A stretch of 64,000 nt of DNA from Streptomyces sp. NBC_01304 (GTDB taxonomy: Bacteria > Actinomycetota > Actinomycetes > Streptomycetales > Streptomycetaceae), in assembly GCF_035975855.1 (NCBI RefSeq), contig NZ_CP109055.1, forward strand, positions 7,688,001-7,752,000. The letters run 5' to 3'. The position numbers were made by a program, and so were the translations under genes. The notes under the pieces are model-generated. The model saw nothing but the letters and a program-made list of their open reading frames with translations, was not told the DNA's origin and made no database searches. Shown one piece after another: positions 1-64,000 of this stretch (positions are counted from its first letter, which is position 1; each line of letters starts with the position of its first letter).

Positions 1-207
1 GTCCGCGAGCACGTCCCGGACCTCCCCGAGGCCGAGGCCCAGCTCGGTGAGGCGCTTGATCCGGGCGAGCTCGACGGCGTGCCGCAGGCCGTACTCGCGA
101 TAGCCGTTGGACCGCCGCTCGGGCTCGGGCAGCAGGCCCAGGTGGTGGTAGTGCCGCACGGCCCGCGAGGTCACCCCGGCGAGCGCGGCCAGTTCTCCGA
201 TCCGCAT
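1..207 (-). CDS. MerR-family transcriptional regulator (3' end beyond window)
   Basis: Only the first 69 residues are present; the gene runs off the left edge. The protein starts MRIGELAALAGVTSRAVRHY, the winged helix-turn-helix typical of MerR proteins, which twist over-spaced promoters to activate them. The following NGYREYG stretch is the usual wing. The ATG at 207 is preceded by a dyad and a 19-bp-spaced promoter (separate entry), so autoregulation is likely. The effector-binding domain is not visible, so the inducer cannot be guessed. Confidence 0.85.
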   Translation of the reverse strand, partial: MRIGELAALAGVTSRAVRHYHHLGLLPEPERRSNGYREYGLRHAVELARIKRLTELGLGLGEVRDVLAD

Positions 208-213
208 GCCTTC

Positions 214-244
214 AGTAGAAACCTTGCCGCTGCGACAAGGTCAA
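214..244 (-). promoter_or_regulatory. MerR-type over-spaced promoter with dyad operator
   Basis: Read on the minus strand, a -35 box TTGACC (239-244) and a -10-like TCTACT (214-219) are separated by 19 bp. The spacer holds the dyad CCTTGCCGCTGCGACAAGG (222-240). A long spacer filled by a CCTTG..CAAGG dyad is the established architecture of MerR-controlled promoters. It lies just upstream of the merR-like ATG, so the regulator probably controls its own gene. Confidence 0.7.
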
Positions 245-288
245 GCGCATTCGGCCCCTGATCGTTGCGGGTACGATGGCGGCACGGC

Positions 289-694
289 GGAAGAGCCGGC
301 CGGGCGGCCGCGGCCATGACCTTCGGGTGATGGGCGAGGAACGTCCGGGCTCCACAGGGCAGGGTGGTGGCTAACGGCCACCCGGGGTGACTCGCGGGAC
401 AGTGCCACAGAAAACAGACCGCCGAGAGCTTCGGTTCTCGGTAAGGGTGAAACGGTGGTGTAAGAGACCACCAGCGCCTGAGGTGACTCAGGCGGCTAGG
501 TAAACCCCACCTGGAGCAAGGTCAAGAGGGGCCCTGGAAACAGGACCCTGCGCGGATGACTGAGGGCTGCCCGCCCGAGTCCGCGGGTAGACCGCACGAG
601 GCCGGCAGCAATGCCGGCCCTAGATGGATGGCCGCCTCCCCCTGGGCCGCAAGACCCTGGGGAGACAGAACCCGGCGTACAGGCCGACTCTTCC
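289..694 (+). ncRNA. rnpB: RNase P RNA (class A)
   Basis: Catalytic RNA that matures tRNA 5' ends. Recognisable conserved blocks are GAGGAACGTCCGGGCTCC near 338, ACAGGGCAGGGTGGTGG and ACAGTGCCACAGAAAACAGA, GGTAAGGGTGAAACGGTGG, AGATGGATGGCCGCC near 622 and ACAGAACCCGGCGTACAGGCC near 665. The ends pair (GGAAGAGCCGGCC at 289 with its complement ending at 694), forming P1, which fixes the limits. The length of about 406 nt fits the family. A TACGAT -10-like box lies at 272-277. The ORFs overlapping it on both strands are not genes. Confidence 0.95.
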
Positions 695-725
695 GCCCCT
701 CGCCTCCCCGTGATGGGATGCGCCG

Positions 726-1604
726 GTGACATCGCACTCCCGTTCTCCCCTTCCCGTGCTCTCGCCGCAGGCCCTGCGCGCCCGTATCGAGCACTACTAC
801 GCCGCCGTGCCCCGCCTCTTCTCCGAGGTGGAGGACTTCGGGCCGCTGGAGCTGTTCGTACGCAAGGAGCCCGGCGCCCCCTTCTACGGAGGGCCCGACC
901 ACGCCCGGCCCGTCGGTACCGGGCCCCTCACGCTCGCCGACCTGGAGCGGGTGCGGGCCCGGCAGCGGGAGCGGGGTGTGCCGGAGGCCTTTGAGTGGGT
1001 GCAGGAGGTGCGGCCCGAGCTGCGGGGGCTCTTCGAGAGTGAAGGGCGGGCCGTGGCCGAGCGGCCGTTGATGGTGCTCGACCAGGACGTGGAGCTGTCT
1101 CCGCAGCCGCTCCCCGGCGGTGTGACGCTGCGTGCGCTGGACGCCGACGACCCGGCGCTGCCCGCTGCCCTCGCCCTCCCGCTCCTGGCCTTCGACGAGC
1201 CGGGGACCGCGGTCGGTCTCGCGGGGCCCGCCGAACTCGCGGCCGCAGCGAGGAAGTTGACCGACGACGGGACGGTCGGGACGCTTCTGCCCAGCATCAG
1301 GGCGGGCCACAAGGTCGTTGTCGCCGCCCTCGACTCCGACGGCACTCCGCTCGCGGCGGGCCAGTACCACCCGGCGGTCGGTGCCGCCGAGCTCGGCGGT
1401 GTCGGCACGCTGCCCACCGCGCGGCGGCAGGGCCTGGCCGCCGCTCTCACGGTGGCCCTCGCCGAGCATGCCCGTGAGCACGGGGTGCAGACCGTGTTCC
1501 TCGCGTACGCCCTGGAGACCGTGGCCCGGCTCTACGCACGGCTGGGCTTCCGTCTCGCGGGCACCACCCTGCTGGTCCACGGGCAGCCCGCCCGCGGCGC
1601 CTGA
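726..1604 (+). CDS. GNAT-family N-acetyltransferase
   Basis: 292-residue protein from a GTG start just after rnpB. The C-terminal half carries an acetyl-CoA binding motif A (GVGTLPTARRQGLAAALT, an R/QxxGxG/A type loop after a beta strand), followed by a helix and the LYARLGF segment common in GNAT enzymes. The N-terminal 130 residues look like a second, degenerate GNAT-like or recognition half. It probably acetylates a small molecule or protein amine in the cytoplasm; the substrate is unknown. No operon partner: the next gene is convergent. Confidence 0.8.
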   Translation: MTSHSRSPLPVLSPQALRARIEHYYAAVPRLFSEVEDFGPLELFVRKEPGAPFYGGPDHARPVGTGPLTLADLERVRARQRERGVPEAFEWVQEVRPELRGLFESEGRAVAERPLMVLDQDVELSPQPLPGGVTLRALDADDPALPAALALPLLAFDEPGTAVGLAGPAELAAAARKLTDDGTVGTLLPSIRAGHKVVVAALDSDGTPLAAGQYHPAVGAAELGGVGTLPTARRQGLAAALTVALAEHAREHGVQTVFLAYALETVARLYARLGFRLAGTTLLVHGQPARGA

Positions 1605-1610
1605 TCCCGT

Positions 1611-1650
1611 TCCCGTTCAGATCACCGGGGTCCCGTTCAGATCACCGGGG
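1611..1650. repeat. Perfect 20-bp tandem duplication at the GT2 stop codon
   Basis: TCCCGTTCAGATCACCGGGG occurs twice back to back (1611-1630 and 1631-1650) with no mismatch. The distal copy encodes the last residues and TGA stop of the minus-strand glycosyltransferase; the other copy lies just after it, between two convergent genes. Confidence 0.95.
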
Positions 1651-2524
1651 GGCGCCCGAGCCGCGTCATGCGCCACACGGTCCGCCAGCGCATCGGCCGC
1701 CGCTCGCCGCACGAGGTCCTGAGCCCCTCCACGAAACCGCCGGCCCACGCCTTGAGCCCGCCGAGCGACCTGGTGCGGGCCAGCGTGAGCAGCGTCCAGA
1801 CGCCCAGGTAGACCGGGATCAGGGGGAGCGGCAGGCGGCGGCGGGCCAGCCAGACGCGGTTGCGGGCGGTCATCCGGAAGTAGACCGCGTGCCGGGCGGG
1901 GGACGTCTTCGGGTGCTGGAGCAGCAGCTTCGGCTCGTACAGGACCTTCCAGCCGGCATCCAGGGCCCGCCAGGCCAGGTCCGACTCCTCGTGCGTGAAG
2001 AAGAAGTCGGCCGGCCAGTCCCCGGTCTCGGCCAGCATCTTCGTGGAGAAGGCGTGCCCGCCCCCGAGGAACGCCGTGACGAGGCCCCGCTTCATCGGGT
2101 CCTTGGCGCGCAGGCGCGGGACGTGGCGGCGCTGGGTCTCGCCGGTCTCGTCGGCGATGCGGAACCCGACGATCCCGAGGCGCGGATCGCTCGCGAAGAG
2201 GTCCTGGACCGTGCGGAACACGTCGTGATCGACGAGCAGCCCGTCGTCGTCCAGCTCGATCACCACATCCACGTCGCCGTACTCGCGCAGCCTGCGCAGG
2301 GCGACATTGCGGCCGCCGGGGCAGCCGAGGTTCTCGTCCAGCTCGATCACCGTCAACTCGCCCGGCAGACCCGGGAAGTCGGGCAGCGGGCTGCCGTTGC
2401 CGATGATCACGATCCGCGCGGGCGGCACGACCTGTTTCGCCACGGAATCGAGCAGTTCGCCCAGTTCCTTGGGGCGGTTGCCCATGGTCACGACGGCGAC
2501 GCCCAGGCGCGGCGGCAGGGACAC
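1637..2524 (-). CDS. Family 2 glycosyltransferase
   Basis: 295-residue GT-A fold enzyme. The N-terminus (GVAVVTMGNRPKELGELLDS) is the nucleotide-sugar binding strand and loop, NLGCPGGRNVAL is a typical GT2 segment, and ELDDD is the DxD-type metal site that coordinates the sugar nucleotide. FFFTHEESDLAWRALDAGW matches the acceptor-side ED motif of rhamnosyl-type GT2 enzymes. A hydrophobic stretch near the end (LPLIPVYLGVWTLLTLA) may anchor it to the membrane. The GTG at 2524 is chosen because CAGGAG lies 8 nt upstream. It probably adds a sugar to a cell-surface glycan or lipid; no other glycan gene is adjacent. Confidence 0.85.
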   Translation of the reverse strand: MSLPPRLGVAVVTMGNRPKELGELLDSVAKQVVPPARIVIIGNGSPLPDFPGLPGELTVIELDENLGCPGGRNVALRRLREYGDVDVVIELDDDGLLVDHDVFRTVQDLFASDPRLGIVGFRIADETGETQRRHVPRLRAKDPMKRGLVTAFLGGGHAFSTKMLAETGDWPADFFFTHEESDLAWRALDAGWKVLYEPKLLLQHPKTSPARHAVYFRMTARNRVWLARRRLPLPLIPVYLGVWTLLTLARTRSLGGLKAWAGGFVEGLRTSCGERRPMRWRTVWRMTRLGRPPVI

Positions 2525-2670
2525 GGTGAGCACTCCTGACCTCGGGAAAACTCGGGGAAGGTGTGCGCGATGGTAGCCGTTCACCGGGCGGTTGCCGTAC
2601 AGGCGACGGCAGTTCATGCCGTACGCGGATGGAGTGGAGCCCTGACGCCATCGGTATAGCCTGTCCCACC

Positions 2671-3162
2671 GTGCCGACCCTGTACCTGACCTGCGGCCTT
2701 CCCGGCTCGGGCAAGACGACCCTGGCCCGCCGCATCGAGCGTGAGCGGGACGCGCTGCGGTTGACCGCCGACGAGTGGCTGTTCCGGCTGCACACCAAGG
2801 AGCGCGGCCCGGAGCTCGACAAGCACCGCGACCCGGTCGAGCAGGTCCAATGGGACGTCGCCAGGCGGGTGTTGGAGCTCGGCTGCAACGTGGTCGTCGA
2901 CTGGGGCCTGTGGTCCCGCGAGGAGCGGGACCACTACCGCACCGGGGCCCGCGAGCTCGGCGCCCGCGTCGTCCTGTGCGTACTCGATCCGCCGCGCGCG
3001 GAACTGGTGCGGCGCCTGACGGCGCGCAACGCCGCGCTGCCGCCGGGCACCTTCCGTATCGCCGAGGCCGAACTGGACGAGTGGGACGGGTGGTTCGAGC
3101 GCCCGACGGCGGCGGAACTCGCGCTGTTCGACCCCTACGAGGGGCTTGCCGGGCCCGCTTAG
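2671..3162 (+). CDS. AAA_33-type P-loop kinase-like ATPase
   Basis: 163 residues from a GTG start. GLPGSGKTTLARRIE is a canonical Walker A, and VVVDWGLWSREERDHYR is the strand and basic helix seen in zeta-toxin or chloramphenicol-phosphotransferase-like small kinases. It is predicted to phosphorylate a small molecule using ATP; the substrate is unknown. The TAG stop is built from the junction with the MITE-like element at 3162, so the original C-terminus may have been different. Confidence 0.8.
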   Translation: MPTLYLTCGLPGSGKTTLARRIERERDALRLTADEWLFRLHTKERGPELDKHRDPVEQVQWDVARRVLELGCNVVVDWGLWSREERDHYRTGARELGARVVLCVLDPPRAELVRRLTARNAALPPGTFRIAEAELDEWDGWFERPTAAELALFDPYEGLAGPA

Positions 3163-3269
3163 AGCCTGTTTCTGAACCCCCGTCGTCCGCGCGGAGCGCG
3201 GGCGCAGCGCCGTGCGGTGAGAGTGCGTGCCGGGCGTCGGGGCGCAGGCGGGGGTTCAGAAACAGGCTC
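3162..3269. mobile_element. MITE-like element with 21-bp terminal inverted repeats
   Basis: A 108-bp sequence begins GAGCCTGTTTCTGAACCCCC and ends with its exact reverse complement. It is flanked on both sides by the trinucleotide TTA (3159-3161 and 3270-3272), which looks like a target-site duplication. The interior is GC-rich, itself partly palindromic, and encodes nothing. It separates two convergent genes and could also work as a bidirectional terminator. Ends of the GAGCCTGTT type resemble IS5-group elements from memory, but no transposase is present here. Confidence 0.7.
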
Positions 3270-3788
3270 TTAGGCCCCGACGGTTCCGTCCACCCCTTCT
3301 CGCAGAAGGTCGGCGTGGCCGTTGTGCCGCGCGTACTCGTGGATGAGGTGCAGCATGATGAGGCGCAAGGACACGTCCCCGCCCCACTTGGGGAAGTGCA
3401 CGGTGGCATCGAGGGACTCGGCCGCCTGCTCGATCCGGCGGGCCTGCTCGACCTCCGCCTCCCAGGCCGCGAACGCCTCCGCACGGGTCGACTCCGAGGC
3501 GTCGTACGCCGCTTGGAAGTCCCCGCTGTCCGACCACACGTGCGAGATGTCCTCGCCGTTGATCACTCGGCGGAACCAGTGCCGTTCCACCTCGGCCATG
3601 TGCCGCACCAGGCCGAGCAGCGAGAGCGTCGACGGCGGCATGGTTTGTTTGCGGAGCTCCTCGTCGCCGAGGCCCTCGGTCTTCATGGCGAGCGTCGCGC
3701 GGTGGTAGTCGAGATAGGCGCGCAGCGTCTCGCGCTCGTCGCCTGTGCGGGGCGGGTCGATGCGGATGTCGGGGATGTCCATGGCCAT
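3270..3788 (-). CDS. DinB-family (DUF664/mycothiol transferase-like) protein
   Basis: 172-residue four-helix-bundle protein. Visible are the helix LLGLVRHMAEVERHWFRR with a metal-ligand His, and LIMLHLIHEYARHNGHADLLRE with two further His residues, the HxxxH pattern of DinB/YfiT enzymes. Actinobacterial members include mycothiol-dependent S-transferases that handle thiols and electrophiles. The start is ATG 3788, or ATG 3782, which has GAGG 8 nt upstream. It follows the PPOX gene by 4 bp, so the two are co-transcribed. Its TAA stop is the TTA duplication beside the MITE-like element. Confidence 0.8.
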   Translation of the reverse strand: MAMDIPDIRIDPPRTGDERETLRAYLDYHRATLAMKTEGLGDEELRKQTMPPSTLSLLGLVRHMAEVERHWFRRVINGEDISHVWSDSGDFQAAYDASESTRAEAFAAWEAEVEQARRIEQAAESLDATVHFPKWGGDVSLRLIMLHLIHEYARHNGHADLLREGVDGTVGA

Positions 3789-3792
3789 GTCC

Positions 3793-4431
3793 TCAGCCCT
3801 CGTAGATGGTGTCGGCATAGCTCGGCCCGTAGTGGCGCTCCAGCTCCTCGAGGGAGTCGTCCGGTCGCTCCAGGGTCTTGGAGATGCGCGCCCGGGACGG
3901 CAGGGCGTCCGGGTTCCAGGTCTCCGGCTTCCACAGCTTGGAGCGCAGGAAGGCCTTGGCGCAATGGAAATAGACCTCTTCGATCTCCACGACCAGCGCG
4001 AGCTTCGGCCGGTGCCCCTGGACGGTCAGGGCGTCGAAGAAGGGGGCCTCGCGGACGAGCCGGGCCCGCCCGTTGATCCGCAGGGTGTCGGGCCGGCCGG
4101 GCACGATGAAGAGCAGGCCGACCCGGGGGTTGGCCAGGATGTTGTGGAAGGAGTCGGCGCGGTGGTTGCCGGGGCGCTCCGGGATCACGATCGTCGTGTC
4201 GTCCAGGACGTGTACGAACCCGGCCGGGTCCCCCTTGGGCGAGGCGTCGCACCGGCCGTCGCCGTCCGCCGTGGAGATCACGCAGAACGACGAGTGGGCC
4301 AGCCATTCCTTGGCGAGCTCGTGCAGCGAGTCCCGCGACTTGTTCGCCGCCCGCGCCGTCGGTTCACCGAGCAGCTCGCGTAGTTCGGCCTCGGAGGTGA
4401 TCTCGACCAGTTCCGTCATGTCTATCGCCAT
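3793..4431 (-). CDS. PPOX-class (pyridoxamine 5'-phosphate oxidase-like) flavoprotein
   Basis: 212 residues. The split-barrel signature is visible: FCVISTADGDGRCDASPKGDPAGFVHVLDD followed by RADSFHNILANPRVGLLFIVPG and INGRARLV, which together form the FMN or F420 binding barrel. It resembles the MSMEG_1061-type subgroup. It probably catalyses a flavin- or F420-dependent redox step. It is the first gene of a two-gene unit with the DinB protein; AAGGTAGGGA is its ribosome site. A GC-rich hairpin lies just upstream and could end mazG transcription or affect this gene. Confidence 0.8.
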   Translation of the reverse strand: MAIDMTELVEITSEAELRELLGEPTARAANKSRDSLHELAKEWLAHSSFCVISTADGDGRCDASPKGDPAGFVHVLDDTTIVIPERPGNHRADSFHNILANPRVGLLFIVPGRPDTLRINGRARLVREAPFFDALTVQGHRPKLALVVEIEEVYFHCAKAFLRSKLWKPETWNPDALPSRARISKTLERPDDSLEELERHYGPSYADTIYEG

Positions 4432-4444
4432 GATCCCTACCTTA

Positions 4445-4465
4445 GAGGCGCCTCGGAGGCGCCTC
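4445..4465. repeat. Tandem palindrome/hairpin at the mazG stop
   Basis: GAGGCGCCTC, itself a palindrome, is repeated at 4445-4454 and 4456-4465. The pair can fold into an 8-bp GC stem with a small loop. It overlaps the mazG-like stop and ends 13 nt before the PPOX ATG, a position suiting a terminator or a translation-affecting hairpin. Confidence 0.6.
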
Positions 4466-4781
4466 AGAGACATCTCTCGGCGACCTTGCGAAGGTGCGCG
4501 CCGAAGACCTTCTCCGCCTCCGGGGTGAGCGTGCGCAGTGCCGTCATCGCGGTGATGATCACGTCGCACAGTTCCGCCTGTACGTCGTCCCAGCTGTGGC
4601 TCACCCCCTTGCGAGGGTTCTGCCCCTTCGCCCCGATCACCGCTTGCGCCACCTCGCCCGCCTCCTCGGAAACTTTGAGGATGCGCAACAGCAGCTCCTC
4701 CTCGGGCGGCCGGTCGTTGGCGGCGTCGAGCCAATCGGTGAGGCGGTCGATGGTGGGCCAGGGCGGAAGGTCGCTGTTCAT
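4464..4781 (-). CDS. MazG-like nucleotide pyrophosphohydrolase
   Basis: 105-residue all-alpha NTP pyrophosphatase. RILKVSEEAGEVAQAVIG carries the EExxE metal motif and AELCDVIITAMTAL supplies the ExxD pair, so the magnesium site is complete. Proteins of this size hydrolyse non-canonical or excess nucleoside triphosphates (house-cleaning). The ATG at 4781 (MNSDLPPWPTIDRL) is chosen over longer in-frame starts because the conserved domain begins directly after it. Confidence 0.85.
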   Translation of the reverse strand: MNSDLPPWPTIDRLTDWLDAANDRPPEEELLLRILKVSEEAGEVAQAVIGAKGQNPRKGVSHSWDDVQAELCDVIITAMTALRTLTPEAEKVFGAHLRKVAERCL

Positions 4782-4884
4782 GGGCGGCAGGGTCCCATGG
4801 ATCGCTACACGGTCCCCAACAAGCGGAACCGTGTGAACTCTTGACGACCCATCAGATGTATGGGTTCCTCGAACCACCACAACT

Positions 4885-4904
4885 TATATCGCCGACCCGA
4901 TATA
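4885..4904. promoter_or_regulatory. Palindromic operator upstream of the TetR-P450 operon
   Basis: TATATCGCCGACCCGATATA is a perfect inverted repeat (TATATCG, 6-bp spacer, CGATATA). It overlaps the AT-rich promoter region 24 bp before the TetR ATG and is the obvious candidate site for autoregulation. The 12-mer TATATCGCCGAC also occurs at 48118-48129 upstream of the ABC exporter. Confidence 0.65.
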
Positions 4905-4927
4905 TCTGGCCGACCCCCGGGGGACCC

Positions 4928-5593
4928 ATGGCCATGGCCCGACGCACCCAGGCCCAGCGCAAGTCCGAGACCCGTACCCGCCTGATCGACGCCGCCGCCG
5001 AACTCTTCGCCCGCAAGGGCTTCCACGCGGTGTCCGCGGAGGCCGTCGCCGACGCGGCCGAGCGCACGACCGGGGCGCTCTACAGCCACTTCGGTGGCAA
5101 GGAGGGGCTGTTGCTCGCGCTCCTGGAGGTGTGGAAGGAACGTACGGCCGCACAGCTCACCGCCGAGATCCACCAAGCCCCGGAGTCCGGCACGCACTTC
5201 GCCGCCATGTGGGCCGCCCTCACCCGCCCCGCCGAGGACCGCGGCGACTCCTGGCTGCTCCTGGAGGTCGAACTCTGGCTGCACGGCGCCCGCGACCCGC
5301 AGGTGGGCGCGCCCCTCGCGCAGCGCTATGCGCAGGTCCGCGCCGACCTCGGCGAGGGCCTTGCCGACTGGGCCGAGGCGACCGGGACCGTACTGCCCCA
5401 TCCGCCCGACGAGACGGGCGCGTTGGTGCTCGGCGTGCTGCTCGGCTGCGCGCTGCAGCACCGCCTGGAGCCGGGCGCCATCCCCGAGGAGCTGGTCGTC
5501 AGCGGCCTGTCAGGGCTCCTCGGACTCGACGTACCACGCGGCCTCGACGTGCCACGCGGTCTCGACGTACCACCGAAGGGACGTAAGTCATGA
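4928..5593 (+). CDS. TetR-family transcriptional regulator of the P450 operon
   Basis: 221 residues. The N-terminal HTH is clear: TRTRLIDAAAELFARKGFHAVSAEAVADAAERTTGALYSHFGGKEGL. The C-terminal ligand-binding half is typical in size. Start ATG 4928 follows GGGGGA; ATG 4934 is an alternative. The stop overlaps the next ATG (ATGA), so it is translationally coupled to the P450 and probably senses the P450's substrate or product. The C-terminus holds three tandem GLDVPR-like hexapeptides encoded by an 18-bp repeat (5525-5578). Confidence 0.85.
   Translation: MAMARRTQAQRKSETRTRLIDAAAELFARKGFHAVSAEAVADAAERTTGALYSHFGGKEGLLLALLEVWKERTAAQLTAEIHQAPESGTHFAAMWAALTRPAEDRGDSWLLLEVELWLHGARDPQVGAPLAQRYAQVRADLGEGLADWAEATGTVLPHPPDETGALVLGVLLGCALQHRLEPGAIPEELVVSGLSGLLGLDVPRGLDVPRGLDVPPKGRKS
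5525..5578 (+). repeat. Three 18-bp tandem repeats encoding GLDVPR hexapeptides
   Basis: CTCGACGTACCACGCGGC and two diverged copies follow one another (5525, 5543, 5561) at the extreme 3' end of the TetR gene. They stay in frame and extend the C-terminal tail of the protein by a few turns. Confidence 0.85.
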
Positions 5594-6810
5594 CGGCACC
5601 CGCACTCAACTCCATCAACCTCCTGGAAGACACCTGGGCCCGAGAGGTCCCGCACGACCAGTTCGCGCTGCTGCGCCGCGAGGACCCGGTGCACTGGCAC
5701 GAACTCCCGGTCGGCGAGGGCTTCTTCGCCATCACCAGGCACGCGGACATCATCGAGGCGAGCCGCAACCCGGAGGTGTGGTCCGTCGAGAAGGGCTCGT
5801 TCTTCATCCGGGACCAGACCCCCGAGGCCCTGGAGAGCCTCGCGCTCACCCTCGTCGGCATGGACCCGCCCAAGCACAGCCGCTTCCGCCGCCTGGTCAA
5901 CGCCGGGTTCGCGCCCCGCATGATCCGCAAGCTGGTCGAGGACATCGAGCGACGGGCGGCCGTCCTCGCGGACCAGGTCGAGGAGGGTGTGGAGCTGGAG
6001 TTCGTGGAGCGGATGGCGGCCCTGCTCCCGCTGCAGGTCATCTGCGAAATGATGGGCATCCCGGCGGAGGACGAGGGGCGGATCTTCGACTGGTCCAACC
6101 GCATGGTCGGCTTCCAGGACCCGGACTTCCGCAACACCGAGGAGGACGGCCAGATAGCGGCCGCCGAGATCTACGGCTACTGCGACCGACTGGCCGCCGC
6201 CCGCCTCGTGGACCCGCGCGACGACATCACCAGCGCGCTCGTCCACGGCGAGGTGGACGGGGACAAGCTCACCGCGCACGAGATCAACATGTTCTTCGTG
6301 ACGCTGTGCGTCGCGGGCAACGAGACGACTCGCAATCTCCTCGCCCATACGCTGCTGACGCTGATCGACCAGCCGAAGGTGCGGGCCGAACTCGTCGCGG
6401 GCATCGACGACGACGCGCTGTGGTCGTCGGCCACCGAGGAGTTCCTGCGCTGGAACGGCTCGATCCACAACTTCCGGCGCACCGCGACCCGCGACACCGA
6501 GATCGGCGGCGTCCCCGTCAAGGCGGGCCAGAAGGCAGTCCTCTTCTACACCTCGGCCAACCGCGACGAGGACGTCTTTCCCGACCCGTTCACCTTCGAC
6601 CCCCGCCGCACCCCGAACGACCACCTCGCGTTCGGGGGCGGCGGACCGCACTTCTGTCTGGGCGCAGGTCTCGCCCGCTCGGAGATCAAGGCCCTCACCC
6701 GGGCGCTCCTGCGCCGCTTCCCGAACGTGGAGCCGGCGGGTGAACCGCGGCGGATGCGCTCGGACTTCATCAACGGGATCAAGCACCTGCCGGTGCGCTT
6801 CACCCGCTGA
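5590..6810 (+). CDS. Cytochrome P450
   Basis: 406-residue soluble bacterial P450 that would insert oxygen from O2 into an organic substrate with ferredoxin-supplied electrons. MDPPKHSRFRRLV is the C-helix region, AGNETTRN is the I-helix oxygen-binding motif, EEFLRW is the K-helix ExxR, and FGGGGPHFCLGAGLAR is the heme loop with Cys356 as iron ligand. Sequence style (ICEMMGIPAEDEGRIFDWSNRMVG) recalls the CYP124/125/142 group that acts on lipids and sterols, but this is only an impression. No ferredoxin gene is adjacent. Its start overlaps the TetR stop. Confidence 0.93.
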   Translation: MTAPALNSINLLEDTWAREVPHDQFALLRREDPVHWHELPVGEGFFAITRHADIIEASRNPEVWSVEKGSFFIRDQTPEALESLALTLVGMDPPKHSRFRRLVNAGFAPRMIRKLVEDIERRAAVLADQVEEGVELEFVERMAALLPLQVICEMMGIPAEDEGRIFDWSNRMVGFQDPDFRNTEEDGQIAAAEIYGYCDRLAAARLVDPRDDITSALVHGEVDGDKLTAHEINMFFVTLCVAGNETTRNLLAHTLLTLIDQPKVRAELVAGIDDDALWSSATEEFLRWNGSIHNFRRTATRDTEIGGVPVKAGQKAVLFYTSANRDEDVFPDPFTFDPRRTPNDHLAFGGGGPHFCLGAGLARSEIKALTRALLRRFPNVEPAGEPRRMRSDFINGIKHLPVRFTR

Positions 6811-6819
6811 TGACGCGCC

Positions 6820-7659
6820 TCACGCGCTGAGCGCCACCGCTGTGCCGGAGACCCGCACCCGCGAGTCTCCGGCCTTCAGCGTCACGGTGAGCACACCTGG
6901 GCGGCCCATGTCCTCGCCCTGGTGGAGCGTGAGCACCGACTCCTCCTCCACCAAGCCGAGTTCGCGCGCGTACGCACCGAACGCGACCGCCGCGGCGCCG
7001 GTCGCCGGGTCCTCGACGACCCCGCCGATCGGGAACGGGTCACGAACGTGGAAGACGGACTCGCCCGCCCGGTACGCCAGTTGGACGGTGGTCAGCTCCA
7101 GCCGCTCCATCAGCTGCTTGAGCCGGTCGAAGTCGTACGACAGATCGGCCAGGCGCTCCCGGGTGGCGGCGCCGATCACCAGGTGGTTGTTGCCCGCGAA
7201 GGCGATCCTCGGGGGCAGGTTCTCGTCCAGGTCGCGGGCGGGCCAGTCCAGCGCCGCCAGCGCCTCGGCGAGGTCCGCCTCGGCGATCTCCTTCACGTGC
7301 GGCTGCACGCTGGTGAGGGTGGCGCGCAGCTCACCGTCGACCTCGCGGACGCTCACGGGGATCTCGCCGGCGGGTGTCTTGAACACGTAGTCGCCGGGTC
7401 CTGCGCCGTGCTCGGCCAGGGCCACGGCCGTCGCCACGGTGGCGTGCCCGCAGAAGGCGACCTCGGCCTTCGGGGAGAAGAAGCGGAGGGTGCCGTCCGG
7501 GGTGAGGAAGGCGGTCTCGCTGTAGCCGAGGTCGGCGGCGATTTCGAGCATGCCGCTGTCGTCGAGAGCGGATGCGTCGAGGACGACCCCGGCGGGGTTG
7601 CCTCCGGCGGGGTCGGCGGAGAAGGCGGTGTAGCGGAGGATTTGGCTGGTCAGTGGCAT
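6820..7659 (-). CDS. PhzF-family isomerase-like protein
   Basis: 279 residues with the two-domain PhzF fold. Hallmarks are the N-terminal FSADPAGGNPAGVVLD, the GYSETAFL segment with the catalytic-type Glu, FFSPKAEVAFCGHATVATA, and GGVVEDPATGAAA. Family members isomerise or cyclise small acids such as phenazine precursors, but most chromosomal copies have no known substrate. It is convergent with the P450, leaving only 9 bp between the stops, and downstream of the SDR gene across a repeat copy. Confidence 0.88.
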   Translation of the reverse strand: MPLTSQILRYTAFSADPAGGNPAGVVLDASALDDSGMLEIAADLGYSETAFLTPDGTLRFFSPKAEVAFCGHATVATAVALAEHGAGPGDYVFKTPAGEIPVSVREVDGELRATLTSVQPHVKEIAEADLAEALAALDWPARDLDENLPPRIAFAGNNHLVIGAATRERLADLSYDFDRLKQLMERLELTTVQLAYRAGESVFHVRDPFPIGGVVEDPATGAAAVAFGAYARELGLVEEESVLTLHQGEDMGRPGVLTVTLKAGDSRVRVSGTAVALSA

Positions 7660-7690
7660 GGCGGCAACTTACAGCGAGGTCTCTCTTCTT

Positions 7691-7843
7691 CCCCCGCCCC
7701 GCCCCTTCCCGAAATCCTGCGGAGCTGTGTCCTCAAACGCCGGACGGGCTGATTCATCGCTGATGAATCAGCCCGTCCGGCGTTTGAGGACAGTCTTTTC
7801 AAGCCGACGGCAGTCCTACGGGAAGGGGCGGGGTGGGGGAAAA
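7691..7843. repeat. Nested-palindrome repeat, copy A
   Basis: Outer arms: a CCCCGCCCCTTCCCG-type sequence at 7691-7711 pairs with its complement at 7819-7840. Inner arms of about 30 bp (7729-7791) contain CAAACGCCGGACGGGCTGAT and its complement, with almost no loop. The copy ends 4 bp before the SDR stop. It fits a strong rho-independent-like terminator or a small mobile palindrome. Confidence 0.9.
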
Positions 7844-7847
7844 GTAG

Positions 7848-8606
7848 TTATCCGCGCCCGATATAAGGCATGTTGGTCGCCATAACCGTCGCGAACTGGA
7901 CGTTCGCCTCGAGCGGCAGCTCAGCCATGTGCCGCACGGTACGAGCCACATCCGCCACGTCCATCACCGGCTCAACCGCCATGGCCCCATTGGCCTGCAG
8001 AATCCCGGTCTGCATCCGCTCCGTCATATCCGTCGCCGCGTTGCCGATGTCGATCTGACTCGCAGCGATCCGATAAGGCCGTCCGTCCAAGGACAACGAC
8101 TTAGTCAGCCCCGTCATGGCGTGCTTCGTCGCCGTATAGGCAATCGAGTGCGGCCGCGGCACATGCGCGGAAATCGACCCGTTGTTGACGATCCGACCCC
8201 CCTGCGGCGACTGCGCCTTCATCGCCCGGAACGCCGCCTGCGCACACAGGAAGGCCCCGTTCAGATTCGTGTCGACGACGTGACGCCACGCGTCGTACGA
8301 AAGGTCCTCCAGCGGCACCCCACCGGGCCCGAACGTCCCCGCGTTGTTGAAGAGCAGATCGACCCGCCCGAAACGCGAGTGCACCGCGTCGAAGAGCGCG
8401 GCCACATCCTCCTCGCGCGCCACATCCGTACGCACGATCAGCGCGTCCGCGGACTTGGCGAGGGACGCGGTCTCCTCCAGCGCCTCCACCCGCCGCCCCG
8501 CGAGGGCCACGGACCAGCCACCGCGCACCAGCTCCACCGCGACCGCCCGGCCGATGCCGGACCCCGCTCCCGTGACCACCGCGACCTTCGTTTGCACGTC
8601 ATTCAT
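7848..8606 (-). CDS. Short-chain dehydrogenase/reductase (SDR)
   Basis: 252-residue classical [17 protein letters not shown] is the TGxxxGxG NAD(P) site, NNAG is present, and the active site is S..(YTATK) in [24 protein letters not shown]. It oxidises an alcohol or reduces a ketone; the substrate is unknown. The cofactor loop has AGRR after the second strand, which favours NADP. The ATG at 8606 gives the expected short N-terminus. It is divergent from phoD. Confidence 0.9.
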
Positions 8607-8630
8607 GGGGCCGCAGCGTACGGGACGTAC

Positions 8631-8652
8631 GTCCATCCAAGGCTCATCCGTC
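8631..8652 (+). promoter_or_regulatory. Candidate PHO box upstream of phoD
   Basis: Two adjacent 11-bp units, GTCCATCCAAG (8631-8641) and GCTCATCCGTC (8642-8652), resemble the GTTCACC/GTTCATCC direct repeats bound by Streptomyces PhoP. They lie 88 bp before the phoD-like ATG, a sensible activator position. Each unit has one or two mismatches to the consensus, so this is tentative. Confidence 0.4.
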
Positions 8653-8739
8653 CGCCATGTGATTGTTGTGTACGCGCCAGCCAGAGGTCGTCCCCCGCCA
8701 CTCCAATGCACCTGACAACAGACGTCAGGGGAGGGGCAC

Positions 8740-10380
8740 ATGACACCCGCAGCGCACACATCCGGCCACCGCAGGGACGCCGAACTCCGGGCCGCCGCAC
8801 GCCATTTGGGGCGCCGGCGCTTTCTGACCGTGACCGGAGCGGCGGCAGCGCTGGCCTTCGCCACTAACCTGCCAGGTATGGCGCATGCCGCAGAAATGGA
8901 TGCCGCCCGGATCGCCGAGGACCCCTTCACGCTCGGGGTCGCCTCGGGGGACCCGCTGCCCGGCAACGTGCTGCTGTGGACGCGACTCGCCCCACAGCCC
9001 TACGCACCCGACGGCGGGCTGCCCGCCGAGCGGGTCACCGTCCAATGGGAGCTCGCACACGACGAGCGCTTCCGGCGCATCGCCAGACGCGGCTCCGTCA
9101 CCGCGCACCCCGAGTTCGCGCACTCGGTGCACGTCGAGGTCGACCACCTCGGCGAGGACCGCGTCTACTTCTACCGCTTCCGCACCGGCAGCTGGATCAG
9201 CCCGGTCGGCCGTACCCGCACCGCGCCCGGCCGCGGCGACCACAGCAGCGAACTCACGCTCGCCGCGGTCTCCTGCCAGGCGTACCACGACGGCTACTAC
9301 ACCGCGTACAAGCACCTGGCCGGTGACGACGTCGACGTGGTCTTCCACCTCGGCGACTACCTCTACGAGTACGCCGTGAACGCGGTGGGCGGCGCCCGCA
9401 ACTACACGGACCGCACCCTGCCCGCGCACTACAACCGGGAGACGGTGACGCTGGAGGACTACCGGATGCGGTACGGCCTCTACAAGTCCGACCCCGACCT
9501 GAAGGCCGCGCACGCCGCACACCCCTTCGTCGTCACCTGGGACGACCACGAGGTCGAGAACAACTACGCGAGCGGCATCCCCGAGAACGACGTACCGCCC
9601 GAGCAGTTCCTGCTGCGCCGGGCCGCCGCCTACCGCGCGTACTGGGAGAACCAGCCGCTGCGCCGCCGGCAGGCGCCCGAGGGCGCGGACGCGCAGCTCT
9701 ACCGCCGACTGCACTGGGGCAGGCTCGCCCAGTTCGACATCCTCGACACCCGCCAGTACCGCTCCGACCAGGCGTACGGCGACGGTGCGCACATACCCGG
9801 GCCCGAGTCCGACGACCCGGCGCGCACCCTCACCGGCGCGACCCAGGAGCGCTGGCTCCTCGACGGCTGGCACTCCTCGCGGGCCCTGTGGAACGTCGTC
9901 CCGCAGCAGGTCACCTTCGCCCAGCGCCGCCTGGACCTGAACGCCCAGGCGAAGGTCAGCATGGACGCCTGGGACGGCTACCGGGCCTCGCGCGACCGGA
10001 TCCTCGCGGGGGCCGCGGCGATCGGCATCGAGAACCTGATGGTCCTCACCGGGGACGTGCACGTCGGGTACGCCTTCGACATCAAGCAGGACTTCGACGA
10101 TCCGGCGTCGCGGACGGTCGGCACGGAGATCGTGGCGACGTCGATCTCGTCCGGGAAGGACGGGGCGGACAAGCCGGCCAACTGGGACACGTACATGCGG
10201 GCCAACCCGCACATGAAGTTCTACAACGGCCGTCGCGGCTATGCGGTCGTCACGCTGGGCCTCGAGCAGGCGCGGGCGGACTTCAAGACGGTTTCGGCGA
10301 TCACGTCGCCGGGGGCGCCGATCGCCACCGCGGCGTCGTTCGTGACGGAGGTGGGCGATCCGGGGCTGAAGCCGGTTTAG
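8740..10380 (+). CDS. phoD: Secreted alkaline phosphatase, PhoD family
   Basis: 546 residues. A long Tat signal ([27 protein letters not shown]) is followed by [23 protein letters not shown], the PhoD N-terminal domain. The metallophosphatase core shows [23 protein letters not shown] and [11 protein letters not shown], which bind calcium and iron in characterised PhoD enzymes. It is exported folded and releases phosphate from organic phosphodi- and monoesters outside the cell. Start ATG 8740 follows GAGGGG. A candidate PHO box lies upstream. Its stop abuts repeat copy B. Confidence 0.93.
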
Positions 10381-10513
10381 TCCCCACCCCGCCCCTTCCC
10401 GAAATCCTGCGGAGCCTTCCGCCCTCCGGGCGGTGTCCTCAAACGCCGGACGGGCTGATTTATCAGCCCGTCCGGCGTTTGAGGACTTTCGGGAAGGGGC
10501 GGGGTGGGGAAAC
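10381..10513. repeat. Nested-palindrome repeat, copy B
   Basis: It begins at the base after the phoD stop. The outer arms read CCCCACCCCGCCCC on the left and GGGGCGGGGTGGGG on the right, so the A in one arm is matched by T in the other. The inner arms (about 10435-10487) are perfect, with the CAAACGCCGG version of the stem. It also carries the internal small hairpin GCCCTCCGGGC. Confidence 0.92.
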
Positions 10514-10583
10514 AAATGGTCCCGACCACAACCAGCCACCTGAGAACATGGGAAGGACGTAAACAGCCGGGAGGGCGCAACGC

Positions 10584-11876
10584 ATGGGGCCGAAGGACAT
10601 AGCCGAGATCGATCGGACGAAGGCGGAGGCTCCGGCGGCGGACGCGGAGAAGGCCAAGGCCCGAAAGACCGGCATCCTCACCACCCTCGTCCTCGGCGGC
10701 CTCACCGCAGTCCCACCCCTCTCCATGGACATGTACCTCCCGGCCCTGCCGGAGGTGACCCGCGTACTGAACGCCCCCGCCGCCACCGTCCAGCTCACCC
10801 TCACCGCCTGCCTCGCCGGCATGGCGCTCGGCCAGCTCGTGGTCGGCCCGATGAGCGACAAGTGGGGCCGGCGCAGGCCCCTCCTCGTCGGCCTGCTCAT
10901 CTACATCGCCGCCACCGCGATCTGCGCCTTCGCCCCGAGCGCCGAGATGCTGATCGGGTTCCGGCTGCTGCAGGGCCTCGCCGGATCCGCCGGGATCGTC
11001 ATCGCACGGGCCGTCGTGCGCGACCTCTACGACGGCGTGGAGATGGCCAGATTCTTCTCCACGCTGATGCTGATATCCGGCGTCGCCCCGATCGTCGCCC
11101 CCCTCATCGGCGGCCAGGTCCTGCGCCTCACCGACTGGCGCGGCATCTTCCTGGTCCTCACCGCGATAGGCATCGCCCTCACCGCACTGGTCTGGCGGCA
11201 GCTCCCCGAGACCCTGGCCCCCGAGCACCGGCACAGCGGGGGAGTGGGGCAGGCCCTGCACACCATGCGCGGCCTGTTCGCCGACCGCGTCTTCACCGGC
11301 TACATGCTCTCCGGCGGCTTCGCCTTCGCCGCGCTGTTCGCGTACATCTCCGCCTCGCCCTTCGTGATCCAGGAGATCTACGGGGCATCCCCGCAGACCT
11401 TCTCCCTCCTCTTCGGCCTCAACTCCGTGGGCCTGATCGCCGTCGGCCAGATCAACGGCAAGGTCCTGGTCGGCCGCGTCAGCCTCGACAAGGCCCTCGG
11501 CTTCGGCCTCGCAGTGATCACCGTGGCCGCGGCCGCCCTGCTGCTCATGGCGGGCGGCGTCTTCGGCGACGTGGGACTGGTCCCGATCGCCGCCGGACTC
11601 TTCGTCCTGATGTCCGCGATGGGCCTCGCGATGCCCAACACCAACGCCCTCGCCCTGATGCGCACCCCGCACGCCGCCGGCTCCGCATCCGCCCTGATCG
11701 GCACCTCCTCCTTCCTCGTCGGAGCGATCGCCTCACCGCTCGTGGGCATCGCCGGCGAGGACACCGCCGTACCCATGGCCGTGGTCCAACTGGTCTGCGC
11801 ACTGGCCGCGATCGGCTGTTTCGTGGGACTGTGCCGTCCCTGGCAGGCGAAGCGCGCGGAGGGAGCGGAGCACTGA
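10584..11876 (+). CDS. Bcr/CflA-type MFS drug exporter
   Basis: 430 residues with 12 predicted membrane helices. The N-terminal helix motif LSMDMYLPALPEV is the Bcr/CflA hallmark (membrane-embedded Asp). GPMSDKWGRRRPLL is MFS motif A, and LQGLAGSAGIVIARAVVRDLY is the proline-poor motif C region of this family. It pumps small drugs out using protons; the substrate is not predictable. The next gene overlaps or touches its stop. Confidence 0.9.
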   Translation: MGPKDIAEIDRTKAEAPAADAEKAKARKTGILTTLVLGGLTAVPPLSMDMYLPALPEVTRVLNAPAATVQLTLTACLAGMALGQLVVGPMSDKWGRRRPLLVGLLIYIAATAICAFAPSAEMLIGFRLLQGLAGSAGIVIARAVVRDLYDGVEMARFFSTLMLISGVAPIVAPLIGGQVLRLTDWRGIFLVLTAIGIALTALVWRQLPETLAPEHRHSGGVGQALHTMRGLFADRVFTGYMLSGGFAFAALFAYISASPFVIQEIYGASPQTFSLLFGLNSVGLIAVGQINGKVLVGRVSLDKALGFGLAVITVAAAALLLMAGGVFGDVGLVPIAAGLFVLMSAMGLAMPNTNALALMRTPHAAGSASALIGTSSFLVGAIASPLVGIAGEDTAVPMAVVQLVCALAAIGCFVGLCRPWQAKRAEGAEH

Positions 11877-12982
11877 GCTCACCACGGCTGCGCCCAGGAC
11901 CCGCCGAACGGGCCGGTCTCGACCCCGGGGAACTGAAGCTGCTCGTGCGCGAGGTGCGCCGGCTGCCCGCGCACTGGTGCGCGGGGGCCGTGGTCCTCGC
12001 CGGGCGCGGACCGGTGGTCGCCGTCGAGGAGGCGGCCGGCTGGGCGGTCCGCCACCGGTCGGCGGACGAGGAACTGCCCGAGCACCGGTGGGTGCCGATG
12101 ACCGTGGGCACGCCCTTCGATCTGGCGTCGCTGACCAAGCTGTTCACCACGGTCGCCGCCGTGCAGCAGATCGAACGCGGGACGCTCGGGATCGACGCGC
12201 TCGTCGGGGCGTACGTTCCCGAGTTCACCGGCGCCCGCGAGCACGGCATCACCGTCCGCCATCTGCTCACCCACACCTCGGGCCTGCGCCCCGAACTCCC
12301 GCTGTACGACTGCCCGGACGACGAGGCCAGGCTCGCGGCGCTGCGCACCGAGGCACCGCTGACCGCACCAGGCGATACGTATCTCTACTCGGACCTGAAC
12401 ATGCTGCTCATGCAGCACGTCCTGGAACGCCTCACCGGGCGGCGCCTGGACCAGTTGATCCGCGAGGGCATCACCCGGCCGCTCGGCATGACCCACACCG
12501 GCTTCGGCCCGTGCGCCTTCGCCGCGGCGACCGAGGACCAGCGAAAGCCCTGGGCGAAGCTGGACCGGGGCATGGTGCGCGGCACCGTGCACGACGAGAA
12601 CGCCCATGCGCTCGGCGGGGTCGCGGGCCACGCCGGGCTCTTCTCGACGGCGCACGACCTGGCCGTGTTCTGCCGGACCCTGCTCAACGGAGGCGCGTAC
12701 GGCACCGCCCGCATCCTCGGCCCCGACTTCGTCGACCTGATGCTGGCCGCTCCCGGGCTCGGCTTCCGGGTCGATCAGCCTTGGTTCATGGGCGAGTTGG
12801 CGGGCGCGGGCGCGGCGGGCCACACCGGTTTCACCGGCACCTCCCTGGTGATCGACCGCGCCACGGACGCCTTCCTGGTGCTGCTCGCCAACACGGTCCA
12901 CCCCCGCCGGACCCGGCCCGACAGCACCCCGAGAGCGGCGGCGGCCACGCGCCTCGCGAGGGCGGCACGGGCCCGCGCGTGA
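11831..12982 (+). CDS. Serine hydrolase (class C beta-lactamase/penicillin-binding-like)
   Basis: About 370-383 residues. FDLASLTKLFTT holds the catalytic SxxK, YLYSDLNM the YxN motif, and GHTGFTG a third-box HTG. This is the full set for a beta-lactamase-fold esterase or D,D-peptidase. There is no signal peptide, so it is probably cytoplasmic. The start is uncertain: GTG 11831 overlaps the MFS gene by 46 bp, while a CTG at 11873 forms a CTGA overlap with the MFS stop and has GGAGGG 9 nt upstream. Coupling to the MFS gene is clear either way. Confidence 0.85.
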   Translation: MPSLAGEARGGSGALSSPRLRPGPAERAGLDPGELKLLVREVRRLPAHWCAGAVVLAGRGPVVAVEEAAGWAVRHRSADEELPEHRWVPMTVGTPFDLASLTKLFTTVAAVQQIERGTLGIDALVGAYVPEFTGAREHGITVRHLLTHTSGLRPELPLYDCPDDEARLAALRTEAPLTAPGDTYLYSDLNMLLMQHVLERLTGRRLDQLIREGITRPLGMTHTGFGPCAFAAATEDQRKPWAKLDRGMVRGTVHDENAHALGGVAGHAGLFSTAHDLAVFCRTLLNGGAYGTARILGPDFVDLMLAAPGLGFRVDQPWFMGELAGAGAAGHTGFTGTSLVIDRATDAFLVLLANTVHPRRTRPDSTPRAAAATRLARAARARA

Positions 12983-13000
12983 ACGACGGCTGATCGACGC

Positions 13001-14347
13001 CTACGGGCGCCGGGCGTACCCGATCAAGTGCTGTACGTCCGTGCCGTCCGCCCACCGGAAGATCCCGGTCTCCCCGAGGTCGTACGCGGGCAGCCGCAGG
13101 CTCGGCGACAGCGCCTTCGGCTCCGCGGTGTCCAGGGGAACCTCCACCGGGGTCCCGCCACCGGCGAGCGCGTCGTCCGCACTGCGCGCACCCGTCGCCC
13201 CGTACGCAAGGCCCTGGTCGGTGACCGTGGTCAGGGTCAGCGACTTGGCGACGCCGTCCTCCTCGAAACAGTGCCCGGCCTTCTCCGCCAGGTCGAAGGC
13301 GAGATTGCCCGCGACCAGATACCGGCCGCCGGGGGACAGCACCGCATCCGGGTAACGCCCGGGTTCTATCGCCGGCTTGTGGCACTGGACCGACGCGAGC
13401 ACCTTTCCGTCCGCCGCGTCGTGCACCGCCCACAGGTCGAAGTCGGCGGCCCCCTTGCCGCCCTTCTTCTTGCCCCACTTGGCGAGCACCCGGTCGCCGG
13501 TCACGGACGTCGGCGTACCCGAACCCGGGTCCGCGCCCTTCGGTGCGACCTTGCGGGCATGCCACGCGCCGCGCACCCAGAACTCGCCGGCACCGCTGAT
13601 CAGCAGCCCCTTGCCGGTGAGGGCGCGGACCTCGGTCAGCCGGTGACAGTTCTTGCAGCCCTTGGGGTACGCGAGGTCGGCGGGCCCGTACTTCGCCGTC
13701 CGCCCGGTGACCGGATCGATCACGGCCGCGCGCGTGGTGCCCTTGCCGATCAGCAGCCCGGGGCCCGAGCCGCTGACCGCGGGCGCCTCGGACCAGGGCA
13801 GCTCGACGCGCTGCCGGGTGCCGTCCGCGGCGTCGTACAGATCAAGCGAAACGATCTTGTCGGCCTCGCTCAGCGGATCGGCCGCGAACTTTCCGAACGA
13901 CCAGGTCGCGAAGTACTGCCGCCCGTCCTTGGCCAGGGCCACCAGGCGCGGAAATCCCGCAGGCCGGTCGGCCAGGGGGCGCCACGGCTCGCCCTGCCAG
14001 ATCCGCTTGCCGGTCCGGGCGTCGACGGCCCTGATCCGGAACCGGTCCTTGCCGACCTGCTCGGCATACGCGATCCGGCCCGCCGCCTGGGCCACCGCGA
14101 ACTGCTCCGAGACGCCGCTGATCTCCCAGCCCTTCGCGGTGTCGTACGCCGCCGGGACCTCCAGCCGGGTGTCCGGACCACCGCCCTTCGCCTGCGACTG
14201 CTGGGGCGGCTTGCCGCCTGCCTTGCCGCCTTGGTCCGCGCCCTCGTCCTTCTCGTCCTTGCCGCCGGCGCACATGGCGAGGAGGAGCAGCAGGGCCAGG
14301 ACTCCCGCGAGGACGACCAGCGCCTTGCGCACGATGTTGTCTGCCAC
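13001..14347 (-). CDS. Membrane-anchored PQQ-like beta-propeller protein
   Basis: 448 residues. An N-terminal hydrophobic helix (KALVVLAGVLALLLLLAMC) anchors it, perhaps as a lipoprotein with a weak LAMC lipobox. A charged Gly/Lys linker follows, then a propeller-like domain with repeated IRAVDARTGKRIW and SLDLYDAADGTRQ blades. A GCKNCHRL sequence matches CxxCH heme-c binding. Function unknown; related Streptomyces proteins are described as outer-wall PQQ-binding-like. The GTG at 14347 follows a GGGGGGA ribosome site. It is divergent from the Rsm22 gene. Confidence 0.75.
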   Translation of the reverse strand: MADNIVRKALVVLAGVLALLLLLAMCAGGKDEKDEGADQGGKAGGKPPQQSQAKGGGPDTRLEVPAAYDTAKGWEISGVSEQFAVAQAAGRIAYAEQVGKDRFRIRAVDARTGKRIWQGEPWRPLADRPAGFPRLVALAKDGRQYFATWSFGKFAADPLSEADKIVSLDLYDAADGTRQRVELPWSEAPAVSGSGPGLLIGKGTTRAAVIDPVTGRTAKYGPADLAYPKGCKNCHRLTEVRALTGKGLLISGAGEFWVRGAWHARKVAPKGADPGSGTPTSVTGDRVLAKWGKKKGGKGAADFDLWAVHDAADGKVLASVQCHKPAIEPGRYPDAVLSPGGRYLVAGNLAFDLAEKAGHCFEEDGVAKSLTLTTVTDQGLAYGATGARSADDALAGGGTPVEVPLDTAEPKALSPSLRLPAYDLGETGIFRWADGTDVQHLIGYARRP

Positions 14348-14525
14348 CGGTCCCCCCACCCGCACAGTCAGTGGTCACTGAAGGTCGTCAGCGTAGCAAC
14401 GCCCCCTGACATCACAGCAGTTCAATCAGGTCACCGTTCACCTCACGGTTCGCGTCACCGGCCCGGGCGGAGCGGTGCGCGGGGCGGCGCGGAGCCGGCC
14501 CTGGAACCGGCCCTAGAATTTCCGG

Positions 14526-15518
14526 GTGAACGCCCCCTTTTCCCCCGCCCCCGCGGACGCCCTGCGCTCCGCCCTCGCCGGGCTGCTCGACGGGCTGCCG
14601 CCGAAGCAGGCCGCGCAGGCCGTCGACCGGCTGATCGCCAACTACCGGGGGCGCACCCCGACCGACGCCCCCATCCTGCGCGACCGCTCGGACGTGGCCG
14701 CGTACGCCGCGTACCGCATGCCGGCGACCTTCGAGGCGGTACGCGCCGCGCTCGCCGGACTCGCGGACGCGGCGCCCGAGTGGAGTCCGGGCAGCCACGT
14801 CGACGTCGGCGGCGGCACCGGCGCGGCGACCTGGGCGGTCAGCGCGACCTGGGAGTCCGGGCGTCCGGTGACGGTGCTCGACTGGGCGGAACCCGCGCTG
14901 ACCCTCGGGCGTGAACTGGCCGCCGCGAACCCGCTGTTGGCGGAGGTGGACTGGCGGCGCTCTCGTATCGGATCGGCGCTCAGCATCGAGAGCGCTGATC
15001 TCGTCACGATCTCGTACGTCCTGGGGGAGCTGACGGAGGCGGACCGCGGGTCGGTGGTGGCGGCGGCCGCGCGGGCCGCGCAGGCCGTGGTGGTGATCGA
15101 GCCGGGCACCCCCGACGGCTACGCGCGCGTGCTCGCGGCCCGCGACGCGCTGCTCGCGGCGGGCTTCTCGATCGCGGCCCCGTGCCCGCACGACGGGGCC
15201 TGCCCCATCGAGCCCGGCGCGGACTGGTGCCACTTCTCGGCGCGGGTCAGCAGGTCGTCCCTGCACCGGAAGGTCAAGGGCGGGTCCTTGCCGTACGAGG
15301 ACGAGAAGTTCAGCTATGTCGCCGCCGCGCGGTTCCCCGTGTCCCCGGTTGCGGCCCGGGTGACGCGGCGGCCCCAGATCCGCAAGGGGCAGGTGCTGCT
15401 TGACCTGTGCACGCGGGATTCGGGCTTGGCCCGGGCCACGGTGACGAAGCGCCATGGCGCCCTTTACCGGGAGGCGCGGGATGTGGACTGGGGCGATCCG
15501 TGGGTGCAGGGCGACTGA
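14526..15518 (+). CDS. Rsm22/METTL17-family small-ribosomal-subunit methyltransferase-like protein
   Basis: 330 residues. The SAM-binding loop is HVDVGGGTGAATWA, with AEPALTLGREL after the second strand. The family-typical cysteine set CPHDGACPIEPGADWCHF, plus a later LCTRDSG Cys, suggests a 4Fe-4S site as reported for the mitochondrial METTL17/Rsm22 proteins. ASLHRKVKGG-like and YEDEKFSYVA segments are also typical of that family. It probably acts in small ribosomal subunit assembly. GTG start at 14526. Confidence 0.85.
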   Translation: MNAPFSPAPADALRSALAGLLDGLPPKQAAQAVDRLIANYRGRTPTDAPILRDRSDVAAYAAYRMPATFEAVRAALAGLADAAPEWSPGSHVDVGGGTGAATWAVSATWESGRPVTVLDWAEPALTLGRELAAANPLLAEVDWRRSRIGSALSIESADLVTISYVLGELTEADRGSVVAAAARAAQAVVVIEPGTPDGYARVLAARDALLAAGFSIAAPCPHDGACPIEPGADWCHFSARVSRSSLHRKVKGGSLPYEDEKFSYVAAARFPVSPVAARVTRRPQIRKGQVLLDLCTRDSGLARATVTKRHGALYREARDVDWGDPWVQGD

Positions 15519-15525
15519 TTCATCC

Positions 15526-15626
15526 GCTCCCCGCCCCTTCCCGAAATCCTGCGGAGCTTTCCGCCCTCCGGGCGGTGTCCTCAAGCGCCGGACGGGCTGA
15601 TTCATCAGCCCGTCCGGCGCTTGAGT
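15526..15626. repeat. Nested-palindrome repeat, copy C (right arm missing)
   Basis: The left outer arm and complete inner stem are present with the CAAGCGCCGG/CCGGCGCTTG variant; the right outer arm is absent. It fills the gap between two convergent stops (15518 and 15630), as a terminator would. Confidence 0.88.
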
Positions 15627-15629
15627 TCC

Positions 15630-16442
15630 CTACCTCAACTCCTGGGTGCAGCACTTCACGCTGCCGCCACCCTTGAGCAGCTCACCCAAGTCCATCCCGA
15701 TGGGTTCGAAGCCGCGAGACCGCAAGGGCTCGAACAACCCCACCGCCGCCTGCGGCAGCAGCACATGCAGGCCGTCGGACACCGCGTTCAGCCCCAGCGC
15801 AACCGCATCCGCCTCGGAGGCGATGAGCGCATCCGGGAACAGACGACGCAGCACCGCCTGGCTCCCGGCCGAGAACGCGTCCGGGTAGTACATGACGGAG
15901 TCCGCCGCGTCGTCGAGCACGGCCAGCGCCGTATCCAGGTGGTAGTAGCGCGGATCGACCAGGTCGAGCCCCACCACCGGCCGCCCGAAGAATTCCTGCG
16001 CCTCCCCGTGCGACAAGGGGCTCGCCCGAAACCCCCGCCCGGCCAGGATCCAGGATGCGGTGACCGCGAAGTCGCCCTCGCCCTCGTTGATATGGGCGGG
16101 CTCGTGGATCTCGGCGAAGCCGTGGGAGTGGAACCAGTCGAGATGGGCCTCGGCCTCCGCGGCCCGCTCGCGGTAGGCGAAGCGCGCACCGAGGACCCTG
16201 CCGTCGATCACGGTCGCGCCGTTCGCGGCGAAGACCATGTCGGGCAGGTCGGGGCGGGGGGAGAGCTCCTCGACGGTGTGGCCAAGGGCGCGGTAGCGGC
16301 CGGCCAGGTCCTCCCACTGCGCGATCGCGAGCGGGACGTCGACGGGTTTGGCGGGATCCATCCAGGGATTGATGGAGTACGTGACCTTGAAGTGCGCGGG
16401 TGGGCACATCAGGTAACGCCGGGGTGTGGCGTGACGAGGCAA
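15630..16442 (-). CDS. Dimethylarginine dimethylaminohydrolase-like amidinotransferase-fold enzyme
   Basis: 270 residues. The pattern RRYLMCPPAHFKVTYSINPWMDP at the N-terminus, PDMVFAANGAT, INEGEGDF, YYHLDTALAVLDD and the C-terminal SVKCCTQELR (catalytic Cys, with His in YHLDT) define the DDAH/citrullinase group. It would hydrolyse methylated arginine or arginine-like guanidines to citrulline plus an amine. A TTG start at 16442 is chosen: GAGGAG lies 6 nt upstream and it places the conserved N-terminus correctly. It stands alone, convergent with the Rsm22 gene. Confidence 0.87.
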   Translation of the reverse strand: MPRHATPRRYLMCPPAHFKVTYSINPWMDPAKPVDVPLAIAQWEDLAGRYRALGHTVEELSPRPDLPDMVFAANGATVIDGRVLGARFAYRERAAEAEAHLDWFHSHGFAEIHEPAHINEGEGDFAVTASWILAGRGFRASPLSHGEAQEFFGRPVVGLDLVDPRYYHLDTALAVLDDAADSVMYYPDAFSAGSQAVLRRLFPDALIASEADAVALGLNAVSDGLHVLLPQAAVGLFEPLRSRGFEPIGMDLGELLKGGGSVKCCTQELR

Positions 16443-16569
16443 AGAGGGCTCCTCACGGTCGTCAGAGCAGCGGAGTTCCGGTATGTCTTCCGGTGCTGCC
16501 CATGGTCCGACGTGAGGAGCCCTAATGCGCGGTGGCGAACGGGTTGTTTTCCCGGCCGTCCTCTCCGCG

Positions 16570-16773
16570 TCATGACGCGGGGTTCGTCCTGCTCGTCTCC
16601 GAGCTCTCCGCGCGGCCCTCCTGCAGCTTGCGCAGGAGTTCCTTCTTCTGTGCCTGCGGGCTGAGTCCGCCGCCCGCCCGGCCGCCGTTGCCGCCGCCCC
16701 GCATCGACTTGCGCGACATGTTGCTGCGCGTACCGCCGACGCCCAGCATGCCTCCTGCTCCACCTCGGGTCAT
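16570..16773 (-). CDS. DUF6243-like small basic protein
   Basis: 67 residues: a Gly-rich, basic N-terminus (MTRGGAGGMLGVGGTRSN) followed by a helical QAQKKELLRKLQE segment. AGAGGA lies 7 nt before the ATG. From memory this is the short DUF6243 type found across streptomycetes, of unknown function. It is divergent from a TetR gene, with two or three palindromic operators between them, so the TetR probably represses it. Confidence 0.75.
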   Translation of the reverse strand: MTRGGAGGMLGVGGTRSNMSRKSMRGGGNGGRAGGGLSPQAQKKELLRKLQEGRAESSETSRTNPAS

Positions 16774-16801
16774 GACTGATTCCTCTCGTTGACATCGGCC
16801 A

Positions 16802-16856
16802 CGAGACGGGTCGTCTCGCTTCGATGTGCCTACTCTGAACGAGACGGTTCGTCTTG
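16802..16856. promoter_or_regulatory. Two TetR-type operators between divergent genes
   Basis: CGAGACGGGTCGTCTCG (16802-16818) is a perfect palindrome with a 3-bp centre. CGAGACGGTTCGTCTTG (16840-16856) is the same with one mismatch. A weaker third match, CGAGACGAGACGTATCGG, lies at 16868-16885. They fill the promoter gap between the DUF6243 gene and the TetR gene. Confidence 0.75.
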
Positions 16857-16909
16857 TCAAGGGGTTTCGAGACGAGACGTATCGGCTCATGCGCTGCTAG
16901 ATTCAGGGC

Positions 16910-17551
16910 ATGGCCACAAAGACCGCTCCTGACTCATCGCGCCGCAGCGACCGTTCCCGCCGCGCGATCTACGACGCCGCCCTCGCCCTCGTCACCGAGG
17001 TCGGCTACACCAAGACCACGATCGAGGCCATCGCCTCCCGCGCGGGCGTGGGCAAGCAGACGATCTACCGCTGGTGGTCGTCCAAGGCCGAGGTGCTCCT
17101 AGAGGCCTTCGTGGACCTCGGCCACCAGGCCGAGACCCAGGCCGCCGAGGCCGCGGGCGAGCAGCCCGGCGCGGTCATCGCCGCGCTTCCGGACACCGGG
17201 GATGTCGCGACCGACCTCAAGTACGTCCTGCGCACCACGGTCGACGAACTCCTCGACCCCAAGTACGACGCCCCCTACCGCGCGCTGGCCGCCGCCGGCA
17301 TGGACGACCGCAAGCTGAGCGAGGACTTCGTAAAGAAGCTCCTGATGCCGGCCTTCGACCTCTACTCCGACCGGCTGCGCGCGGCCCAGGAGGCCGGGCA
17401 GGTGCGCGACGGGATCGACGTACGCATCGCCCTGGAGCTGTTCGTCTCACCCGTCGCCCAGCGCTGGCTGCAGGGCACCGGACCGCTCACGCACGAGTAC
17501 ACCGACACGCTCGTCGACTACGCCCTGCACGGCCTGGCCCCGCGCGACTGA
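16910..17551 (+). CDS. TetR-family transcriptional regulator
   Basis: 213 residues. The HTH reads AIYDAALALVTEVGYTKTTIEAIASRAGVGKQTIYRWWSSKAEVL. The C-terminal domain (LLMPAFDLYSDRLRAAQEAGQVRDGIDVRIALELFVSPVAQRWLQ) is of the TetR_C_11-like kind. GAGAC palindromes directly upstream suggest autoregulation and repression of the divergent small gene. The ligand is unknown. Confidence 0.9.
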   Translation: MATKTAPDSSRRSDRSRRAIYDAALALVTEVGYTKTTIEAIASRAGVGKQTIYRWWSSKAEVLLEAFVDLGHQAETQAAEAAGEQPGAVIAALPDTGDVATDLKYVLRTTVDELLDPKYDAPYRALAAAGMDDRKLSEDFVKKLLMPAFDLYSDRLRAAQEAGQVRDGIDVRIALELFVSPVAQRWLQGTGPLTHEYTDTLVDYALHGLAPRD

Positions 17552-17580
17552 CCCGCGCCCGGAGATCCGCCAAAAGGGCC

Positions 17581-18447
17581 CTAGCCCTCGCTCAGCGGCT
17601 GCGCCCCGGCCCTGGCCACGCCCTTGATCGGCGTGCGCGCGAGGAGGCCCGGCGCGTCCGTGATCACGCCGTTGCAGCCGAGGCGCAGGACCCGGTCGCG
17701 CTGCCCGGGAGTGTTCACCGTGTGCGCCCACACCCGGGGAATGCCGGAGCGGACGGCACGTACGAGATCCCGGTCACGCGCTTTGTAGTCCACATCGAGT
17801 ACGTCGACGAAGGAGGCCCAGCGCTCCGGGTGGTCGCCCTTCATCTGCTTCGCCGACCGCCACAGCTGGGCGTTCAGGCCCAGGCCGTGGGCGCGGCGGG
17901 CGACCGAGGGCCGGTTGGAGTTCACGAACACCGAGCGGGTCAGGCCGCGCACCTTGAGCATCCCGGCCAGCGTCCTGAGGCTCTGCGGGTCCTTGGCCTC
18001 CAGCATCAGTACGACCTTGCCGCCGAACCGCTCCAGGACCTCCGCCACCGTGGGCGGCCGTTCGGACCGCCACTGGCCGTGCAGCCCCCGGTCGGGGCGC
18101 AGCCGCACCTGCTCCCAGTCGGCGCGGGTCAGCGACCGGACCGGGCCCCTGCTGTGCGTCGTACGGTCCAGTTTCGCGTCGTGCATCGCGACCAGCGTGC
18201 CGTCCCGCAGTATCCGGGTGTCCACGTCCAGGACCTGCGCGGTGCCCCGCGCATGGGCCGCCATCAGGCCGGACATCGAGTTCTCCGGCACCTCCAGGGC
18301 GCCGCCCCGGTGTGCCGTGTAGACGACTTGGGGGAGCGCGTCGACCGTCAGCGGACCGCCGCCCCATTCCAACGGGGTGAGCGATCCGGCCTGTCCCGCG
18401 AGGGCCAGTGCGGTGAGCACGGCCGCCGGCACTGTGGTGGTCACCAT
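17581..18447 (-). CDS. Secreted glycerophosphodiester phosphodiesterase
   Basis: 288 residues. A signal peptide (MVTTTVPAAVLTALALAGQAGS) leads to the GDPD barrel: TAHRGGALEVPENS with the catalytic His and Glu, VDTRILRDGTLVAMHDAKLDRTT with the metal-binding DxD and second His, and VVLMLEAKD. It probably cleaves glycerophosphodiesters outside the cell to release glycerol-3-phosphate, a plausible partner of the phosphatase PhoD further left. ATG 18447 puts the signal peptide at the N-terminus. Confidence 0.87.
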   Translation of the reverse strand: MVTTTVPAAVLTALALAGQAGSLTPLEWGGGPLTVDALPQVVYTAHRGGALEVPENSMSGLMAAHARGTAQVLDVDTRILRDGTLVAMHDAKLDRTTHSRGPVRSLTRADWEQVRLRPDRGLHGQWRSERPPTVAEVLERFGGKVVLMLEAKDPQSLRTLAGMLKVRGLTRSVFVNSNRPSVARRAHGLGLNAQLWRSAKQMKGDHPERWASFVDVLDVDYKARDRDLVRAVRSGIPRVWAHTVNTPGQRDRVLRLGCNGVITDAPGLLARTPIKGVARAGAQPLSEG

Positions 18448-18582
18448 GCCGACCAAGGTAGGGGGACAAATCACCACTTGCCTGGCAATGACACCCGGCG
18501 GCTGGCATCACCCCAGGTACCCCGGATGTGGACTGCGGCCACCCGAGGAGCAGGATGGTGGCACCATGGGACGGAACGAGGG

Positions 18583-18670
18583 CAGGGCCTGTCCGGCGGA
18601 TCAGGCCGGATGAGTCCGACCACGACCAATAAGTGGGCCGCCCCCGGCATGATCCGCCGGGCAGGCCCTG
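18583..18670. mobile_element. MITE-like inverted-repeat element
   Basis: Arms of 27 bp, starting CAGGGCCTGTCCGGCGGATC at 18583 and complemented at 18644-18670, match at 25 of 27 positions around a short interior. No clear target duplication is seen. It lies between two divergent genes and ends 13 bp before the PrimPol-like ATG, so it could also influence that promoter. The end sequence differs from the element at 3162. Confidence 0.55.
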
Positions 18671-18683
18671 AGTGAGGGGATTG

Positions 18684-19400
18684 ATGGGCGCGGAGTTCGG
18701 CCGCCGGTCCGGCGGACAGAGCAGGCTCTCCCAGTGGCTGCGTACGCGACGTCCCAAGGAAGCGGAAGGCGACGGCGGCCGAGAGGCCCTGCTTGTCGCT
18801 GCCGCCAAGGCGGGACTGCCGCTCGCGCCGGCCGCGTACCCCTCCGGGTACCGATGTTCCTGCGACCGCATCGGCTGTCCGACGCCCGCCAGGCACCCCG
18901 TCTCCTTCGCCTGGCAGACCCAGTCCACGACCGACAGCGCCCAGATCGAGCGGTGGGCCCGGCACCAGCCGGAGGCCAACTTCATCACCGCCACCGGCAT
19001 GGTGCACGACGTGCTCGACGTACCGCTCGACGCGGGCCACAGCGCCCTGGAGCGGCTGCTCGCCGCGGGCGTCGAGGTCGGCCCCGTCGCCGAGTCCGGC
19101 GGCGACCGCATGCTCTTCTTCACCGCGACCCGGGGCACCCCCGAGGACGAGGACGAGTGGTGGCCCTGCGAGCTGGACTGCCACCCCGAGACGATGGACG
19201 AGCACCCCGGACTGCGCTGGCACTGCCGGGGGTCCTATGTACTCGTGCCACCCGCGCGGCTTCCCGGCGAGCTGGCCGTGACCTGGCTGCGCGGCCTTGA
19301 GCACGGGCTGCCGGACCCGCTGACCTTGCTTGAGCCGTTGCAGGATGCGTGCGCCGAGTACTCGGGGGACGAGACGGCGGCCTGGCCGCTCCGTCACTAG
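18684..19400 (+). CDS. Bifunctional DNA primase/polymerase N-terminal-like protein
   Basis: 238 residues. The cluster YRCSCDRIGCPTPARHP, then AWQTQSTTDSAQIERWARHQPEANFITATG, matches the start of the prim-pol (AEP) domain, which normally binds nucleotides and zinc. The catalytic strand reads VLDVPLDAG, where an active primase usually has DxD, so it may not polymerise. There is no helicase domain. It is a stand-alone gene of unclear role; AGGGG precedes ATG 18684. Confidence 0.65.
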   Translation: MGAEFGRRSGGQSRLSQWLRTRRPKEAEGDGGREALLVAAAKAGLPLAPAAYPSGYRCSCDRIGCPTPARHPVSFAWQTQSTTDSAQIERWARHQPEANFITATGMVHDVLDVPLDAGHSALERLLAAGVEVGPVAESGGDRMLFFTATRGTPEDEDEWWPCELDCHPETMDEHPGLRWHCRGSYVLVPPARLPGELAVTWLRGLEHGLPDPLTLLEPLQDACAEYSGDETAAWPLRH

Positions 19401-19410
19401 GGACCAGGGG

Positions 19411-19440
19411 AAGGGGCCGGCCCCATGAGGGTCCGGCCCT
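19411..19440. terminator. Possible bidirectional hairpin between convergent genes
   Basis: AGGGGCCGG and CCGGCCCT can pair around a short loop between the convergent primase-like and lipoprotein genes. It is weaker than the hairpin at 53015. Confidence 0.4.
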
Positions 19441-19445
19441 GACTG

Positions 19446-19477
19446 CTCGCCCTTCGCGCTACTCGCCCTTCGCGCTG
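19446..19477. repeat. 16-bp tandem duplication at a stop codon
   Basis: CTCGCCCTTCGCGCTA (19446-19461) and CTCGCCCTTCGCGCTG (19462-19477) are adjacent. Together they contain the TAG stop and last codons of the lipoprotein gene plus a non-coding duplicate after it. Confidence 0.9.
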
Positions 19478-20427
19478 ACCAGACCCTTGATGCTGTTCAG
19501 GAAGACGATCGGGCCCGACTTCCCCTTCGGCGCCACCTTCACCGACTGCGAGCCGATCTGCTCCTTCAGCACGGAGTTCGTGGCCTCGCCCGTCATCAGG
19601 GCCTTCTCGTCCTCGTCGAGGTCGAGCGGGACCCCGCGCGCCGTCTGCTTCTCGAAATAGCGGCCCGAGAAGAACACCAGCGCCCCGCCGTCCTTCGTAC
19701 GCAGCGCCACCGGGGCGAAGTCGCCCGAGTTCAGGGCCTCGTCGATCCACTGCCGGGTCTTGCCGGGGCGCTTCGCGTACTTCTTGCGGTACTCGCGGAC
19801 GGACGTGGTGTACGTGCCCGGGCCGAACTCGTCGCCGCCGCCCCGGAGATACGCGGCGTACTTCTTGCTGAGGTCCTTCGGCGCCGTCGCGAGCCCGGGG
19901 CCGTCCGCCGCGACCGGCTCCGCCCAGCCGTCGGCGTCCGTCTTGAACTCGGGGATCTCGTCCGGCGTCACGATGGACAGGTACGAGACCTCCCACAGCT
20001 GGTCCGGGCCGCCGCGCGTGAAGACGAACATCCAGCGGGTGTCGTACCGGTCGCCCTTGTTGTCGGTGTCGGCGACGAACCAGCGCGGCCAGCCCGCCTG
20101 CTTGGGGATGTGGAACTTGGCGTCCGTCCACTCCATCGGCTGGTGCTTCGGGTTGCCGTCCTTGTGGTTCTTCTGCCGGGCCTTGAGGCCCGCCTGGTTG
20201 ATCTGGCCGAGCGCGCCGGTGACCCGGCCCGCGTCGAGGGCCGGGTCGTAGGCCTTGTCGGCCTTGTTGTACGCGGTGGTGAAGTCCTTCAGCGCGCGGG
20301 CGGCCTCAGCCTTGGTCGCCGACGGGACGATCTCCCGCTCCCCGTGCACCGTCACGCACCCGCTCGCCGTCACGGCCAGCACTGTCACTGTCGCTGCCGC
20401 TGTGGCCAGCCGACTCAGCCTGCTCAT
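19459..20427 (-). CDS. Conserved lipoprotein of unknown function
   Basis: 322 residues with a lipoprotein signal (LATAAATVTVLAVTASGC, lipobox ASGC). The mature part contains KARQKNHKDGNPKHQPMEW and WRWFVADTDNKGDRYDTRWMFVFTR-like beta-rich segments, so it is a folded extracellular domain (perhaps DUF8094-like). It is last in the efeOBU run, and its first 122 bp overlap the end of efeU in another frame. It may therefore be co-expressed with iron uptake, but no iron-binding motif is evident. Confidence 0.75.
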   Translation of the reverse strand: MSRLSRLATAAATVTVLAVTASGCVTVHGEREIVPSATKAEAARALKDFTTAYNKADKAYDPALDAGRVTGALGQINQAGLKARQKNHKDGNPKHQPMEWTDAKFHIPKQAGWPRWFVADTDNKGDRYDTRWMFVFTRGGPDQLWEVSYLSIVTPDEIPEFKTDADGWAEPVAADGPGLATAPKDLSKKYAAYLRGGGDEFGPGTYTTSVREYRKKYAKRPGKTRQWIDEALNSGDFAPVALRTKDGGALVFFSGRYFEKQTARGVPLDLDEDEKALMTGEATNSVLKEQIGSQSVKVAPKGKSGPIVFLNSIKGLVSAKGE

Positions 20428-21262
20428 CGGTTGCCTTCTGCCCCTTCGCCCTCACTGACGTTCGGAACCCTACCGGGGCGAGGAAGATGAGAAGCGTGGG
20501 GATCAAATACAGCGCCCACACCGTGACCTGGAGGACCGTCGGGTCCGGCTGGAAGTTGAAGATTCCCTTGAGGAGCGTCCCGTACCAGCTGGACGGATCG
20601 ATCGTCGAGCTGATGTCGAACGCCTTGTTCTGCAGACCGCCCAGGAAGCGGGCCTCCTGCAGGTCGTGCACGCCGTACGCGAGGACGCCCGCGGCGACGA
20701 CGACCAGCATGCCGCCGGTCCAGGTGAAGAACTTGGCGAGGTTGATCTTCAGCGCGCCCCGGTAGAACAGCCAGCCCATCACGACCGCCGTCAGCAGGCC
20801 GAGCAGACAGCCCGCCAGAGGCTTCCAGCCGTCGTCCGCCGCGTCCACCGAGCGCCACACGAACAGCGAGGTCTCGATGCCCTCGCGGCCCACGGCCAGG
20901 AAGGCCGTCGCCACCAGCGCGCCCGTGCCCATCGTGAGCGCCGCGTCCAGCTTGCCCTGCAGCTCGGCCTTCAGATGCCGCGCCGTGCGCCGCATCCAGA
21001 ACACCATCCAGGTCACCAGGCCCACGGCCACGATCGACAGACTGCCGCCGATCAACTCCTGGGCCTCGAAGGTGAGTTCCTGGGTGCCGAACTGCAGGCC
21101 CGCCCCGAAGGCCAGACTCACGGTCACCGCTATGCCCACACCGATCCAGATCGGCGTCAGCGCCTTGCGGTTGTCCGTCTTGACCAGATACGCGACGAGG
21201 ATGCAGACGACGAGCGACGCCTCCAGCCCTTCGCGCAGGCCGATCAGATAGTTGGCGAACAC
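20306..21262 (-). CDS. efeU: EfeU-type iron permease (FTR1/OFeT family)
   Basis: 318 residues, seven predicted membrane helices. Two REGLE-type iron motifs are present, GLREGLEASLVV near the N-terminus and AVGREGIETSLFV mid-protein, which carry ferric or ferrous iron through the membrane. The C-terminal 45 residues (rich in Gly, Ser, Asp, Arg) run 122 bp into the next gene and look non-native, so the reading frame may have lost its ancestral stop. It is 12 bp downstream of efeB in the operon efeO-efeB-efeU. Confidence 0.92.
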   Translation of the reverse strand: MFANYLIGLREGLEASLVVCILVAYLVKTDNRKALTPIWIGVGIAVTVSLAFGAGLQFGTQELTFEAQELIGGSLSIVAVGLVTWMVFWMRRTARHLKAELQGKLDAALTMGTGALVATAFLAVGREGIETSLFVWRSVDAADDGWKPLAGCLLGLLTAVVMGWLFYRGALKINLAKFFTWTGGMLVVVAAGVLAYGVHDLQEARFLGGLQNKAFDISSTIDPSSWYGTLLKGIFNFQPDPTVLQVTVWALYLIPTLLIFLAPVGFRTSVRAKGQKATDEQAESAGHSGSDSDSAGRDGERVRDGARGAGDRPVGDQG

Positions 21263-21274
21263 CGGGTCGCTCCC

Positions 21275-22615
21275 TTACTTCTCGCCGAACAGGGCACTGC
21301 CCCACCAGCTGTTGTCGCCGTGCACACCCGGCGGCACCGCGAAGACCGCCGAACCGACGTGCTGGATGTACTCGTTGAGCACGTCCTTGCCCGCCAGCTG
21401 CCGCTGCACCGGAATGAAGGCGTCCCGCACGTCGCGCTGGTACGCGAGGAAGAACAGCCCCGCGTCCAGGCGGCCGAGGCCGTCCGTGCCGTCCGTGAAC
21501 GAGTAGCCGCGGCGCAGCATCAGCGCGCCGCCGTTGTTGTCCGGGTGGGCGAGGCGTACGTGCGCTTCGGGCTTCATCGCCTTCAGGTTCGGCTCGTCCC
21601 GCTCCCGCTTCTTGCCCACGGGGGCACCCTCGCCCTTGGAGCGGCCGAAGATGTCCTCCTGCTCCTTGAGCGACGTACGGTCCCAGGTCTCGATGTTCAT
21701 CCGGATCCGCCGGGCCACCAGATAGGAGCCGCCGACCATCCAGTCGGGCCCGTCCTTCTCGCTCACCCACACGTGCTTGCCGAGGTTCTTGGTGTCGGTG
21801 CCGGCGACGTTCCGGGTGCCGTCCTTGAAGCCCATCATGTTGCGCGGCGTCTGCGCGTCCGGCGTCGTGGACGAGGTCTTGCCGAAGCCGAGCTGAGACC
21901 AGCGCATCGCGACCGTGCCGAAGCCGATCCTGGCCAGGTTGCGGATCGCGTGCACGGCGACCTGGGGGTCGTCCGCGCAGGCCTGGACGCACAGGTCGCC
22001 GCCGCTGCGGGCCGGGTCCAGATTGTCGCCGGGGAACTTCGGCAGATCCACAAGTGCCTTGGGCCGCTTGCCCTTCAGGCCGAACCGCTCGTCGAAGAGC
22101 GAGGGCCCGAACCCGATGGTCAGCGTGAGGCGCGCGGGCTTGAGGCCGAGCGCCTCGCCGGTGTCGTCCGGCGGTGCCTCGGCCAGGCCGCCGTACGCGC
22201 CCTCGCCGACCGGGTGGCCCTGGGTCATCAGCTCGGCGGCCTTCGTCCACTCCTTGAGGAGGGCGATCAGCTCGGCACGGGCTCCTTCTCCGGTGGCCGT
22301 CACGTCGAACGACGCGAAGTGCAGCCGGTCCTGGACGGCCGTCGCGATGCCCGCCTGGTGGGCGCCGCGGAACGGCACGGCCGCGCCCGACTCGGCGACG
22401 GGCGCGATGTCGTCGTCCTTGCCGCCGAGCGCGAGGGCCGTACCGCCGGCCGCGGCGGCACCGAGCGCGAGCCCGGCGCCGCCGAGGGCGAGCAGCGAAC
22501 GTCGCGAGGGAGCTGCGGCGTTGGCGCTCACATCACCGGTGGCTGCCGTGGTGCCTGTGGCCTCGGTCGCTGCGGCCTCATCGGCCGTGGCGGGCGGGCG
22601 GGTCTCTTCGCTCAT
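21275..22615 (-). CDS. efeB: EfeB-type Tat-exported Dyp peroxidase
   Basis: 446 residues. The N-terminus has a Tat-type APSRRSLLALGGAGLALGAAAAG signal. The Dyp fold shows the FGTVAMRWSQLGFG segment, MGFKDGTRN (the GxxDG distal motif), AHVRLAHPDNN with the proximal His region, and FFLAYQRDVRDAFIPVQRQL. It oxidises iron or reacts with heme or peroxide outside the membrane and feeds iron to EfeU. ATG 22615 follows GGGGGAAG. Confidence 0.93.
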   Translation of the reverse strand: MSEETRPPATADEAAATEATGTTAATGDVSANAAAPSRRSLLALGGAGLALGAAAAGGTALALGGKDDDIAPVAESGAAVPFRGAHQAGIATAVQDRLHFASFDVTATGEGARAELIALLKEWTKAAELMTQGHPVGEGAYGGLAEAPPDDTGEALGLKPARLTLTIGFGPSLFDERFGLKGKRPKALVDLPKFPGDNLDPARSGGDLCVQACADDPQVAVHAIRNLARIGFGTVAMRWSQLGFGKTSSTTPDAQTPRNMMGFKDGTRNVAGTDTKNLGKHVWVSEKDGPDWMVGGSYLVARRIRMNIETWDRTSLKEQEDIFGRSKGEGAPVGKKRERDEPNLKAMKPEAHVRLAHPDNNGGALMLRRGYSFTDGTDGLGRLDAGLFFLAYQRDVRDAFIPVQRQLAGKDVLNEYIQHVGSAVFAVPPGVHGDNSWWGSALFGEK

Positions 22616-22635
22616 GACGGCTTCCCCCTCCGGGA

Positions 22636-23796
22636 CTACTTGACGACGACCGCGGCGGCGAGCTTGGAGAGCGGCTCGGCCAGCGCGTTCACGCCGTCCG
22701 AGAGCTCCTTCTGCTCCGCCTTGCCGACCTTTTCGTACGAGGTGAACTCGTAGGAGCTCTTGTCCTCGCGGTACTTGTCGAGCAGGTCGTTCAGCGCCTT
22801 GAACTGCTTGTCCAGCTCCTTGGTCAGGGCCGGGTCGTTCTTCGAGGCGACGGGCTTCAGGAGCTCGTACGACTTCTGGGCGCCCTCGACGTTGGCCTTG
22901 AAGTCGACCAGGTCGGTGTGCGAGTAGCGCTCCTCCTCGCCGGTGACCTTGCCGGTGGCGACCTCGTCGAGGAGTTCCTTGGCGCCGTTGGCCATCGAGG
23001 TCGGGTCGATCTCGGCCTTGCCGACGCGGTTCTGCCAGTCCTCGAGGTCCTTGATCAGCAGGTTCGCGAGCTTCTTGTCGCGGTCGGTGATCTTCTTGTC
23101 CTTCCAGAGCGAGCGCTCCAGGCGGTGCCAGCCGGTCCAGTCCTTCTCCAGGTCCTGGCCCTCTTCGAGGCCGTCCTCGCGGACGTCGACCTTCGGGTCG
23201 ATGTCGCCGAACGACTCGGCGACCGGCTCGGTGCGCTCCCAGCCGATGCGCGAGGGGGCGTACGCCTTCTTCGCGGCCTCCAGGTCGCCGTCCTTCACGG
23301 CCTTCGCGAACTCCTCGGCCAGCGGCAGCGTCTCGTCGGCCTGCTGCTGCACGTACGTGCGGTACGCGGCCACGGCGGCGTCCAGCTTCGGGTCGCGCTT
23401 GACGGTCTTGCCGCCGCCGGTCGCCTTGACCTGCTGGCGGATGCCCTTGCCCTTCATGCCCGGCTTGCAGGCGATCTGGTACGAGCCGGCCTTCACGGTG
23501 GCCGTGACCTTCTGCTTGGTTCCGGGGCCGATGTTCTCGCGCTCGGTGACGATGCGGTCGTCCGGGTACAGGACGTAGACCTCGGTGACCTTGGAGCCCT
23601 TGTTCTCGATGGCGAGCTCGATGTGGCCGGCCGGGAATTCCTTCTTCGACACGTCGCACTGGTCGTCGGTCGCGGTCACCTCGATGAGGTGGTCGTCCCC
23701 GGACTTGGCGTCGCTCTTCTCGGTGCAGCCCGTGGCGACCGTGGCGAGGGCCACTGCCGTGGCGGAGGCGAGAGAAATACGGACGGCGGCACGCAT
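22636..23796 (-). CDS. efeO: EfeO-type iron-binding lipoprotein (cupredoxin + M75 domains)
   Basis: 386 residues. A lipoprotein signal ends in VATGC. An N-terminal cupredoxin-like domain (LIEVTATDDQCDVSKKEFPAG, GSYQIACKPGMKGKG) is followed by the M75/imelysin-like helical domain with the WHRLE (HxxE) metal site and LIKDLEDWQNRV. It captures iron on the cell surface and passes it to EfeB/EfeU. An iron box is directly upstream, so DmdR-type repression is expected when iron is plentiful. Confidence 0.93.
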   Translation of the reverse strand: MRAAVRISLASATAVALATVATGCTEKSDAKSGDDHLIEVTATDDQCDVSKKEFPAGHIELAIENKGSKVTEVYVLYPDDRIVTERENIGPGTKQKVTATVKAGSYQIACKPGMKGKGIRQQVKATGGGKTVKRDPKLDAAVAAYRTYVQQQADETLPLAEEFAKAVKDGDLEAAKKAYAPSRIGWERTEPVAESFGDIDPKVDVREDGLEEGQDLEKDWTGWHRLERSLWKDKKITDRDKKLANLLIKDLEDWQNRVGKAEIDPTSMANGAKELLDEVATGKVTGEEERYSHTDLVDFKANVEGAQKSYELLKPVASKNDPALTKELDKQFKALNDLLDKYREDKSSYEFTSYEKVGKAEQKELSDGVNALAEPLSKLAAAVVVK

Positions 23797-23819
23797 GCGG
23801 GCTCCAGGGGGACGTGGAC

Positions 23820-23838
23820 CTAGGTGAGGCCGACCTAA
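23820..23838. promoter_or_regulatory. Iron box upstream of efeO
   Basis: CTAGGTGAGGCCGACCTAA matches the DtxR/DmdR/IdeR consensus TTAGGTTAGGCTCACCTAA at 15 of 19 positions. It lies 23 bp before the efeO ATG, a repressor position. Confidence 0.75.
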
Positions 23839-23972
23839 CTTAACTGAGCCTTACCTCCGTGATACCCCCACGTCCAGTGATTCAGCTCTCACTGGGACAC
23901 CTGTAATTCGCGGTGATCACGGCTTGGCCACGGGGGCCTCAAGCGCGGGTCAAGCTGGGGTCAAGTGATCAT

Positions 23973-24099
23973 TTCCCCGCCCCGCCCCTTCCCGAAAGTC
24001 CTGCGGACGGCTTCAAAGATGTCCTCAAGCGCCGGACGGGCTGATTTATCAGCCCGTCCGGCGCTTGAGGACTTTCGGGAAGGGGCGGGGCGGGGAAAA
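23973..24099. repeat. Nested-palindrome repeat, copy D
   Basis: Complete copy: outer arms CCCCGCCCCGCCCCTTCCCG and complement; inner arms with the CAAGCGCCGG/CCGGCGCTTG variant and a tiny loop. It ends one base before the hmuV-like TAG. With the iron box, it fills the 300-bp gap between the hmu and efe operons. Confidence 0.93.
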
Positions 24100-24933
24100 C
24101 TAAACGGTCCGCACCGGAACAACCAGCGGCACCCCGGTCCGAGGATGCGGCAGCACCTCCACCGGCTGCCGGTACACCCGCGACAGCAGCGACTCCTCCA
24201 GAACCTCCGACGGCGGCCCGTCAGCAGCCACAACCCCCGCGTGCAGCACCGCGACCCGGTCCGCGTAAGCCCCCGCAAGCCCCAGGTCGTGAAGCACCAC
24301 AACCACCGCATCCCCGGCGGCAGCCCGCTCCCGGCAAATGCGCAACACCAACTCCTGATGCCGCAGATCGAGCGCAGCGGTCGGCTCGTCAAGGAGCAGC
24401 AGCGGCGCCCGCTGAGCCAACACCCGCGCCAGCGCGACCCGGGCCCGCTCCCCGCCCGACAGGGCGGAGAAGGGGCGAGTGGCGAAGGAAGCGACCTCTG
24501 TGGCCGCGAGCGCGGCCGCGACCGCCTCGTCGTCCGAGTCTTCGAGCGGCGTCCCGGCCCAGGGCGCCCGCCCCATCCGCACGACCTCCGCCACCGTGAA
24601 GGGGAAGGACAGCGCGGCGGCCTGCGGCAACACGGCCCGCCGCAGGGCGAGTTCGGCCGCGCCCCACTCCTGCGTGGGGCGGCCGCAGATGCGTACGACA
24701 CCGGCAGTGGCCGGAAGGTCGGCCGCCAGTGCGGCCAACAAGGTGGACTTTCCGGCCCCGTTGGGCCCGACCAGGGCAAGGACCTCACCCGCACGGGCTT
24801 CGAGCGAGACCCCGCCAAGGACCTCATGCCCACCGAGCCGCACCCGCAGATCGGAGGCCGAAGCCACCACGTCGCCCGCCGCCGAAGGTGCGGGCAGCGC
24901 CCGCCGGCGTACCGCGAACAACGACCTGATCAT
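24100..24933 (-). CDS. hmuV: Heme ABC importer ATPase
   Basis: 277 residues. LVGPNGAGKST is Walker A, LSGGERARVALARVLAQ the ABC signature, LLLLDEPTAALD Walker B, and VVVVLHDLG the switch His. The LPQAAALSFPFTVAEVVRMGRAPW segment and the TEV..FATRPF region are typical of heme and siderophore (HmuV/FecE) ATPases. It powers the HmuU permease. The ATG overlaps the permease stop (ATGA), so the pair is co-translated. Confidence 0.93.
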   Translation of the reverse strand: MIRSLFAVRRRALPAPSAAGDVVASASDLRVRLGGHEVLGGVSLEARAGEVLALVGPNGAGKSTLLAALAADLPATAGVVRICGRPTQEWGAAELALRRAVLPQAAALSFPFTVAEVVRMGRAPWAGTPLEDSDDEAVAAALAATEVASFATRPFSALSGGERARVALARVLAQRAPLLLLDEPTAALDLRHQELVLRICRERAAAGDAVVVVLHDLGLAGAYADRVAVLHAGVVAADGPPSEVLEESLLSRVYRQPVEVLPHPRTGVPLVVPVRTV

Positions 24934-26024
24934 GCCCAACCCCCTTGCTTGCGGCGGGTCCTGCGCAGCAGCCAGAAGAAGAAGGGGCTGCCGAAGAGAG
25001 CCGTGAGGACCCCCAGCGGGAGCTCCGCGGGCGCGGCCACCGTACGTGCCGTGAGATCCGCCGCGACCAGGACGAGCGCCCCGCCGAGCGCACTGCCGGG
25101 GACGAGGAAGCGATGCCCGGGACCCGCCGCCATGCGCAGCAGATGGGGGACCAGGAGTCCGATGAAGGTGATGATTCCGGCGACCGCGACGGCCGCCGCG
25201 GTGAGCAGCGCGACGACCAGGACCATGGAGATGCGGAGTCGTTCGACATCCACGCCGAGGTGCCGCGCCGGGCGTTCGCCGAGCGAGAGCAGGTCCAACT
25301 TGCGGGCGTGCAGCGGGGCGACGAGCAGGCCGATGGCGGCGCAGGGCAGGACGGCAAGGACCTTGGGCCAGGTCGCCTGGGAGAGCGAGCCGAGCTGCCA
25401 GAAGGTGATCTGGGTGATCTGGGAGTTGTCCGCGAAGAAGATGGAGAGGCCGATCAGGGCGCCGGCGAAGGCGTTCACCGCGATGCCCGTGAGGATCAGG
25501 GTGACGACTTCGGTGCGGCCGCCCGAGCGGGACAGCGTGTAGACGAGGAGAACGGTCGCGAGGCCCGCGACGAACGCGCAGAACGTCACCGTCCAGTTGC
25601 CGAAGAAGCTCAGCCCGAGCGCGATCGAGGCGACCGCGCCGACCGCCGCACCCGCCGAGATCCCGATGACGCCGGGCTCGGCGAGGGGGTTGCCGAACAC
25701 GCCCTGCATCAGGGCGCCGGCGCAGGACAGTGCGGCCCCGACGAGCAGGGCGAGGACGACGCGGGGAAGACGCACGTTCCACAGCACGCTCTCGCCGACC
25801 CGGTCGAGCGCGGCGCCCCCGAGGCCCATCTTGTGCTGCACGGAGGACAGGACGTCGCCCAGCGGGATCTCGTACGCGCCGATGGAGGCGGAGACGAGGC
25901 ACAGGACGATCAGTGCCGCCAGCATGCCCGCGGTGAGGAGCCAGGTGATGCTGCGGCGGGACTTGGCGGAGGGAGGCGCGGGCCGGGTGTCCGAAGGCGC
26001 CGACTTCTCGGTCAGGACGGTCAC
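24930..26024 (-). CDS. hmuU: Heme ABC importer permease (FecCD family)
   Basis: 364 residues with 9-10 predicted membrane helices. RLPRVVLALLVGAALSCAGALMQGVFGNPLAEPGVIGISAGAAVGA is the classic FecCD/BtuC signature, and GIITFIGLLVPHLLRM is the second conserved helix. It forms the channel with HmuV. GTG start overlapping the hmuT stop (GTGA). Confidence 0.93.
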   Translation of the reverse strand: MTVLTEKSAPSDTRPAPPSAKSRRSITWLLTAGMLAALIVLCLVSASIGAYEIPLGDVLSSVQHKMGLGGAALDRVGESVLWNVRLPRVVLALLVGAALSCAGALMQGVFGNPLAEPGVIGISAGAAVGAVASIALGLSFFGNWTVTFCAFVAGLATVLLVYTLSRSGGRTEVVTLILTGIAVNAFAGALIGLSIFFADNSQITQITFWQLGSLSQATWPKVLAVLPCAAIGLLVAPLHARKLDLLSLGERPARHLGVDVERLRISMVLVVALLTAAAVAVAGIITFIGLLVPHLLRMAAGPGHRFLVPGSALGGALVLVAADLTARTVAAPAELPLGVLTALFGSPFFFWLLRRTRRKQGGWA

Positions 26025-27052
26025 TTGTCCCCCGGATACAGCTGGTCCACCAGGGACTCGAGCACCTGGTCGGTGCGCGGCCCGTAGTTGAGGAGGATGC
26101 CGTCCTCGATCGACACGACGCGACGGTCCATGCCCGCCGGGGTCTCCGCGACGCCCGGGATCTTGGCCAGGCCGTCGATCCCTTCGACCGAGTCAAGTCC
26201 CTTGGTCATCACGAGGATCGCGTCGGGCGCGGCCTTGGCGAGCGCCTCGCTGGTGATCGCCGTGAAGTCCTTCTGCAGGCCCGACTCGGCGCCCGCGTCG
26301 ATCGCGCCGGCCGCTTCGAGCAGGGAGCCCGCGCCGGATTCGCGGCCGCCGAGCAGGTAGACGGAGGCCGAGCCGCGCAGATACAGGAAGGCGACGCGCG
26401 GCTTCTTGCCGTCCTTGGGCTTCGGGATGTTCTTCTGGACCGCCGAAATGCGTTCCTGCGTACGTTGCTCGAGTTCTTCGCCCGCCTTGTCGACGCCCAG
26501 GGTGTGGGCCACCTCTTCGATGCGGGTGCCCACGTCGTCGAGGCTCTTCGCGGGCTCGACCACGACGACCGGGATGCCCGCGTCACGTATCTGGTCGATG
26601 GCCTCGGCGGGACCGGTGGAGGTGTCGGCGAGGACGACCGTCGGCTTCAGGGACAGCACGCTCTCGGCGGAGACGTCGTGACCACGTGTCACTACCGGCA
26701 GTCTGTCGGCCTGTTCGAAGGTGGCGGTGATGTCGCGGGCCACGACCTGCTTGCCGAGACCGAGGGTGAAGACGATCTCGTTCAGGCTGCCGGTGAGCGG
26801 CACGATCCGGTCGGTCGACTTGACGGTCACCTTCTTGCCGTCGGCGGAGTCGACCGTCACGGGGAGCTTCGGCTTCGGGGCCGAGGCCGCGAGGGGTTCG
26901 ACCCGGTCCACCGCCTCCTTCCCGTTCGCGGCGTTCTGTCCGCCCTTGCCCGAGTCACCCGAGTCGCCCGAGTCGCTTCCGCAGCCGGTGAGCGAGAGGC
27001 AGAGCACGGCGATCAGTGCGCCGGCCCGATGAGAGAAGCGCACCCGAGCCAC
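26021..27052 (-). CDS. hmuT: Heme-binding lipoprotein of the ABC importer
   Basis: 343 residues. Signal and lipobox: LIAVLCLSLTGC, then an acidic Gly/Ser linker. The class III periplasmic binding fold is seen in GSLNEIVFTLGLGKQVVARD, VSAESVLSLKPTVVLADTSTGP and GIPVVVVEP. It delivers heme to HmuUV. GTG 27052 is chosen because GGTGGA precedes it and it gives a normal signal peptide. It is the first gene of hmuTUV, divergent from the HtaA genes across an iron box, and presumably receives heme from those surface proteins. Confidence 0.9.
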   Translation of the reverse strand: MARVRFSHRAGALIAVLCLSLTGCGSDSGDSGDSGKGGQNAANGKEAVDRVEPLAASAPKPKLPVTVDSADGKKVTVKSTDRIVPLTGSLNEIVFTLGLGKQVVARDITATFEQADRLPVVTRGHDVSAESVLSLKPTVVLADTSTGPAEAIDQIRDAGIPVVVVEPAKSLDDVGTRIEEVAHTLGVDKAGEELEQRTQERISAVQKNIPKPKDGKKPRVAFLYLRGSASVYLLGGRESGAGSLLEAAGAIDAGAESGLQKDFTAITSEALAKAAPDAILVMTKGLDSVEGIDGLAKIPGVAETPAGMDRRVVSIEDGILLNYGPRTDQVLESLVDQLYPGDK

Positions 27053-27166
27053 TCGATTCCACCGTCCTGTCGTGCAGTTGAGGCCGCAGCGCGGGGCTGA
27101 GGTCACTTCCAGGGACTTCCTGGGGCTTCCTGGGGCGGAGGGGTTCCGCCCAGGTCGGAGCATAGT

Positions 27167-27185
27167 TTAGGTTAGCCTTACCTCA
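27167..27185. promoter_or_regulatory. Iron box between hmuT and the HtaA genes
   Basis: TTAGGTTAGCCTTACCTCA fits the DtxR/DmdR consensus at about 16 of 19 positions. Its place between divergent hmuTUV and htaA genes would let a single repressor shut both heme operons when iron is sufficient. Confidence 0.8.
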
Positions 27186-27223
27186 TTAGCTAGACCCGTC
27201 GATCAGACCTTGGAGGGGGACCG

Positions 27224-28630
27224 ATGCTGTCCGTTTCTTCGTCGAGGCGGGCCACCCGCGCAGGCGTCGTGCTCGGCTTCGCGGCGCTCGTGGGGGCCCT
27301 CCTCCCGGCCGCCACCGCCGCGGCCGCGGACCGTACGGTGCAGGGCGGCAGGCTCGACTGGGGCATCAAGTCCTCGTTCCAGAGTTACGTCACCGGGCCC
27401 ATAGCCAAGGGGAGTTACACCCTCCAGGGCGGCGCCGCCACGGCCGGCGGCAGCCTCTTCCGCTTCCACTCGGCCACCGGCTCGTACAGCCCGGACAGCG
27501 GCGCCTTCGACGCCGCCTTCTCGGGCGGGGTGCGCTTCACCGGGCACAAGAAGGCCGACGGCACCAACGAGTTGGACCTCACCGTCAGCCGCCCGCACGT
27601 CAAGATCTCCGGCGGCTCCGGGACGCTCTACGCGGACATGGTCAGCAAGGACAAGGGCACCGGCAAGGTCACCTCGACCGCCCAGGTGCCGCTCGCCGCG
27701 CTGAACCTCTCCGGCATCAACATGAAGGGCGGCTCGGGACCGATCGCCCTCACGAACATCCCCGCAACCCTCACCTCGCAGGGCGCCAAGGCCTTCGCCG
27801 GGTACTACGCGGCGGGCACCCCGCTCGACCCGGTCAGCCTCTCCACCGACCTCGCGGCCGACTCCTCGAAGCCGGACGACAAGCCGTCCAAGAAGCCCGA
27901 CGGCAAGGACTCCAAGGACTCCAAGGACAAGGCGGACGGCCGGATCGAGGACGCCGCCGTGGACTGGGGAGTGCGGCGTACGTTCCGTGAGTACGTCACC
28001 GGATCCATCGCCAAGGGCAAGTGGACCCTGTCCGCCGGGGCCCAGGACGGCGGGGCACTCTTCCGCTTCCCCGCGGGCTCGGGAACGTACGACGAAAAGA
28101 AGCAGCAGCTCGACGCCGACTTCAAGGGCAGCGTCCGCTTCACCGGCAAGCACGGCCTCGATGTCGCACTGAGCAGGATCGCGGTGGTCGTCGAGGCCGG
28201 CAAGGGCACGCTGTACGCCGATGTCACCGCGCCCGGCACCAAGGAGGAGCGGGCCCCGATCGTCACCTTCGCGGCGAAGCAGCTGGGGCCCGCCGACGGC
28301 CTGGTGAGCGTCACCGAGGCGCCGGCCGAGCTGACGAAGCAAGGCGCGAAGGCCTTCAACGACATGTACAAGGCCGGCACCGAGATGGACCCCGTCTCGC
28401 TCGCCGTCGCCCTCGACGGCGACGCGAAGCTGCCGGCGCTGCCCGACCTGGGCTCGGCCGCCGAGCCCGCCGCCGAGCCGGAGAAGAAGGCCGAGCCCAA
28501 GACCGAGGCCGCCGCGTCGTCCTCGTCCTCGCCTGCCCTGCCGATCGGCATCGGCATCGGCGTCGCCGTGCTGCTCGCGGCCGGTGTCGCCTTCGGGGTC
28601 GTGCGCAAGCGGCGTACCGCCCAGATCTGA
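27224..28630 (+). CDS. htaA: HtaA-domain cell-surface heme-binding protein
   Basis: 468 residues: signal peptide to about 35, HtaA domain 1 (LDWGIKSSFQSYVTGPIAKGSY..), Lys/Asp/Ser-rich linker, HtaA domain 2 (VDWGVRRTFREYVTGSIAKGKW..), Ala/Ser/Glu stalk, then a single membrane helix and KRRTAQI tail. Each domain repeats FRF..GSGTYD, FTGKHGLDVALSR and GTLYAD. Corynebacterial HtaA domains bind heme through Tyr/His residues and pass it to HmuT. The tail anchors it in the membrane, so it is probably the inner relay of the two HtaA proteins here. Confidence 0.9.
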   Translation: MLSVSSSRRATRAGVVLGFAALVGALLPAATAAAADRTVQGGRLDWGIKSSFQSYVTGPIAKGSYTLQGGAATAGGSLFRFHSATGSYSPDSGAFDAAFSGGVRFTGHKKADGTNELDLTVSRPHVKISGGSGTLYADMVSKDKGTGKVTSTAQVPLAALNLSGINMKGGSGPIALTNIPATLTSQGAKAFAGYYAAGTPLDPVSLSTDLAADSSKPDDKPSKKPDGKDSKDSKDKADGRIEDAAVDWGVRRTFREYVTGSIAKGKWTLSAGAQDGGALFRFPAGSGTYDEKKQQLDADFKGSVRFTGKHGLDVALSRIAVVVEAGKGTLYADVTAPGTKEERAPIVTFAAKQLGPADGLVSVTEAPAELTKQGAKAFNDMYKAGTEMDPVSLAVALDGDAKLPALPDLGSAAEPAAEPEKKAEPKTEAAASSSSSPALPIGIGIGVAVLLAAGVAFGVVRKRRTAQI

Positions 28631-28666
28631 GTTCTTCGAACTTCCCCGAGTTCTTTGAACTTCCCC
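28630..28666 (+). repeat. Two 19-bp tandem units at the htaA stop
   Basis: AGTTCTTCGAACTTCCCCG (28630-28648) is followed by AGTTCTTTGAACTTCCCC (28649-28666). Each unit contains a small AGTTC-GAACT palindrome. The first base is the last of the TGA stop. It may be a weak hairpin pair between the two htaA genes. Confidence 0.85.
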
Positions 28667-28703
28667 ATCCGATTTCACTTTTCCGTCTAGGAGATCCCCG
28701 ACG

Positions 28704-30128
28704 ATGTCTTCTGCCCGCCGCCCCATAACCTTCGCCGCCGCCATCGCCACGGCGGTCGCCCTCGGCGCCACCGCTGTGGCCATCGGGCCCGCCTCGGCGG
28801 CCGAAGTGCCGCTGAAGGACTATGAGTTGACGTGGGGCATCAAGAAGTCCTTCCGTGACTACGTCACCGGCATGGCGGCCGGCACCGTCGCTGTGAGCGA
28901 CGGCGCCAAGCAGGCGGAGAACAACGGCGCCTTCACCTTCTTCTCGGGCGCGGGAACGTACGACAGCGAGAAGCACACCGTCGACCTGGCCTTCAAGGGC
29001 GGCGTGAACTTCAAGTCGTCGCTGCACCGCTTCGACATCACGCTGTCGGACGTCCAGTTCGACAGCGCCGCGGGCAAGGTCACCGCGGACGTCGTCAAGA
29101 ACGGCACGGCCACGCAGGACGTGCCGCTCGCCGAGGTCACCGTCTCGCGCGACATGAAGGACATGGCGACCAAGCTCACCAAGGAGGCCGCCGACACGCT
29201 CGGCAGCCCGAGCTACGAGGGTGCCGCGGGCGACCCGCTGACCGCCGTCCAGGGCAAGCCCACCACCCCGACGCCGGATCCGACCCCTACGGACAAGCCG
29301 ACCCCGACGCCCACGCCCACGGACAAGCCGACCCCCACGCCCACCGACGAGCCGACCGACAAGCCGACGTCGGACCCTTCGGGCGCGCCCGGCAAGGACG
29401 TCAAGGTCCTGAGCGGCAAGCTCTCCTGGGGCATGAAGGAGTCCTTCCGCAAGTACATCGCGAGCGGTGGCGAGGTGAAGACCGCGGGCGGTGCCAAGAA
29501 GATCAGCGCCGGCTATGAATTCCCTTACTCCAAGGGTCAGTTGAACGTCACCGACAAGGAGCTGGACGCCTCCTTCGGCGGCAGCGTGCGGTTCCTCTAC
29601 AAGGCGCACGGCATCGACATCAAGCTGAGCGACCTCAAGATCGAGGCGGCGGGCAAGAAGGGCATCCTGGTCGCCGACGTCACGACGGCCAAGGGCACCA
29701 ACGACGACGTCACCTTCGCCACGCTCGACCTCTCGAAGGCGTCGTACACCGCCAAGAACGACGTGGTCCTGCTCAAGAAGGTGCCGGCCGCCTTCACCGC
29801 CGAGGGCGCGGAGCAGTTCGCCAATGACACGACCGGGTCCATGTACAAGGAGGGCGACCCGATCGACCCGCTGACGGTCGCGCTCTCCCTGTCCGAGGAC
29901 GCGCAGCTGCCGGGCTCCTCCTCCGGCGGTCCGGGCACCACGGGCGGCTCCGGCACCACGGGTGGCGGCTCCGTCGGCGGCTCGGTGGGCGGCTCCGGCT
30001 CGCTCGCCTCGACGGGATCGAGCGCGCCGACCGGGGCGCTGCTCGGTGCCGCGGGGATCGTTGCCGCGGCCGGGGCGGGCGTGGTGTTCGCGGCTCGTCG
30101 GCGGCAGGGTGCGGCTTCGGCCGAGTAG
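28704..30128 (+). CDS. HtaA-domain protein with LAxTG sortase signal
   Basis: 474 residues: signal peptide to about 33, HtaA domain 1 (YELTWGIKKSFRDYVTG), a Thr-Pro-rich spacer with PTPTPTDKPTP-like repeats, HtaA domain 2 (LSWGMKESFRKYIASG), a Gly/Ser/Thr stalk, and the sorting signal SLASTG followed by a hydrophobic helix and AARRR. LAxTG motifs are read by class E sortases in actinomycetes, so this one is linked to peptidoglycan and sits outermost. AGGAGA precedes the ATG. It is co-directional with and 73 bp from the first htaA. Confidence 0.9.
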   Translation: MSSARRPITFAAAIATAVALGATAVAIGPASAAEVPLKDYELTWGIKKSFRDYVTGMAAGTVAVSDGAKQAENNGAFTFFSGAGTYDSEKHTVDLAFKGGVNFKSSLHRFDITLSDVQFDSAAGKVTADVVKNGTATQDVPLAEVTVSRDMKDMATKLTKEAADTLGSPSYEGAAGDPLTAVQGKPTTPTPDPTPTDKPTPTPTPTDKPTPTPTDEPTDKPTSDPSGAPGKDVKVLSGKLSWGMKESFRKYIASGGEVKTAGGAKKISAGYEFPYSKGQLNVTDKELDASFGGSVRFLYKAHGIDIKLSDLKIEAAGKKGILVADVTTAKGTNDDVTFATLDLSKASYTAKNDVVLLKKVPAAFTAEGAEQFANDTTGSMYKEGDPIDPLTVALSLSEDAQLPGSSSGGPGTTGGSGTTGGGSVGGSVGGSGSLASTGSSAPTGALLGAAGIVAAAGAGVVFAARRRQGAASAE

Positions 30129-30193
30129 GGCCGGGCGCTGATTCCTCGGGGGCGGGCCCGGTCGGGTCCGCCCCCTGGTGTTTGAATGCGCCG

Positions 30194-30850
30194 GTGACTT
30201 CTCCGAATGTGGCGGGGCTTGATGTACTCCGCGTCTTCTGTGGCCCCGACGGCCGGCACGGCAACAAGCTCGGCGTGATCCGGGACGGTGCCACGGTGCC
30301 GGGCGTCCCGGCCCGGCAGGAGGTGGCCCGCCGACTCGGCTTCAGCGAGACCGTGTTCGTGGACGACGACGAGCGCGGGGTCATCGACATCTACACGCCG
30401 GGGCTCCGGCTGCCCTTCGCGGGACATCCGTGTGTGGGTTCGGCGTGGCTGCTCGATCTGCCCGAACTGGTCACGCCCGCCGGGGTGGTGACCGCCCGGC
30501 AGGACGGAGAGTTCAGCTGGATCGCCGCGCGCGCTTCTTGGGCTCCTGCTCGTACGTTGCGTCAGTACGGCTCGCCGGAGGAGGTGGACGCGCTTGCCGT
30601 TCCGGCGCCGGGGGAGTGGGTCTATGCCTGGGCTTGGCAGGACGAGGCCGCTGGGCGGGTTCGGGCCCGGGGGTTCCCTGGCCGGGGGGACGGGATCGAC
30701 GAGGATGAGGCGACCGGGGCGGCGGCGCTTCTCCTGACCCATGAGCTGGGCCGGGCGCTCAACATCACCCAGGGGATGGGGTCCCAGATTCTTACGGCGC
30801 CCGGGCCGGACGGGCTGATCGAGATCGGTGGTCGGGTGGTGTTGGCGTAG
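30194..30850 (+). CDS. Short PhzF-family isomerase-like protein
   Basis: 218 residues, about a quarter shorter than the other PhzF protein at 6820. Conserved parts: GFSETVFVDD, LRLPFAGHPCVGSAWLL, and DEDEATGAAALLLTHELGR. The domain-2 entry segment is shortened. GTG 30194 is taken as start (TTG 30182 also possible); no good ribosome site precedes it. Function unknown. It is convergent with the heme oxygenase, with repeat copy E between. Confidence 0.75.
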   Translation: MTSPNVAGLDVLRVFCGPDGRHGNKLGVIRDGATVPGVPARQEVARRLGFSETVFVDDDERGVIDIYTPGLRLPFAGHPCVGSAWLLDLPELVTPAGVVTARQDGEFSWIAARASWAPARTLRQYGSPEEVDALAVPAPGEWVYAWAWQDEAAGRVRARGFPGRGDGIDEDEATGAAALLLTHELGRALNITQGMGSQILTAPGPDGLIEIGGRVVLA

Positions 30851-30866
30851 GGGCTGCTGCCGCCGG

Positions 30867-30988
30867 CTTCAAAGATTGTCCTCAAGCGCCGGACGGGCTG
30901 ACAAAGTCAGCCCGTCCGGCGCTTGAGGACACCGCCCGCAGGGCGGAAAGCTCCGCAGGATTTCGGGAAGGGGCGGGGTGGGGGAAAA
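30867..30988. repeat. Nested-palindrome repeat, copy E (left arm missing)
   Basis: The inner stem (CAAGCGCCGG variant), then the CCGCCCGCAGGGCGG hairpin and CTCCGCAGGATT joint, then the right outer arm CGGGAAGGGGCGGGGTGGGG, reverse-oriented relative to copies A-C. It sits between convergent stops at 30850 and 30995. Confidence 0.9.
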
Positions 30989-30994
30989 GGTCCC

Positions 30995-31654
30995 TCACGC
31001 CGACAGCGGGAACTCCTGCCCCAGCTCCCGGAACACGGCCGTATTCAGAGCGAAAGCGTTCTTGCACTCGTCCACGATGCGCTGCTTCTCCAGGTCGTCC
31101 ACCGACACCGCGTCCAGCAGCTCCCGATAGGTCCGCTTGAACGCCGCCGGATTGCCGATCCCCTCGAAGACGTAGAAGCGCACACCATCGCCCTTGCGAG
31201 AGAACCCCCACGTCTTCTCGGCCTTGTCCCGGATGATCTGGCCCCCGGAGAGGTCCCCGAGGTAGCGCGTGTAGTGGTGCGCCACATAACCGCCGGGCCA
31301 GCTCCGCACGCACTCCTCCACGCGGGCCGCGTACGCCGCCGTCGAGGGGAGCGGGGTGAGCCCGTCCTGCCAGGACGGCCCGCGCAGATGCGCCAGATCG
31401 CGCTCCAGCTCCGCGACCCGCATCAGCTCGGGCTGTATGAACGGACCCGCGACCGGGTCGTCCTTCAACGAGGCGGCACCGGCCTCCAGCGCCCGGTACA
31501 CGAACCACAGCTGCTCGGTGTAGCGCGCGTACGCGTCCACGCCGAGCTTGCCGCCGAGCAGGTCGCTCATGAACGTCGAGGTCTCGGCCTCGGTGTGCTG
31601 TTCATGGGACGCCGTACGAATGAGCGTGGAGAACGAGGTGAGCGCGGTGTCCAC
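30995..31654 (-). CDS. hmuO: Heme oxygenase
   Basis: 219 residues. The family signature HYTRYLGDLSGGQII and the proximal-His region ASHEQHTEAE are both present, with YRALE and FALNTAVFREL helices at expected places. It opens the heme ring to biliverdin, carbon monoxide and free iron in the cytoplasm. It is the last step for the heme brought in by HtaA and HmuTUV. GTG start at 31654; a palindromic iron-box-like site is 48 bp upstream. Confidence 0.93.
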   Translation of the reverse strand: MDTALTSFSTLIRTASHEQHTEAETSTFMSDLLGGKLGVDAYARYTEQLWFVYRALEAGAASLKDDPVAGPFIQPELMRVAELERDLAHLRGPSWQDGLTPLPSTAAYAARVEECVRSWPGGYVAHHYTRYLGDLSGGQIIRDKAEKTWGFSRKGDGVRFYVFEGIGNPAAFKRTYRELLDAVSVDDLEKQRIVDECKNAFALNTAVFRELGQEFPLSA

Positions 31655-31701
31655 GGGGACCTCCGAAGCCGAGCGGGCAGGAAACCACCACTGATCTTGC
31701 T

Positions 31702-31719
31702 ACTTAGGCATGCCTAAGT
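31702..31719. promoter_or_regulatory. Iron-box-like palindrome upstream of hmuO
   Basis: ACTTAGGCATGCCTAAGT is an 18-bp perfect palindrome built from TTAGG and CCTAA halves. The halves are closer together (4 bp apart) than in the standard 19-bp box, so it may be a variant DtxR-family site. Its place before hmuO supports iron control. Confidence 0.6.
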
Positions 31720-31767
31720 CAATGGGTTCCCGACGTCCTGTCGGTAAAACGCTAACTCGCCGACTGC

Positions 31768-32625
31768 TTAGGGGAGCGTAAGGATCTCCGCCCCCGTGTC
31801 GGTCACCACCAGTGTGTGCTCGAACTGCGCGGTCCGCTTCCTGTCCTTGGTCACCACGGTCCAGCCGTCCTCCCACATGTCGTACTCGTGGGTACCGAGC
31901 GTCAGCATCGGCTCGATGGTGAAGGTCATGCCCGGCTGGATCATGGTCGTGGCGTGCGGGCTGTCGTAGTGCGGGACGATCAGCCCGGAGTGGAAGGACG
32001 AGTTGATGCCGTGGCCGGTGAAGTCGCGGACGACGCCGTAACCGAAGCGCTTGGCGTACGACTCGATGACCCGGCCGATGATGTTGATCTGGCGGCCCGG
32101 CTTCACGGCCTTGATCGCGCGGGTGGTGGCCTCGCGGGTCCGCTCGACCAGGAGGCGGGACTCGTCGTCCACGTCGCCGCACAGGTAGGTGGCGTTGTTG
32201 TCGCCGTGTACGCCGTTGATGTACGCGGTGACGTCCAGGTTCACGATGTCGCCGTCCCGCAGCACCGTGGAGTCGGGGATGCCGTGGCAGATGACCTCGT
32301 TGACGGAGGAGCAGAGCGACTTCGGGAAGCCGCGGTAGCCCAGCGTCGAGGGGTAGGCGCCGTGGTCGCACATGAACTCGTGGGCGACCCGGTCCAGCTC
32401 GTCGGTGGTGACGCCGGGCGCGATGTGCTTGGCGGCTTCCTCCATGGCCTGCGCCGCGATCCGCCCGGCGATCCGCATCAGCTCGATGGTCTCGGGGGTC
32501 TGCACCTCGGGTCCGGAGTACGGCGTGGGCGCGGGCTTGCCCACGTACTCGGGACGCCGGATGTTTCCGGGGACGGAACGGATGGGAGAGAGCTCCCCTG
32601 GTACGAGCAGCGACTGGCCAGACAT
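31768..32625 (-). CDS. map: Methionine aminopeptidase type I
   Basis: 285 residues, with an extra N-terminal 40-residue extension compared with the shortest forms, as in many actinobacterial Map proteins. The metal ligands are visible: [22 protein letters not shown] (Asp pair), [14 protein letters not shown] (His), FTIEPML (Glu) and [10 protein letters not shown] (Glu). It removes the initiator Met from new proteins. The N-terminal PEYVGKPAP stretch is typical of the SH3-binding-like actinobacterial subgroup. Confidence 0.95.
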
Positions 32626-32717
32626 ACGGGTGAGTGTATCCAGCGGGTCTGGGGCACGATGGCGACGGAAGCTCTGTGCGAGAGCTCCAGGTGAAGCTCT
32701 ATGCGAGGGAGGCCGGG

Positions 32718-32942
32718 ATGGCCCTGTTCAAGCGGCGCACGGTCGGCAAGCCGGGCGAGTGGTTCTACTGCCTGGAGCACAAGAAGGTCGAGGAGGGGCC
32801 CGAGTGCCCCGGCAAGGACAGATTCGGCCCGTACGCCTCCCGCGAGGAGGCCCAGCGGGCGATGGAGACCGCGCAGGTGCGGAACCTGGAGTGGGAGAAC
32901 GACCCGAAGTGGCATGACAAGGACGGCGAGTCCAACAGCTAG
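32718..32942 (+). CDS. Conserved small hypothetical protein
   Basis: 74 residues, [21 protein letters not shown]... then [23 protein letters not shown]. It is acidic and rich in Trp, with two Cys (YCLEH and ECPG) that might bind metal. The REEAQRAME helix following FGPYAS is similar in style to SPOR-like repeats. No function is recognised. ATG 32718 follows GGGAGG; the longer start at 32634 has no support. Confidence 0.6.
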
Positions 32943-32949
32943 CGGGCAT

Positions 32950-33576
32950 TCACCACCGCGCGGGCGGCGGCGCCGTCAGCTGATCGGCGAGCCGGGACAG
33001 CCGGTCCCGAAACCCCCGCCGCCCCCGCCCCCGCGGAGCGACCGGCAGGGTGTTCTCCCCGGCCGCCGCACTGACCAGGTGCTGGACCGTGTCCAGGTCC
33101 AGCTCCGCCGCCATCCCCGGCTCGGGCGGAGCCACGCTCAGCGCCTCGTGGGCCAGCGACGCGAGGTCGCGATCCCCGCCGTCCAGCGCGAACACCGTCG
33201 CCCCCGCCCGCCGGGCGTCGTGCACCCGCTCAAGGAGCCCGGCCCCGGGCGCGTCCGGCGCCACGACGAGCAGGGTCTCGCCCCGCCGCGCCGCCTCGAT
33301 GCGGCCGAGCCCGACCGACAGATGCGCGGGCTCGCCCGGCAGGACCTGGTGCCGGACCAGCGTGGGCGTCAGCTCGGGGGTGCCGGACCAGGCGGCCTCG
33401 TCCACCAGGTGCGCGGCCAGGTGCCACGGCTCGTACGCCTCGGTGCCGACCAGGAGCAGCCCCCCGCCGTGCGGCACCACGCCGGCGCGCAGGGCGCCCG
33501 CGAAGCGCCGCGTCGCCCCCAACCACTGGGTTCCGGCGAGCACTTCGCGAAGGAGCGCGACCCGTACGGCGTCCAT
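32950..33576 (-). CDS. Conserved hypothetical protein, SIS-domain-like
   Basis: 208 residues. The order of segments (WHLAAHLVDEAAW, RHQVLPGEPAHLSVGLGRIEAARRGETLLVVAPDAPGAGLLERVHDARRAGATVFALDGGDRD) looks like an alpha/beta Rossmann-like domain of SIS or Ntn-type architecture. The C-terminus is basic (RGRGRRGFRDRLSRLADQL). It lies 74 bp downstream of the hydrolase of the CHAT operon and on the same strand, so it may be its last member, but the gap leaves this open. Confidence 0.5.
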   Translation of the reverse strand: MDAVRVALLREVLAGTQWLGATRRFAGALRAGVVPHGGGLLLVGTEAYEPWHLAAHLVDEAAWSGTPELTPTLVRHQVLPGEPAHLSVGLGRIEAARRGETLLVVAPDAPGAGLLERVHDARRAGATVFALDGGDRDLASLAHEALSVAPPEPGMAAELDLDTVQHLVSAAAGENTLPVAPRGRGRRGFRDRLSRLADQLTAPPPARW

Positions 33577-33650
33577 GGCTCGGCATCTTGCCGCAAATCC
33601 GCGCCGCGTCCGGCCGGTACCGCCACATCGGCCACTTCGGAGGCCATGCG

Positions 33651-34727
33651 TCAGCCGCGTACCGCCTCTCGCGCGTGGTCCATCAGGCTCAGGAGCAGAT
33701 GCGCGGAGTGCGGGTGCCAGATGTCGGAGTGGCCGCCCGTCGCCGACCAGAAGTCGCCGCGGAAGAGCTTGCTCGCGTCGACGTTCACCAAGGCGTGCTT
33801 CAAGTCCTGTTCCGTGTAAGGGACTTCTGGTGCGTGCAGGTCTACGCGGTGTACGTCCTCGCCGCGGCGTACGCCCACCGTGCCGATGCCGCGCCGGCGT
33901 TCGGCGAGCAGATGCGCGAGGCCCGTCGCCCGGTCCCGGCCCGAGTGGGTGAGGGTGACCGGGCCGCTGATCGGGGCGTCGGCCAGGAGCGGGGCGAAGG
34001 TGCCCCCGGGGGCGAAGACGTCGGGGCGGGCGGCCATCTGGAAGACCAGGAGGCTGTCGACCGTGTGCGGGTAGCGGGGGTCGCGCCGTACCGGGCCGTA
34101 CCAGACGTGCTTGGCCGCGCGGTCGGGACCGGCCTCCTGGACGGCCTGGCACAGGAAGCGGCCGCCGAAGGAGTGGCCCACGCAGTGCAGGTACTGGCCG
34201 GCCGCGTTCTGCCAGACCTCCGCCCCGGCCGGCTTGGTGCGGTGCCGGTCGAAGTAGCCGAGCAGCGCCGTCAGCACATCGGCGGCATGACCCTGGGTGG
34301 CCGCGGAGTGGGCGCGGGCGCGGGCCTTGCGGTAGCCCGCCTCGGACTTCCAGCGCACGGCGATCCAGTACGCGCCGTGGTGCTCGGGCAGCGCGGGATA
34401 GAGCTTGCCCGGGTGGTTGCGGGCGAGGAGCCGTTCGGAGTCGGCGGCCAGGCGGCGGGTACCGGACAGGGCCTGGTCGGGCGGGGTGCGCCAGCCGTGC
34501 GCGAAGACCACGATGTCCGTCGTCGTACGGGGGATGTGCAGGGCGGAGTCCAGGACGCCGGGCAGGGCGCGGCCGTGCACCGGGCCGCCGTGGTCCGGGT
34601 GGGTGAGGAACCCGTCGTCGTCGAGGTCGAGGGTCACCACCTCGGGCATGGGTGCCGCCGGCTCGGGCGTGGGTGCCGCCGGGTCCGGCGTGGGTGCCTG
34701 CGGCCCCGGTGCGGGCGTGTCCGGCAT
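33651..34727 (-). CDS. Alpha/beta hydrolase of the STAND-CHAT operon
   Basis: 358 residues. After a Pro/Ala-rich head (MPDTPAPGPQAPTPDP..), DIVVFAHGWRTPPDQAL gives the oxyanion HG motif, LHCVGHSFGGRFLCQ holds the nucleophile elbow GHSFG, GPVTLTHSGRDRATG the acid, and GGHSDIWHPHS the catalytic His region. It is a lipase- or esterase-like enzyme without a signal peptide. The ATG is only 2 bp after the CHAT stop, so it is expressed with it. It may be an effector acting on lipids when the system is triggered (inference). Confidence 0.85.
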   Translation of the reverse strand: MPDTPAPGPQAPTPDPAAPTPEPAAPMPEVVTLDLDDDGFLTHPDHGGPVHGRALPGVLDSALHIPRTTTDIVVFAHGWRTPPDQALSGTRRLAADSERLLARNHPGKLYPALPEHHGAYWIAVRWKSEAGYRKARARAHSAATQGHAADVLTALLGYFDRHRTKPAGAEVWQNAAGQYLHCVGHSFGGRFLCQAVQEAGPDRAAKHVWYGPVRRDPRYPHTVDSLLVFQMAARPDVFAPGGTFAPLLADAPISGPVTLTHSGRDRATGLAHLLAERRRGIGTVGVRRGEDVHRVDLHAPEVPYTEQDLKHALVNVDASKLFRGDFWSATGGHSDIWHPHSAHLLLSLMDHAREAVRG

Positions 34728-34729
34728 GG

Positions 34730-36166
34730 TCAGCCGCCCTCGGTGCTGGTCAGGTCGCCCTCCGCCGGGTGGGTGCGGCCCGGTCCCGGGAGTACCCGGC
34801 GGACACCCGCGTACGAGAGGCGGGCGTCGAAGCGGCCCTTGACGGAGTAGATCAGGCCGAACGGGTTCCACATCCGACGTATCAACTCGCGGCCTATCTC
34901 GCGTAGTTGGAAGCCCGCCGTGACCTCGCCGGACAGGAACGCCGGGAAGAACTCCCCGGCGTGGAAGGCCGCGAGCTCCTTGGGCAGGACGACCTCGGGA
35001 GCCACCGCGCAGGACGCGCCGAGCCCCACCAGTGCCTCGCCCACCGAACCGCCGCCCGGCGAGGTGAAGTCGCCGCTGCGGCACACGCTCAGATACAGCA
35101 GCGGGCTGCCCAGGAGGTGGGCCCGGCCGCAGAGGGCGTGCAGGGCGGCCTCGTCGCCGGGGCCGCCCGCGATGCCGTCGTAGACGTCGGACAGCTGGAA
35201 GTGGTGCATGTCCGGCTCCGCCGAGCGCATCACGAACTGGGCGGTGCCCGAGCCGTTCACCCGGCCGTGGCAGCAGATGTAGACGACGTGCCGGTCGAAG
35301 GTGTCGGCGTGCAGGAGCCGCTTGAAGGCCTCCGCGTCGGTACAGGTGGTGAGCTCCGTGAGGCCCTGGAGCCGGCCCAGGAAGTCCCGGTGGGACTGCG
35401 GCAGGCCGGTGTCCACGACCGCTCCCGCGAGCGGCCGCTCCTGCGCCACCTGGATCTTGGCGGACACCGACTCGCACCACTCGTCGCCACGGTGCTCGAT
35501 GAGATGCCGGTAGCCCCAGAAACGGGCGCCCCACTGCTCGGGCGTGGTGTCGTACCGGGTGCGCGCCAGGTCCCCGGCGTCCGGCAGGCACAACAGGGCC
35601 CAGGGGGCGGCCAGTTGGTTGGACCAGATCGTCATGACGCACTCGCGCTCGCGCAGCAGCCGCACCAGCTCCTTGACCAGGAGACCCATCCTGATGTGGT
35701 CGAAGTGCGGCGCGAACATGGTCCGGAACGCGGCCCGGCCCGCGAACACCAGATTCTGGAAGATCCGCGAGATGACCGAGGGCTCGACCTGGCTGAGGTC
35801 CACCTGGGTGTCGAGGCGGAACGGCTTGGCCGGGCTGCCGTTCGCCGGCTTGTAGACGCTGGCCGGCAGGTCACCGGCGGCGGTCTCGTCCCAGGTGTTC
35901 CGCAACTCGCCTGCGCCGCCCCGGACTTGCCTGCCCAGGACGGAGTCGGCCACCAGCGCCTCCTTGCCGGGGACGAGGAGTGCGTACGTATAACGGAGCG
36001 GTTCCTCGCTGTCGTCGTCCTTCCAGCCGCGGATCACCAGGTTCAGGTCGCGCGGCTGGGCCACCGCGAAGTGCTCGGGCCGCAGGTCCTGCGGCGGCGG
36101 ACCCTTGCGCTCCGTGATCGGCAGGAGGAGTTCGTCGACGGATAAGTCGTCATGTTGGTAACTCAT
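34730..36166 (-). CDS. CHAT-domain caspase-like protease
   Basis: 478 residues. The CHAT fold (caspase-like cysteine peptidase) is marked by HVVYICCHG (catalytic His300) and LLYLSVCRSGD (catalytic Cys362) after hydrophobic strands, with LGASCAVAPEVVLP and AFHAGEFFPAFL as later family segments. The N-terminal 250 residues contain NLVIRG, YALLVPGK and a helical MGLLVKELVRLLREREC part, not a recognised family. CHAT proteases cleave partner proteins in bacterial immunity. Its start overlaps the STAND gene by 17 bp, so the sensor and protease are translated together. Confidence 0.87.
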   Translation of the reverse strand: MSYQHDDLSVDELLLPITERKGPPPQDLRPEHFAVAQPRDLNLVIRGWKDDDSEEPLRYTYALLVPGKEALVADSVLGRQVRGGAGELRNTWDETAAGDLPASVYKPANGSPAKPFRLDTQVDLSQVEPSVISRIFQNLVFAGRAAFRTMFAPHFDHIRMGLLVKELVRLLRERECVMTIWSNQLAAPWALLCLPDAGDLARTRYDTTPEQWGARFWGYRHLIEHRGDEWCESVSAKIQVAQERPLAGAVVDTGLPQSHRDFLGRLQGLTELTTCTDAEAFKRLLHADTFDRHVVYICCHGRVNGSGTAQFVMRSAEPDMHHFQLSDVYDGIAGGPGDEAALHALCGRAHLLGSPLLYLSVCRSGDFTSPGGGSVGEALVGLGASCAVAPEVVLPKELAAFHAGEFFPAFLSGEVTAGFQLREIGRELIRRMWNPFGLIYSVKGRFDARLSYAGVRRVLPGPGRTHPAEGDLTSTEGG

Positions 36167-39100
36167 GGGTGCCCCCCATTTCCAGCTGCAGTTCGACCTC
36201 CTGCAGCAGCGTGCCGCCCGACTCGTTGAGCACCAGGAAGCGCAGCTCCTGGAGGCCCGGCCCGTCCCGCTCGACCTTGAACTCCGCGCGCAGCGGCCAC
36301 TCCAGGGACGCCGGATCGAGGATCCGCGCGTCCGGCATCACCCGTGCGTGCGGGGCCATCGCGAGCAGTCGGCACTTGCCCTGCTCGCCCGCCTGTTGGA
36401 GCGTGCGCTGCAGCTGGAGCGCCAGGTAGACGGAGACCCGCAGATTGGCCTTGGTGCCGACGTGCACCGGCTCGCCGGGCTTGGCCGAGGGCACCAGGTG
36501 CACGCTCACGTGGCAGGGCGACTCCGGTCCGGGATCCATCGGGAGGATGCCCTTCGGTGCCGACGCCCCGGCATTCCCCGAGCTCCCGGCATTCCCCGAG
36601 CTCCCCGAGCTCCCCGAGCTCCCCGAGCTCCCCGAGCTCCCCGAGCTCCCCGAGCTCCCCGAGCTCCCCGAGCTCCCCGAGCTCCCGGAACTCCCGGAAC
36701 TCCCGGAACTCCCCGAAGGCGTCGCCGTCCCCGAGGCCCCGGCTGTCCCCGCTGTCTCAGGAGCCCCAGCCGTCCCCGCAGTCCCCGCGGGCCCTGCGGA
36801 TCTGGCCGTCCCCGAGGCCCCGGCCGTCCCCGCCGTCTCTGGAGCCCCAGCTACCCCTGCCGTCTCCGCGGACCCTGGAGTCCCCGCCATCCCTGAGGAC
36901 CCCGCGCCCCCGGCCGTCCCTGCCGTCGCTGGAGCCCCAGTTACCCCTGCAGTCCCCGCTACCCCTGCCGTCCCCGCAGCCCCCGCCTCCCCATCGAGCG
37001 CCGCCAGTTCACGCATCGCCCCGGCGTGCGCCAGCCGGTCGCCGCACACCTCGAACTCTCGGGCCGCCCGCTCCCGCACCGCCCGTACCCCCGTCGCGCC
37101 CGGCAGGAACGACCGCTCGTACTGCGCCCAGGCGACCCCGAGGCGGTTGCCCATCTCCGTGAAGCGCTGCTCCGCGAGCCGCAGTGCGTCGCCGGCCGTC
37201 TGCTCGGAGCCCAACTCGCGGTGGCAGCGCCCCAGTTCCAGGCTCGCCCAGCCCGCCCCCAGCGGCTCGTTCAGGCCGTTGTGGGCATCGCGGCTGAGCC
37301 GGAGCCGCGTCAGGGCGTCCGTCCGGTCGCCGCCGCGCCAAAGGAGCCGGCCCCGCACCAGCTTCGCCCACGCCGCGCCGTACGCGTCGGCGGTGCGGTC
37401 GAAGCCCTGCTCCGCCACGGCCAGCTCGGTACGCGCACCGTCCAACTCGCCACGCAACAGCAGGCAGTTGGCGAGGAACACCCGGGCCCAGGCCTCGCCC
37501 CGCACATTGACGTGCTCGCGGTGCAGCGTGGCGCTGCGCCGCAGGGTCTCCTCGGCCACGCCGAGTCTGCCCTTGTCGCAGTACACGGCGCCGAGTACCC
37601 GTAACACCCAGGCCTGTTCGTCGCACCGCTGCTCCTGTTCGAGCAGCTCCGCCGACCGCCGCAGATAGCGCACCGCGGTCCTGAGTTCCCCCTTGTGATA
37701 GAGCGTCACCCCTATCTGGCGCAGCGCCTTGGCCTCGTCCACGGTGTCCCCGTTCTCGGCATATTGGTCCCGGACCCACTGCAGCCGCCGCCGGGACTCG
37801 TCGAGATGCCCCTCCTTGCGGTCGAGGATGCCGAGTGACATCTGCACGGCGGGCTCCACGATCCGCCGTACGTCGTCGTCGAAGTCGTCGACGACGGTGT
37901 GGAGCATCGCGAGGCTGAGCCGTTCCCGCAGCTGCACCAGCGCGTCGCACAGATCCGCCGCGACCTCGCCGACCCGCTCCGGCGAGTCCTGGCCCGCGCG
38001 CCGGAGGGTCTCCAGGAGGGTGCCCTTCTCGGTCTGCAGCCACTGCGCCACATCCGCCGGGTTGGCCCGCGCGGGACCGGTCGCCACCTCGGTGCCGACC
38101 AGCGGCTGCACGGTGGCGACGAGCCGGCGGAACTCGTTGAACAACTGCTGCTGGGCGGCGGCCCCTTGATAGGGCCCGCCGTGCGCCTGGTGCAGCGACA
38201 GCTGGCGGGCCGAGAAGCGCTGCACGGACGGGCTCAGCCGGTACCGGCAGTCCTCCTCCGGTTCGAGCAGCCCGCGTCGGGCCAGCGAGCGGAGCAGCCC
38301 CTCCGCCTCGTCCCGCGCCACCTGCTCGGAGGAGGCGCGGCCGTTGCCGGGCAGGGCCCGCAGGGTCGCGGCGAACAGCGCGTTCACCGTCGACCGGGTG
38401 GACAGGGAGAGGAGTTGGAACAGGCCGCGCTCGTCGTCGGACAGGTCCTCGTGCACCCAGCGAAGCAGTTTCCCGGTGATGTCCTCGTGCCGGGCGCCGA
38501 GCGGGGCGGCCCGGTCGATGCGCCGGGCGACCTCGCTCGCGTCCCACTCCGGGTGCGCGCCGTAGATCCCGGCGGCCAGCTTGAGCGCGAGCGGCCGTCC
38601 GTCGCAGGCGTCGACGAGTTCCCGTACCTGACCGGGTTCCGGGGAGCGCGGCGTGGCGGCCCTGCGGAAGATCGCCTCGCTCTGTGCGCGGTCCGGGCCC
38701 TGCACCGCGAACTGCGCGACCCGCAGATCCCCCGAGTCCACCGACAGCGGCCGCCGGGTGGACGCGATCACCAGGGTGTTCCGGCCGCCGGGAAGCAGCG
38801 GCGGAATCTGCCGCCAGCTCTCCACCTCGTCGAGCAGCAGCACGACCCGCGGGCCCTCGGTCAACTCCTGGTACAGCAGCTGCAGTTCCTCGTCGCCCAG
38901 CTTCCACGGCTGGGCCACATCGGCCTTCAGGTCGCGCAGCAGTTCCATGAAGTCGTAGCGGTGCCCGGTCCGCCCCGGGTTCAGTCGCATCTCCAGGCGC
39001 AGCGCGTCACTCTCGTCCTCGTCCGGGCCGATGAGTGCCTTGGCGATCCGGTCGGCGAGGGTGAACTTCCCGATCCCGGGCGCACCCCACAGGACGAGCA

Positions 39101-39170
39101 CGCCAGGCCCGCTCGCGAGCAGCCTGCGCGCAGTGTTCAGCGCAGAGTCGGGCAGCTCTGGACTCGCCAT
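36150..39170 (-). CDS. STAND NTPase with TPR repeats and collagen-like tract
   Basis: 1006 residues. NB-ARC-like ATPase at the N-terminus ([15 protein letters not shown] as Walker [12 protein letters not shown] as Walker [20 protein letters not shown] GxP region), winged helix, then a run of TPR-like helices (about 420-720). Residues about 727-875 are Gly-X-Y repeats, including 13 GSS units in a row. The last 110 residues form a beta-rich domain ([30 protein letters not shown]). ATG 39170 follows GGGGGTGCGGC. The P-loop has Phe where Thr is usual. It probably senses a signal and controls the CHAT protease downstream. Confidence 0.85.
36540..36990 (-). repeat. 9-bp-period Gly-X-Y coding repeat in the STAND gene
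   Basis: On the plus strand the unit CCCGAGCTC is repeated back to back about 13 times near 36587-36715, and degenerate units ([12 protein letters not shown] triplets) continue to 36990. Because the unit is a multiple of three, length change would add or remove whole Gly-X-Y triplets without a frameshift. Confidence 0.95.
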
Positions 39171-39417
39171 GCCGCACCCCCGTCCGGCATCCGTGTCCGG
39201 GCCACCCATCGGACCCGGAAATTCCAAGAGTAGGGCGGGGGGCCGGGTAAGCCGAAGGCATATTCAAAAAGGATCTGTACCAAATGCGCTACGGGGCAAG
39301 GGAGTTGACGGCAGGCCCGAGACCCGCCGTTCACCTGGAGTTCGGTTCGCCTTGCGACCGTGGAGGCCACTGATGCATACGTGTGATGCGTACGTTCACG
39401 GGGTTCTGGGGGATCCG

Positions 39418-40497
39418 ATGACGAGCGAAGTGTCCGTGCCGTTCCGTGCGGGACGCGAGGGATACGCCAGTTTCCGCATCCCTGCGGTCGTGACCAGCGC
39501 GAAAGGCGCCGTTCTCGCCTTCTGCGAGGGCCGGGTCGGCTCCCAGGCGGACTTCGGCAACATCGACATCGTCCTCAAGCGCTCCACGGACGGCGGCCGC
39601 ACCTGGTCCCCGCTCCAGGTGGCCGCCCGCAACGGCGACCACCTCGCGGGCAACCCCGCCCCCGTCGTCCTCGACACCGGCCGCATCCTCCTCGTCCACT
39701 GCCGCAACGCGGCCTCCGCCACCGAGGACAAGATCCGCCGCGGCCAGGTTTCCGCCGCCGACGGCCGCCGCGTCTGGCTCACCCACAGCGACGACGACGG
39801 CCTCAGCTGGTCGAGCCCCCGCGAGATCACCGGGCAGGTGAAGAAGGCGAGTTGGCGCTGGTACGCGACGACGCCGGGCCACGCCCTGCAGCTGCGCGGC
39901 GGCGGCCGCGTCGTGGTCCCGGCGAACCACTCGCTCCCGCCGACCGGCACGGACAACGGCACCGAGGGCAAGTACAACGGCGGCCACAGCATGCTCAGCG
40001 ACGACCGGGGCGCCAACTGGCGGATCGGCTACGTCGACGACAACACCAACGGCGTCATCAACGTCAACGAGACCACCGGCGCCGAACTCCCCGACGGGCG
40101 GCTCTACTTCAACGCCCGCAACGACTCCCCGGCACCCGGCACCCGCGCCGACGCCCACTCCCGCGACGGCGGCGCGAGCCTGGTCAAGCCCTTCCGCCCG
40201 CAGGCCGGCCTCACCGGCCCGGTGGTGGAGGGCGCCCTGCTGCAGCTCCCGGACGGCGGGCCGCTGCTGTACTCCGGCCCCGCGGACCCAGACTTCCGCG
40301 CGCTGATGTCGATCCGGGCCAGCACCGACGGCGGGACGACGTGGCGGCTCGCGCACACGGTCGACGGGCTGCCTGCCGCGTACTCCGATCTCGTCCGCCT
40401 GGACGCCTCGACGGTCGGCCTGCTGTACGAGACCGGCGACTTCGGCGCGTACGAGACGGTGAGCTTCCGCCGGATCCCGCTAGCAGAGTTGGGCTGA
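39418..40497 (+). CDS. Exo-alpha-sialidase-like BNR protein
   Basis: 359 residues without signal peptide. YASFRIPAVV is the FRIP motif, and the Asp boxes STDGGRTWS, SDDDGLSWSS, SDDRGANWRI and STDGGTTWRL mark the six-bladed sialidase propeller. An EGR catalytic-type arginine segment (AFCEGRVGS) is present. It would release terminal sialic acid or a similar sugar. ATG 39418 follows GGGGGA; ATG 39373 is a possible longer start. It is divergent from the STAND operon with 247 bp between them, which hold no clear operator. Confidence 0.85.
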   Translation: MTSEVSVPFRAGREGYASFRIPAVVTSAKGAVLAFCEGRVGSQADFGNIDIVLKRSTDGGRTWSPLQVAARNGDHLAGNPAPVVLDTGRILLVHCRNAASATEDKIRRGQVSAADGRRVWLTHSDDDGLSWSSPREITGQVKKASWRWYATTPGHALQLRGGGRVVVPANHSLPPTGTDNGTEGKYNGGHSMLSDDRGANWRIGYVDDNTNGVINVNETTGAELPDGRLYFNARNDSPAPGTRADAHSRDGGASLVKPFRPQAGLTGPVVEGALLQLPDGGPLLYSGPADPDFRALMSIRASTDGGTTWRLAHTVDGLPAAYSDLVRLDASTVGLLYETGDFGAYETVSFRRIPLAELG

Positions 40498-40533
40498 ACT
40501 CAACAGCGGCGTACCGGCAAGTATCGTCGCCGT

Positions 40534-41250
40534 ATGACTGCGAATGATGACGTGACGAAGGCTCCCGCCAAGGCCCCCGCGAAGGACCCCTGGGACCTCC
40601 CCGATGTGTCCGGCCTGGTGGTCGGCGTGCTCGGCGGCACCGGCGACCAGGGCCGCGGCCTCGCCTACCGGCTCGCCCGGGCCGGCCAGAAGGTGATCAT
40701 CGGCTCCCGCGCGGCCGAGCGCGCGCAGAGTGCCGCCGACGAGCTGGGCCTCGGCATCGAGGGCGCCGACAACGCCGAGTGCGCGCGGCGCAGCGACGTC
40801 GTGATCGTCGCCGTGCCGTGGGACGGGCACGCCAAGACCCTTGAATCCCTGCGCGAGGACCTTGCCGGGAAGCTCGTGGTCGACTGCGTCAACCCGCTCG
40901 GCTTCGACAAGAAGGGCGCGTACGCCCTGAAGCCCGAGGAGGGCAGCGCCGCCGAGCAGGCCGCGGCCCTGCTCCCGGACTCGCGCGTCACGGCCGCCTT
41001 CCACCACCTGTCGGCGGTGCTGCTCCAGGACCAGTCGGTCGAGGAGATCGACACGGACGTCATGGTCCTCGGCGAGTCCCGCGCCGACACCGACCTGGTG
41101 CAGGCCCTGGCCGCGCGGATTCCCGGCATGCGGGGCGTCTTCGCCGGCCGGCTGCGCAATGCCCACCAGGTCGAGTCCCTGGTGGCGAACCTGATCTCGG
41201 TGAACCGCCGCTACAAGGCCCATGCGGGGCTTCGGGTGACCGACGTATAA
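40534..41250 (+). CDS. npdG: F420H2:NADP+ oxidoreductase (NADPH-dependent F420 reductase)
   Basis: 238 residues. The N-terminal NADP site VVGVLGGTGDQGRGLAYRLARAGQKVIIGSR, followed by DVVIVAVPWDGH, KLVVDCVNPLGFD and AFHHLSAVLL, matches the F420 reductases that move hydride between F420 and NADP. The N-terminal Ala/Pro-Lys repeats (KAPAKAPAKDP) are a short extension. It stands on its own, 36 bp after the sialidase-like gene. F420 metabolism fits a streptomycete. Confidence 0.92.
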   Translation: MTANDDVTKAPAKAPAKDPWDLPDVSGLVVGVLGGTGDQGRGLAYRLARAGQKVIIGSRAAERAQSAADELGLGIEGADNAECARRSDVVIVAVPWDGHAKTLESLREDLAGKLVVDCVNPLGFDKKGAYALKPEEGSAAEQAAALLPDSRVTAAFHHLSAVLLQDQSVEEIDTDVMVLGESRADTDLVQALAARIPGMRGVFAGRLRNAHQVESLVANLISVNRRYKAHAGLRVTDV

Positions 41251-41316
41251 ACACGATCGGGGCATGGGGGACACTGGACGGCGTACCGCATCAGTACCCC
41301 GACAGGAGCCGACCCC

Positions 41317-41511
41317 ATGCCCCGCCTCGCTCTGTACGCCCTCGTCGTCTGCGTCCTCGCCGTGGCCGCGGCCGTGGTGTCCTTCGCCCAGGGCAGCTTC
41401 CTCGGCATCGTGTGGGTGCTGCTCGCGGGGCTCTCGTCGAACATGACGTGGTTCTACGTGCGGCGGGCGAAGGCCCAGAAGGCGGCGGCCACCGCCGCGC
41501 CGACCGCCTGA
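41317..41511 (+). CDS. Small two-helix membrane protein
   Basis: 64 residues. Two hydrophobic helices (LALYALVVCVLAVAAAVVSF and FLGIVWVLLAGLSSNMTWF) are followed by a basic, Ala-rich tail. Function unknown. ATG 41317 follows AGGAGC. It is convergent with the site-2 protease gene. Confidence 0.7.
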   Translation: MPRLALYALVVCVLAVAAAVVSFAQGSFLGIVWVLLAGLSSNMTWFYVRRAKAQKAAATAAPTA

Positions 41512-41529
41512 CGCGGACTCCCTCGCGGG

Positions 41530-42342
41530 CTACCTGAGGCAGACCGGGTTGGCGTCCTTCCAGAACCGGTAGAAGTTGTTGCCGCAGTACTGGTCGAAGT
41601 CGTCCACGCCGAGGCGCTCGAGGATCGCGTAGACCCAGTCGAAGAACGCCTCGTTCACCGGCCCGAGCCACAGCACGCCGAACACCGCGAGCAGCCCGAA
41701 CGGGGCGAACGGCGCCAGCTCGCGCCGGATCCGGGGCGACAGCCAGGGCTCGATGACGCCGTAGCCGTCCAGGCCCGGCACCGGCAGGAAGTTCAGGATC
41801 GCGGCCGTGATCTGCAGCAGCGCGAGGAACGCCAGGGCGTAACGGAACATCGGCGGCACCCCGTCCAGCGCGTCCAGCCAGAACGGCGCGGTGCAGGCGA
41901 TCGCGAACAGCACGTTGGTCAGCGGCCCCGCCGCCGAGATCAGACTGTGCCGCCAGCGGCCCTTGATCCGGCCCCGCTCGATGAAGACCGCGCCGCCCGG
42001 CAGACCGATCCCGCCCATGATCACGAACGCGACGGGCAGCACGATGCTGAGCAGCACATGGGTGTACTTGAACGGGTTGAGGGTCAGATAGCCCTTCGCC
42101 CCCACCGTGGTGTCACCCCCGTGCAGGGCCGTGACGGCGTGCGCGTACTCGTGCAGACAGAGCGAGACGATCCATGCCGCGGTCACGAAGACGAACACGG
42201 CGAGACCCGGGTTGTCCGTGAAGGTGTTCCAGTCGTCCGCGAATCCGGTCCAGGCGGCCCAGCCGGACGCGGCCGCGACGGCGACGATCCCTAGGAAGAC
42301 GGGGCTGATACGCCGGTCGCTGCGCTTCATGGCGGTGGTCAT
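41530..42342 (-). CDS. Site-2-type membrane zinc metalloprotease (M50)
   Basis: 270 residues, about six membrane helices. The zinc site HEYAHAV (HExxH) lies in the second helix region, and the later NFLPVPGLDGYGV supplies the third ligand Asp in the NxxPxPxLDG motif. It cuts substrate proteins within the membrane. The Cys at the C-terminus and the absence of a PDZ domain fit the Rip3-like actinobacterial subgroup. The substrate is unknown. It is divergent from the BTAD regulator gene. Confidence 0.88.
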   Translation of the reverse strand: MTTAMKRSDRRISPVFLGIVAVAAASGWAAWTGFADDWNTFTDNPGLAVFVFVTAAWIVSLCLHEYAHAVTALHGGDTTVGAKGYLTLNPFKYTHVLLSIVLPVAFVIMGGIGLPGGAVFIERGRIKGRWRHSLISAAGPLTNVLFAIACTAPFWLDALDGVPPMFRYALAFLALLQITAAILNFLPVPGLDGYGVIEPWLSPRIRRELAPFAPFGLLAVFGVLWLGPVNEAFFDWVYAILERLGVDDFDQYCGNNFYRFWKDANPVCLR

Positions 42343-42468
42343 GCGACGGGGCTCCTGGGGTGGGGCGGTCGTACGGCGGGGGCGTGCCCGACCGTACCCG
42401 GCATATCGGGGGAACGTGGGGTGTTCGGGCGCGAGTTCCCTCGCATCCGTGTCGGGGACAATGGGCCG

Positions 42469-45400
42469 GTGCGCTACTGCTTGCTCGGCCCCACCCAGGC
42501 CCTCCGACCCGACGGCACGGCCGTCCCCGTCGGCGGGGCACGGCTGCGTGCGCTGCTCACGGTGCTCGCACTGCGGGCCGGGCGGACCGTGCCGGTCACC
42601 CAGCTCGTGGACGAGGTGTGGGACGGGGATCCGCCGGCCGACGCGACGGGTGCGCTGCAGGCGTTGATCGGGCGGCTGCGGCGTTCGCTCGGGCATGGCG
42701 CGGTGGACTCCGTCGAGGGCGGCTACCGGCTGTGCGCGTCACCGGACGACGTGGACGTCCACCGCTTCGAGCGCCTCGCCACCGAGGGCGGGCGGGCGCT
42801 GGCGGACGGCGATCCGGTCAAGGCCTCGGCCGTCCTGGACGAGGCCCTCGCGCTGTGGCACGGGCCCGCCCTGGCCGACCTGCCGGACCGGCTCGCGGAG
42901 GCCGCGCGCTGGGAGACCCGCCGCCTGGACGCCCGCCGCACCCGCCTCGCCGCGCTCCTCGCCCTGGGGCGGGCCTCGGAGGTGCTGCCCGAGCTGGGGG
43001 CGCTGTGCGATGCGCACCCGCTGGACGAGCCGTTGCAGGTGTTGCGGTTGCGGGCCCTGCGCGGCGCCGGCCGTGCGGCCGAGGCGTTGGCGGGGTTCGA
43101 GGAGGTACGGGCTCTGCTCGCGGACCGGTTGGGTGCGGACCCTGGCCCCGAACTCCGCTCTCTGCATGCCGAGTTGCTTTCCCCCGCCCCGCCCCTTCCC
43201 GAAAGTCCTGCGGACGGCTTCGGGGGCTTCGCCCCCGGACCCCCTTTGTCCTCAATCGCCGGACGGGCTGAAGAAGCGAGGCCTGATCAATCAGCCCGTC
43301 CGGCGATTGAGGACGCGCCCGGAGGGCGCAAAGCTCCGCAGGATTACGGGAAGGGGCGGGGCGGGGAAAAGATCGGCAACCTCCGAGCCCGCCTCACCAG
43401 CTTCGTGGGTCGCGAGGCCGACATCGAGGCCATCCGCGCAGACCTGAGCCGCGCCAGGCTCGTCACGATCCTCGGCCCCGGCGGCGCTGGAAAGACCAGG
43501 CTCTCGCAAGAGGCAGCGGAAGAACTGCCGGTGCCGGACGGCGCCTGGCTCGCCGAACTCGCCCCGGTCAGCGCCGACGCCGACCCGGAGGCCATCCCGG
43601 AGGCGATCCTCACCGCCCTGGGCGCCCGCCAGACCGTTCTCTTCGGCGCGGGCGCGGAAGAGCTCCGCCAGGCAGGCGACCGCAGCGCCGACGACCCGAT
43701 GACACGCCTCACCGAGCACTGCGCACGCCGCCGCATGCTCCTCCTGCTCGACAACTGCGAGCACGTCGTCGAGGCGGCCGCCCGCGTCGTCGACCACCTC
43801 CTGGCCCACTGCCCCGGCCTCACCGTGCTGGCCACGAGCCGTGAACCCCTGGGCGTACCGGGCGAGTTGGTCCGCCCCCTCGACCCGCTGCCCGAGCCCG
43901 CGGCCCTGCGCCTGTTCGCCGAGCGCGGCGCCGCCGCACGCCCCGATTTCCGGATCGAGGACGACCCGGCGGCCGCCGCGGAGATCTGCAGCCGCCTCGA
44001 CGGACTCCCGCTCGCCATCGAACTGGCCGCGGCCCGGCTGCGGATGCTCACCCCCCGCCAGATCGCCGACCGCCTCGACGACCGCTTCCGCCTGCTCACC
44101 AGCGGCAGCCGCACCCTGCTGCCGCGCCAGCAGACCCTGCGCGCCGTCGTCGACTGGTCCTGGGACCTCCTCGACGAGCCGGAGCGCGCGGTGCTGCGCC
44201 GGCTCTCCGTCTTCTCGGGCGGGAGTGACCTCGCGGCGGCGGAGGCGGTATGTGGGGGTGCTCCGATAGGAGGAGGGCGTGCTGCCGAGCTCACGGGGCT
44301 CCGCCCCGGACCCCCCAGTCGCCCTTCGGGCTCGTCCTCAAACGCCGGACGGGCTGATTCTGCCCCGGATGCCCCGGATGCCCCGGATGCCCCGGATGCC
44401 CCGGATGCCCCGGATGCCCCGGATGCCCCGGATGCCCCGGATGCCCCGGATGCCCCGCACGCCCCGCACGGCGACCCCGCCTGCCACGCCCACCTGTTCG
44501 TCGACCGCCGCGACATCACCGACCTGCTCGGCTCCCTCATCGACAAGTCCCTTGCGGTGGCCGTGCCTTCGACCGGTGGCGAGATGCGCTACCGGCTCCT
44601 GGAGACCGTCGCCGAATACGCGGGGGAGCGGCTCGACGAGTCCGGTGACCGGGACGCCGCCGAGCGCGCCCACCTGGTGCACTACCGGGAGTTCGCCCGC
44701 CGCGCCGACCCCGAGCTGCGCGGGTCCGGGCAGCAGGCCGCGATCGAGCGGATCGAGGTCGAGTACGAGAACCTGCGCACCGCCCTGCGCCGCGCCACCG
44801 CCGCCCGTGACGAACACGAGGCGCTCTGCCTCGTCCTGTCGCTGTGCTGGTACTGGCAGATGCGCGACCAGCGCACCGAGGCCCGCTACTGGGCCACCGC
44901 CGCCTCCGCGCTAGGCCCCGACCCCTTCGCACCCCCGGCCCGCCAGGCCCCGCCGCTGCGCGAGCGGTGCACGGACGCGCCGCCGCCCATGGCCGAGGAC
45001 CAGCTGTGGGAGGCCAGGCGCGGCTGTGCCCTGATGCAGCTGGCCACCATGGACCACACGAGCGACGACTGGACCGGGGCCAAGAGCATGGAGCGGCTGC
45101 AGTGCATCGTCGACACCTACCGGCCCGGGTTGCCGCAGACCTGCTGGGTGCCCGGCTCGTTGTGGTTCTTCGCGGTGCTGCTCACCAGTGGTACGACCGA
45201 CATCCGGACGATGCTCGACGCGACCGTGGACGCCTGCCGCGAGTACGGCTACCGCTGGGAGCTGGCCGCAGCCCTGCAGATGCGGGCCAATGTGCTGGCC
45301 AACCGGAGCGACTGGGCCGGTGAGGCGGACCGGGACGCGGACGCCGCGCTGGAGATCTTCCACGAGCTCGGCGATGCCTGGGGCGTGGCCGAGGCGCTGT

Positions 45401-46128
45401 CCGCCCGTGGTGAGGCCCTGGAGCGGCGCGGTGAATTCGTGCGCGCGGGCGAGGACTTCAGGCAGGGCATGGACCACGCGGAGCGGATCGGCGCGGCCAC
45501 TCAGGCAGCGGTCCTCAAGGCGCGGTACGCGGGCATCCTCCTGGAGACGGGCGAGGGCGAGACGGGCGAGCGTCTGCTCCGCGAGGTGGTCGCCGACCAG
45601 GACTCGGCCGCCAACGAGGCGCTGCCGGCGGCCCGGATGTATCTCGCGCTGTGGCTCGGCCGTACCAATCGCGGACCCGAGGCACGGGAGCAACTGGAGC
45701 AGATGCGGGACCAGTTCCGCTCCGGCCCCGCGGTGATGTTCGAGGGCTTCGTCCTCGGTCTGCTCGCCTGGCTGGACAACATGGAGGGCAAGCACGAGCT
45801 GGCGCTCGAGCATGTGCGGGCCGGTGTGGAGCGCGCTGTCGATCCGCTGTCCCTGATGATCGCGCCGTATCTGCCGACGGTTCAACTGACCAATGCCGCC
45901 TGGGCGTTGGCAGGATCCCGCGGGCCGGAAGGCGCCCTGCTCGGCGCCCGGTGCCTGGGTGCTGCCGACACGCTGCTGCCCGAGGGCCACTTCGCCGCCC
46001 CGCAGGAACGCGAGAACCGCGCGATGGCCGAGGCGGCCGTGCGCGCGGAGCTCGACGAGGCGACGTACGACAGTGCGTACGCACAAGGCGGCGGCCTCTC
46101 CCTGGAAGAGGCCGCCGCGTTGTTCTGA
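42469..46128 (+). CDS. AfsR/SARP-like BTAD regulator interrupted in frame by two repeat copies
   Basis: 1219 residues: winged-helix DNA-binding domain (1-90), BTAD (95-235), STAND ATPase (LGPGGAGKTRLSQEAA, LLLLDNCEHVVEAA, TSREPLGV, GLPLAIELAAARLRML) and C-terminal TPRs. Residues about 237-301 are the translation of repeat copy F (PAPPLPESPADGFGGF... GGRKAPQDYGKGRGGEK), in the linker between BTAD and ATPase. Residues about 608-631 are partial copy G, followed by ten APD and two APH triplets. The ORF stays open throughout. GTG 42469 gives the standard N-terminus. It probably activates secondary-metabolite or stress genes. Confidence 0.9.
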   Translation: MRYCLLGPTQALRPDGTAVPVGGARLRALLTVLALRAGRTVPVTQLVDEVWDGDPPADATGALQALIGRLRRSLGHGAVDSVEGGYRLCASPDDVDVHRFERLATEGGRALADGDPVKASAVLDEALALWHGPALADLPDRLAEAARWETRRLDARRTRLAALLALGRASEVLPELGALCDAHPLDEPLQVLRLRALRGAGRAAEALAGFEEVRALLADRLGADPGPELRSLHAELLSPAPPLPESPADGFGGFAPGPPLSSIAGRAEEARPDQSARPAIEDAPGGRKAPQDYGKGRGGEKIGNLRARLTSFVGREADIEAIRADLSRARLVTILGPGGAGKTRLSQEAAEELPVPDGAWLAELAPVSADADPEAIPEAILTALGARQTVLFGAGAEELRQAGDRSADDPMTRLTEHCARRRMLLLLDNCEHVVEAAARVVDHLLAHCPGLTVLATSREPLGVPGELVRPLDPLPEPAALRLFAERGAAARPDFRIEDDPAAAAEICSRLDGLPLAIELAAARLRMLTPRQIADRLDDRFRLLTSGSRTLLPRQQTLRAVVDWSWDLLDEPERAVLRRLSVFSGGSDLAAAEAVCGGAPIGGGRAAELTGLRPGPPSRPSGSSSNAGRADSAPDAPDAPDAPDAPDAPDAPDAPDAPDAPDAPHAPHGDPACHAHLFVDRRDITDLLGSLIDKSLAVAVPSTGGEMRYRLLETVAEYAGERLDESGDRDAAERAHLVHYREFARRADPELRGSGQQAAIERIEVEYENLRTALRRATAARDEHEALCLVLSLCWYWQMRDQRTEARYWATAASALGPDPFAPPARQAPPLRERCTDAPPPMAEDQLWEARRGCALMQLATMDHTSDDWTGAKSMERLQCIVDTYRPGLPQTCWVPGSLWFFAVLLTSGTTDIRTMLDATVDACREYGYRWELAAALQMRANVLANRSDWAGEADRDADAALEIFHELGDAWGVAEALSARGEALERRGEFVRAGEDFRQGMDHAERIGAATQAAVLKARYAGILLETGEGETGERLLREVVADQDSAANEALPAARMYLALWLGRTNRGPEAREQLEQMRDQFRSGPAVMFEGFVLGLLAWLDNMEGKHELALEHVRAGVERAVDPLSLMIAPYLPTVQLTNAAWALAGSRGPEGALLGARCLGAADTLLPEGHFAAPQERENRAMAEAAVRAELDEATYDSAYAQGGGLSLEEAAALF
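43178..43371. repeat. Nested-palindrome repeat, copy F, inside a coding region
   Basis: Complete copy with both outer arms. The inner stem carries the CAATCGCCGG/CCGGCGATTG variant, a third compensated version of the pair, with a 19-nt loop. It adds about 65 codons in frame to the BTAD regulator. Confidence 0.95.
44290..44360 (+). repeat. Nested-palindrome repeat, half copy G, inside a coding region
   Basis: The left side of the inner stem (CTCAAACGCCGGACGGGCTG) with its upstream GGCTCCGCC-type joint is present; the other arm is missing. It is translated as TGLRPGPPSRPSGSSSNAGR and runs straight into the APD repeats. Confidence 0.85.
44362..44469 (+). repeat. 9-bp coding repeat (APD/APH triplets)
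   Basis: GCCCCGGAT is repeated ten times in a row (44362-44451), followed by GCCCCGCAC twice. It encodes an acidic Ala-Pro-Asp linker ending in two Ala-Pro-His, between the ATPase and TPR parts of the regulator. Confidence 0.95.
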
Positions 46129-46185
46129 CCGGTGCCACAGACGCGATCCGTTCGGCGCCGGATCAGGTCTGGGGGTTGGCGCCCA

Positions 46186-47018
46186 TCAGCTCTTGTTGGT
46201 GAACTTGCGGATGGCGATCGGCGCCATGACCACGGTGAGTCCGACCGTCCAGGCCAGCGTCACGATCAGGCCGTGCTGGATCGGGCCGCCGACCATCAGG
46301 CCGCGGGCCGCGTCGGCGAGACCCGACATCGGGTTGTACTTGGTGAAGGACTCCAGCCAGCCCGGCATCGACTGGGTCGGCGCGAAGATCGACGAACCGA
46401 ACTGCAGCGGCATCATCACCAGGAAGCCCATGGCCTGCACCGACTGGGCGTTCTTCATGGTCACACCGAGCACCAGGAAGATCCACATCACGGCCGAGCC
46501 GAAGAGGGTGGACAGGCCTACCGCGGCGAACAGACCGGCCCAGTTGGTGAAGTCGAAGCCGACCAGTGCGGCGACGATCATCAGGACCGTGGTGGCGATG
46601 AGCATCCGCAGGAGCTCCACCGAGATCTTGGCGATCAGTACGGAGCCCCGTCCGATCGGCAAGGACCGGAAGCGGTCCATGATGCCCTTGTGGAAGTCCT
46701 CGTTGAAGCCGGTGCCGACTCCCTGGGCGATGTTCATGCTCATCATCGCCAGCATGCCGGGGATCACGTACTGGATGTACTGGTCCTGGCCGCCGCCGAG
46801 CGACTGGCCGATGGACCCGCCGAAGACGTACACGAACAGCAGGGTGAAGACGACCGGCATCAGGATGGCGTCGAACATCGACTCCGGGTCGTTCTTGATC
46901 CACAGCAGATTGCGGCGGACCAGGGCTCCGGTGTGCCGGAGGTTGGCGCGCAGGCCGATCTTGCCGTCGGCCTGGCCCTTGCGGAGGGCGGGCGCGTCGA
47001 GCGTGGGGGTGGCGGTGC

Positions 47019-47022
<4 letters not shown>
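46186..47022 (-). CDS. ABC-2 type exporter permease (DrrB-like)
   Basis: 278 residues, six predicted membrane helices. MPVVFTLLFVYVFGGSIG, YVIPGMLAMMSMN, GIMDRFRSLPI and FAPTQSMPGWLESFTKYNPM are characteristic of DrrB/daunorubicin-type permeases. It expels a drug-like compound with the ATPase encoded just upstream, whose stop overlaps its ATG (ATGA). It is convergent with the BTAD regulator gene. Confidence 0.9.
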
Positions 47023-48038
<1,016 letters not shown>

Positions 48039-48057
48039 GTCCTCAAGGTGAAGGACG

Positions 48058-48109
48058 CCACCGACAAACCACCGACAGGCCACCGACAGGTCCTACGTTC
48101 CCACCGACA
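48058..48109 (-). promoter_or_regulatory. Phased direct repeats upstream of the ABC exporter
   Basis: CCACCGACA (plus strand) occurs at 48058, 48069, 48080 and 48101, at 11, 11 and 21 bp spacing. The same helical face is thus offered four times. It starts 20 bp before the ATPase ATG. SARP-type regulators use 11- or 22-bp phased repeats, but these sit close to the start codon, where a repressor would act. Confidence 0.55.
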
Positions 48110-48114
48110 GCCCC

Positions 48115-48124
48115 CGATATATCG
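48115..48124. promoter_or_regulatory. CGATATATCG palindrome upstream of the ABC exporter
   Basis: A 10-bp AT-centred palindrome next to the phased repeats. It is part of CGATATATCGCCGAC, sharing TATATCGCCGAC with the TetR-P450 operator region. It may be a promoter element or a second operator. Confidence 0.45.
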
Positions 48125-48202
48125 CCGACGGCCCGCCGACTGGGGGAGTGTCGACGGGCCGCCTCTGTGCCGCGATGGCTCAGTTATCGCTGCGGGTGTA
48201 CG

Positions 48203-49066
48203 TCAGTGAAAGGCGTGCTCTGCCTGCGGAAACGCCCCGCCGACAACGTCCTCGGCGAAGGCCTTGGCGGCGTCGCCCATGACGCTGCGCAGCTGCGCGT
48301 ACTGCTTCACGAAACGCGGCAGCTTCCCGTCGGTCAGGCCCATCATGTCGGTCCACACCAGGACCTGGGCGTCGCACTGGGCGCCCGCACCGATACCCAC
48401 GGTGGGGATCTGCAGGGAGCGGGTGACCTCGGCGGCCAGCTCTTCCGGTACGAGTTCCAGGACGACGGCGAACGCGCCCGCGTCCTGCGCGGCCTTGGCG
48501 TCGCGGAGGAGGCGGTGGGCGTCCTCGTCGCCGCGGCCCTGCACCCGGTAGCCCATGGTGTTCACGGACTGCGGGGTCAGGCCCAGGTGCGACATGACGG
48601 GGATGCCGGACTGCACGATCAGCTCGGTCTGGGCCAGCGAGCGCTCGCCGCCCTCCAGCTTCACGGCGCCGACCCCGGCCTCCTTGACCAGGCGGGTCGC
48701 CGAGCGCAGGGCCTGCACGGGGCCCTCCTGGTACGAGCCGAACGGCAGGTCGCCGACGATCAGGGCACGGCTGGTGCCCCGCACGACGGCGGCCGACATC
48801 ATGACCATCTGGTCGAGGGTGACGGGCACGGTGGTCTCGTACCCGAGGTGGCAGTTGCCCGCCGAGTCGCCGACCAGCATCACGGGGATGCCGGACTCGT
48901 CGAAGACATTGGCGGTCATCGCGTCGTACGCGGTGAGCATGGGCCACTTCTCGCCGCGCTCCTTGGCGGCGGTGATGTCGCGGACGGTGATGCGGCGTGT
49001 GCCCTTTCCGCCGTACAGCGCCTTGCTGCCGTCGACGGGCTTTTGGGCAGCCGAAATCTGCGTCAT
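48203..49066 (-). CDS. panB: 3-methyl-2-oxobutanoate hydroxymethyltransferase
   Basis: 287 residues. LTAYDAMTANVFDESGIPVMLVGDSAGNCHLGYETTVPVTLDQM and VKLEGGE, with the HLGLTPQSVN segment, are family hallmarks; the Asp/Glu metal ligands are in DS and EGG. It adds a hydroxymethyl group from methylene-tetrahydrofolate to 2-oxoisovalerate, the first step toward pantothenate and coenzyme A. It is monocistronic here. Confidence 0.95.
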   Translation of the reverse strand: MTQISAAQKPVDGSKALYGGKGTRRITVRDITAAKERGEKWPMLTAYDAMTANVFDESGIPVMLVGDSAGNCHLGYETTVPVTLDQMVMMSAAVVRGTSRALIVGDLPFGSYQEGPVQALRSATRLVKEAGVGAVKLEGGERSLAQTELIVQSGIPVMSHLGLTPQSVNTMGYRVQGRGDEDAHRLLRDAKAAQDAGAFAVVLELVPEELAAEVTRSLQIPTVGIGAGAQCDAQVLVWTDMMGLTDGKLPRFVKQYAQLRSVMGDAAKAFAEDVVGGAFPQAEHAFH

Positions 49067-49253
49067 TGCAACGGCTCCTTCTGGTCATCTCGAGGCACCC
49101 TTACGGCGTCCCCGGATCACGTCCATGGTGGCATCCCGCACCTGCTCCACGCTAGGGAGGCCCTTGGACCGGCCCGACCTCGGCAGGTCGACCGCCTGTG
49201 GACCCGCTTCGGGGCCCGCCTGCCGGCTCCGTAAAGACTTCCCCATCTTTCCA

Positions 49254-49272
49254 ATACGAGACGGTCTCGTAT
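49254..49272. promoter_or_regulatory. Operator upstream of the MFS pump
   Basis: ATACGAGACGGTCTCGTAT is a perfect 19-bp inverted repeat with a single central base, 24 bp before the MFS ATG. The GAGAC core is shared with the operators at 16802-16856. The TetR gene at 51105 is the natural candidate to bind it. Confidence 0.75.
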
Positions 49273-49296
49273 CGAAAGTTCGCTAGGGTTTCAGCC

Positions 49297-50892
49297 ATGA
49301 CTTCGCCTGCCAACCCGTCCGCGCCCGCCGCGCCGCGGATACCCGAAGCCGTGCATCGCCGTCGCTGGGCGATCCTCGGTGTGCTGATGCTCAGCCTCCT
49401 GATCGTCGTCCTCGACAACTCGATCCTCAATGTCGCCATCAAGACGATCTCGACCCCGGCGCCGACCGGCCTGGGCGCCACCCAGAGCGAGCTCGAGTGG
49501 GCCATCAACGCCTACACCCTGGTCTTCGCCGGCCTGCTCTTCACCGCCGGACTCCTCGGTGACCGCCTGGGGCGCAAGAAGGTGCTCCTCGCCGGAATGG
49601 TCGTCTTCGGCATCGGCTCGATGCTCGCCGCCGAGTCCGGCTCACCGGTCCAACTCATCGTGTTCCGCGCCGTGATGGGCTTCGGCGCCGCCTTCGTCAT
49701 GCCCGCGACGCTTGCCGTGCTCATGCACGTCTTCGAGCGCGAGGAGCAGCCCAAGGCCATCGGCATCTGGGCGGGCGGTGTCGGCCTCGCCATCGCGATC
49801 GGGCCCATCACCGGCGGTGTGCTGCTCGACCACTTCTGGTGGGGCTCGGTCTTCCTGATCAACGTGCCGATCGTGCTGATCGCGATCGCGCTGATGATCT
49901 GGCTGGTCCCCGACTCCCGCGACCCGAAGCCGGGCCGGCTCGACCCGGTCGGCGTGGTCGTCTCGGTGATCGGCCTGGTCCTGCTGGTCTACGGCATCAT
50001 CAAGGGCGGCCAGCTCGCCGACTTCACCGACACCACGGTGCTCGCCACGATCGCGGCGGGCGTCGCGGTCCTCGTCGCCTTCGTGATCTACGAGAAGCGC
50101 AGCGACCACCCGTCCATCGACGTCACGTACTTCAAGAACAAGGTGTTCTCGGCGGCGATCAGCACCATCTCGCTGGTCTTCTTCGCGCTGATGGGCGTGA
50201 CGTTCTTCGCCGTCTTCTACACGCAGAGCGTGCGCGGCTACAGCCCGCTGCAGACCGGCCTGCTGATGCTGCCGCTCGCCGTCGCCCAGCTGATCTTCTC
50301 GCCGCGGGCACGACTCGTCGTGGACCGCTTCGGCAACCGCGCGGTGTGCACGGCGGGGATGGTGACCATCGCCGCGACGCTCGCGGCGTTCGCGACGCTG
50401 GACGCGGACACGCCGATCTGGCTCCTGGAGGTCATCTTCTTCCTGATGGGCGCGGGCATGGCGCACATCATGACGCCGACCTCCGTGGTCATCATGCAGG
50501 CGCTGCCGCGCGAGAAGGCGGGCTCGGCGTCGGCCCTCAGCAATACGTTCCGTCAGGTGGGCGGGGCGCTGGGCATCGCGGTGCTCGGCTCGGTGCTCTC
50601 CACGGCGTACCGCTCGGACATCGAGTCCAGCCTCGGCGGGGTGCCGGCCGAGCTGCGGCACACCGCGGGCGAGTCGATCGAGGCGACCCTCGGCGTCGCG
50701 GAGAAGCTGCACCAGCCCGGGCTTGTGGTACCGGCTCAGGACGCGTTCCTGCACGCCATGCACGTAACCGCGTTGTGGGGCGCGGGAGTTGCGGTGATCG
50801 GGGCGATTGTGGTCGCGCTGTTCTTGCCGGGGCGGGCTCCGGCGGCCCCGGAGGCGGAGGTCGAGCGGGAGTCGGTGGGGGTCAAGGACTAG
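49297..50892 (+). CDS. DHA2 (EmrB/QacA) family MFS drug exporter
   Basis: 531 residues, 14 predicted membrane helices. [14 protein letters not shown] in helix 1 is the DHA2 motif D1, [11 protein letters not shown] is motif A, and [14 protein letters not shown] plus [23 protein letters not shown] is the motif C region. It exports drugs with protons. A palindrome upstream and a TetR gene downstream point to ligand-induced expression. The stop codon is followed by repeat copy H. Confidence 0.92.
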
Positions 50893-51058
50893 TCCCCTAC
50901 CCGCCCCTTCCCGAAAGTCCTCAAACGCCGGACGGGCTGATTTCATCAGCCCGTCCGGCGTTTGAGGACGAGGCCGAAGGCCGTGATCCGGGCAGGGGTC
51001 CGGGGGCGGCAGCCCCCGAGGTGCCGTCAGGCTTTCGGGAAGGGGCGGGGCGGGGGAG
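50893..51058. repeat. Nested-palindrome repeat, copy H
   Basis: Starts directly after the MFS stop. The left outer arm is shortened (CCCGCCCCTTCCCG); the inner stem is the CAAACGCCGG version; a long right joint containing GGTCCGGGGGCGGC precedes the full right arm CGGGAAGGGGCGGGGCGGGG. It separates the MFS gene from its TetR gene. Confidence 0.9.
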
Positions 51059-51104
51059 ACAATCCCCCTGAGCAGCAACGCACCCGCAGACACAGGAGAG
51101 GCGC

Positions 51105-51713
51105 ATGACCCTGAACGACCACCAGGAGCAACCGCAGCGGGGGCGACCCCGAAGCGAGGCGGTCGAGCACGCCATCATCGAGGGCGTCATGCAGCTCCTG
51201 GAGGACGGCGTCTCCCTCACCGACCTCTCCATCGAACGAGTCGCCCGCACGGCCGGCGTCGGCAAGGCCACCATCTACCGCAGATGGAAGGGCAAGGAAG
51301 AGCTCATGGTCGACGTCATCCGCGTCGTCGAACCTCCCGAGCCCGTCCTCCCCGGCACCTCCGCCAGGGACGACCTCATCGCGCTCCTGGAATCCCTGCG
51401 CCAGCGCGGCCTGGCCGCCCGGGGCTCCGCCCTGCTGCACAACGTGTTCGCTCAGATGAAAGCCCTTCCCAAGCTCTGGGCCGCGTACCAGGAGACGGTC
51501 ATCGAGGCCCGCCGCCGGATGGGCCTCGACGCGGTACGGCGTGGCATCGCGAGCGGCGAGATCCGCGCGGACATCGACGTGGAGCTCGCCCACGACCTGA
51601 TCACCGGACCGATGCTGCTGCACTCGGTGCTGCGCCCCGACGACCCGCTCGACGAGGACCTCCCTCGACGCATCGTGGACGGGGCGCTCGACGGACTGCG
51701 CCCTCGCGACTGA
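51105..51713 (+). CDS. TetR-family regulator of the MFS pump
   Basis: 202 residues. HTH: GVMQLLEDGVSLTDLSIERVARTAGVGKATIYRRWKGKEELM. Its C-terminal half (ARGSALLHNVFAQMKALPKLWAAYQETVIEARRRMGLDAVRRG) is TetR_C_11-like. It lies downstream of the MFS gene on the same strand and probably binds the palindrome before that gene. AGGAGAG precedes ATG 51105. Confidence 0.9.
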   Translation: MTLNDHQEQPQRGRPRSEAVEHAIIEGVMQLLEDGVSLTDLSIERVARTAGVGKATIYRRWKGKEELMVDVIRVVEPPEPVLPGTSARDDLIALLESLRQRGLAARGSALLHNVFAQMKALPKLWAAYQETVIEARRRMGLDAVRRGIASGEIRADIDVELAHDLITGPMLLHSVLRPDDPLDEDLPRRIVDGALDGLRPRD

Positions 51714-51963
51714 GGCCGGCCGCACGCCCACCGAACCCCGGCCGCACCCGTACGCCCCGGCCAGGGAATATGCGCGTTTCGTCACAGCAGCCACCTGCCT
51801 GCGCAAATTCGGAACTGTGTGCCCCGGAACGTCGTCCTCCCGACAGAACGGCCGTCACAGAAGGCATGGACGGGCAAGGACGGCACCGTCCATCGCCTAG
51901 GGTCTTCAGTCGGGGACGACCGTGGGCACGGCACGGGCACGGCAGGCAGTGAGGGCGAACGGC

Positions 51964-52986
51964 ATGGCGCAGACGTATATGACGGAGACGGGGAACGACC
52001 GCTCGGGGCCCGAGCACTCGGGATCCCGCTTCCGGCGTCTGCTCGACAGCTGGCGCCACGACTCCGGGATCTGGCGCCGCGGCCTGGTCCTCGCCGCCTT
52101 CAGCGTCCTGCTCGCCCTGGTGATGCTGCTGCACGCACACATCCCGAACCGCATCGGCAACATCGGCTCGCTGATCGAGACGTTCCTGCCCTGGCTCGGC
52201 ATCTTCGTACCCCTGGTCCTGATCTTCGCCGTGGTCCGCAAGTCGGCGACCGCGCTGATCGCGGTGCTGCTGCCCGCGGTGGTGTGGGTGAGCCTGTTCG
52301 GCGGCCTGATCAGCGACAAGTCGGGCGCGGGCGGCGACCTCACGGTCGTCACGCACAACGTGAACGCCGAGAACCCCGACCCGGCCGGCACCGCCCGCAA
52401 GGTCGCCGCGTCCGGCGCCGACGTGGTCGCGCTCGAAGAGCTCACCGGGGACGCGCTGCCCACGTACAAGAAGGCCATGGCGGAGACGTACAAGTACAGC
52501 TACACCGACGGCACGGTCGGGCTGTGGAGCAAGTACCCGCTGACCGACAACCGTCCCGTCGACATCAAGATGGGCTGGACCCGCGCCCTGCGCTCGACGG
52601 TCGATACGCCCAAGGGCAAGATCGCCGTGTACGTGGCGCATCTGCCGTCGGTCCGGGTCAAGCTCAACGCGGGCTTCACCGCAGGCCAGCGCGACAACAG
52701 CGCCGAGGCCCTCGGCATCGCCATCCGCGACGAGCCGATCAAGAAGGTCGTCCTGCTCGGCGACCTCAACGGCACCATGAACGACCGCGCGCTCTCCCCG
52801 GTCACCTCGCAGCTGCGCTCCACCCAGGGCGCGGCGGGCGACGGCTTCGGCTTCAGCTGGCCGGCGGCGTTCCCGATGGCGCGGATCGACCAGATCATGG
52901 TGCGCGGCGTGGAGCCCGAGTCGTCCTGGGCGCTGCAGGACACGGGCAGCGATCACCTGCCGGTGGCGGCGAAGGTCACGCTCTAG
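51964..52986 (+). CDS. Membrane-anchored endonuclease/exonuclease/phosphatase-family protein
   Basis: 340 residues. Three N-terminal hydrophobic helices (GLVLAAFSVLLALVMLLHAHI, IETFLPWLGIFVPLVLIFAVV, ATALIAVLLPAVVWVSLFGG) place the catalytic domain outside. That domain has THNVNAENPDP, ALEELT (metal Glu), VAHLPS, LGDLNGTM and the final GSDHLPV (catalytic His), complete for a Mg-dependent phosphodiesterase or phosphatase. The substrate is unknown. The 250 bp before it hold no recognised feature. ATG 51964. Confidence 0.85.
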   Translation: MAQTYMTETGNDRSGPEHSGSRFRRLLDSWRHDSGIWRRGLVLAAFSVLLALVMLLHAHIPNRIGNIGSLIETFLPWLGIFVPLVLIFAVVRKSATALIAVLLPAVVWVSLFGGLISDKSGAGGDLTVVTHNVNAENPDPAGTARKVAASGADVVALEELTGDALPTYKKAMAETYKYSYTDGTVGLWSKYPLTDNRPVDIKMGWTRALRSTVDTPKGKIAVYVAHLPSVRVKLNAGFTAGQRDNSAEALGIAIRDEPIKKVVLLGDLNGTMNDRALSPVTSQLRSTQGAAGDGFGFSWPAAFPMARIDQIMVRGVEPESSWALQDTGSDHLPVAAKVTL

Positions 52987-53014
52987 CGTTCTTGACAGCA
53001 GCTTCTACGTTGCC

Positions 53015-53049
53015 GAAGGGGCCCGCACCAGTACGGTGCGGGCCCCTTC
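53015..53049. terminator. Strong bidirectional terminator hairpin
   Basis: GAAGGGGCCCGCACC (53015-53029) pairs perfectly with GGTGCGGGCCCCTTC (53035-53049) around a 5-nt loop, between two convergent genes. A run of T is lacking, as is common in streptomycetes. Confidence 0.88.
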
Positions 53050-53068
53050 GTGTGGCGTATCGGCGTGG

Positions 53069-54823
53069 TCAGCCGTTCTCGCGCCAGCGGTTGGTGATGG
53101 GCAGCCGCCGGTCCTTGCCGAAGCCCTTCGCCGAGATCTTGGTGCCCGGCGGGTACTGGCGGCGCTTGTACTCGGCGGTGTCCACCATGCGCAGTGTCTT
53201 GCGCACCAGCTCGGCGTCGTACCCGGCGGCGATGATCTCGTCGGCGCCGCGGTCCCGGTCGACGTACATCGCGAGGATGCCGTCGAGGACGGGGTAGTCG
53301 GGCAGCGAGTCGGTGTCGACCTGGCCCGGGCGCAGCTCGGCGCTCGGCGGCTTGGAGATCGAGTTCTCGGGGATGGGCGGGGTCTGGCCGCGCTCCTCGG
53401 CGGCGCGGTTGCGCCACTTCGCGAGACGGAAGACCGCCGTCTTGTAGACGTCCTTGATCGGGCCGTACGCGCCCACCGAGTCGCCGTACAGCGTCGAATA
53501 GCCCACCGCCAGCTCGGACTTGTTGCCCGGCGCGAGGACGATGTGGCCCTCCTGGTTGGAGACCGCCATCAGCATCGTGCCGCGCAGCCGGGACTGCAGG
53601 TTCTCCTCGGCGAGGCCGGTGAGGCCGAGCGAGCCCATGTACGCGTCGAACATCGGCTCAACGGGCACGGTGCGGAAGTTGAGCCCGGTGCGACGTGCCA
53701 GCTCGGCGGCATCGCCCTTGGAGTGGTCGGAGGAGTACTTCGAGGGCATCGAGATGCCGTACACGTTCTGCGCACCGAGCGCGTCGCAGGCGATGGCGGC
53801 GACGAGGGCGGAGTCGATGCCGCCGGAGAGGCCGATGACGACGGAGCGGAATCCGTTCTTCGCGGCGTAGGCGCGCAGGCCCACGACGAGGGCCGAGTAG
53901 ACCTCTTCGTCGTCGTCGAGCCGCTCGGCGTAGCCGCCGGTGAGCTCGGTCTCGTACGCGGGAAGCGGCTCCTCGCTCAGTACGACGTGCTCGATCCGCA
54001 GCCCGTCGTCCACGACGCCTGCCGGAGGTTGGGCCGCGGCGGCGGGCAGTTCCAGATCGAGAACCACACTGCCCTCGGCGAACTGCGGCGCCCGCGCGAC
54101 GACTTCCCCACCACTGTCGACCACGATCGAGTCGCCGTCGAAGACCAGCTCGTCCTGGCCGCCGATCATCGCGAGGTAGGCGGTGGTGCAGCCGGCCTCC
54201 TGGGCGCGCTTGCGGACCAGTTCGAGGCGGGTGTCGTCCTTGTTCTGCTCGTACGGCGAGGCGTTGACGGAGATCAGCAGCCCGGCGCCCGCGCTGCGCG
54301 TCGCGGGAACACGGCCGCCGTCCTGCCAGAGGTCCTCGCAGATGGCGAGCGCGACATCGACGCCGTGCACGCGGATGACGGGCATGGTGTCGCCCGGCAC
54401 GAAGTACCGGAACTCGTCGAAGACGCCGTAGTTGGGCAGGTGGTGCTTGGCGAAGGTCAGCACGACCTGGCCGCGGTGCAGCACGGCCGCGGCATTCTGC
54501 GGAGAGCCGGCGGGCTGGCCGTACTTGGGCTGAGCGGTCTCGGAGCGGTCCAAGTACCCGACGATGACGGGGAGTTCACCGAACCCCTCATCACTGAGCC
54601 GCCCGGCAAGCGCACGCAGCGCCGCCCGCGAGGCCTCGACGAAGGACGGGCGCAGCGCCAGGTCCTCGACGGGGTATCCGGTCAGCACCATCTCGGGGAA
54701 CGCCACCAGATGGGCGCCCTGCTCGGCGGAGTGCCGGGTCCAGTGCACGATCGACTCGGCGTTGCCGGCGAGATCGCCGACGGTCGAATCGATCTGATTC
54801 AAGGCGAGGCGTAGTTGAGGCAC
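53069..54823 (-). CDS. nadE: Glutamine-dependent NAD+ synthetase
   Basis: 584 residues. N-terminal nitrilase-type amidase domain with the Glu-Lys-Cys triad (AFPEMVLTGYP, FAKHHLPNYGVFDE, LAICEDLW), then the synthetase domain with the PP-loop GLSGGIDSALVAAIA and the ATP/NaAD segments APGNKSELAVGYSTLYGDSVGAYGPIKDVYK. It makes NAD from deamido-NAD using glutamine-derived ammonia. GTG start 54823. It is convergent with the EEP-family gene across the terminator. Confidence 0.96.
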   Translation of the reverse strand: MPQLRLALNQIDSTVGDLAGNAESIVHWTRHSAEQGAHLVAFPEMVLTGYPVEDLALRPSFVEASRAALRALAGRLSDEGFGELPVIVGYLDRSETAQPKYGQPAGSPQNAAAVLHRGQVVLTFAKHHLPNYGVFDEFRYFVPGDTMPVIRVHGVDVALAICEDLWQDGGRVPATRSAGAGLLISVNASPYEQNKDDTRLELVRKRAQEAGCTTAYLAMIGGQDELVFDGDSIVVDSGGEVVARAPQFAEGSVVLDLELPAAAAQPPAGVVDDGLRIEHVVLSEEPLPAYETELTGGYAERLDDDEEVYSALVVGLRAYAAKNGFRSVVIGLSGGIDSALVAAIACDALGAQNVYGISMPSKYSSDHSKGDAAELARRTGLNFRTVPVEPMFDAYMGSLGLTGLAEENLQSRLRGTMLMAVSNQEGHIVLAPGNKSELAVGYSTLYGDSVGAYGPIKDVYKTAVFRLAKWRNRAAEERGQTPPIPENSISKPPSAELRPGQVDTDSLPDYPVLDGILAMYVDRDRGADEIIAAGYDAELVRKTLRMVDTAEYKRRQYPPGTKISAKGFGKDRRLPITNRWRENG

Positions 54824-54921
54824 GGGCCCAGTGTAATCGTCAGAGAGACGCGATGTCCTGCCGGACGGGTGTGGGGCGTCACACGCGTGGTGCCGCCCTC
54901 AGGGGGTTGCGCCCGCGGGCG

Positions 54922-55893
54922 CTACTTCGCCGAGCCCGTCCAGATGGCGTCCTCGTACGTGACCACCTCGGGGCCGACCTCGAGTTGGAGGTCCTTCGTC
55001 GCGTTGGCCGGGAGGGAGAAGGCGAACTGGGAGACGGCCTGCTTGCCGGGGAGGAGCTTGCCGTTGAAGGGCTTGGTGCCGTTGCTGCCGTCGAAGACCA
55101 TTTCGGCGTCCGAGCCCTTGCCGTCGCGCAGGGTCGGCAGCGCGGTGTTGATGTCCAGCGTCTTCTTGCTGCCGTTCTTGATCGTGATCGTCACCTGGAT
55201 CGCGACGTTGCCCTTCTCGTGGCCCGCCGCGAACTCGTCCGGCGTGTAGGGCTTGGGCTTCGCCACGGTGACCTTGACGCCGTCGTCATAGGTGTGGGTG
55301 CCGCCGAACTTCAGCGGGGCGGGGGCCTCGGGCTCCTCGAACTCGGACTCGGACTCGGGCCCGGTCTCGGAATCGCCGGGGTCGGACGGTGCGGTGGAGT
55401 GGGTTCCGCCGCGGGCCTTGTCGGACTCCTTCTTGACCTCGTCGGCCGTGTCCTTGATGACCACCACGATGAGGATCAGCCAGACGATCGCGGCCACGAT
55501 GGCGAGGGCGCCGAGGATGATGCCGGCGAGGGCCATGCCCTTGTTCGTCGCAACGCCCTTGCGGGCGTTGCTGTGGCCTATCAGGCCCAATATCAGGGCG
55601 ACTACGCCGAGCACTCCGCCGAGCCAGAACAGGAACGGGATGACCCCGGTGAGCAGGCCCACGATGCCGCAGACCAGGGCGGCGATCCCCAGGCCGTTGC
55701 GCGCCTGGGGTGCGTACGGCCCCGGCGCCCAGCCTCCGTACCCGGGCGGCGGGGGCGGTGCCATCGGCAACGGGCCGGGGCCGCCGCCGTGCTGGTGGGG
55801 CGCGGGGGTGGCCCAGGGGGACTGCTCGGGTGCGGCGCCGTTCGGTACGGCGTCGCCCGGTGCGGAGTCATTCGGGGGCGGGGGCAAGGTCAT
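54922..55893 (-). CDS. DUF4190/DUF4352-like membrane protein
   Basis: 323 residues. The N-terminus is Pro/Gly-rich (APHQHGGGPGPLPMAPPPPPGY), followed by two membrane helices (LGIAALVCGIVGLLTGVIPF and GMALAGIILGALAIVAAIVW, typical of DUF4190), an acidic stalk (ETGPESESEFEEPEAPAP) and an extracellular beta domain (GVKVTVAKPKPYTPDEFAAGHEKGNVAIQVTITIKNGSKK) like the DUF4352 Ig-fold. Function unknown. It is probably surface-exposed. Single gene upstream of nadE on the same strand. Confidence 0.8.
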   Translation of the reverse strand: MTLPPPPNDSAPGDAVPNGAAPEQSPWATPAPHQHGGGPGPLPMAPPPPPGYGGWAPGPYAPQARNGLGIAALVCGIVGLLTGVIPFLFWLGGVLGVVALILGLIGHSNARKGVATNKGMALAGIILGALAIVAAIVWLILIVVVIKDTADEVKKESDKARGGTHSTAPSDPGDSETGPESESEFEEPEAPAPLKFGGTHTYDDGVKVTVAKPKPYTPDEFAAGHEKGNVAIQVTITIKNGSKKTLDINTALPTLRDGKGSDAEMVFDGSNGTKPFNGKLLPGKQAVSQFAFSLPANATKDLQLEVGPEVVTYEDAIWTGSAK

Positions 55894-56068
55894 GTTGGGC
55901 GGATTCCTTCAGTGATGAGAGATCGGCCCACTTTAATCGAACCCTTTACCGATTCCTTACGGAATTTCCTCACGATGCGGTTGCGGACCGGGACCGGGAC
56001 CTGGACCGGGATCGGGACGGGCCGGTCCGCAACCGACGGCGGGTGCTGAGGCGAGTGTGGGGCGGGTG

Positions 56069-57703
56069 CTACGCCCGGTACCCCAGCACCGTCATCATCC
56101 CCGCCTCCGAGTGGTACACGTTGTGGCAGTGGATCATCCACAGGCCCGGGTTGTCGGCCTCGAAGTCCACGGTCAGCCGCCCGTTGGGCAGGATCACCGC
56201 GGTGTCCTTGCGTGGCCCTCCCACCACATTGGCCAGGGCGAACGTGTGCCCGTGCAGATGCAGCGGATGCCACATCGAGGTCGAGTTGGCGAACTCCAGG
56301 CGGACCCGCTCGCCCGCCTTCACCGCGTGCCTGACGGACGGGTCGTACGGCTTCTTGTCGAAGGCCCAGTCGTACTTGGCCATGCCGCCCGTGAGTTGGA
56401 GCTTGATCGTGCGGTCCGGCTTGCCCGCGGGCAGTGCCACCGACTCGTCCGCCTTGAGGCGGTCCGCGGTCAGCAGCCTGCCGTTCAGCTCGGCGGGCCG
56501 CACCTTCGCCCCGGGCGCCGCCCCCGACCCCGTACGCAACAGTGCGAGCCCCGTCGCCTTCTTGCCCTCGGCCAGCGCGGTGAGCGGGAAGACCCCGTCC
56601 TTCGCGGTCACCAGGACGTCATAGCGCTCGCCCATGCCGAGCAGCAGCGCATCGGCCGACGCATGCCGCACCGGGAAGCCGTCCGTGTGCGTCACCGTCA
56701 TCTCGTGGCCGCCGAGCGCGACCCGGAAGGCCGTGTCGCCCCCGGCGTTGATGAACCGGATCCGGATCCGCTCGCCGGGCTTGGCGCGGAAGTCCGAAGG
56801 GGCGTCCGGCGTACGGCCGTTGATGAGGTAGCGCGGGTACGCCACGTCGCCCGCGTCCCCGCCGAGCAGTTCGCTCTTGGCGCCCATCATCATCCGGGAC
56901 GGGCCGGACGGCTTCGTCGGCTTCGGTGAGGGGGACGCCGCGGCGGGCGCCTTGCCCTCGCTCATCGACATGTTCGACATGTCGTGCCCCCCGTGGCCGC
57001 CGCCGCCGCTACCGCTGCCGCCCCCGTCGTCACCGCCCATGTCCATGCCCGCCCTCAGCTCGGCGAGCACCCCGTCCGGTGTCGAGCCGTCCACGCCGTC
57101 GACCCAGTCGTCCAGGACGACCACCCACTCCTTGTCGTACTTGAGCGGCTCCTTCGGGTCCTCGACGATCAGCGGCGCGTACAGCCCCCGGTCCTGCTGG
57201 GTGCCGGAGTGCGGATGGAACCAGTACGTCCCCGGGTGCGCGGCCGCGAAGCGGTAGGTGAAGTCCGCTCCCGGCTTGATGTCCTTCTGGGTGAGGCCCG
57301 GGACGCCGTCCATGTCGTTGCGCAGGGACAGGCCGTGCCAGTGCAGGGACGTGGCCTCGGGCAGGTGGTTGGCCAGCGTCAGGGCGAGCGTGTCGCCCGC
57401 GGTGACCCTGACCTCCTTGCCGGGCAGCGTGTCGCCGTACGCCCAGGAGGTCACGGTCCGTCCGCCCAGGTCGAGCGGCGTCCTCGTGGCGGTCAGCTTG
57501 ACCTCGCGGACCTGTCCGCCGCCCGCCCGCTTCTTCTCGGCGGCGGCGACTTCGGGGCCCGCAGGGTCGACGTACCCCTTCGGGGCCGACTGGCCCCCAT
57601 GACCTCCGTGCCCGGACCCGGAACCCGAGCAGGCGGCCAGAACTCCCGTGCCGGCGACGGCGACCGACGCACCGAGCACGGTGCGGCGCGTGTGATTGCG
57701 CAT
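56069..57703 (-). CDS. Tat-exported multicopper oxidase
   Basis: 544 residues. The N-terminus is TRRTVLGASVAVAGTGVLAAC, a Tat motif plus lipobox, so it is a lipoprotein on the outer membrane face. Copper ligands: HWHGLSL, FHPHSGTQQDRG, HPLHLHGH and HCHNVYHSEAGM (type 1 site with Met). A Met/His-rich loop (HGGHDMSNMSMSEGK) may bind extra copper. It probably oxidises toxic Cu(I) or phenolics. The His-rich DUF6153-like gene is 159 bp upstream on the same strand, which suggests a copper-handling pair. Confidence 0.92.
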   Translation of the reverse strand: MRNHTRRTVLGASVAVAGTGVLAACSGSGSGHGGHGGQSAPKGYVDPAGPEVAAAEKKRAGGGQVREVKLTATRTPLDLGGRTVTSWAYGDTLPGKEVRVTAGDTLALTLANHLPEATSLHWHGLSLRNDMDGVPGLTQKDIKPGADFTYRFAAAHPGTYWFHPHSGTQQDRGLYAPLIVEDPKEPLKYDKEWVVVLDDWVDGVDGSTPDGVLAELRAGMDMGGDDGGGSGSGGGGHGGHDMSNMSMSEGKAPAAASPSPKPTKPSGPSRMMMGAKSELLGGDAGDVAYPRYLINGRTPDAPSDFRAKPGERIRIRFINAGGDTAFRVALGGHEMTVTHTDGFPVRHASADALLLGMGERYDVLVTAKDGVFPLTALAEGKKATGLALLRTGSGAAPGAKVRPAELNGRLLTADRLKADESVALPAGKPDRTIKLQLTGGMAKYDWAFDKKPYDPSVRHAVKAGERVRLEFANSTSMWHPLHLHGHTFALANVVGGPRKDTAVILPNGRLTVDFEADNPGLWMIHCHNVYHSEAGMMTVLGYRA

Positions 57704-57862
57704 GGTGGAACAACACCTCGTCATCTGTGGTGTGCGCCGCGCCCGGCCACGTACGGCTGGGGCGGCTGTGTGCATGGGGCGCGTCCGCTGCTTCTGATAC
57801 ACCGCTCGACGCCCGGAGGTTCCACCTCTGGACGGAGCGATGCGAAACAGCCGTACGACGGC

Positions 57863-58426
57863 CTAAATGCGCAGCACGGAGAGACGGGAGAGCCGGGATC
57901 TCGGCGGCGGAGCGGCAGGCCACAGCGCCCGCAGCGGCGGGGCGCGCGGCGCCGAGGGAGCGGGCGCGGTCCCCGGCAGCAGGGCCGCGGCGACCAGCAG
58001 CGCCAGCGTGAACGCGCCGAGCACGGCCAGGCACACCGTCATCGGGTCCATGCCGTGCACGGGCACATCCGGCCCGGAGACGACCGGCCCGGCGGCCTCG
58101 CCGTGCACGGGGGAGCCGGCTGTCGCGGGCGCGTCCTGCATGTTCATCGCGGGAGCGTCAGGCCCGCTCGTCGTGACCCGCACCTGCTGGTGCCCCGCCG
58201 CCACCTGGCTGCCGTGCCCCGCCGCCACCCGGCTGCTGTGCCCTGCCGCTGCCGGCACGACCTCGTGCCCGCCCGCCGCAGCCGCCGCGACCTCATGACC
58301 GGAGGACGACGACGCCCCCGCATGCCCCACCGGATGCCCGAGCGTATGCATCGCGAAGATCCCGAAGAGCAGCGCGGCGAACAGCAGCAGCTGTCCCCAT
58401 CGCCGTTCCCCGAGTCGCGTCGTCAT
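57863..58426 (-). CDS. DUF6153-like His-rich membrane protein
   Basis: 187 residues. N-terminal membrane helix (WGQLLLFAALLFGIFAMHTLG), a central His/Ala-rich part (HPVGHAGASSSSGHEV, GHSSRVAAGHGSQVAAGHQQ) likely to bind metal, and a second helix (MTVCLAVLGAFTLALLVAAALL). It is similar in layout to DUF6153 proteins found beside copper genes. It is probably part of copper handling with the multicopper oxidase. Confidence 0.75.
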   Translation of the reverse strand: MTTRLGERRWGQLLLFAALLFGIFAMHTLGHPVGHAGASSSSGHEVAAAAAGGHEVVPAAAGHSSRVAAGHGSQVAAGHQQVRVTTSGPDAPAMNMQDAPATAGSPVHGEAAGPVVSGPDVPVHGMDPMTVCLAVLGAFTLALLVAAALLPGTAPAPSAPRAPPLRALWPAAPPPRSRLSRLSVLRI

Positions 58427-58496
58427 GCGCCGCAGCCTACCCCCGACGGGTATCCGACAAAATGCGGGCCCCCGCCACCGAGCTGATCATGAGCGC

Positions 58497-59969
58497 ATGA
58501 CGACGACCGCGGACGCAGAGTCCGAAGGAACCCCCGAAGGAACAGCGGCCGGGTCGCCCGACACCGGCGCCGACACCGGCACCAAGCGGCAGTTCATCTC
58601 CTGGGTGACCCTCGCCCTGATGACCACCGCCTCGGTGGCGAGCCTGCGTCCCTCGCCCGCGATGGCCATCTACGGCCTCGCGGCGATCTTCCTCTACCTG
58701 ATCCCCGCGATCGTCTTCCTGCTGCCCACCGCCCTGGTCGGCGCCGAGCTCGCGTCCGGCTGGACCGGCGGCATCTACCGCTGGGTGAGCGAGGCGCTCG
58801 GCAAGCCGCTCGGGTTCCTGGCGGTGTGGTGCCAGTTCGCGCTGACCATCGCGTACTACCCGAGCCTCCTCGCGTACGTCGCCTCGACCTTCGCCTACGT
58901 CGTCCACCCGAGCCTCGCCGAGAACGGCCTCTACGTCGCCATCGTCATCATCACCGTCTACTGGACCGGCGTCTGGATCGCCTCCCGCGGCACCAAGTCC
59001 ATCGCCGGGCTCTCCTCGATCGGCCTGGTCGTCGGCACCCTCGTGCCCGGCGTGCTGCTCGTCGTCCTCGGCATCGTCTTCCTCGGCCAGGGCAACCCGT
59101 CAGCCGCACCGATGAGCCCCGACCACTGGCTGCCCCCGTGGACCGGCCTGGCCAGCCTGGTCCTCATCGTCAACAACTTCCTCTCCTACGCCGGCATGGA
59201 GATGAACGGCGTCCACGTCGCCTCGCTGCGCCGCCCCCGGTCCGAGTACCCGCGCTCGATGTTCCTCGCCACCGGCATGGTGCTGTTGATCTTCATCCTT
59301 CCGGCCCTGGCGATCAGCTGGGTGATGCCGTCGAAGGAGCTCAGCCTCACGGCCGGACTGATGCAGGCCTTCCAGGCCTTCTTCGACCACTTCCACATCG
59401 GCTGGATGACCAAGATCGTCGGCATCATGCTGGTGATGGCGGCGCTCGGCGGCATGCTGACCTGGCTGTCGGGGCCCGCCAAGGGCCTGGTCACGCTCGC
59501 CCGGCAGGAGGGCTATCTGCCGCCGTTCCTGCAGCGCTTCAACAAGAACGGCGTGCCGATGAACCTGATGTACGCCCAGGGGGTGCTCACCACCCTGATC
59601 GGCGTCGTCTACGCGTTCAGCTCCGATGTGTCGTCCGCGTACTGGATGTTCTCGGTGATCACCGTGCAGATCTATCTGATCGCGTACCTGCTGATGTTCA
59701 TCACCGTGGTGAAGCTCCGCAAGACCCACCCGGACCACCCGCGCGGCTTCTGGACGCCGGCCGTCAAGCTGGTCGCGGGCACCGGGTTCGTGGCCTCGCT
59801 CGCCGCGCTCTTCATCGGGTTCGTGCCGCCCGACCAGTTCGGCAACCAGCCGCTGTGGCGGTACCTGCTGATCGTCGGCGGCGGGCTGCTGCTGATCGGC
59901 ATCGTGGCGCCGGTCGCCTTCCTGAAGTTCCGCAAGCCGAGCTGGGTGCATCCGGATCACGTTCAGTGA
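58497..59969 (+). CDS. APC-family amino acid transporter/antiporter
   Basis: 490 residues, 12 predicted membrane helices. LALMTTASVASLRPSPAMAIYGLAAIFLYLIPAIVFLLPTALVGAEL is the helix 1-2 start of the glutamate/GABA (GadC-like) antiporter group, and GGIYRWVSEALGKPLGFL and MEMNGVHVASLRRP are further family segments. It moves amino acids across the membrane. ATG 58497 chosen. It is divergent from the DUF6153-like gene. Confidence 0.88.
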   Translation: MTTTADAESEGTPEGTAAGSPDTGADTGTKRQFISWVTLALMTTASVASLRPSPAMAIYGLAAIFLYLIPAIVFLLPTALVGAELASGWTGGIYRWVSEALGKPLGFLAVWCQFALTIAYYPSLLAYVASTFAYVVHPSLAENGLYVAIVIITVYWTGVWIASRGTKSIAGLSSIGLVVGTLVPGVLLVVLGIVFLGQGNPSAAPMSPDHWLPPWTGLASLVLIVNNFLSYAGMEMNGVHVASLRRPRSEYPRSMFLATGMVLLIFILPALAISWVMPSKELSLTAGLMQAFQAFFDHFHIGWMTKIVGIMLVMAALGGMLTWLSGPAKGLVTLARQEGYLPPFLQRFNKNGVPMNLMYAQGVLTTLIGVVYAFSSDVSSAYWMFSVITVQIYLIAYLLMFITVVKLRKTHPDHPRGFWTPAVKLVAGTGFVASLAALFIGFVPPDQFGNQPLWRYLLIVGGGLLLIGIVAPVAFLKFRKPSWVHPDHVQ

Positions 59970-60002
59970 TGCCGAACCCGAACCCGTAAGCTTTATCCCA
60001 CT

Positions 60003-60734
60003 ATGTCCATTCCTGGCTCCTTTCGTGATGTACGTACCGTCGCCGTCCTGCTCGGGCTGGGCGCCGTCGCGTACACCGCCTGGGTGCTCGAGGTCGTCAT
60101 GGCGACCGGGCTCGATCCCATACGTACGTACGTGAGTGAGCTGGCCGCCGAGGACCAGCCGCTGGGCGGGCTCTTCCGGGCCACCGACCTGGCCGCAGGC
60201 CTGCTCGTCCTCGCCGGGGCGCTGTGGGCGGTCCTCAGGCTGCGGCCGCACCGGCCCTGGGCCCGGGTCGGCTGGGCGGGCCTGATCCTCTTCGGCGCGG
60301 CCACCGCGGCCGACTCGCGGCTCCCGCTGAGCTGCACACCGACCGCCGACCCGGAGTGCGCCATACGCGAGACCGCGGACCTGGTGCCCGCGACCCACAC
60401 CGCGCACGCCGTCAGCAGCTCGCTGTCGGTCACCGGGGCGCTCATCGGCATAGTGGCCCTCACCGTCGCGGCCCGCAGGTACCGCGTGTGGGAGCCGTTG
60501 GCCCGCTTGGGGCCCTGGATAGTGGGCCTCGAACTGGCCGTCACCGCCTGGACATTGGCGTCCGTCGCCGCCTTCCAGGCCGGCAAGGGCACGATGCTGC
60601 TCGGCCTCGGGCAGCGCATGCAGGTGCTGCTCATCGCCCTATGGCTCGCGTTGTTCGCGTTCTCGCTGCTCAAGCGGGAGCGGCGGCGGGTGCTGCCGCC
60701 GGTCCAACCGTCCCCCGTGCTGGAACGGCGATGA
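60003..60734 (+). CDS. DUF998-family membrane protein
   Basis: 243 residues, about six predicted helices. The segments TGLDPIRTYVSELAAEDQP and AADSRLPLSCTPTADPECA, with three extracellular Cys, are typical of DUF998 proteins, which have no known role. The stop overlaps the next ATG (ATGA), so it is produced together with the hydrolase. Confidence 0.85.
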   Translation: MSIPGSFRDVRTVAVLLGLGAVAYTAWVLEVVMATGLDPIRTYVSELAAEDQPLGGLFRATDLAAGLLVLAGALWAVLRLRPHRPWARVGWAGLILFGAATAADSRLPLSCTPTADPECAIRETADLVPATHTAHAVSSSLSVTGALIGIVALTVAARRYRVWEPLARLGPWIVGLELAVTAWTLASVAAFQAGKGTMLLGLGQRMQVLLIALWLALFAFSLLKRERRRVLPPVQPSPVLERR

Positions 60735-61564
60735 CGTCCTCCTTTGTTCGCATCGGTGGAGTGCCGCACCACGTGGTGCTGGAGGGAAGCGGGCCCCCGT
60801 GCGTGCTGTCCGGCGGGCTCGGCATGGCGTGGTTCGACTGGGACGCGGTGGCCGCGCTCCTCGCTCCGCACCGGACGGTGATCCGCTTCGACCGTCCCGG
60901 GCTCGGGCTCAGCGGGCACGCGCGCGTGGCGCCCTCTTTGACCGGGGAGGCCGACCGGATCCTGCGGGTCCTGGACGCGTGCGGGGTGTCCGGGCCCGCG
61001 ACCGTCGTCGGGCACTCCCTGGCCGGCTTCCACGCCGAGGCCTTCGCCCGGCTGCATCCCTCGCGGGTCGCCGCCCTTGTGCTGGTCGACTCCAGCGTCG
61101 AGGAGGGGGCGCGACCCCGGCCTGCCCCGGCCCTGCGCACCGGTGCGGCTCGGCTGGCCGCCGGGGCGTTGAGCGCTGCGGGGTTGCCGTGCGCGGTCGG
61201 GCCTTTGCTGCGTCGGGCCGCGGTTCGGGCTTCCCGTACGGGGGGTGGGGATCCGGCTCCGTACGAGCTGGTGCGGAGGGTGTATGGGACCAGTCGGTCG
61301 ATGCGGGCTCTGCTGGTGGAGAACGCGCGCTATCGCGATCTGGCGGCGGAACTCGTCTATGTCAGGCGGCAGTTCGAGCTTCCTCGTGGAGTGCCGGTGA
61401 CGGTGATCGCGGCGGGGGAGGGGCGGCGGTGGCTCGAGCGGCAGGCTCGGCTCGCCGTTGCGCTCGGCGCGGAGTTGCGGATTTCCAGTGGGTCGGGGCA
61501 TTTGGTCATGTTTGACCGGCCGGGGGATGTGGCTTCTGCTGTGTTGTGGCCTCGGGCCGGGTGA
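60731..61564 (+). CDS. Alpha/beta-fold hydrolase
   Basis: 277 residues. GRGP-like oxyanion area (VLSGGLGMAWFDW), VIRFDRPGLGLSG, nucleophile elbow VVGHSLAGFHAEAF, acid in the LVDSS/VTVIAAGE area, and His in ISSGSGHLVMFDRPGDV. No signal peptide. It is paired with a DUF998 membrane protein, so it might act at the membrane. The substrate is unknown. The last 80 codons show more G-rich third positions than neighbours. The stop abuts repeat copy I. Confidence 0.88.
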   Translation: MTSSFVRIGGVPHHVVLEGSGPPCVLSGGLGMAWFDWDAVAALLAPHRTVIRFDRPGLGLSGHARVAPSLTGEADRILRVLDACGVSGPATVVGHSLAGFHAEAFARLHPSRVAALVLVDSSVEEGARPRPAPALRTGAARLAAGALSAAGLPCAVGPLLRRAAVRASRTGGGDPAPYELVRRVYGTSRSMRALLVENARYRDLAAELVYVRRQFELPRGVPVTVIAAGEGRRWLERQARLAVALGAELRISSGSGHLVMFDRPGDVASAVLWPRAG

Positions 61565-61566
61565 TT

Positions 61567-61651
61567 TTCTCCCCGCCCCGCCCCTTCCCGAAATGCTGCG
61601 CAGCCTTCCGCCCTGTGGGCGGTGTCCTCAAACGCCGGACGGGCTGATTCA
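61567..61651. repeat. Nested-palindrome repeat, copy I (left half)
   Basis: Left outer arm CCCCGCCCCGCCCCTTCCCG, the joint CCTTCCGCCCTGTGGGCGG and the left half of the inner stem are present; the right half is missing. The TGA stop of the LacI gene is the TGATTCA of the stem, so the LacI gene ends inside the element. Confidence 0.88.
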
Positions 61652-62698
61652 TGCCGGCGGCAACCGGCGCACGCTGTCCCGCACCACGATGTGCGTGCCC
61701 AGCACATGCCGCTCCTGGGAAGTCCGCGTCGTGCCCTCCAGGGCGAGCCGGACCGCCGTGCGGCCCAGCGCCTCGCCGGGAATGTGGATCGTGGTCAGGC
61801 CCGGCGTGACGTCGGACGCGACCGGGTCGTCGTTGTAGCCGGCCACCGAGATGTCGTCCGGCACCCGCAGCCCGTACTCGGACAGCGCCCGGATCGCCGC
61901 GGCCGCCACCTGGTCGTCACCCGCGAAGATCGCCGTGAACTCGGGCTTGCCGTCGCACTGTTCGAGCAGCTGGCGGATCGCGTGATAGCCGTGCTCGCCC
62001 CCGAAGCCGACGCCCACCTGAAGGGCCGGTTCCGGCGTGATGCCGTGGTCGGTGAGGGCCCGCTGGTAGCCGCGCACCCGGGCCTCGCCCGTGGTGTTGC
62101 CCGGGCGGTAGCCGATCAGGGCTATCCGGCGGTGGCCCGCGCCCAGGAGATGGCTGGTGATGGCGTACGCGCCCGCCTCGTTGTCGTACTCGACGACGAG
62201 GGCAGGGACATGGGGCGCGGGGGCCGGGCGCCCGACCAGGACCAGGCGGGACCCGGCGGCCGCGAGCAACTCCGCGTACCGGGACATCCGCTGGCGGTAC
62301 TCCTCGTCCTCGATCACGCCGCCGACCAGCAGGACCGCCTCCGCGGCCTGTTCCCGCATCATCTCCACGATGGCCAGCTCACGGGCCGGATCGGCGTCCG
62401 TCGAGAACATCATGCAGAGCCGGCCCCGCTTCGCCGCCTCCCGCTCCACGCCCTGCGCGATATGGGCGTAGAACGAGCTGACCACGTCCAGGACGAGCAC
62501 CGCGACCGTCTTGCGGCCCGCCCCCGCGAGCGCCCGCGCATGCGCGTTCACCACGTAGTCCAGGTCCTTCGCGGCCCGCTGCACCTTGGCCCGGGAGGCC
62601 GCCGAGGTCGGATAGTTGCCGGCCAGGACGCGCGACACGGTCGCTACCGAGACCCCGGCCCGTGCCGCCACATCCCGGATGGTGACCCGCTCGCCCAC
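61649..62698 (-). CDS. LacI-family transcriptional regulator
   Basis: 349 residues. HTH: VTIRDVAARAGVSVATVSRVLAGNYPTSAASRAKVQRAAKDLDYVVNAHARAL, the hinge and the sugar-sensing Periplasmic-binding-like domain (VLVLDVVSSFYAHIAQG, FTAIFAGDDQVAAAAIRALSEYGLRVPDDISVAGYND). It represses genes until its sugar binds, probably including the sugar-binding protein gene next to it. GTG 62698 has GGGGG about 8 nt upstream. Confidence 0.92.
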   Translation of the reverse strand: MGERVTIRDVAARAGVSVATVSRVLAGNYPTSAASRAKVQRAAKDLDYVVNAHARALAGAGRKTVAVLVLDVVSSFYAHIAQGVEREAAKRGRLCMMFSTDADPARELAIVEMMREQAAEAVLLVGGVIEDEEYRQRMSRYAELLAAAGSRLVLVGRPAPAPHVPALVVEYDNEAGAYAITSHLLGAGHRRIALIGYRPGNTTGEARVRGYQRALTDHGITPEPALQVGVGFGGEHGYHAIRQLLEQCDGKPEFTAIFAGDDQVAAAAIRALSEYGLRVPDDISVAGYNDDPVASDVTPGLTTIHIPGEALGRTAVRLALEGTTRTSQERHVLGTHIVVRDSVRRLPPA

Positions 62699-62812
62699 AG
62701 TGATTACCCCCAACTCGCCCTGTCCGGAGCGGTTTTGCCGCACCGCCCCGGACCATCATGCCGCCCTTGCGCCTGTACTGATTTCGCGCCCGTGGCGACT
62801 TCGTGCCCGCAC

Positions 62813-64000
62813 CTACTTCGCGGCCTCGGCCTCCTCCAGGAATTCATCGAGGGCCTTCTTGCCGCCGAGGGACTGCCACTTGGCGTAGTACGAATCCCAG
62901 TCCGCGACCTTCTTGCGGCCCGAGACGACGGCCGTGACACCGTCCTCCAGCGCCTGCTGCATCGCCGCGCCCTGCTTGTTGAACGTCTCCGACTGCAGCC
63001 CGAAGCGCGCGTTGGGCTGCAGCAGCGGCACGACCTTCTGCTCCCAGGCGTGCGCCCGCTTGGTGAAGGCGGGGTAGCCGGGGAAGTAGAGGACCTGCGG
63101 GGCGTCGGAGAGGTACCGGAACGGCAGGTTGGTGCTGGACTCGACGAGCCCCAGCTCGGTGGGGATCGGGTCGCCGTCCTTGTTGTACGCGAAGTGCGTG
63201 CCCTCGACGCCGTAGTGGCTCAGCTCGTACTCCTTGGAGCCGAACGGCGAGGCAAGCCAGTCCAGTACGCGCAGCATCAGCTTGATGCGGTCCTTGGACG
63301 TCTTCTTGATGATCGTGTAGCCGAAACAGCCGCGGTTCTGCTCGTACACCGCGCTCGCCCCATCGACCGCGTACGGCTCGGCGATGTCCAGGGTGTAGGC
63401 GTCCTTGATGCCCTGCAGGTTGGAGATCGCGGCACCCCAGCCGTCCGTCATCGAGCGGACCGTGCCGTTGTAGAGCTGGGTCTTCAGGTCGACCTGCGAG
63501 ATCGAGGTGGCGTCCGAGTTGTACGAACCGTCGCCGCGCAGCGTCCGCATGTACTCCAGGGCCGCCTTGAACTGCTCGGTCCCGAACATGTCGGTGAACT
63601 TTCCGTCCTTGTACTGGTATTGGTTCGGCGCACCGTGCCACGTGCCGTGGTAGAGGTAGCCGAAGTACGACACCGTAGAGGCGCCGAGCGCGTACTTCTT
63701 GCCCTGCGAGGCGTCGTTGGCGACCGCCCGGAAGTCGTCCGCGCTCAACCCCGGCTTGTAGCCCGCCTTGTCGAAGGCCTCCCGGTTGATGAACATCCCG
63801 CCCTGCGGCTTCGCGCGCTCCACCGGTACGCCGTAGATCTTTCCGGCGATCCGGCCCATGCCCTCCCAGGCGTACGTCGGGATGGCGGCGAGATTCGGGT
63901 AGTCCTTGATGGCGTCCCCGGACAGGTACTCCGACAGGTCGGCGCAGCGGGACTTCACGAACTGCGCCTCCCTCGGGAGTACGTAGCCGCCGCCGATGTT
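62813..64000 (-). CDS. ABC transporter sugar-binding protein (5' end beyond window)
   Basis: 396 residues present; the gene starts beyond the right edge. NIGGGYVLPREAQFVKSRCADLSEYL, VPVERAKPQGGMFINREAFDKAGYKP and AYNKDGDPIPTELGLVES fit the LplA/YtcQ-like extracellular solute-binding protein group, which binds complex oligosaccharides. It would hand sugar to a permease pair encoded further right. The adjacent LacI gene is in the same orientation, 114 bp away. Confidence 0.88.
   Translation of the reverse strand, partial: NIGGGYVLPREAQFVKSRCADLSEYLSGDAIKDYPNLAAIPTYAWEGMGRIAGKIYGVPVERAKPQGGMFINREAFDKAGYKPGLSADDFRAVANDASQGKKYALGASTVSYFGYLYHGTWHGAPNQYQYKDGKFTDMFGTEQFKAALEYMRTLRGDGSYNSDATSISQVDLKTQLYNGTVRSMTDGWGAAISNLQGIKDAYTLDIAEPYAVDGASAVYEQNRGCFGYTIIKKTSKDRIKLMLRVLDWLASPFGSKEYELSHYGVEGTHFAYNKDGDPIPTELGLVESSTNLPFRYLSDAPQVLYFPGYPAFTKRAHAWEQKVVPLLQPNARFGLQSETFNKQGAAMQQALEDGVTAVVSGRKKVADWDSYYAKWQSLGGKKALDEFLEEAEAAK

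Follow-up and report, generated by a model that had tools for sequence, protein, structure and literature searches.

Within a 64,000-nucleotide stretch of the genome of Streptomyces sp. NBC_01304 (hereafter the window), a gene specifying an AfsR/SARP-type regulator contains a complete copy, F, and a half copy, G, of a palindromic repeat, both read in frame. We assigned the gene on the basis of its translation, its Pfam matches and the names of its homologues, which among the best 120 of 7123 matches are mostly annotated as AfsR/SARP or BTAD regulators. The encoded protein consists, in order, of a winged helix, a BTAD domain, an AAA/NB-ARC-like ATPase and a C-terminal region. The features of the gene are as follows.

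42469..46128, plus strand: AfsR/SARP-type regulator gene, 1219 aa, GTG start
43178..43372, plus strand: complete copy F of the palindromic repeat, read in frame as roughly residues 238-302, between BTAD and ATPase
43178..43204, plus strand: left terminal inverted repeat of F, encoding ..PAPPLPE (repeat family D8)
43248..43271, plus strand: left arm of the central 24-bp stem of F, encoding SSIAGRA (from sequence and fold)
43291..43314, plus strand: right arm of the central 24-bp stem of F, encoding SARPAIED (from sequence and fold)
43344..43370, plus strand: right terminal inverted repeat of F, encoding YGKGRGGE (repeat family D4)
44295..44360, plus strand: half copy G of the repeat, likewise read in frame (roughly residues 610-631) and separating the ATPase from the C-terminal part
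44361..44466, plus strand: 9-bp minisatellite GCCCCGGAT, translated (APD)n, directly 3' of G (repeat family D2)

An earlier note on this DNA had reported that the regulator stays open across F and the half copy G, and this is a real observation: the plus-strand frame from 42469 to 46128 comprises 1219 codons and a stop, with no interruption. The note had also placed and sized the two in-frame additions correctly (by our count about 65 residues for F and about 22 for G), leaving some ten APD units uncounted; these GCCCCGGAT units, at 44361-44466, form a slippage-prone minisatellite adjoining the decayed repeat G. Its statement that the inserts lie in linkers and leave the domains intact agrees with Pfam, which finds recognisable domains on both sides of the repeat. 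In the numbering of the 1235-aa ORF that begins at 42421, Trans_reg_C (43-92) and BTAD (111-253) precede F and AAA_16 (328-463) follows it, with NB-ARC (332-541) falling slightly under its cut-off (21.7 vs 23.5 bits). An AlphaFold model of the regulator, a rough guide only because its mean pLDDT is moderate (62.9), gives residues 247-303 a pLDDT below 50 and no secondary structure; across residues 11-240, 20 of 23 ten-residue blocks average a pLDDT of at least 80.

F is a long, almost perfect palindrome. Its 27-nt terminal inverted repeats are complementary at 25 of 27 positions and enclose a perfect 24-bp central stem (43248-43271 with 43291-43314) together with side hairpins. Folded as RNA, F reaches -156.2 kcal/mol; 200 dinucleotide shuffles give -90.9 +/- 4.8, which places F at z -13.6. 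The closest other copy in a set of 115 is 84% identical to F across 193 nt, while the four copies most like G share 88-90% identity with it, and G has mostly lost the structure (z -1.4).

A high-copy repeat at gene 3' ends

F and G belong to a palindromic repeat of Streptomyces with many copies, in which a long hairpin is enclosed by terminal inverted repeats some 27 nt long. This genome has 383 instances of the core 15-mer CGCCGGACGGGCTGA (backward control 1) and, over its 10.99 Mb, 91 of a terminal-repeat motif (backward control 0); both terminal motifs are present in 67 of the 115 copies, with 83-194 nt between them. A core 14-mer has 450 matches in this genome (control 6), the highest count among the 199 genus genomes sampled. 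The next-highest counts are 236, 193 and 175, and many genomes hold only a handful; the maximum among the 181 non-genus genomes in a class-wide sample of 197 was 13 (control 5). The family has therefore been amplified in some Streptomyces and, by exact motif, is unseen beyond the genus. The 91 terminal-repeat matches fall within 1.88-8.89 Mb of the 10.66-Mb contig, so the repeats apparently reside in the chromosome core rather than the arms. The following intergenic copies of the F-type repeat lie in the window.

7688..7844, no strand assigned: copy A
10380..10510, no strand assigned: copy B
15523..15625, no strand assigned: partial copy C, between convergent genes (own gene calls)
23971..24099, no strand assigned: copy D, both terminal repeats present
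30877..30988, no strand assigned: copy E, between convergent genes (own gene calls), left terminal repeat missing
50892..51059, no strand assigned: copy H
61563..61652, no strand assigned: partial copy I

Searched with Rfam at gathering score, the window gave RNase P RNA as its sole match and nothing at the repeats. That RNase P RNA is of class A and lies at 292-695.

To place the repeat relative to genes, we assembled a copy set from the 91 terminal-motif places, which fall in the window and 83 other stretches, and from 79 further places, which came from a search with the translated peptide of F and from the first 100 listed of the 383 core 15-mer places. The 192 distinct copies that had 900 nt or more of sequence to either side were then compared with gene calls from our own codon-usage caller, trained on 25 ORFs of the window. 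The repeat is usually found directly after stop codons and rarely inside genes: 184 of the 192 copies were called intergenic (73 convergent, 99 tandem and 12 divergent), a count that includes one copy in an acyl-CoA dehydrogenase gene because the caller missed that gene, and 143 of the 184 overlap a gene 3' end or lie no more than 20 nt from one. In the 115-copy set, the 109 placed copies are distributed 45/59/5 over convergent, tandem and divergent spaces, compared with 13/30/13 for adjacent gene pairs of the window; the convergent excess (p = 3e-5) and divergent deficit (p = 2e-7) are measured against a null of only these 56 pairs.

This habitat bears on a further proposal of the earlier note, that the hairpin terminates transcription and so yields a SARP-only product. 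F might act as a partial terminator or an mRNA-stability element that gives rise to a short SARP/BTAD-only protein beside the full regulator, as the family's preference for 3' ends and the complete hairpin retained in F would suggest. Moreover, in a 3'-end map of S. avermitilis, transcript ends are reported to carry GC-rich palindromes, accompanied by a U-rich motif in only about 25% (PMC8780764). F nevertheless has the hairpin of an intrinsic terminator and no U-tract site to follow it: in the 14 copies inspected, the repeat ends in GGGG then A with no U-run, and the sole terminator-like site in 42400-46200, a stretch for which chance predicts 0.8, lies at 46088-46118. F also has no in-frame stop, so that a transcript ending within it would be a non-stop mRNA; such a transcript should enter trans-translation, which makes a stable SARP-only protein unlikely, and translation itself should melt the hairpin. 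We consequently regard the short product as very unlikely, and this part of the note as unsupported. A weaker effect on the mRNA is possible, given where the family normally sits.

In-frame copies in other genes

Nine of the 192 copies are in frame, in eight genes of this genome. This proportion is no measure of an in-frame surplus, as the scan was built to detect open frames that span a copy, and the sample of copies is non-random, having been drawn partly by likeness to the translation of F itself; even so, eight of the nine were also recovered from the DNA motifs or from the window, the TraG-like copy alone depending on the peptide search. Eight copies lie inside called genes, and the ninth lies in the acyl-CoA dehydrogenase P0126, which we recognised from its coding pattern and a database protein. 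The hosts, with domains from Pfam, are as follows.

SARP/BTAD regulator: two copies, F and G
Branched-chain amino acid permease-ATPase ABC fusion P0002: insert between the two parts
CobB P0125: insert separating the CbiA domain from GATase_3
Acyl-CoA dehydrogenase P0126: insert after the N-terminal and before the C-terminal domain match
NuoE-NuoF-like fusion (2Fe-2S thioredoxin-like/Complex1_51K): insert in the linker
Amine oxidase, which we take to be protoporphyrinogen-oxidase-like: insert within a long Amino_oxidase match
TraG-D_C-like protein: Pfam score under the curated cut-off
Acyl-CoA carboxylase: short 43-nt repeat piece

Third-position GC is coding-like on both sides of the copies in the regulator, CobB, dehydrogenase, ABC and carboxylase genes. 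The four full copies in the first four of these genes share a single phase, which reads ..PPLPE..SARPA[IF]ED..APQD[FY]GKGR.., and the amine oxidase copy is translated in a different one. Among the 402 strand-phase readings of the 67 full copies, 32 are open and a whole number of codons long; the shared phase accounts for 22 of the 32, so its use in four full copies is unsurprising. By the same count, only about 8% of random landings inside genes (32/402) would keep the frame, suggesting that further insertions have probably been lost. Around nine copies squeezed between tandem genes we recognised no split gene. This is less firm for three of the pairs, in which one partner has no Pfam hit; another pair has TadE in common, with the whole profile present in each gene as it is in neighbouring paralogues.

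A subtype of the stem arm with ATTGAG is found in genes in three of five copies, compared with two of 99 for the others (p = 5e-4), a comparison made after the fact to which we attach no weight. The in-gene copies of this subtype are at G000:C1:8347877, 7731178 and 2337210.

The same linkers in relatives

Among the 120 listed homologues of the regulator, the linker that corresponds to F is 12-181 aa long (median 45), and most of these proteins have unrelated linkers. Because linker length varies in this way, with no fixed empty site, the status of F as an insert rests on its identity with the repeat. Nor did we find an empty site that would date F, the nearest of 391 other genus genomes being 79% identical in the gene's initial 710 nt. 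At the DNA level, 122 distinct orthologous linkers (from 134 loci, one of which lacks the N-terminal part, with identical linkers counted once) range from 33 to 720 nt and are divisible by three in 120 cases; none of the 122 carries the repeat. Rather than being a random draw, the loci comprise the 79 top-ranking named matches together with the top-ranking unnamed ones.

At the protein level, a diverged repeat peptide is present in the same linker of four of the 120 listed homologues (P0005, P0015, P0059 and P0088); none of 200 shuffles scored as high, and all four score with a margin over reversed peptides. P0060, a near relative of P0015, holds a more altered version that passed our first scoring and missed the stricter test. 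The earlier note had taken orthologues in which the segment has diverged as normal protein sequence to count against an insertion. Such divergence is in part what these four homologues exhibit, but we read the segment as a probable recurrent or old insertion followed by drift, and not as an ordinary, non-repeat linker. On a tree of 49 rows (without P0059), the carriers P0001, P0005 and P0015/P0060/P0088 require three changes, P0001 and P0005 being on long branches of unsure placement. This linker has therefore been hit more than once, or the repeat has been lost repeatedly.

Repeat-derived linkers recur in two of the other hosts as well. CobB has a match in 58 of 60 other genomes. Of the nearest 29 loci, all from other Streptomyces, 11 have a linker whose DNA resembles the repeat more closely than any of 100 codon shuffles, and 10 of the 29 contain a core or terminal motif without mismatch. 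Linkers of the ABC fusion are repeat-derived in two of 12 other loci (0 of 100 codon shuffles as high), the comparison comprising 13 loci of which one could not be parsed. In P0003, the fusion of Streptomyces sp. T-3, the insert sits at the same site as in P0002 and is in frame with a much-changed interior, which argues against a dead gene. The dehydrogenase copy, which lies mid-protein rather than in a domain linker, has no repeat counterpart in any of 29 relatives, most of which have a short turn at that site.

We considered whether the in-frame copies might be artefacts, through assembly error, a pseudogene, or chance likeness between the repeat and a low-complexity linker. In favour of this, the repeats have a high GC content, and in another Streptomyces genome the CobB linker (L262, genome G007) changes frame within the repeat. 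Against it speak the extent of the DNA identity between F and its closest copy, the stability of its fold and the coding GC pattern flanking the repeat on both sides. In addition, seven other host genes and the T-3 homologue tell the same story, and the genome, with completeness 100, includes the locus on a 10.66-Mb contig. An artefact is, in our estimation, scarcely credible. As to L262 itself, its switch of frame inside the repeat could equally be a sequencing error or a broken gene.

The presence of repeat-derived sequence in the same linkers of several species, together with the post hoc enrichment of the ATTGAG arm in genes, would also fit a domesticated peptide, useful for spacing, interaction or regulation and kept by selection. 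We think this improbable. The insert peptides vary freely in sequence and length, and the inner reading phase has apparently changed between P0088 and P0060; linkers are unrelated in most listed homologues, and the insert is disordered in the AlphaFold model.

Origin and relation to known repeats

Taken as a whole, the evidence makes it highly probable that a palindromic repeat of gene 3' ends has, through rare open-frame insertions, been tolerated in linkers and loops and has then drifted as disordered protein. In such a sequence of events, the repeat would insert and survive only where the frame stays open and the site is a linker or loop; surviving copies would be translated, and the added residues would act as a disordered linker that leaves the neighbouring domains undisturbed, making the insertion nearly neutral. 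Drift would follow by point change, in-frame insertions and deletions, and slippage, for which G with its APD minisatellite may be an example.

How the copies arrived is a separate matter. The repeat resembles MITEs, which span 70-300 bp, in its size and terminal inverted repeats. It differs from them in target duplication: judged from the flanks of the 45 copies that have both ends, 37 show no direct repeat of at least 2 nt and the other eight show one of 2-3 nt. This scarcity of flanking direct repeats, together with the loss of some residues found in relatives at the CobB and dehydrogenase insertion sites, makes it a reasonable though less favoured possibility that copies spread when repeats recombine ectopically or undergo gene conversion with one another, rather than by transposition. 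Against this, the host genes have no relation to each other and many relatives lack the repeat, so first arrival must be by insertion, and fast turnover of linkers could mask clean insertion scars.

In-frame palindromes are already known, in Rickettsia and, as short tagged REPs, in many bacteria, and the Streptomyces family is longer than the REPs and lacks the CGTC tag. Rickettsia RPE are described as hairpins of about 150 bp that lie in frame in many unrelated genes, their insertions being possibly fold-compatible (PMC10969869). The earlier note had likened the regulator inserts to these elements, and the likeness, a palindromic high-copy repeat in frame inside several unrelated genes, is strengthened by the seven further host genes of the same genome and by the diverged repeat that P0003 carries at the P0002 site. 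It is a likeness of behaviour, and there are differences: the host belongs to another phylum and has a large, high-GC genome, and the in-gene share is 9/192, whereas for RPE it is given as nearly half (PMC10969869).

The habitat is that of the GTAG/CGTC REPs. These elements lie by gene 3' ends, prefer convergent and tandem spaces and are in some cases in frame, as the Streptomyces repeat also is, and different REPs occupy about the same recB site in two related species (PMC3733652). In contrast to REPs, which are 20-40 nt long (PMC3733652), the Streptomyces copies have 83-194 nt between their terminal-repeat motifs; CGTC precedes only five of 169 stem arms in the 115-copy set and TGTC precedes 148. 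The words Streptomyces and Actinobacteria are absent from the main text of PMC3733652. Among the open-licence PMC papers listed, none described such a repeat in Streptomyces, which is weak support for the lack of an earlier description, and the passages of two Streptomyces RNA-seq papers contained none. Literature matches to the repeat's own letters were a primer and a paper on synthetic RNAs in bladder cancer; both were set aside.

With eight carrier genes in one Streptomyces genome, some of them for biosynthetic enzymes, and decayed versions at the same sites in other species, the family offers a culturable system in which to follow, and to test, how new segments of protein are inserted, tolerated and altered by drift, and an example of how repeat DNA may turn into protein linker sequence. 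It also serves as a warning that Streptomyces "linkers" and gene models may include repeat DNA. More speculatively, this one 3'-end family might repeatedly re-make interdomain linkers (SARP, CobB and ABC fusions) and so supply a large share of the new disordered sequence of the genus, a generalisation we think doubtful at present.

Two further repeats were observed in the window. A second 9-bp array, at 36542-36928, consists of CCGAGCTCC followed by CCGGAACTC and degenerate units and lies within a long minus-strand gene (36150-39101, own gene call). Between two convergent gene calls, at 3158-3273, is a pair of 44-nt inverted repeats, 77% complementary and 28 nt apart, with outer ends CTTAGAGCCTGTTTCTGAACC; the pair is unlike the F family.
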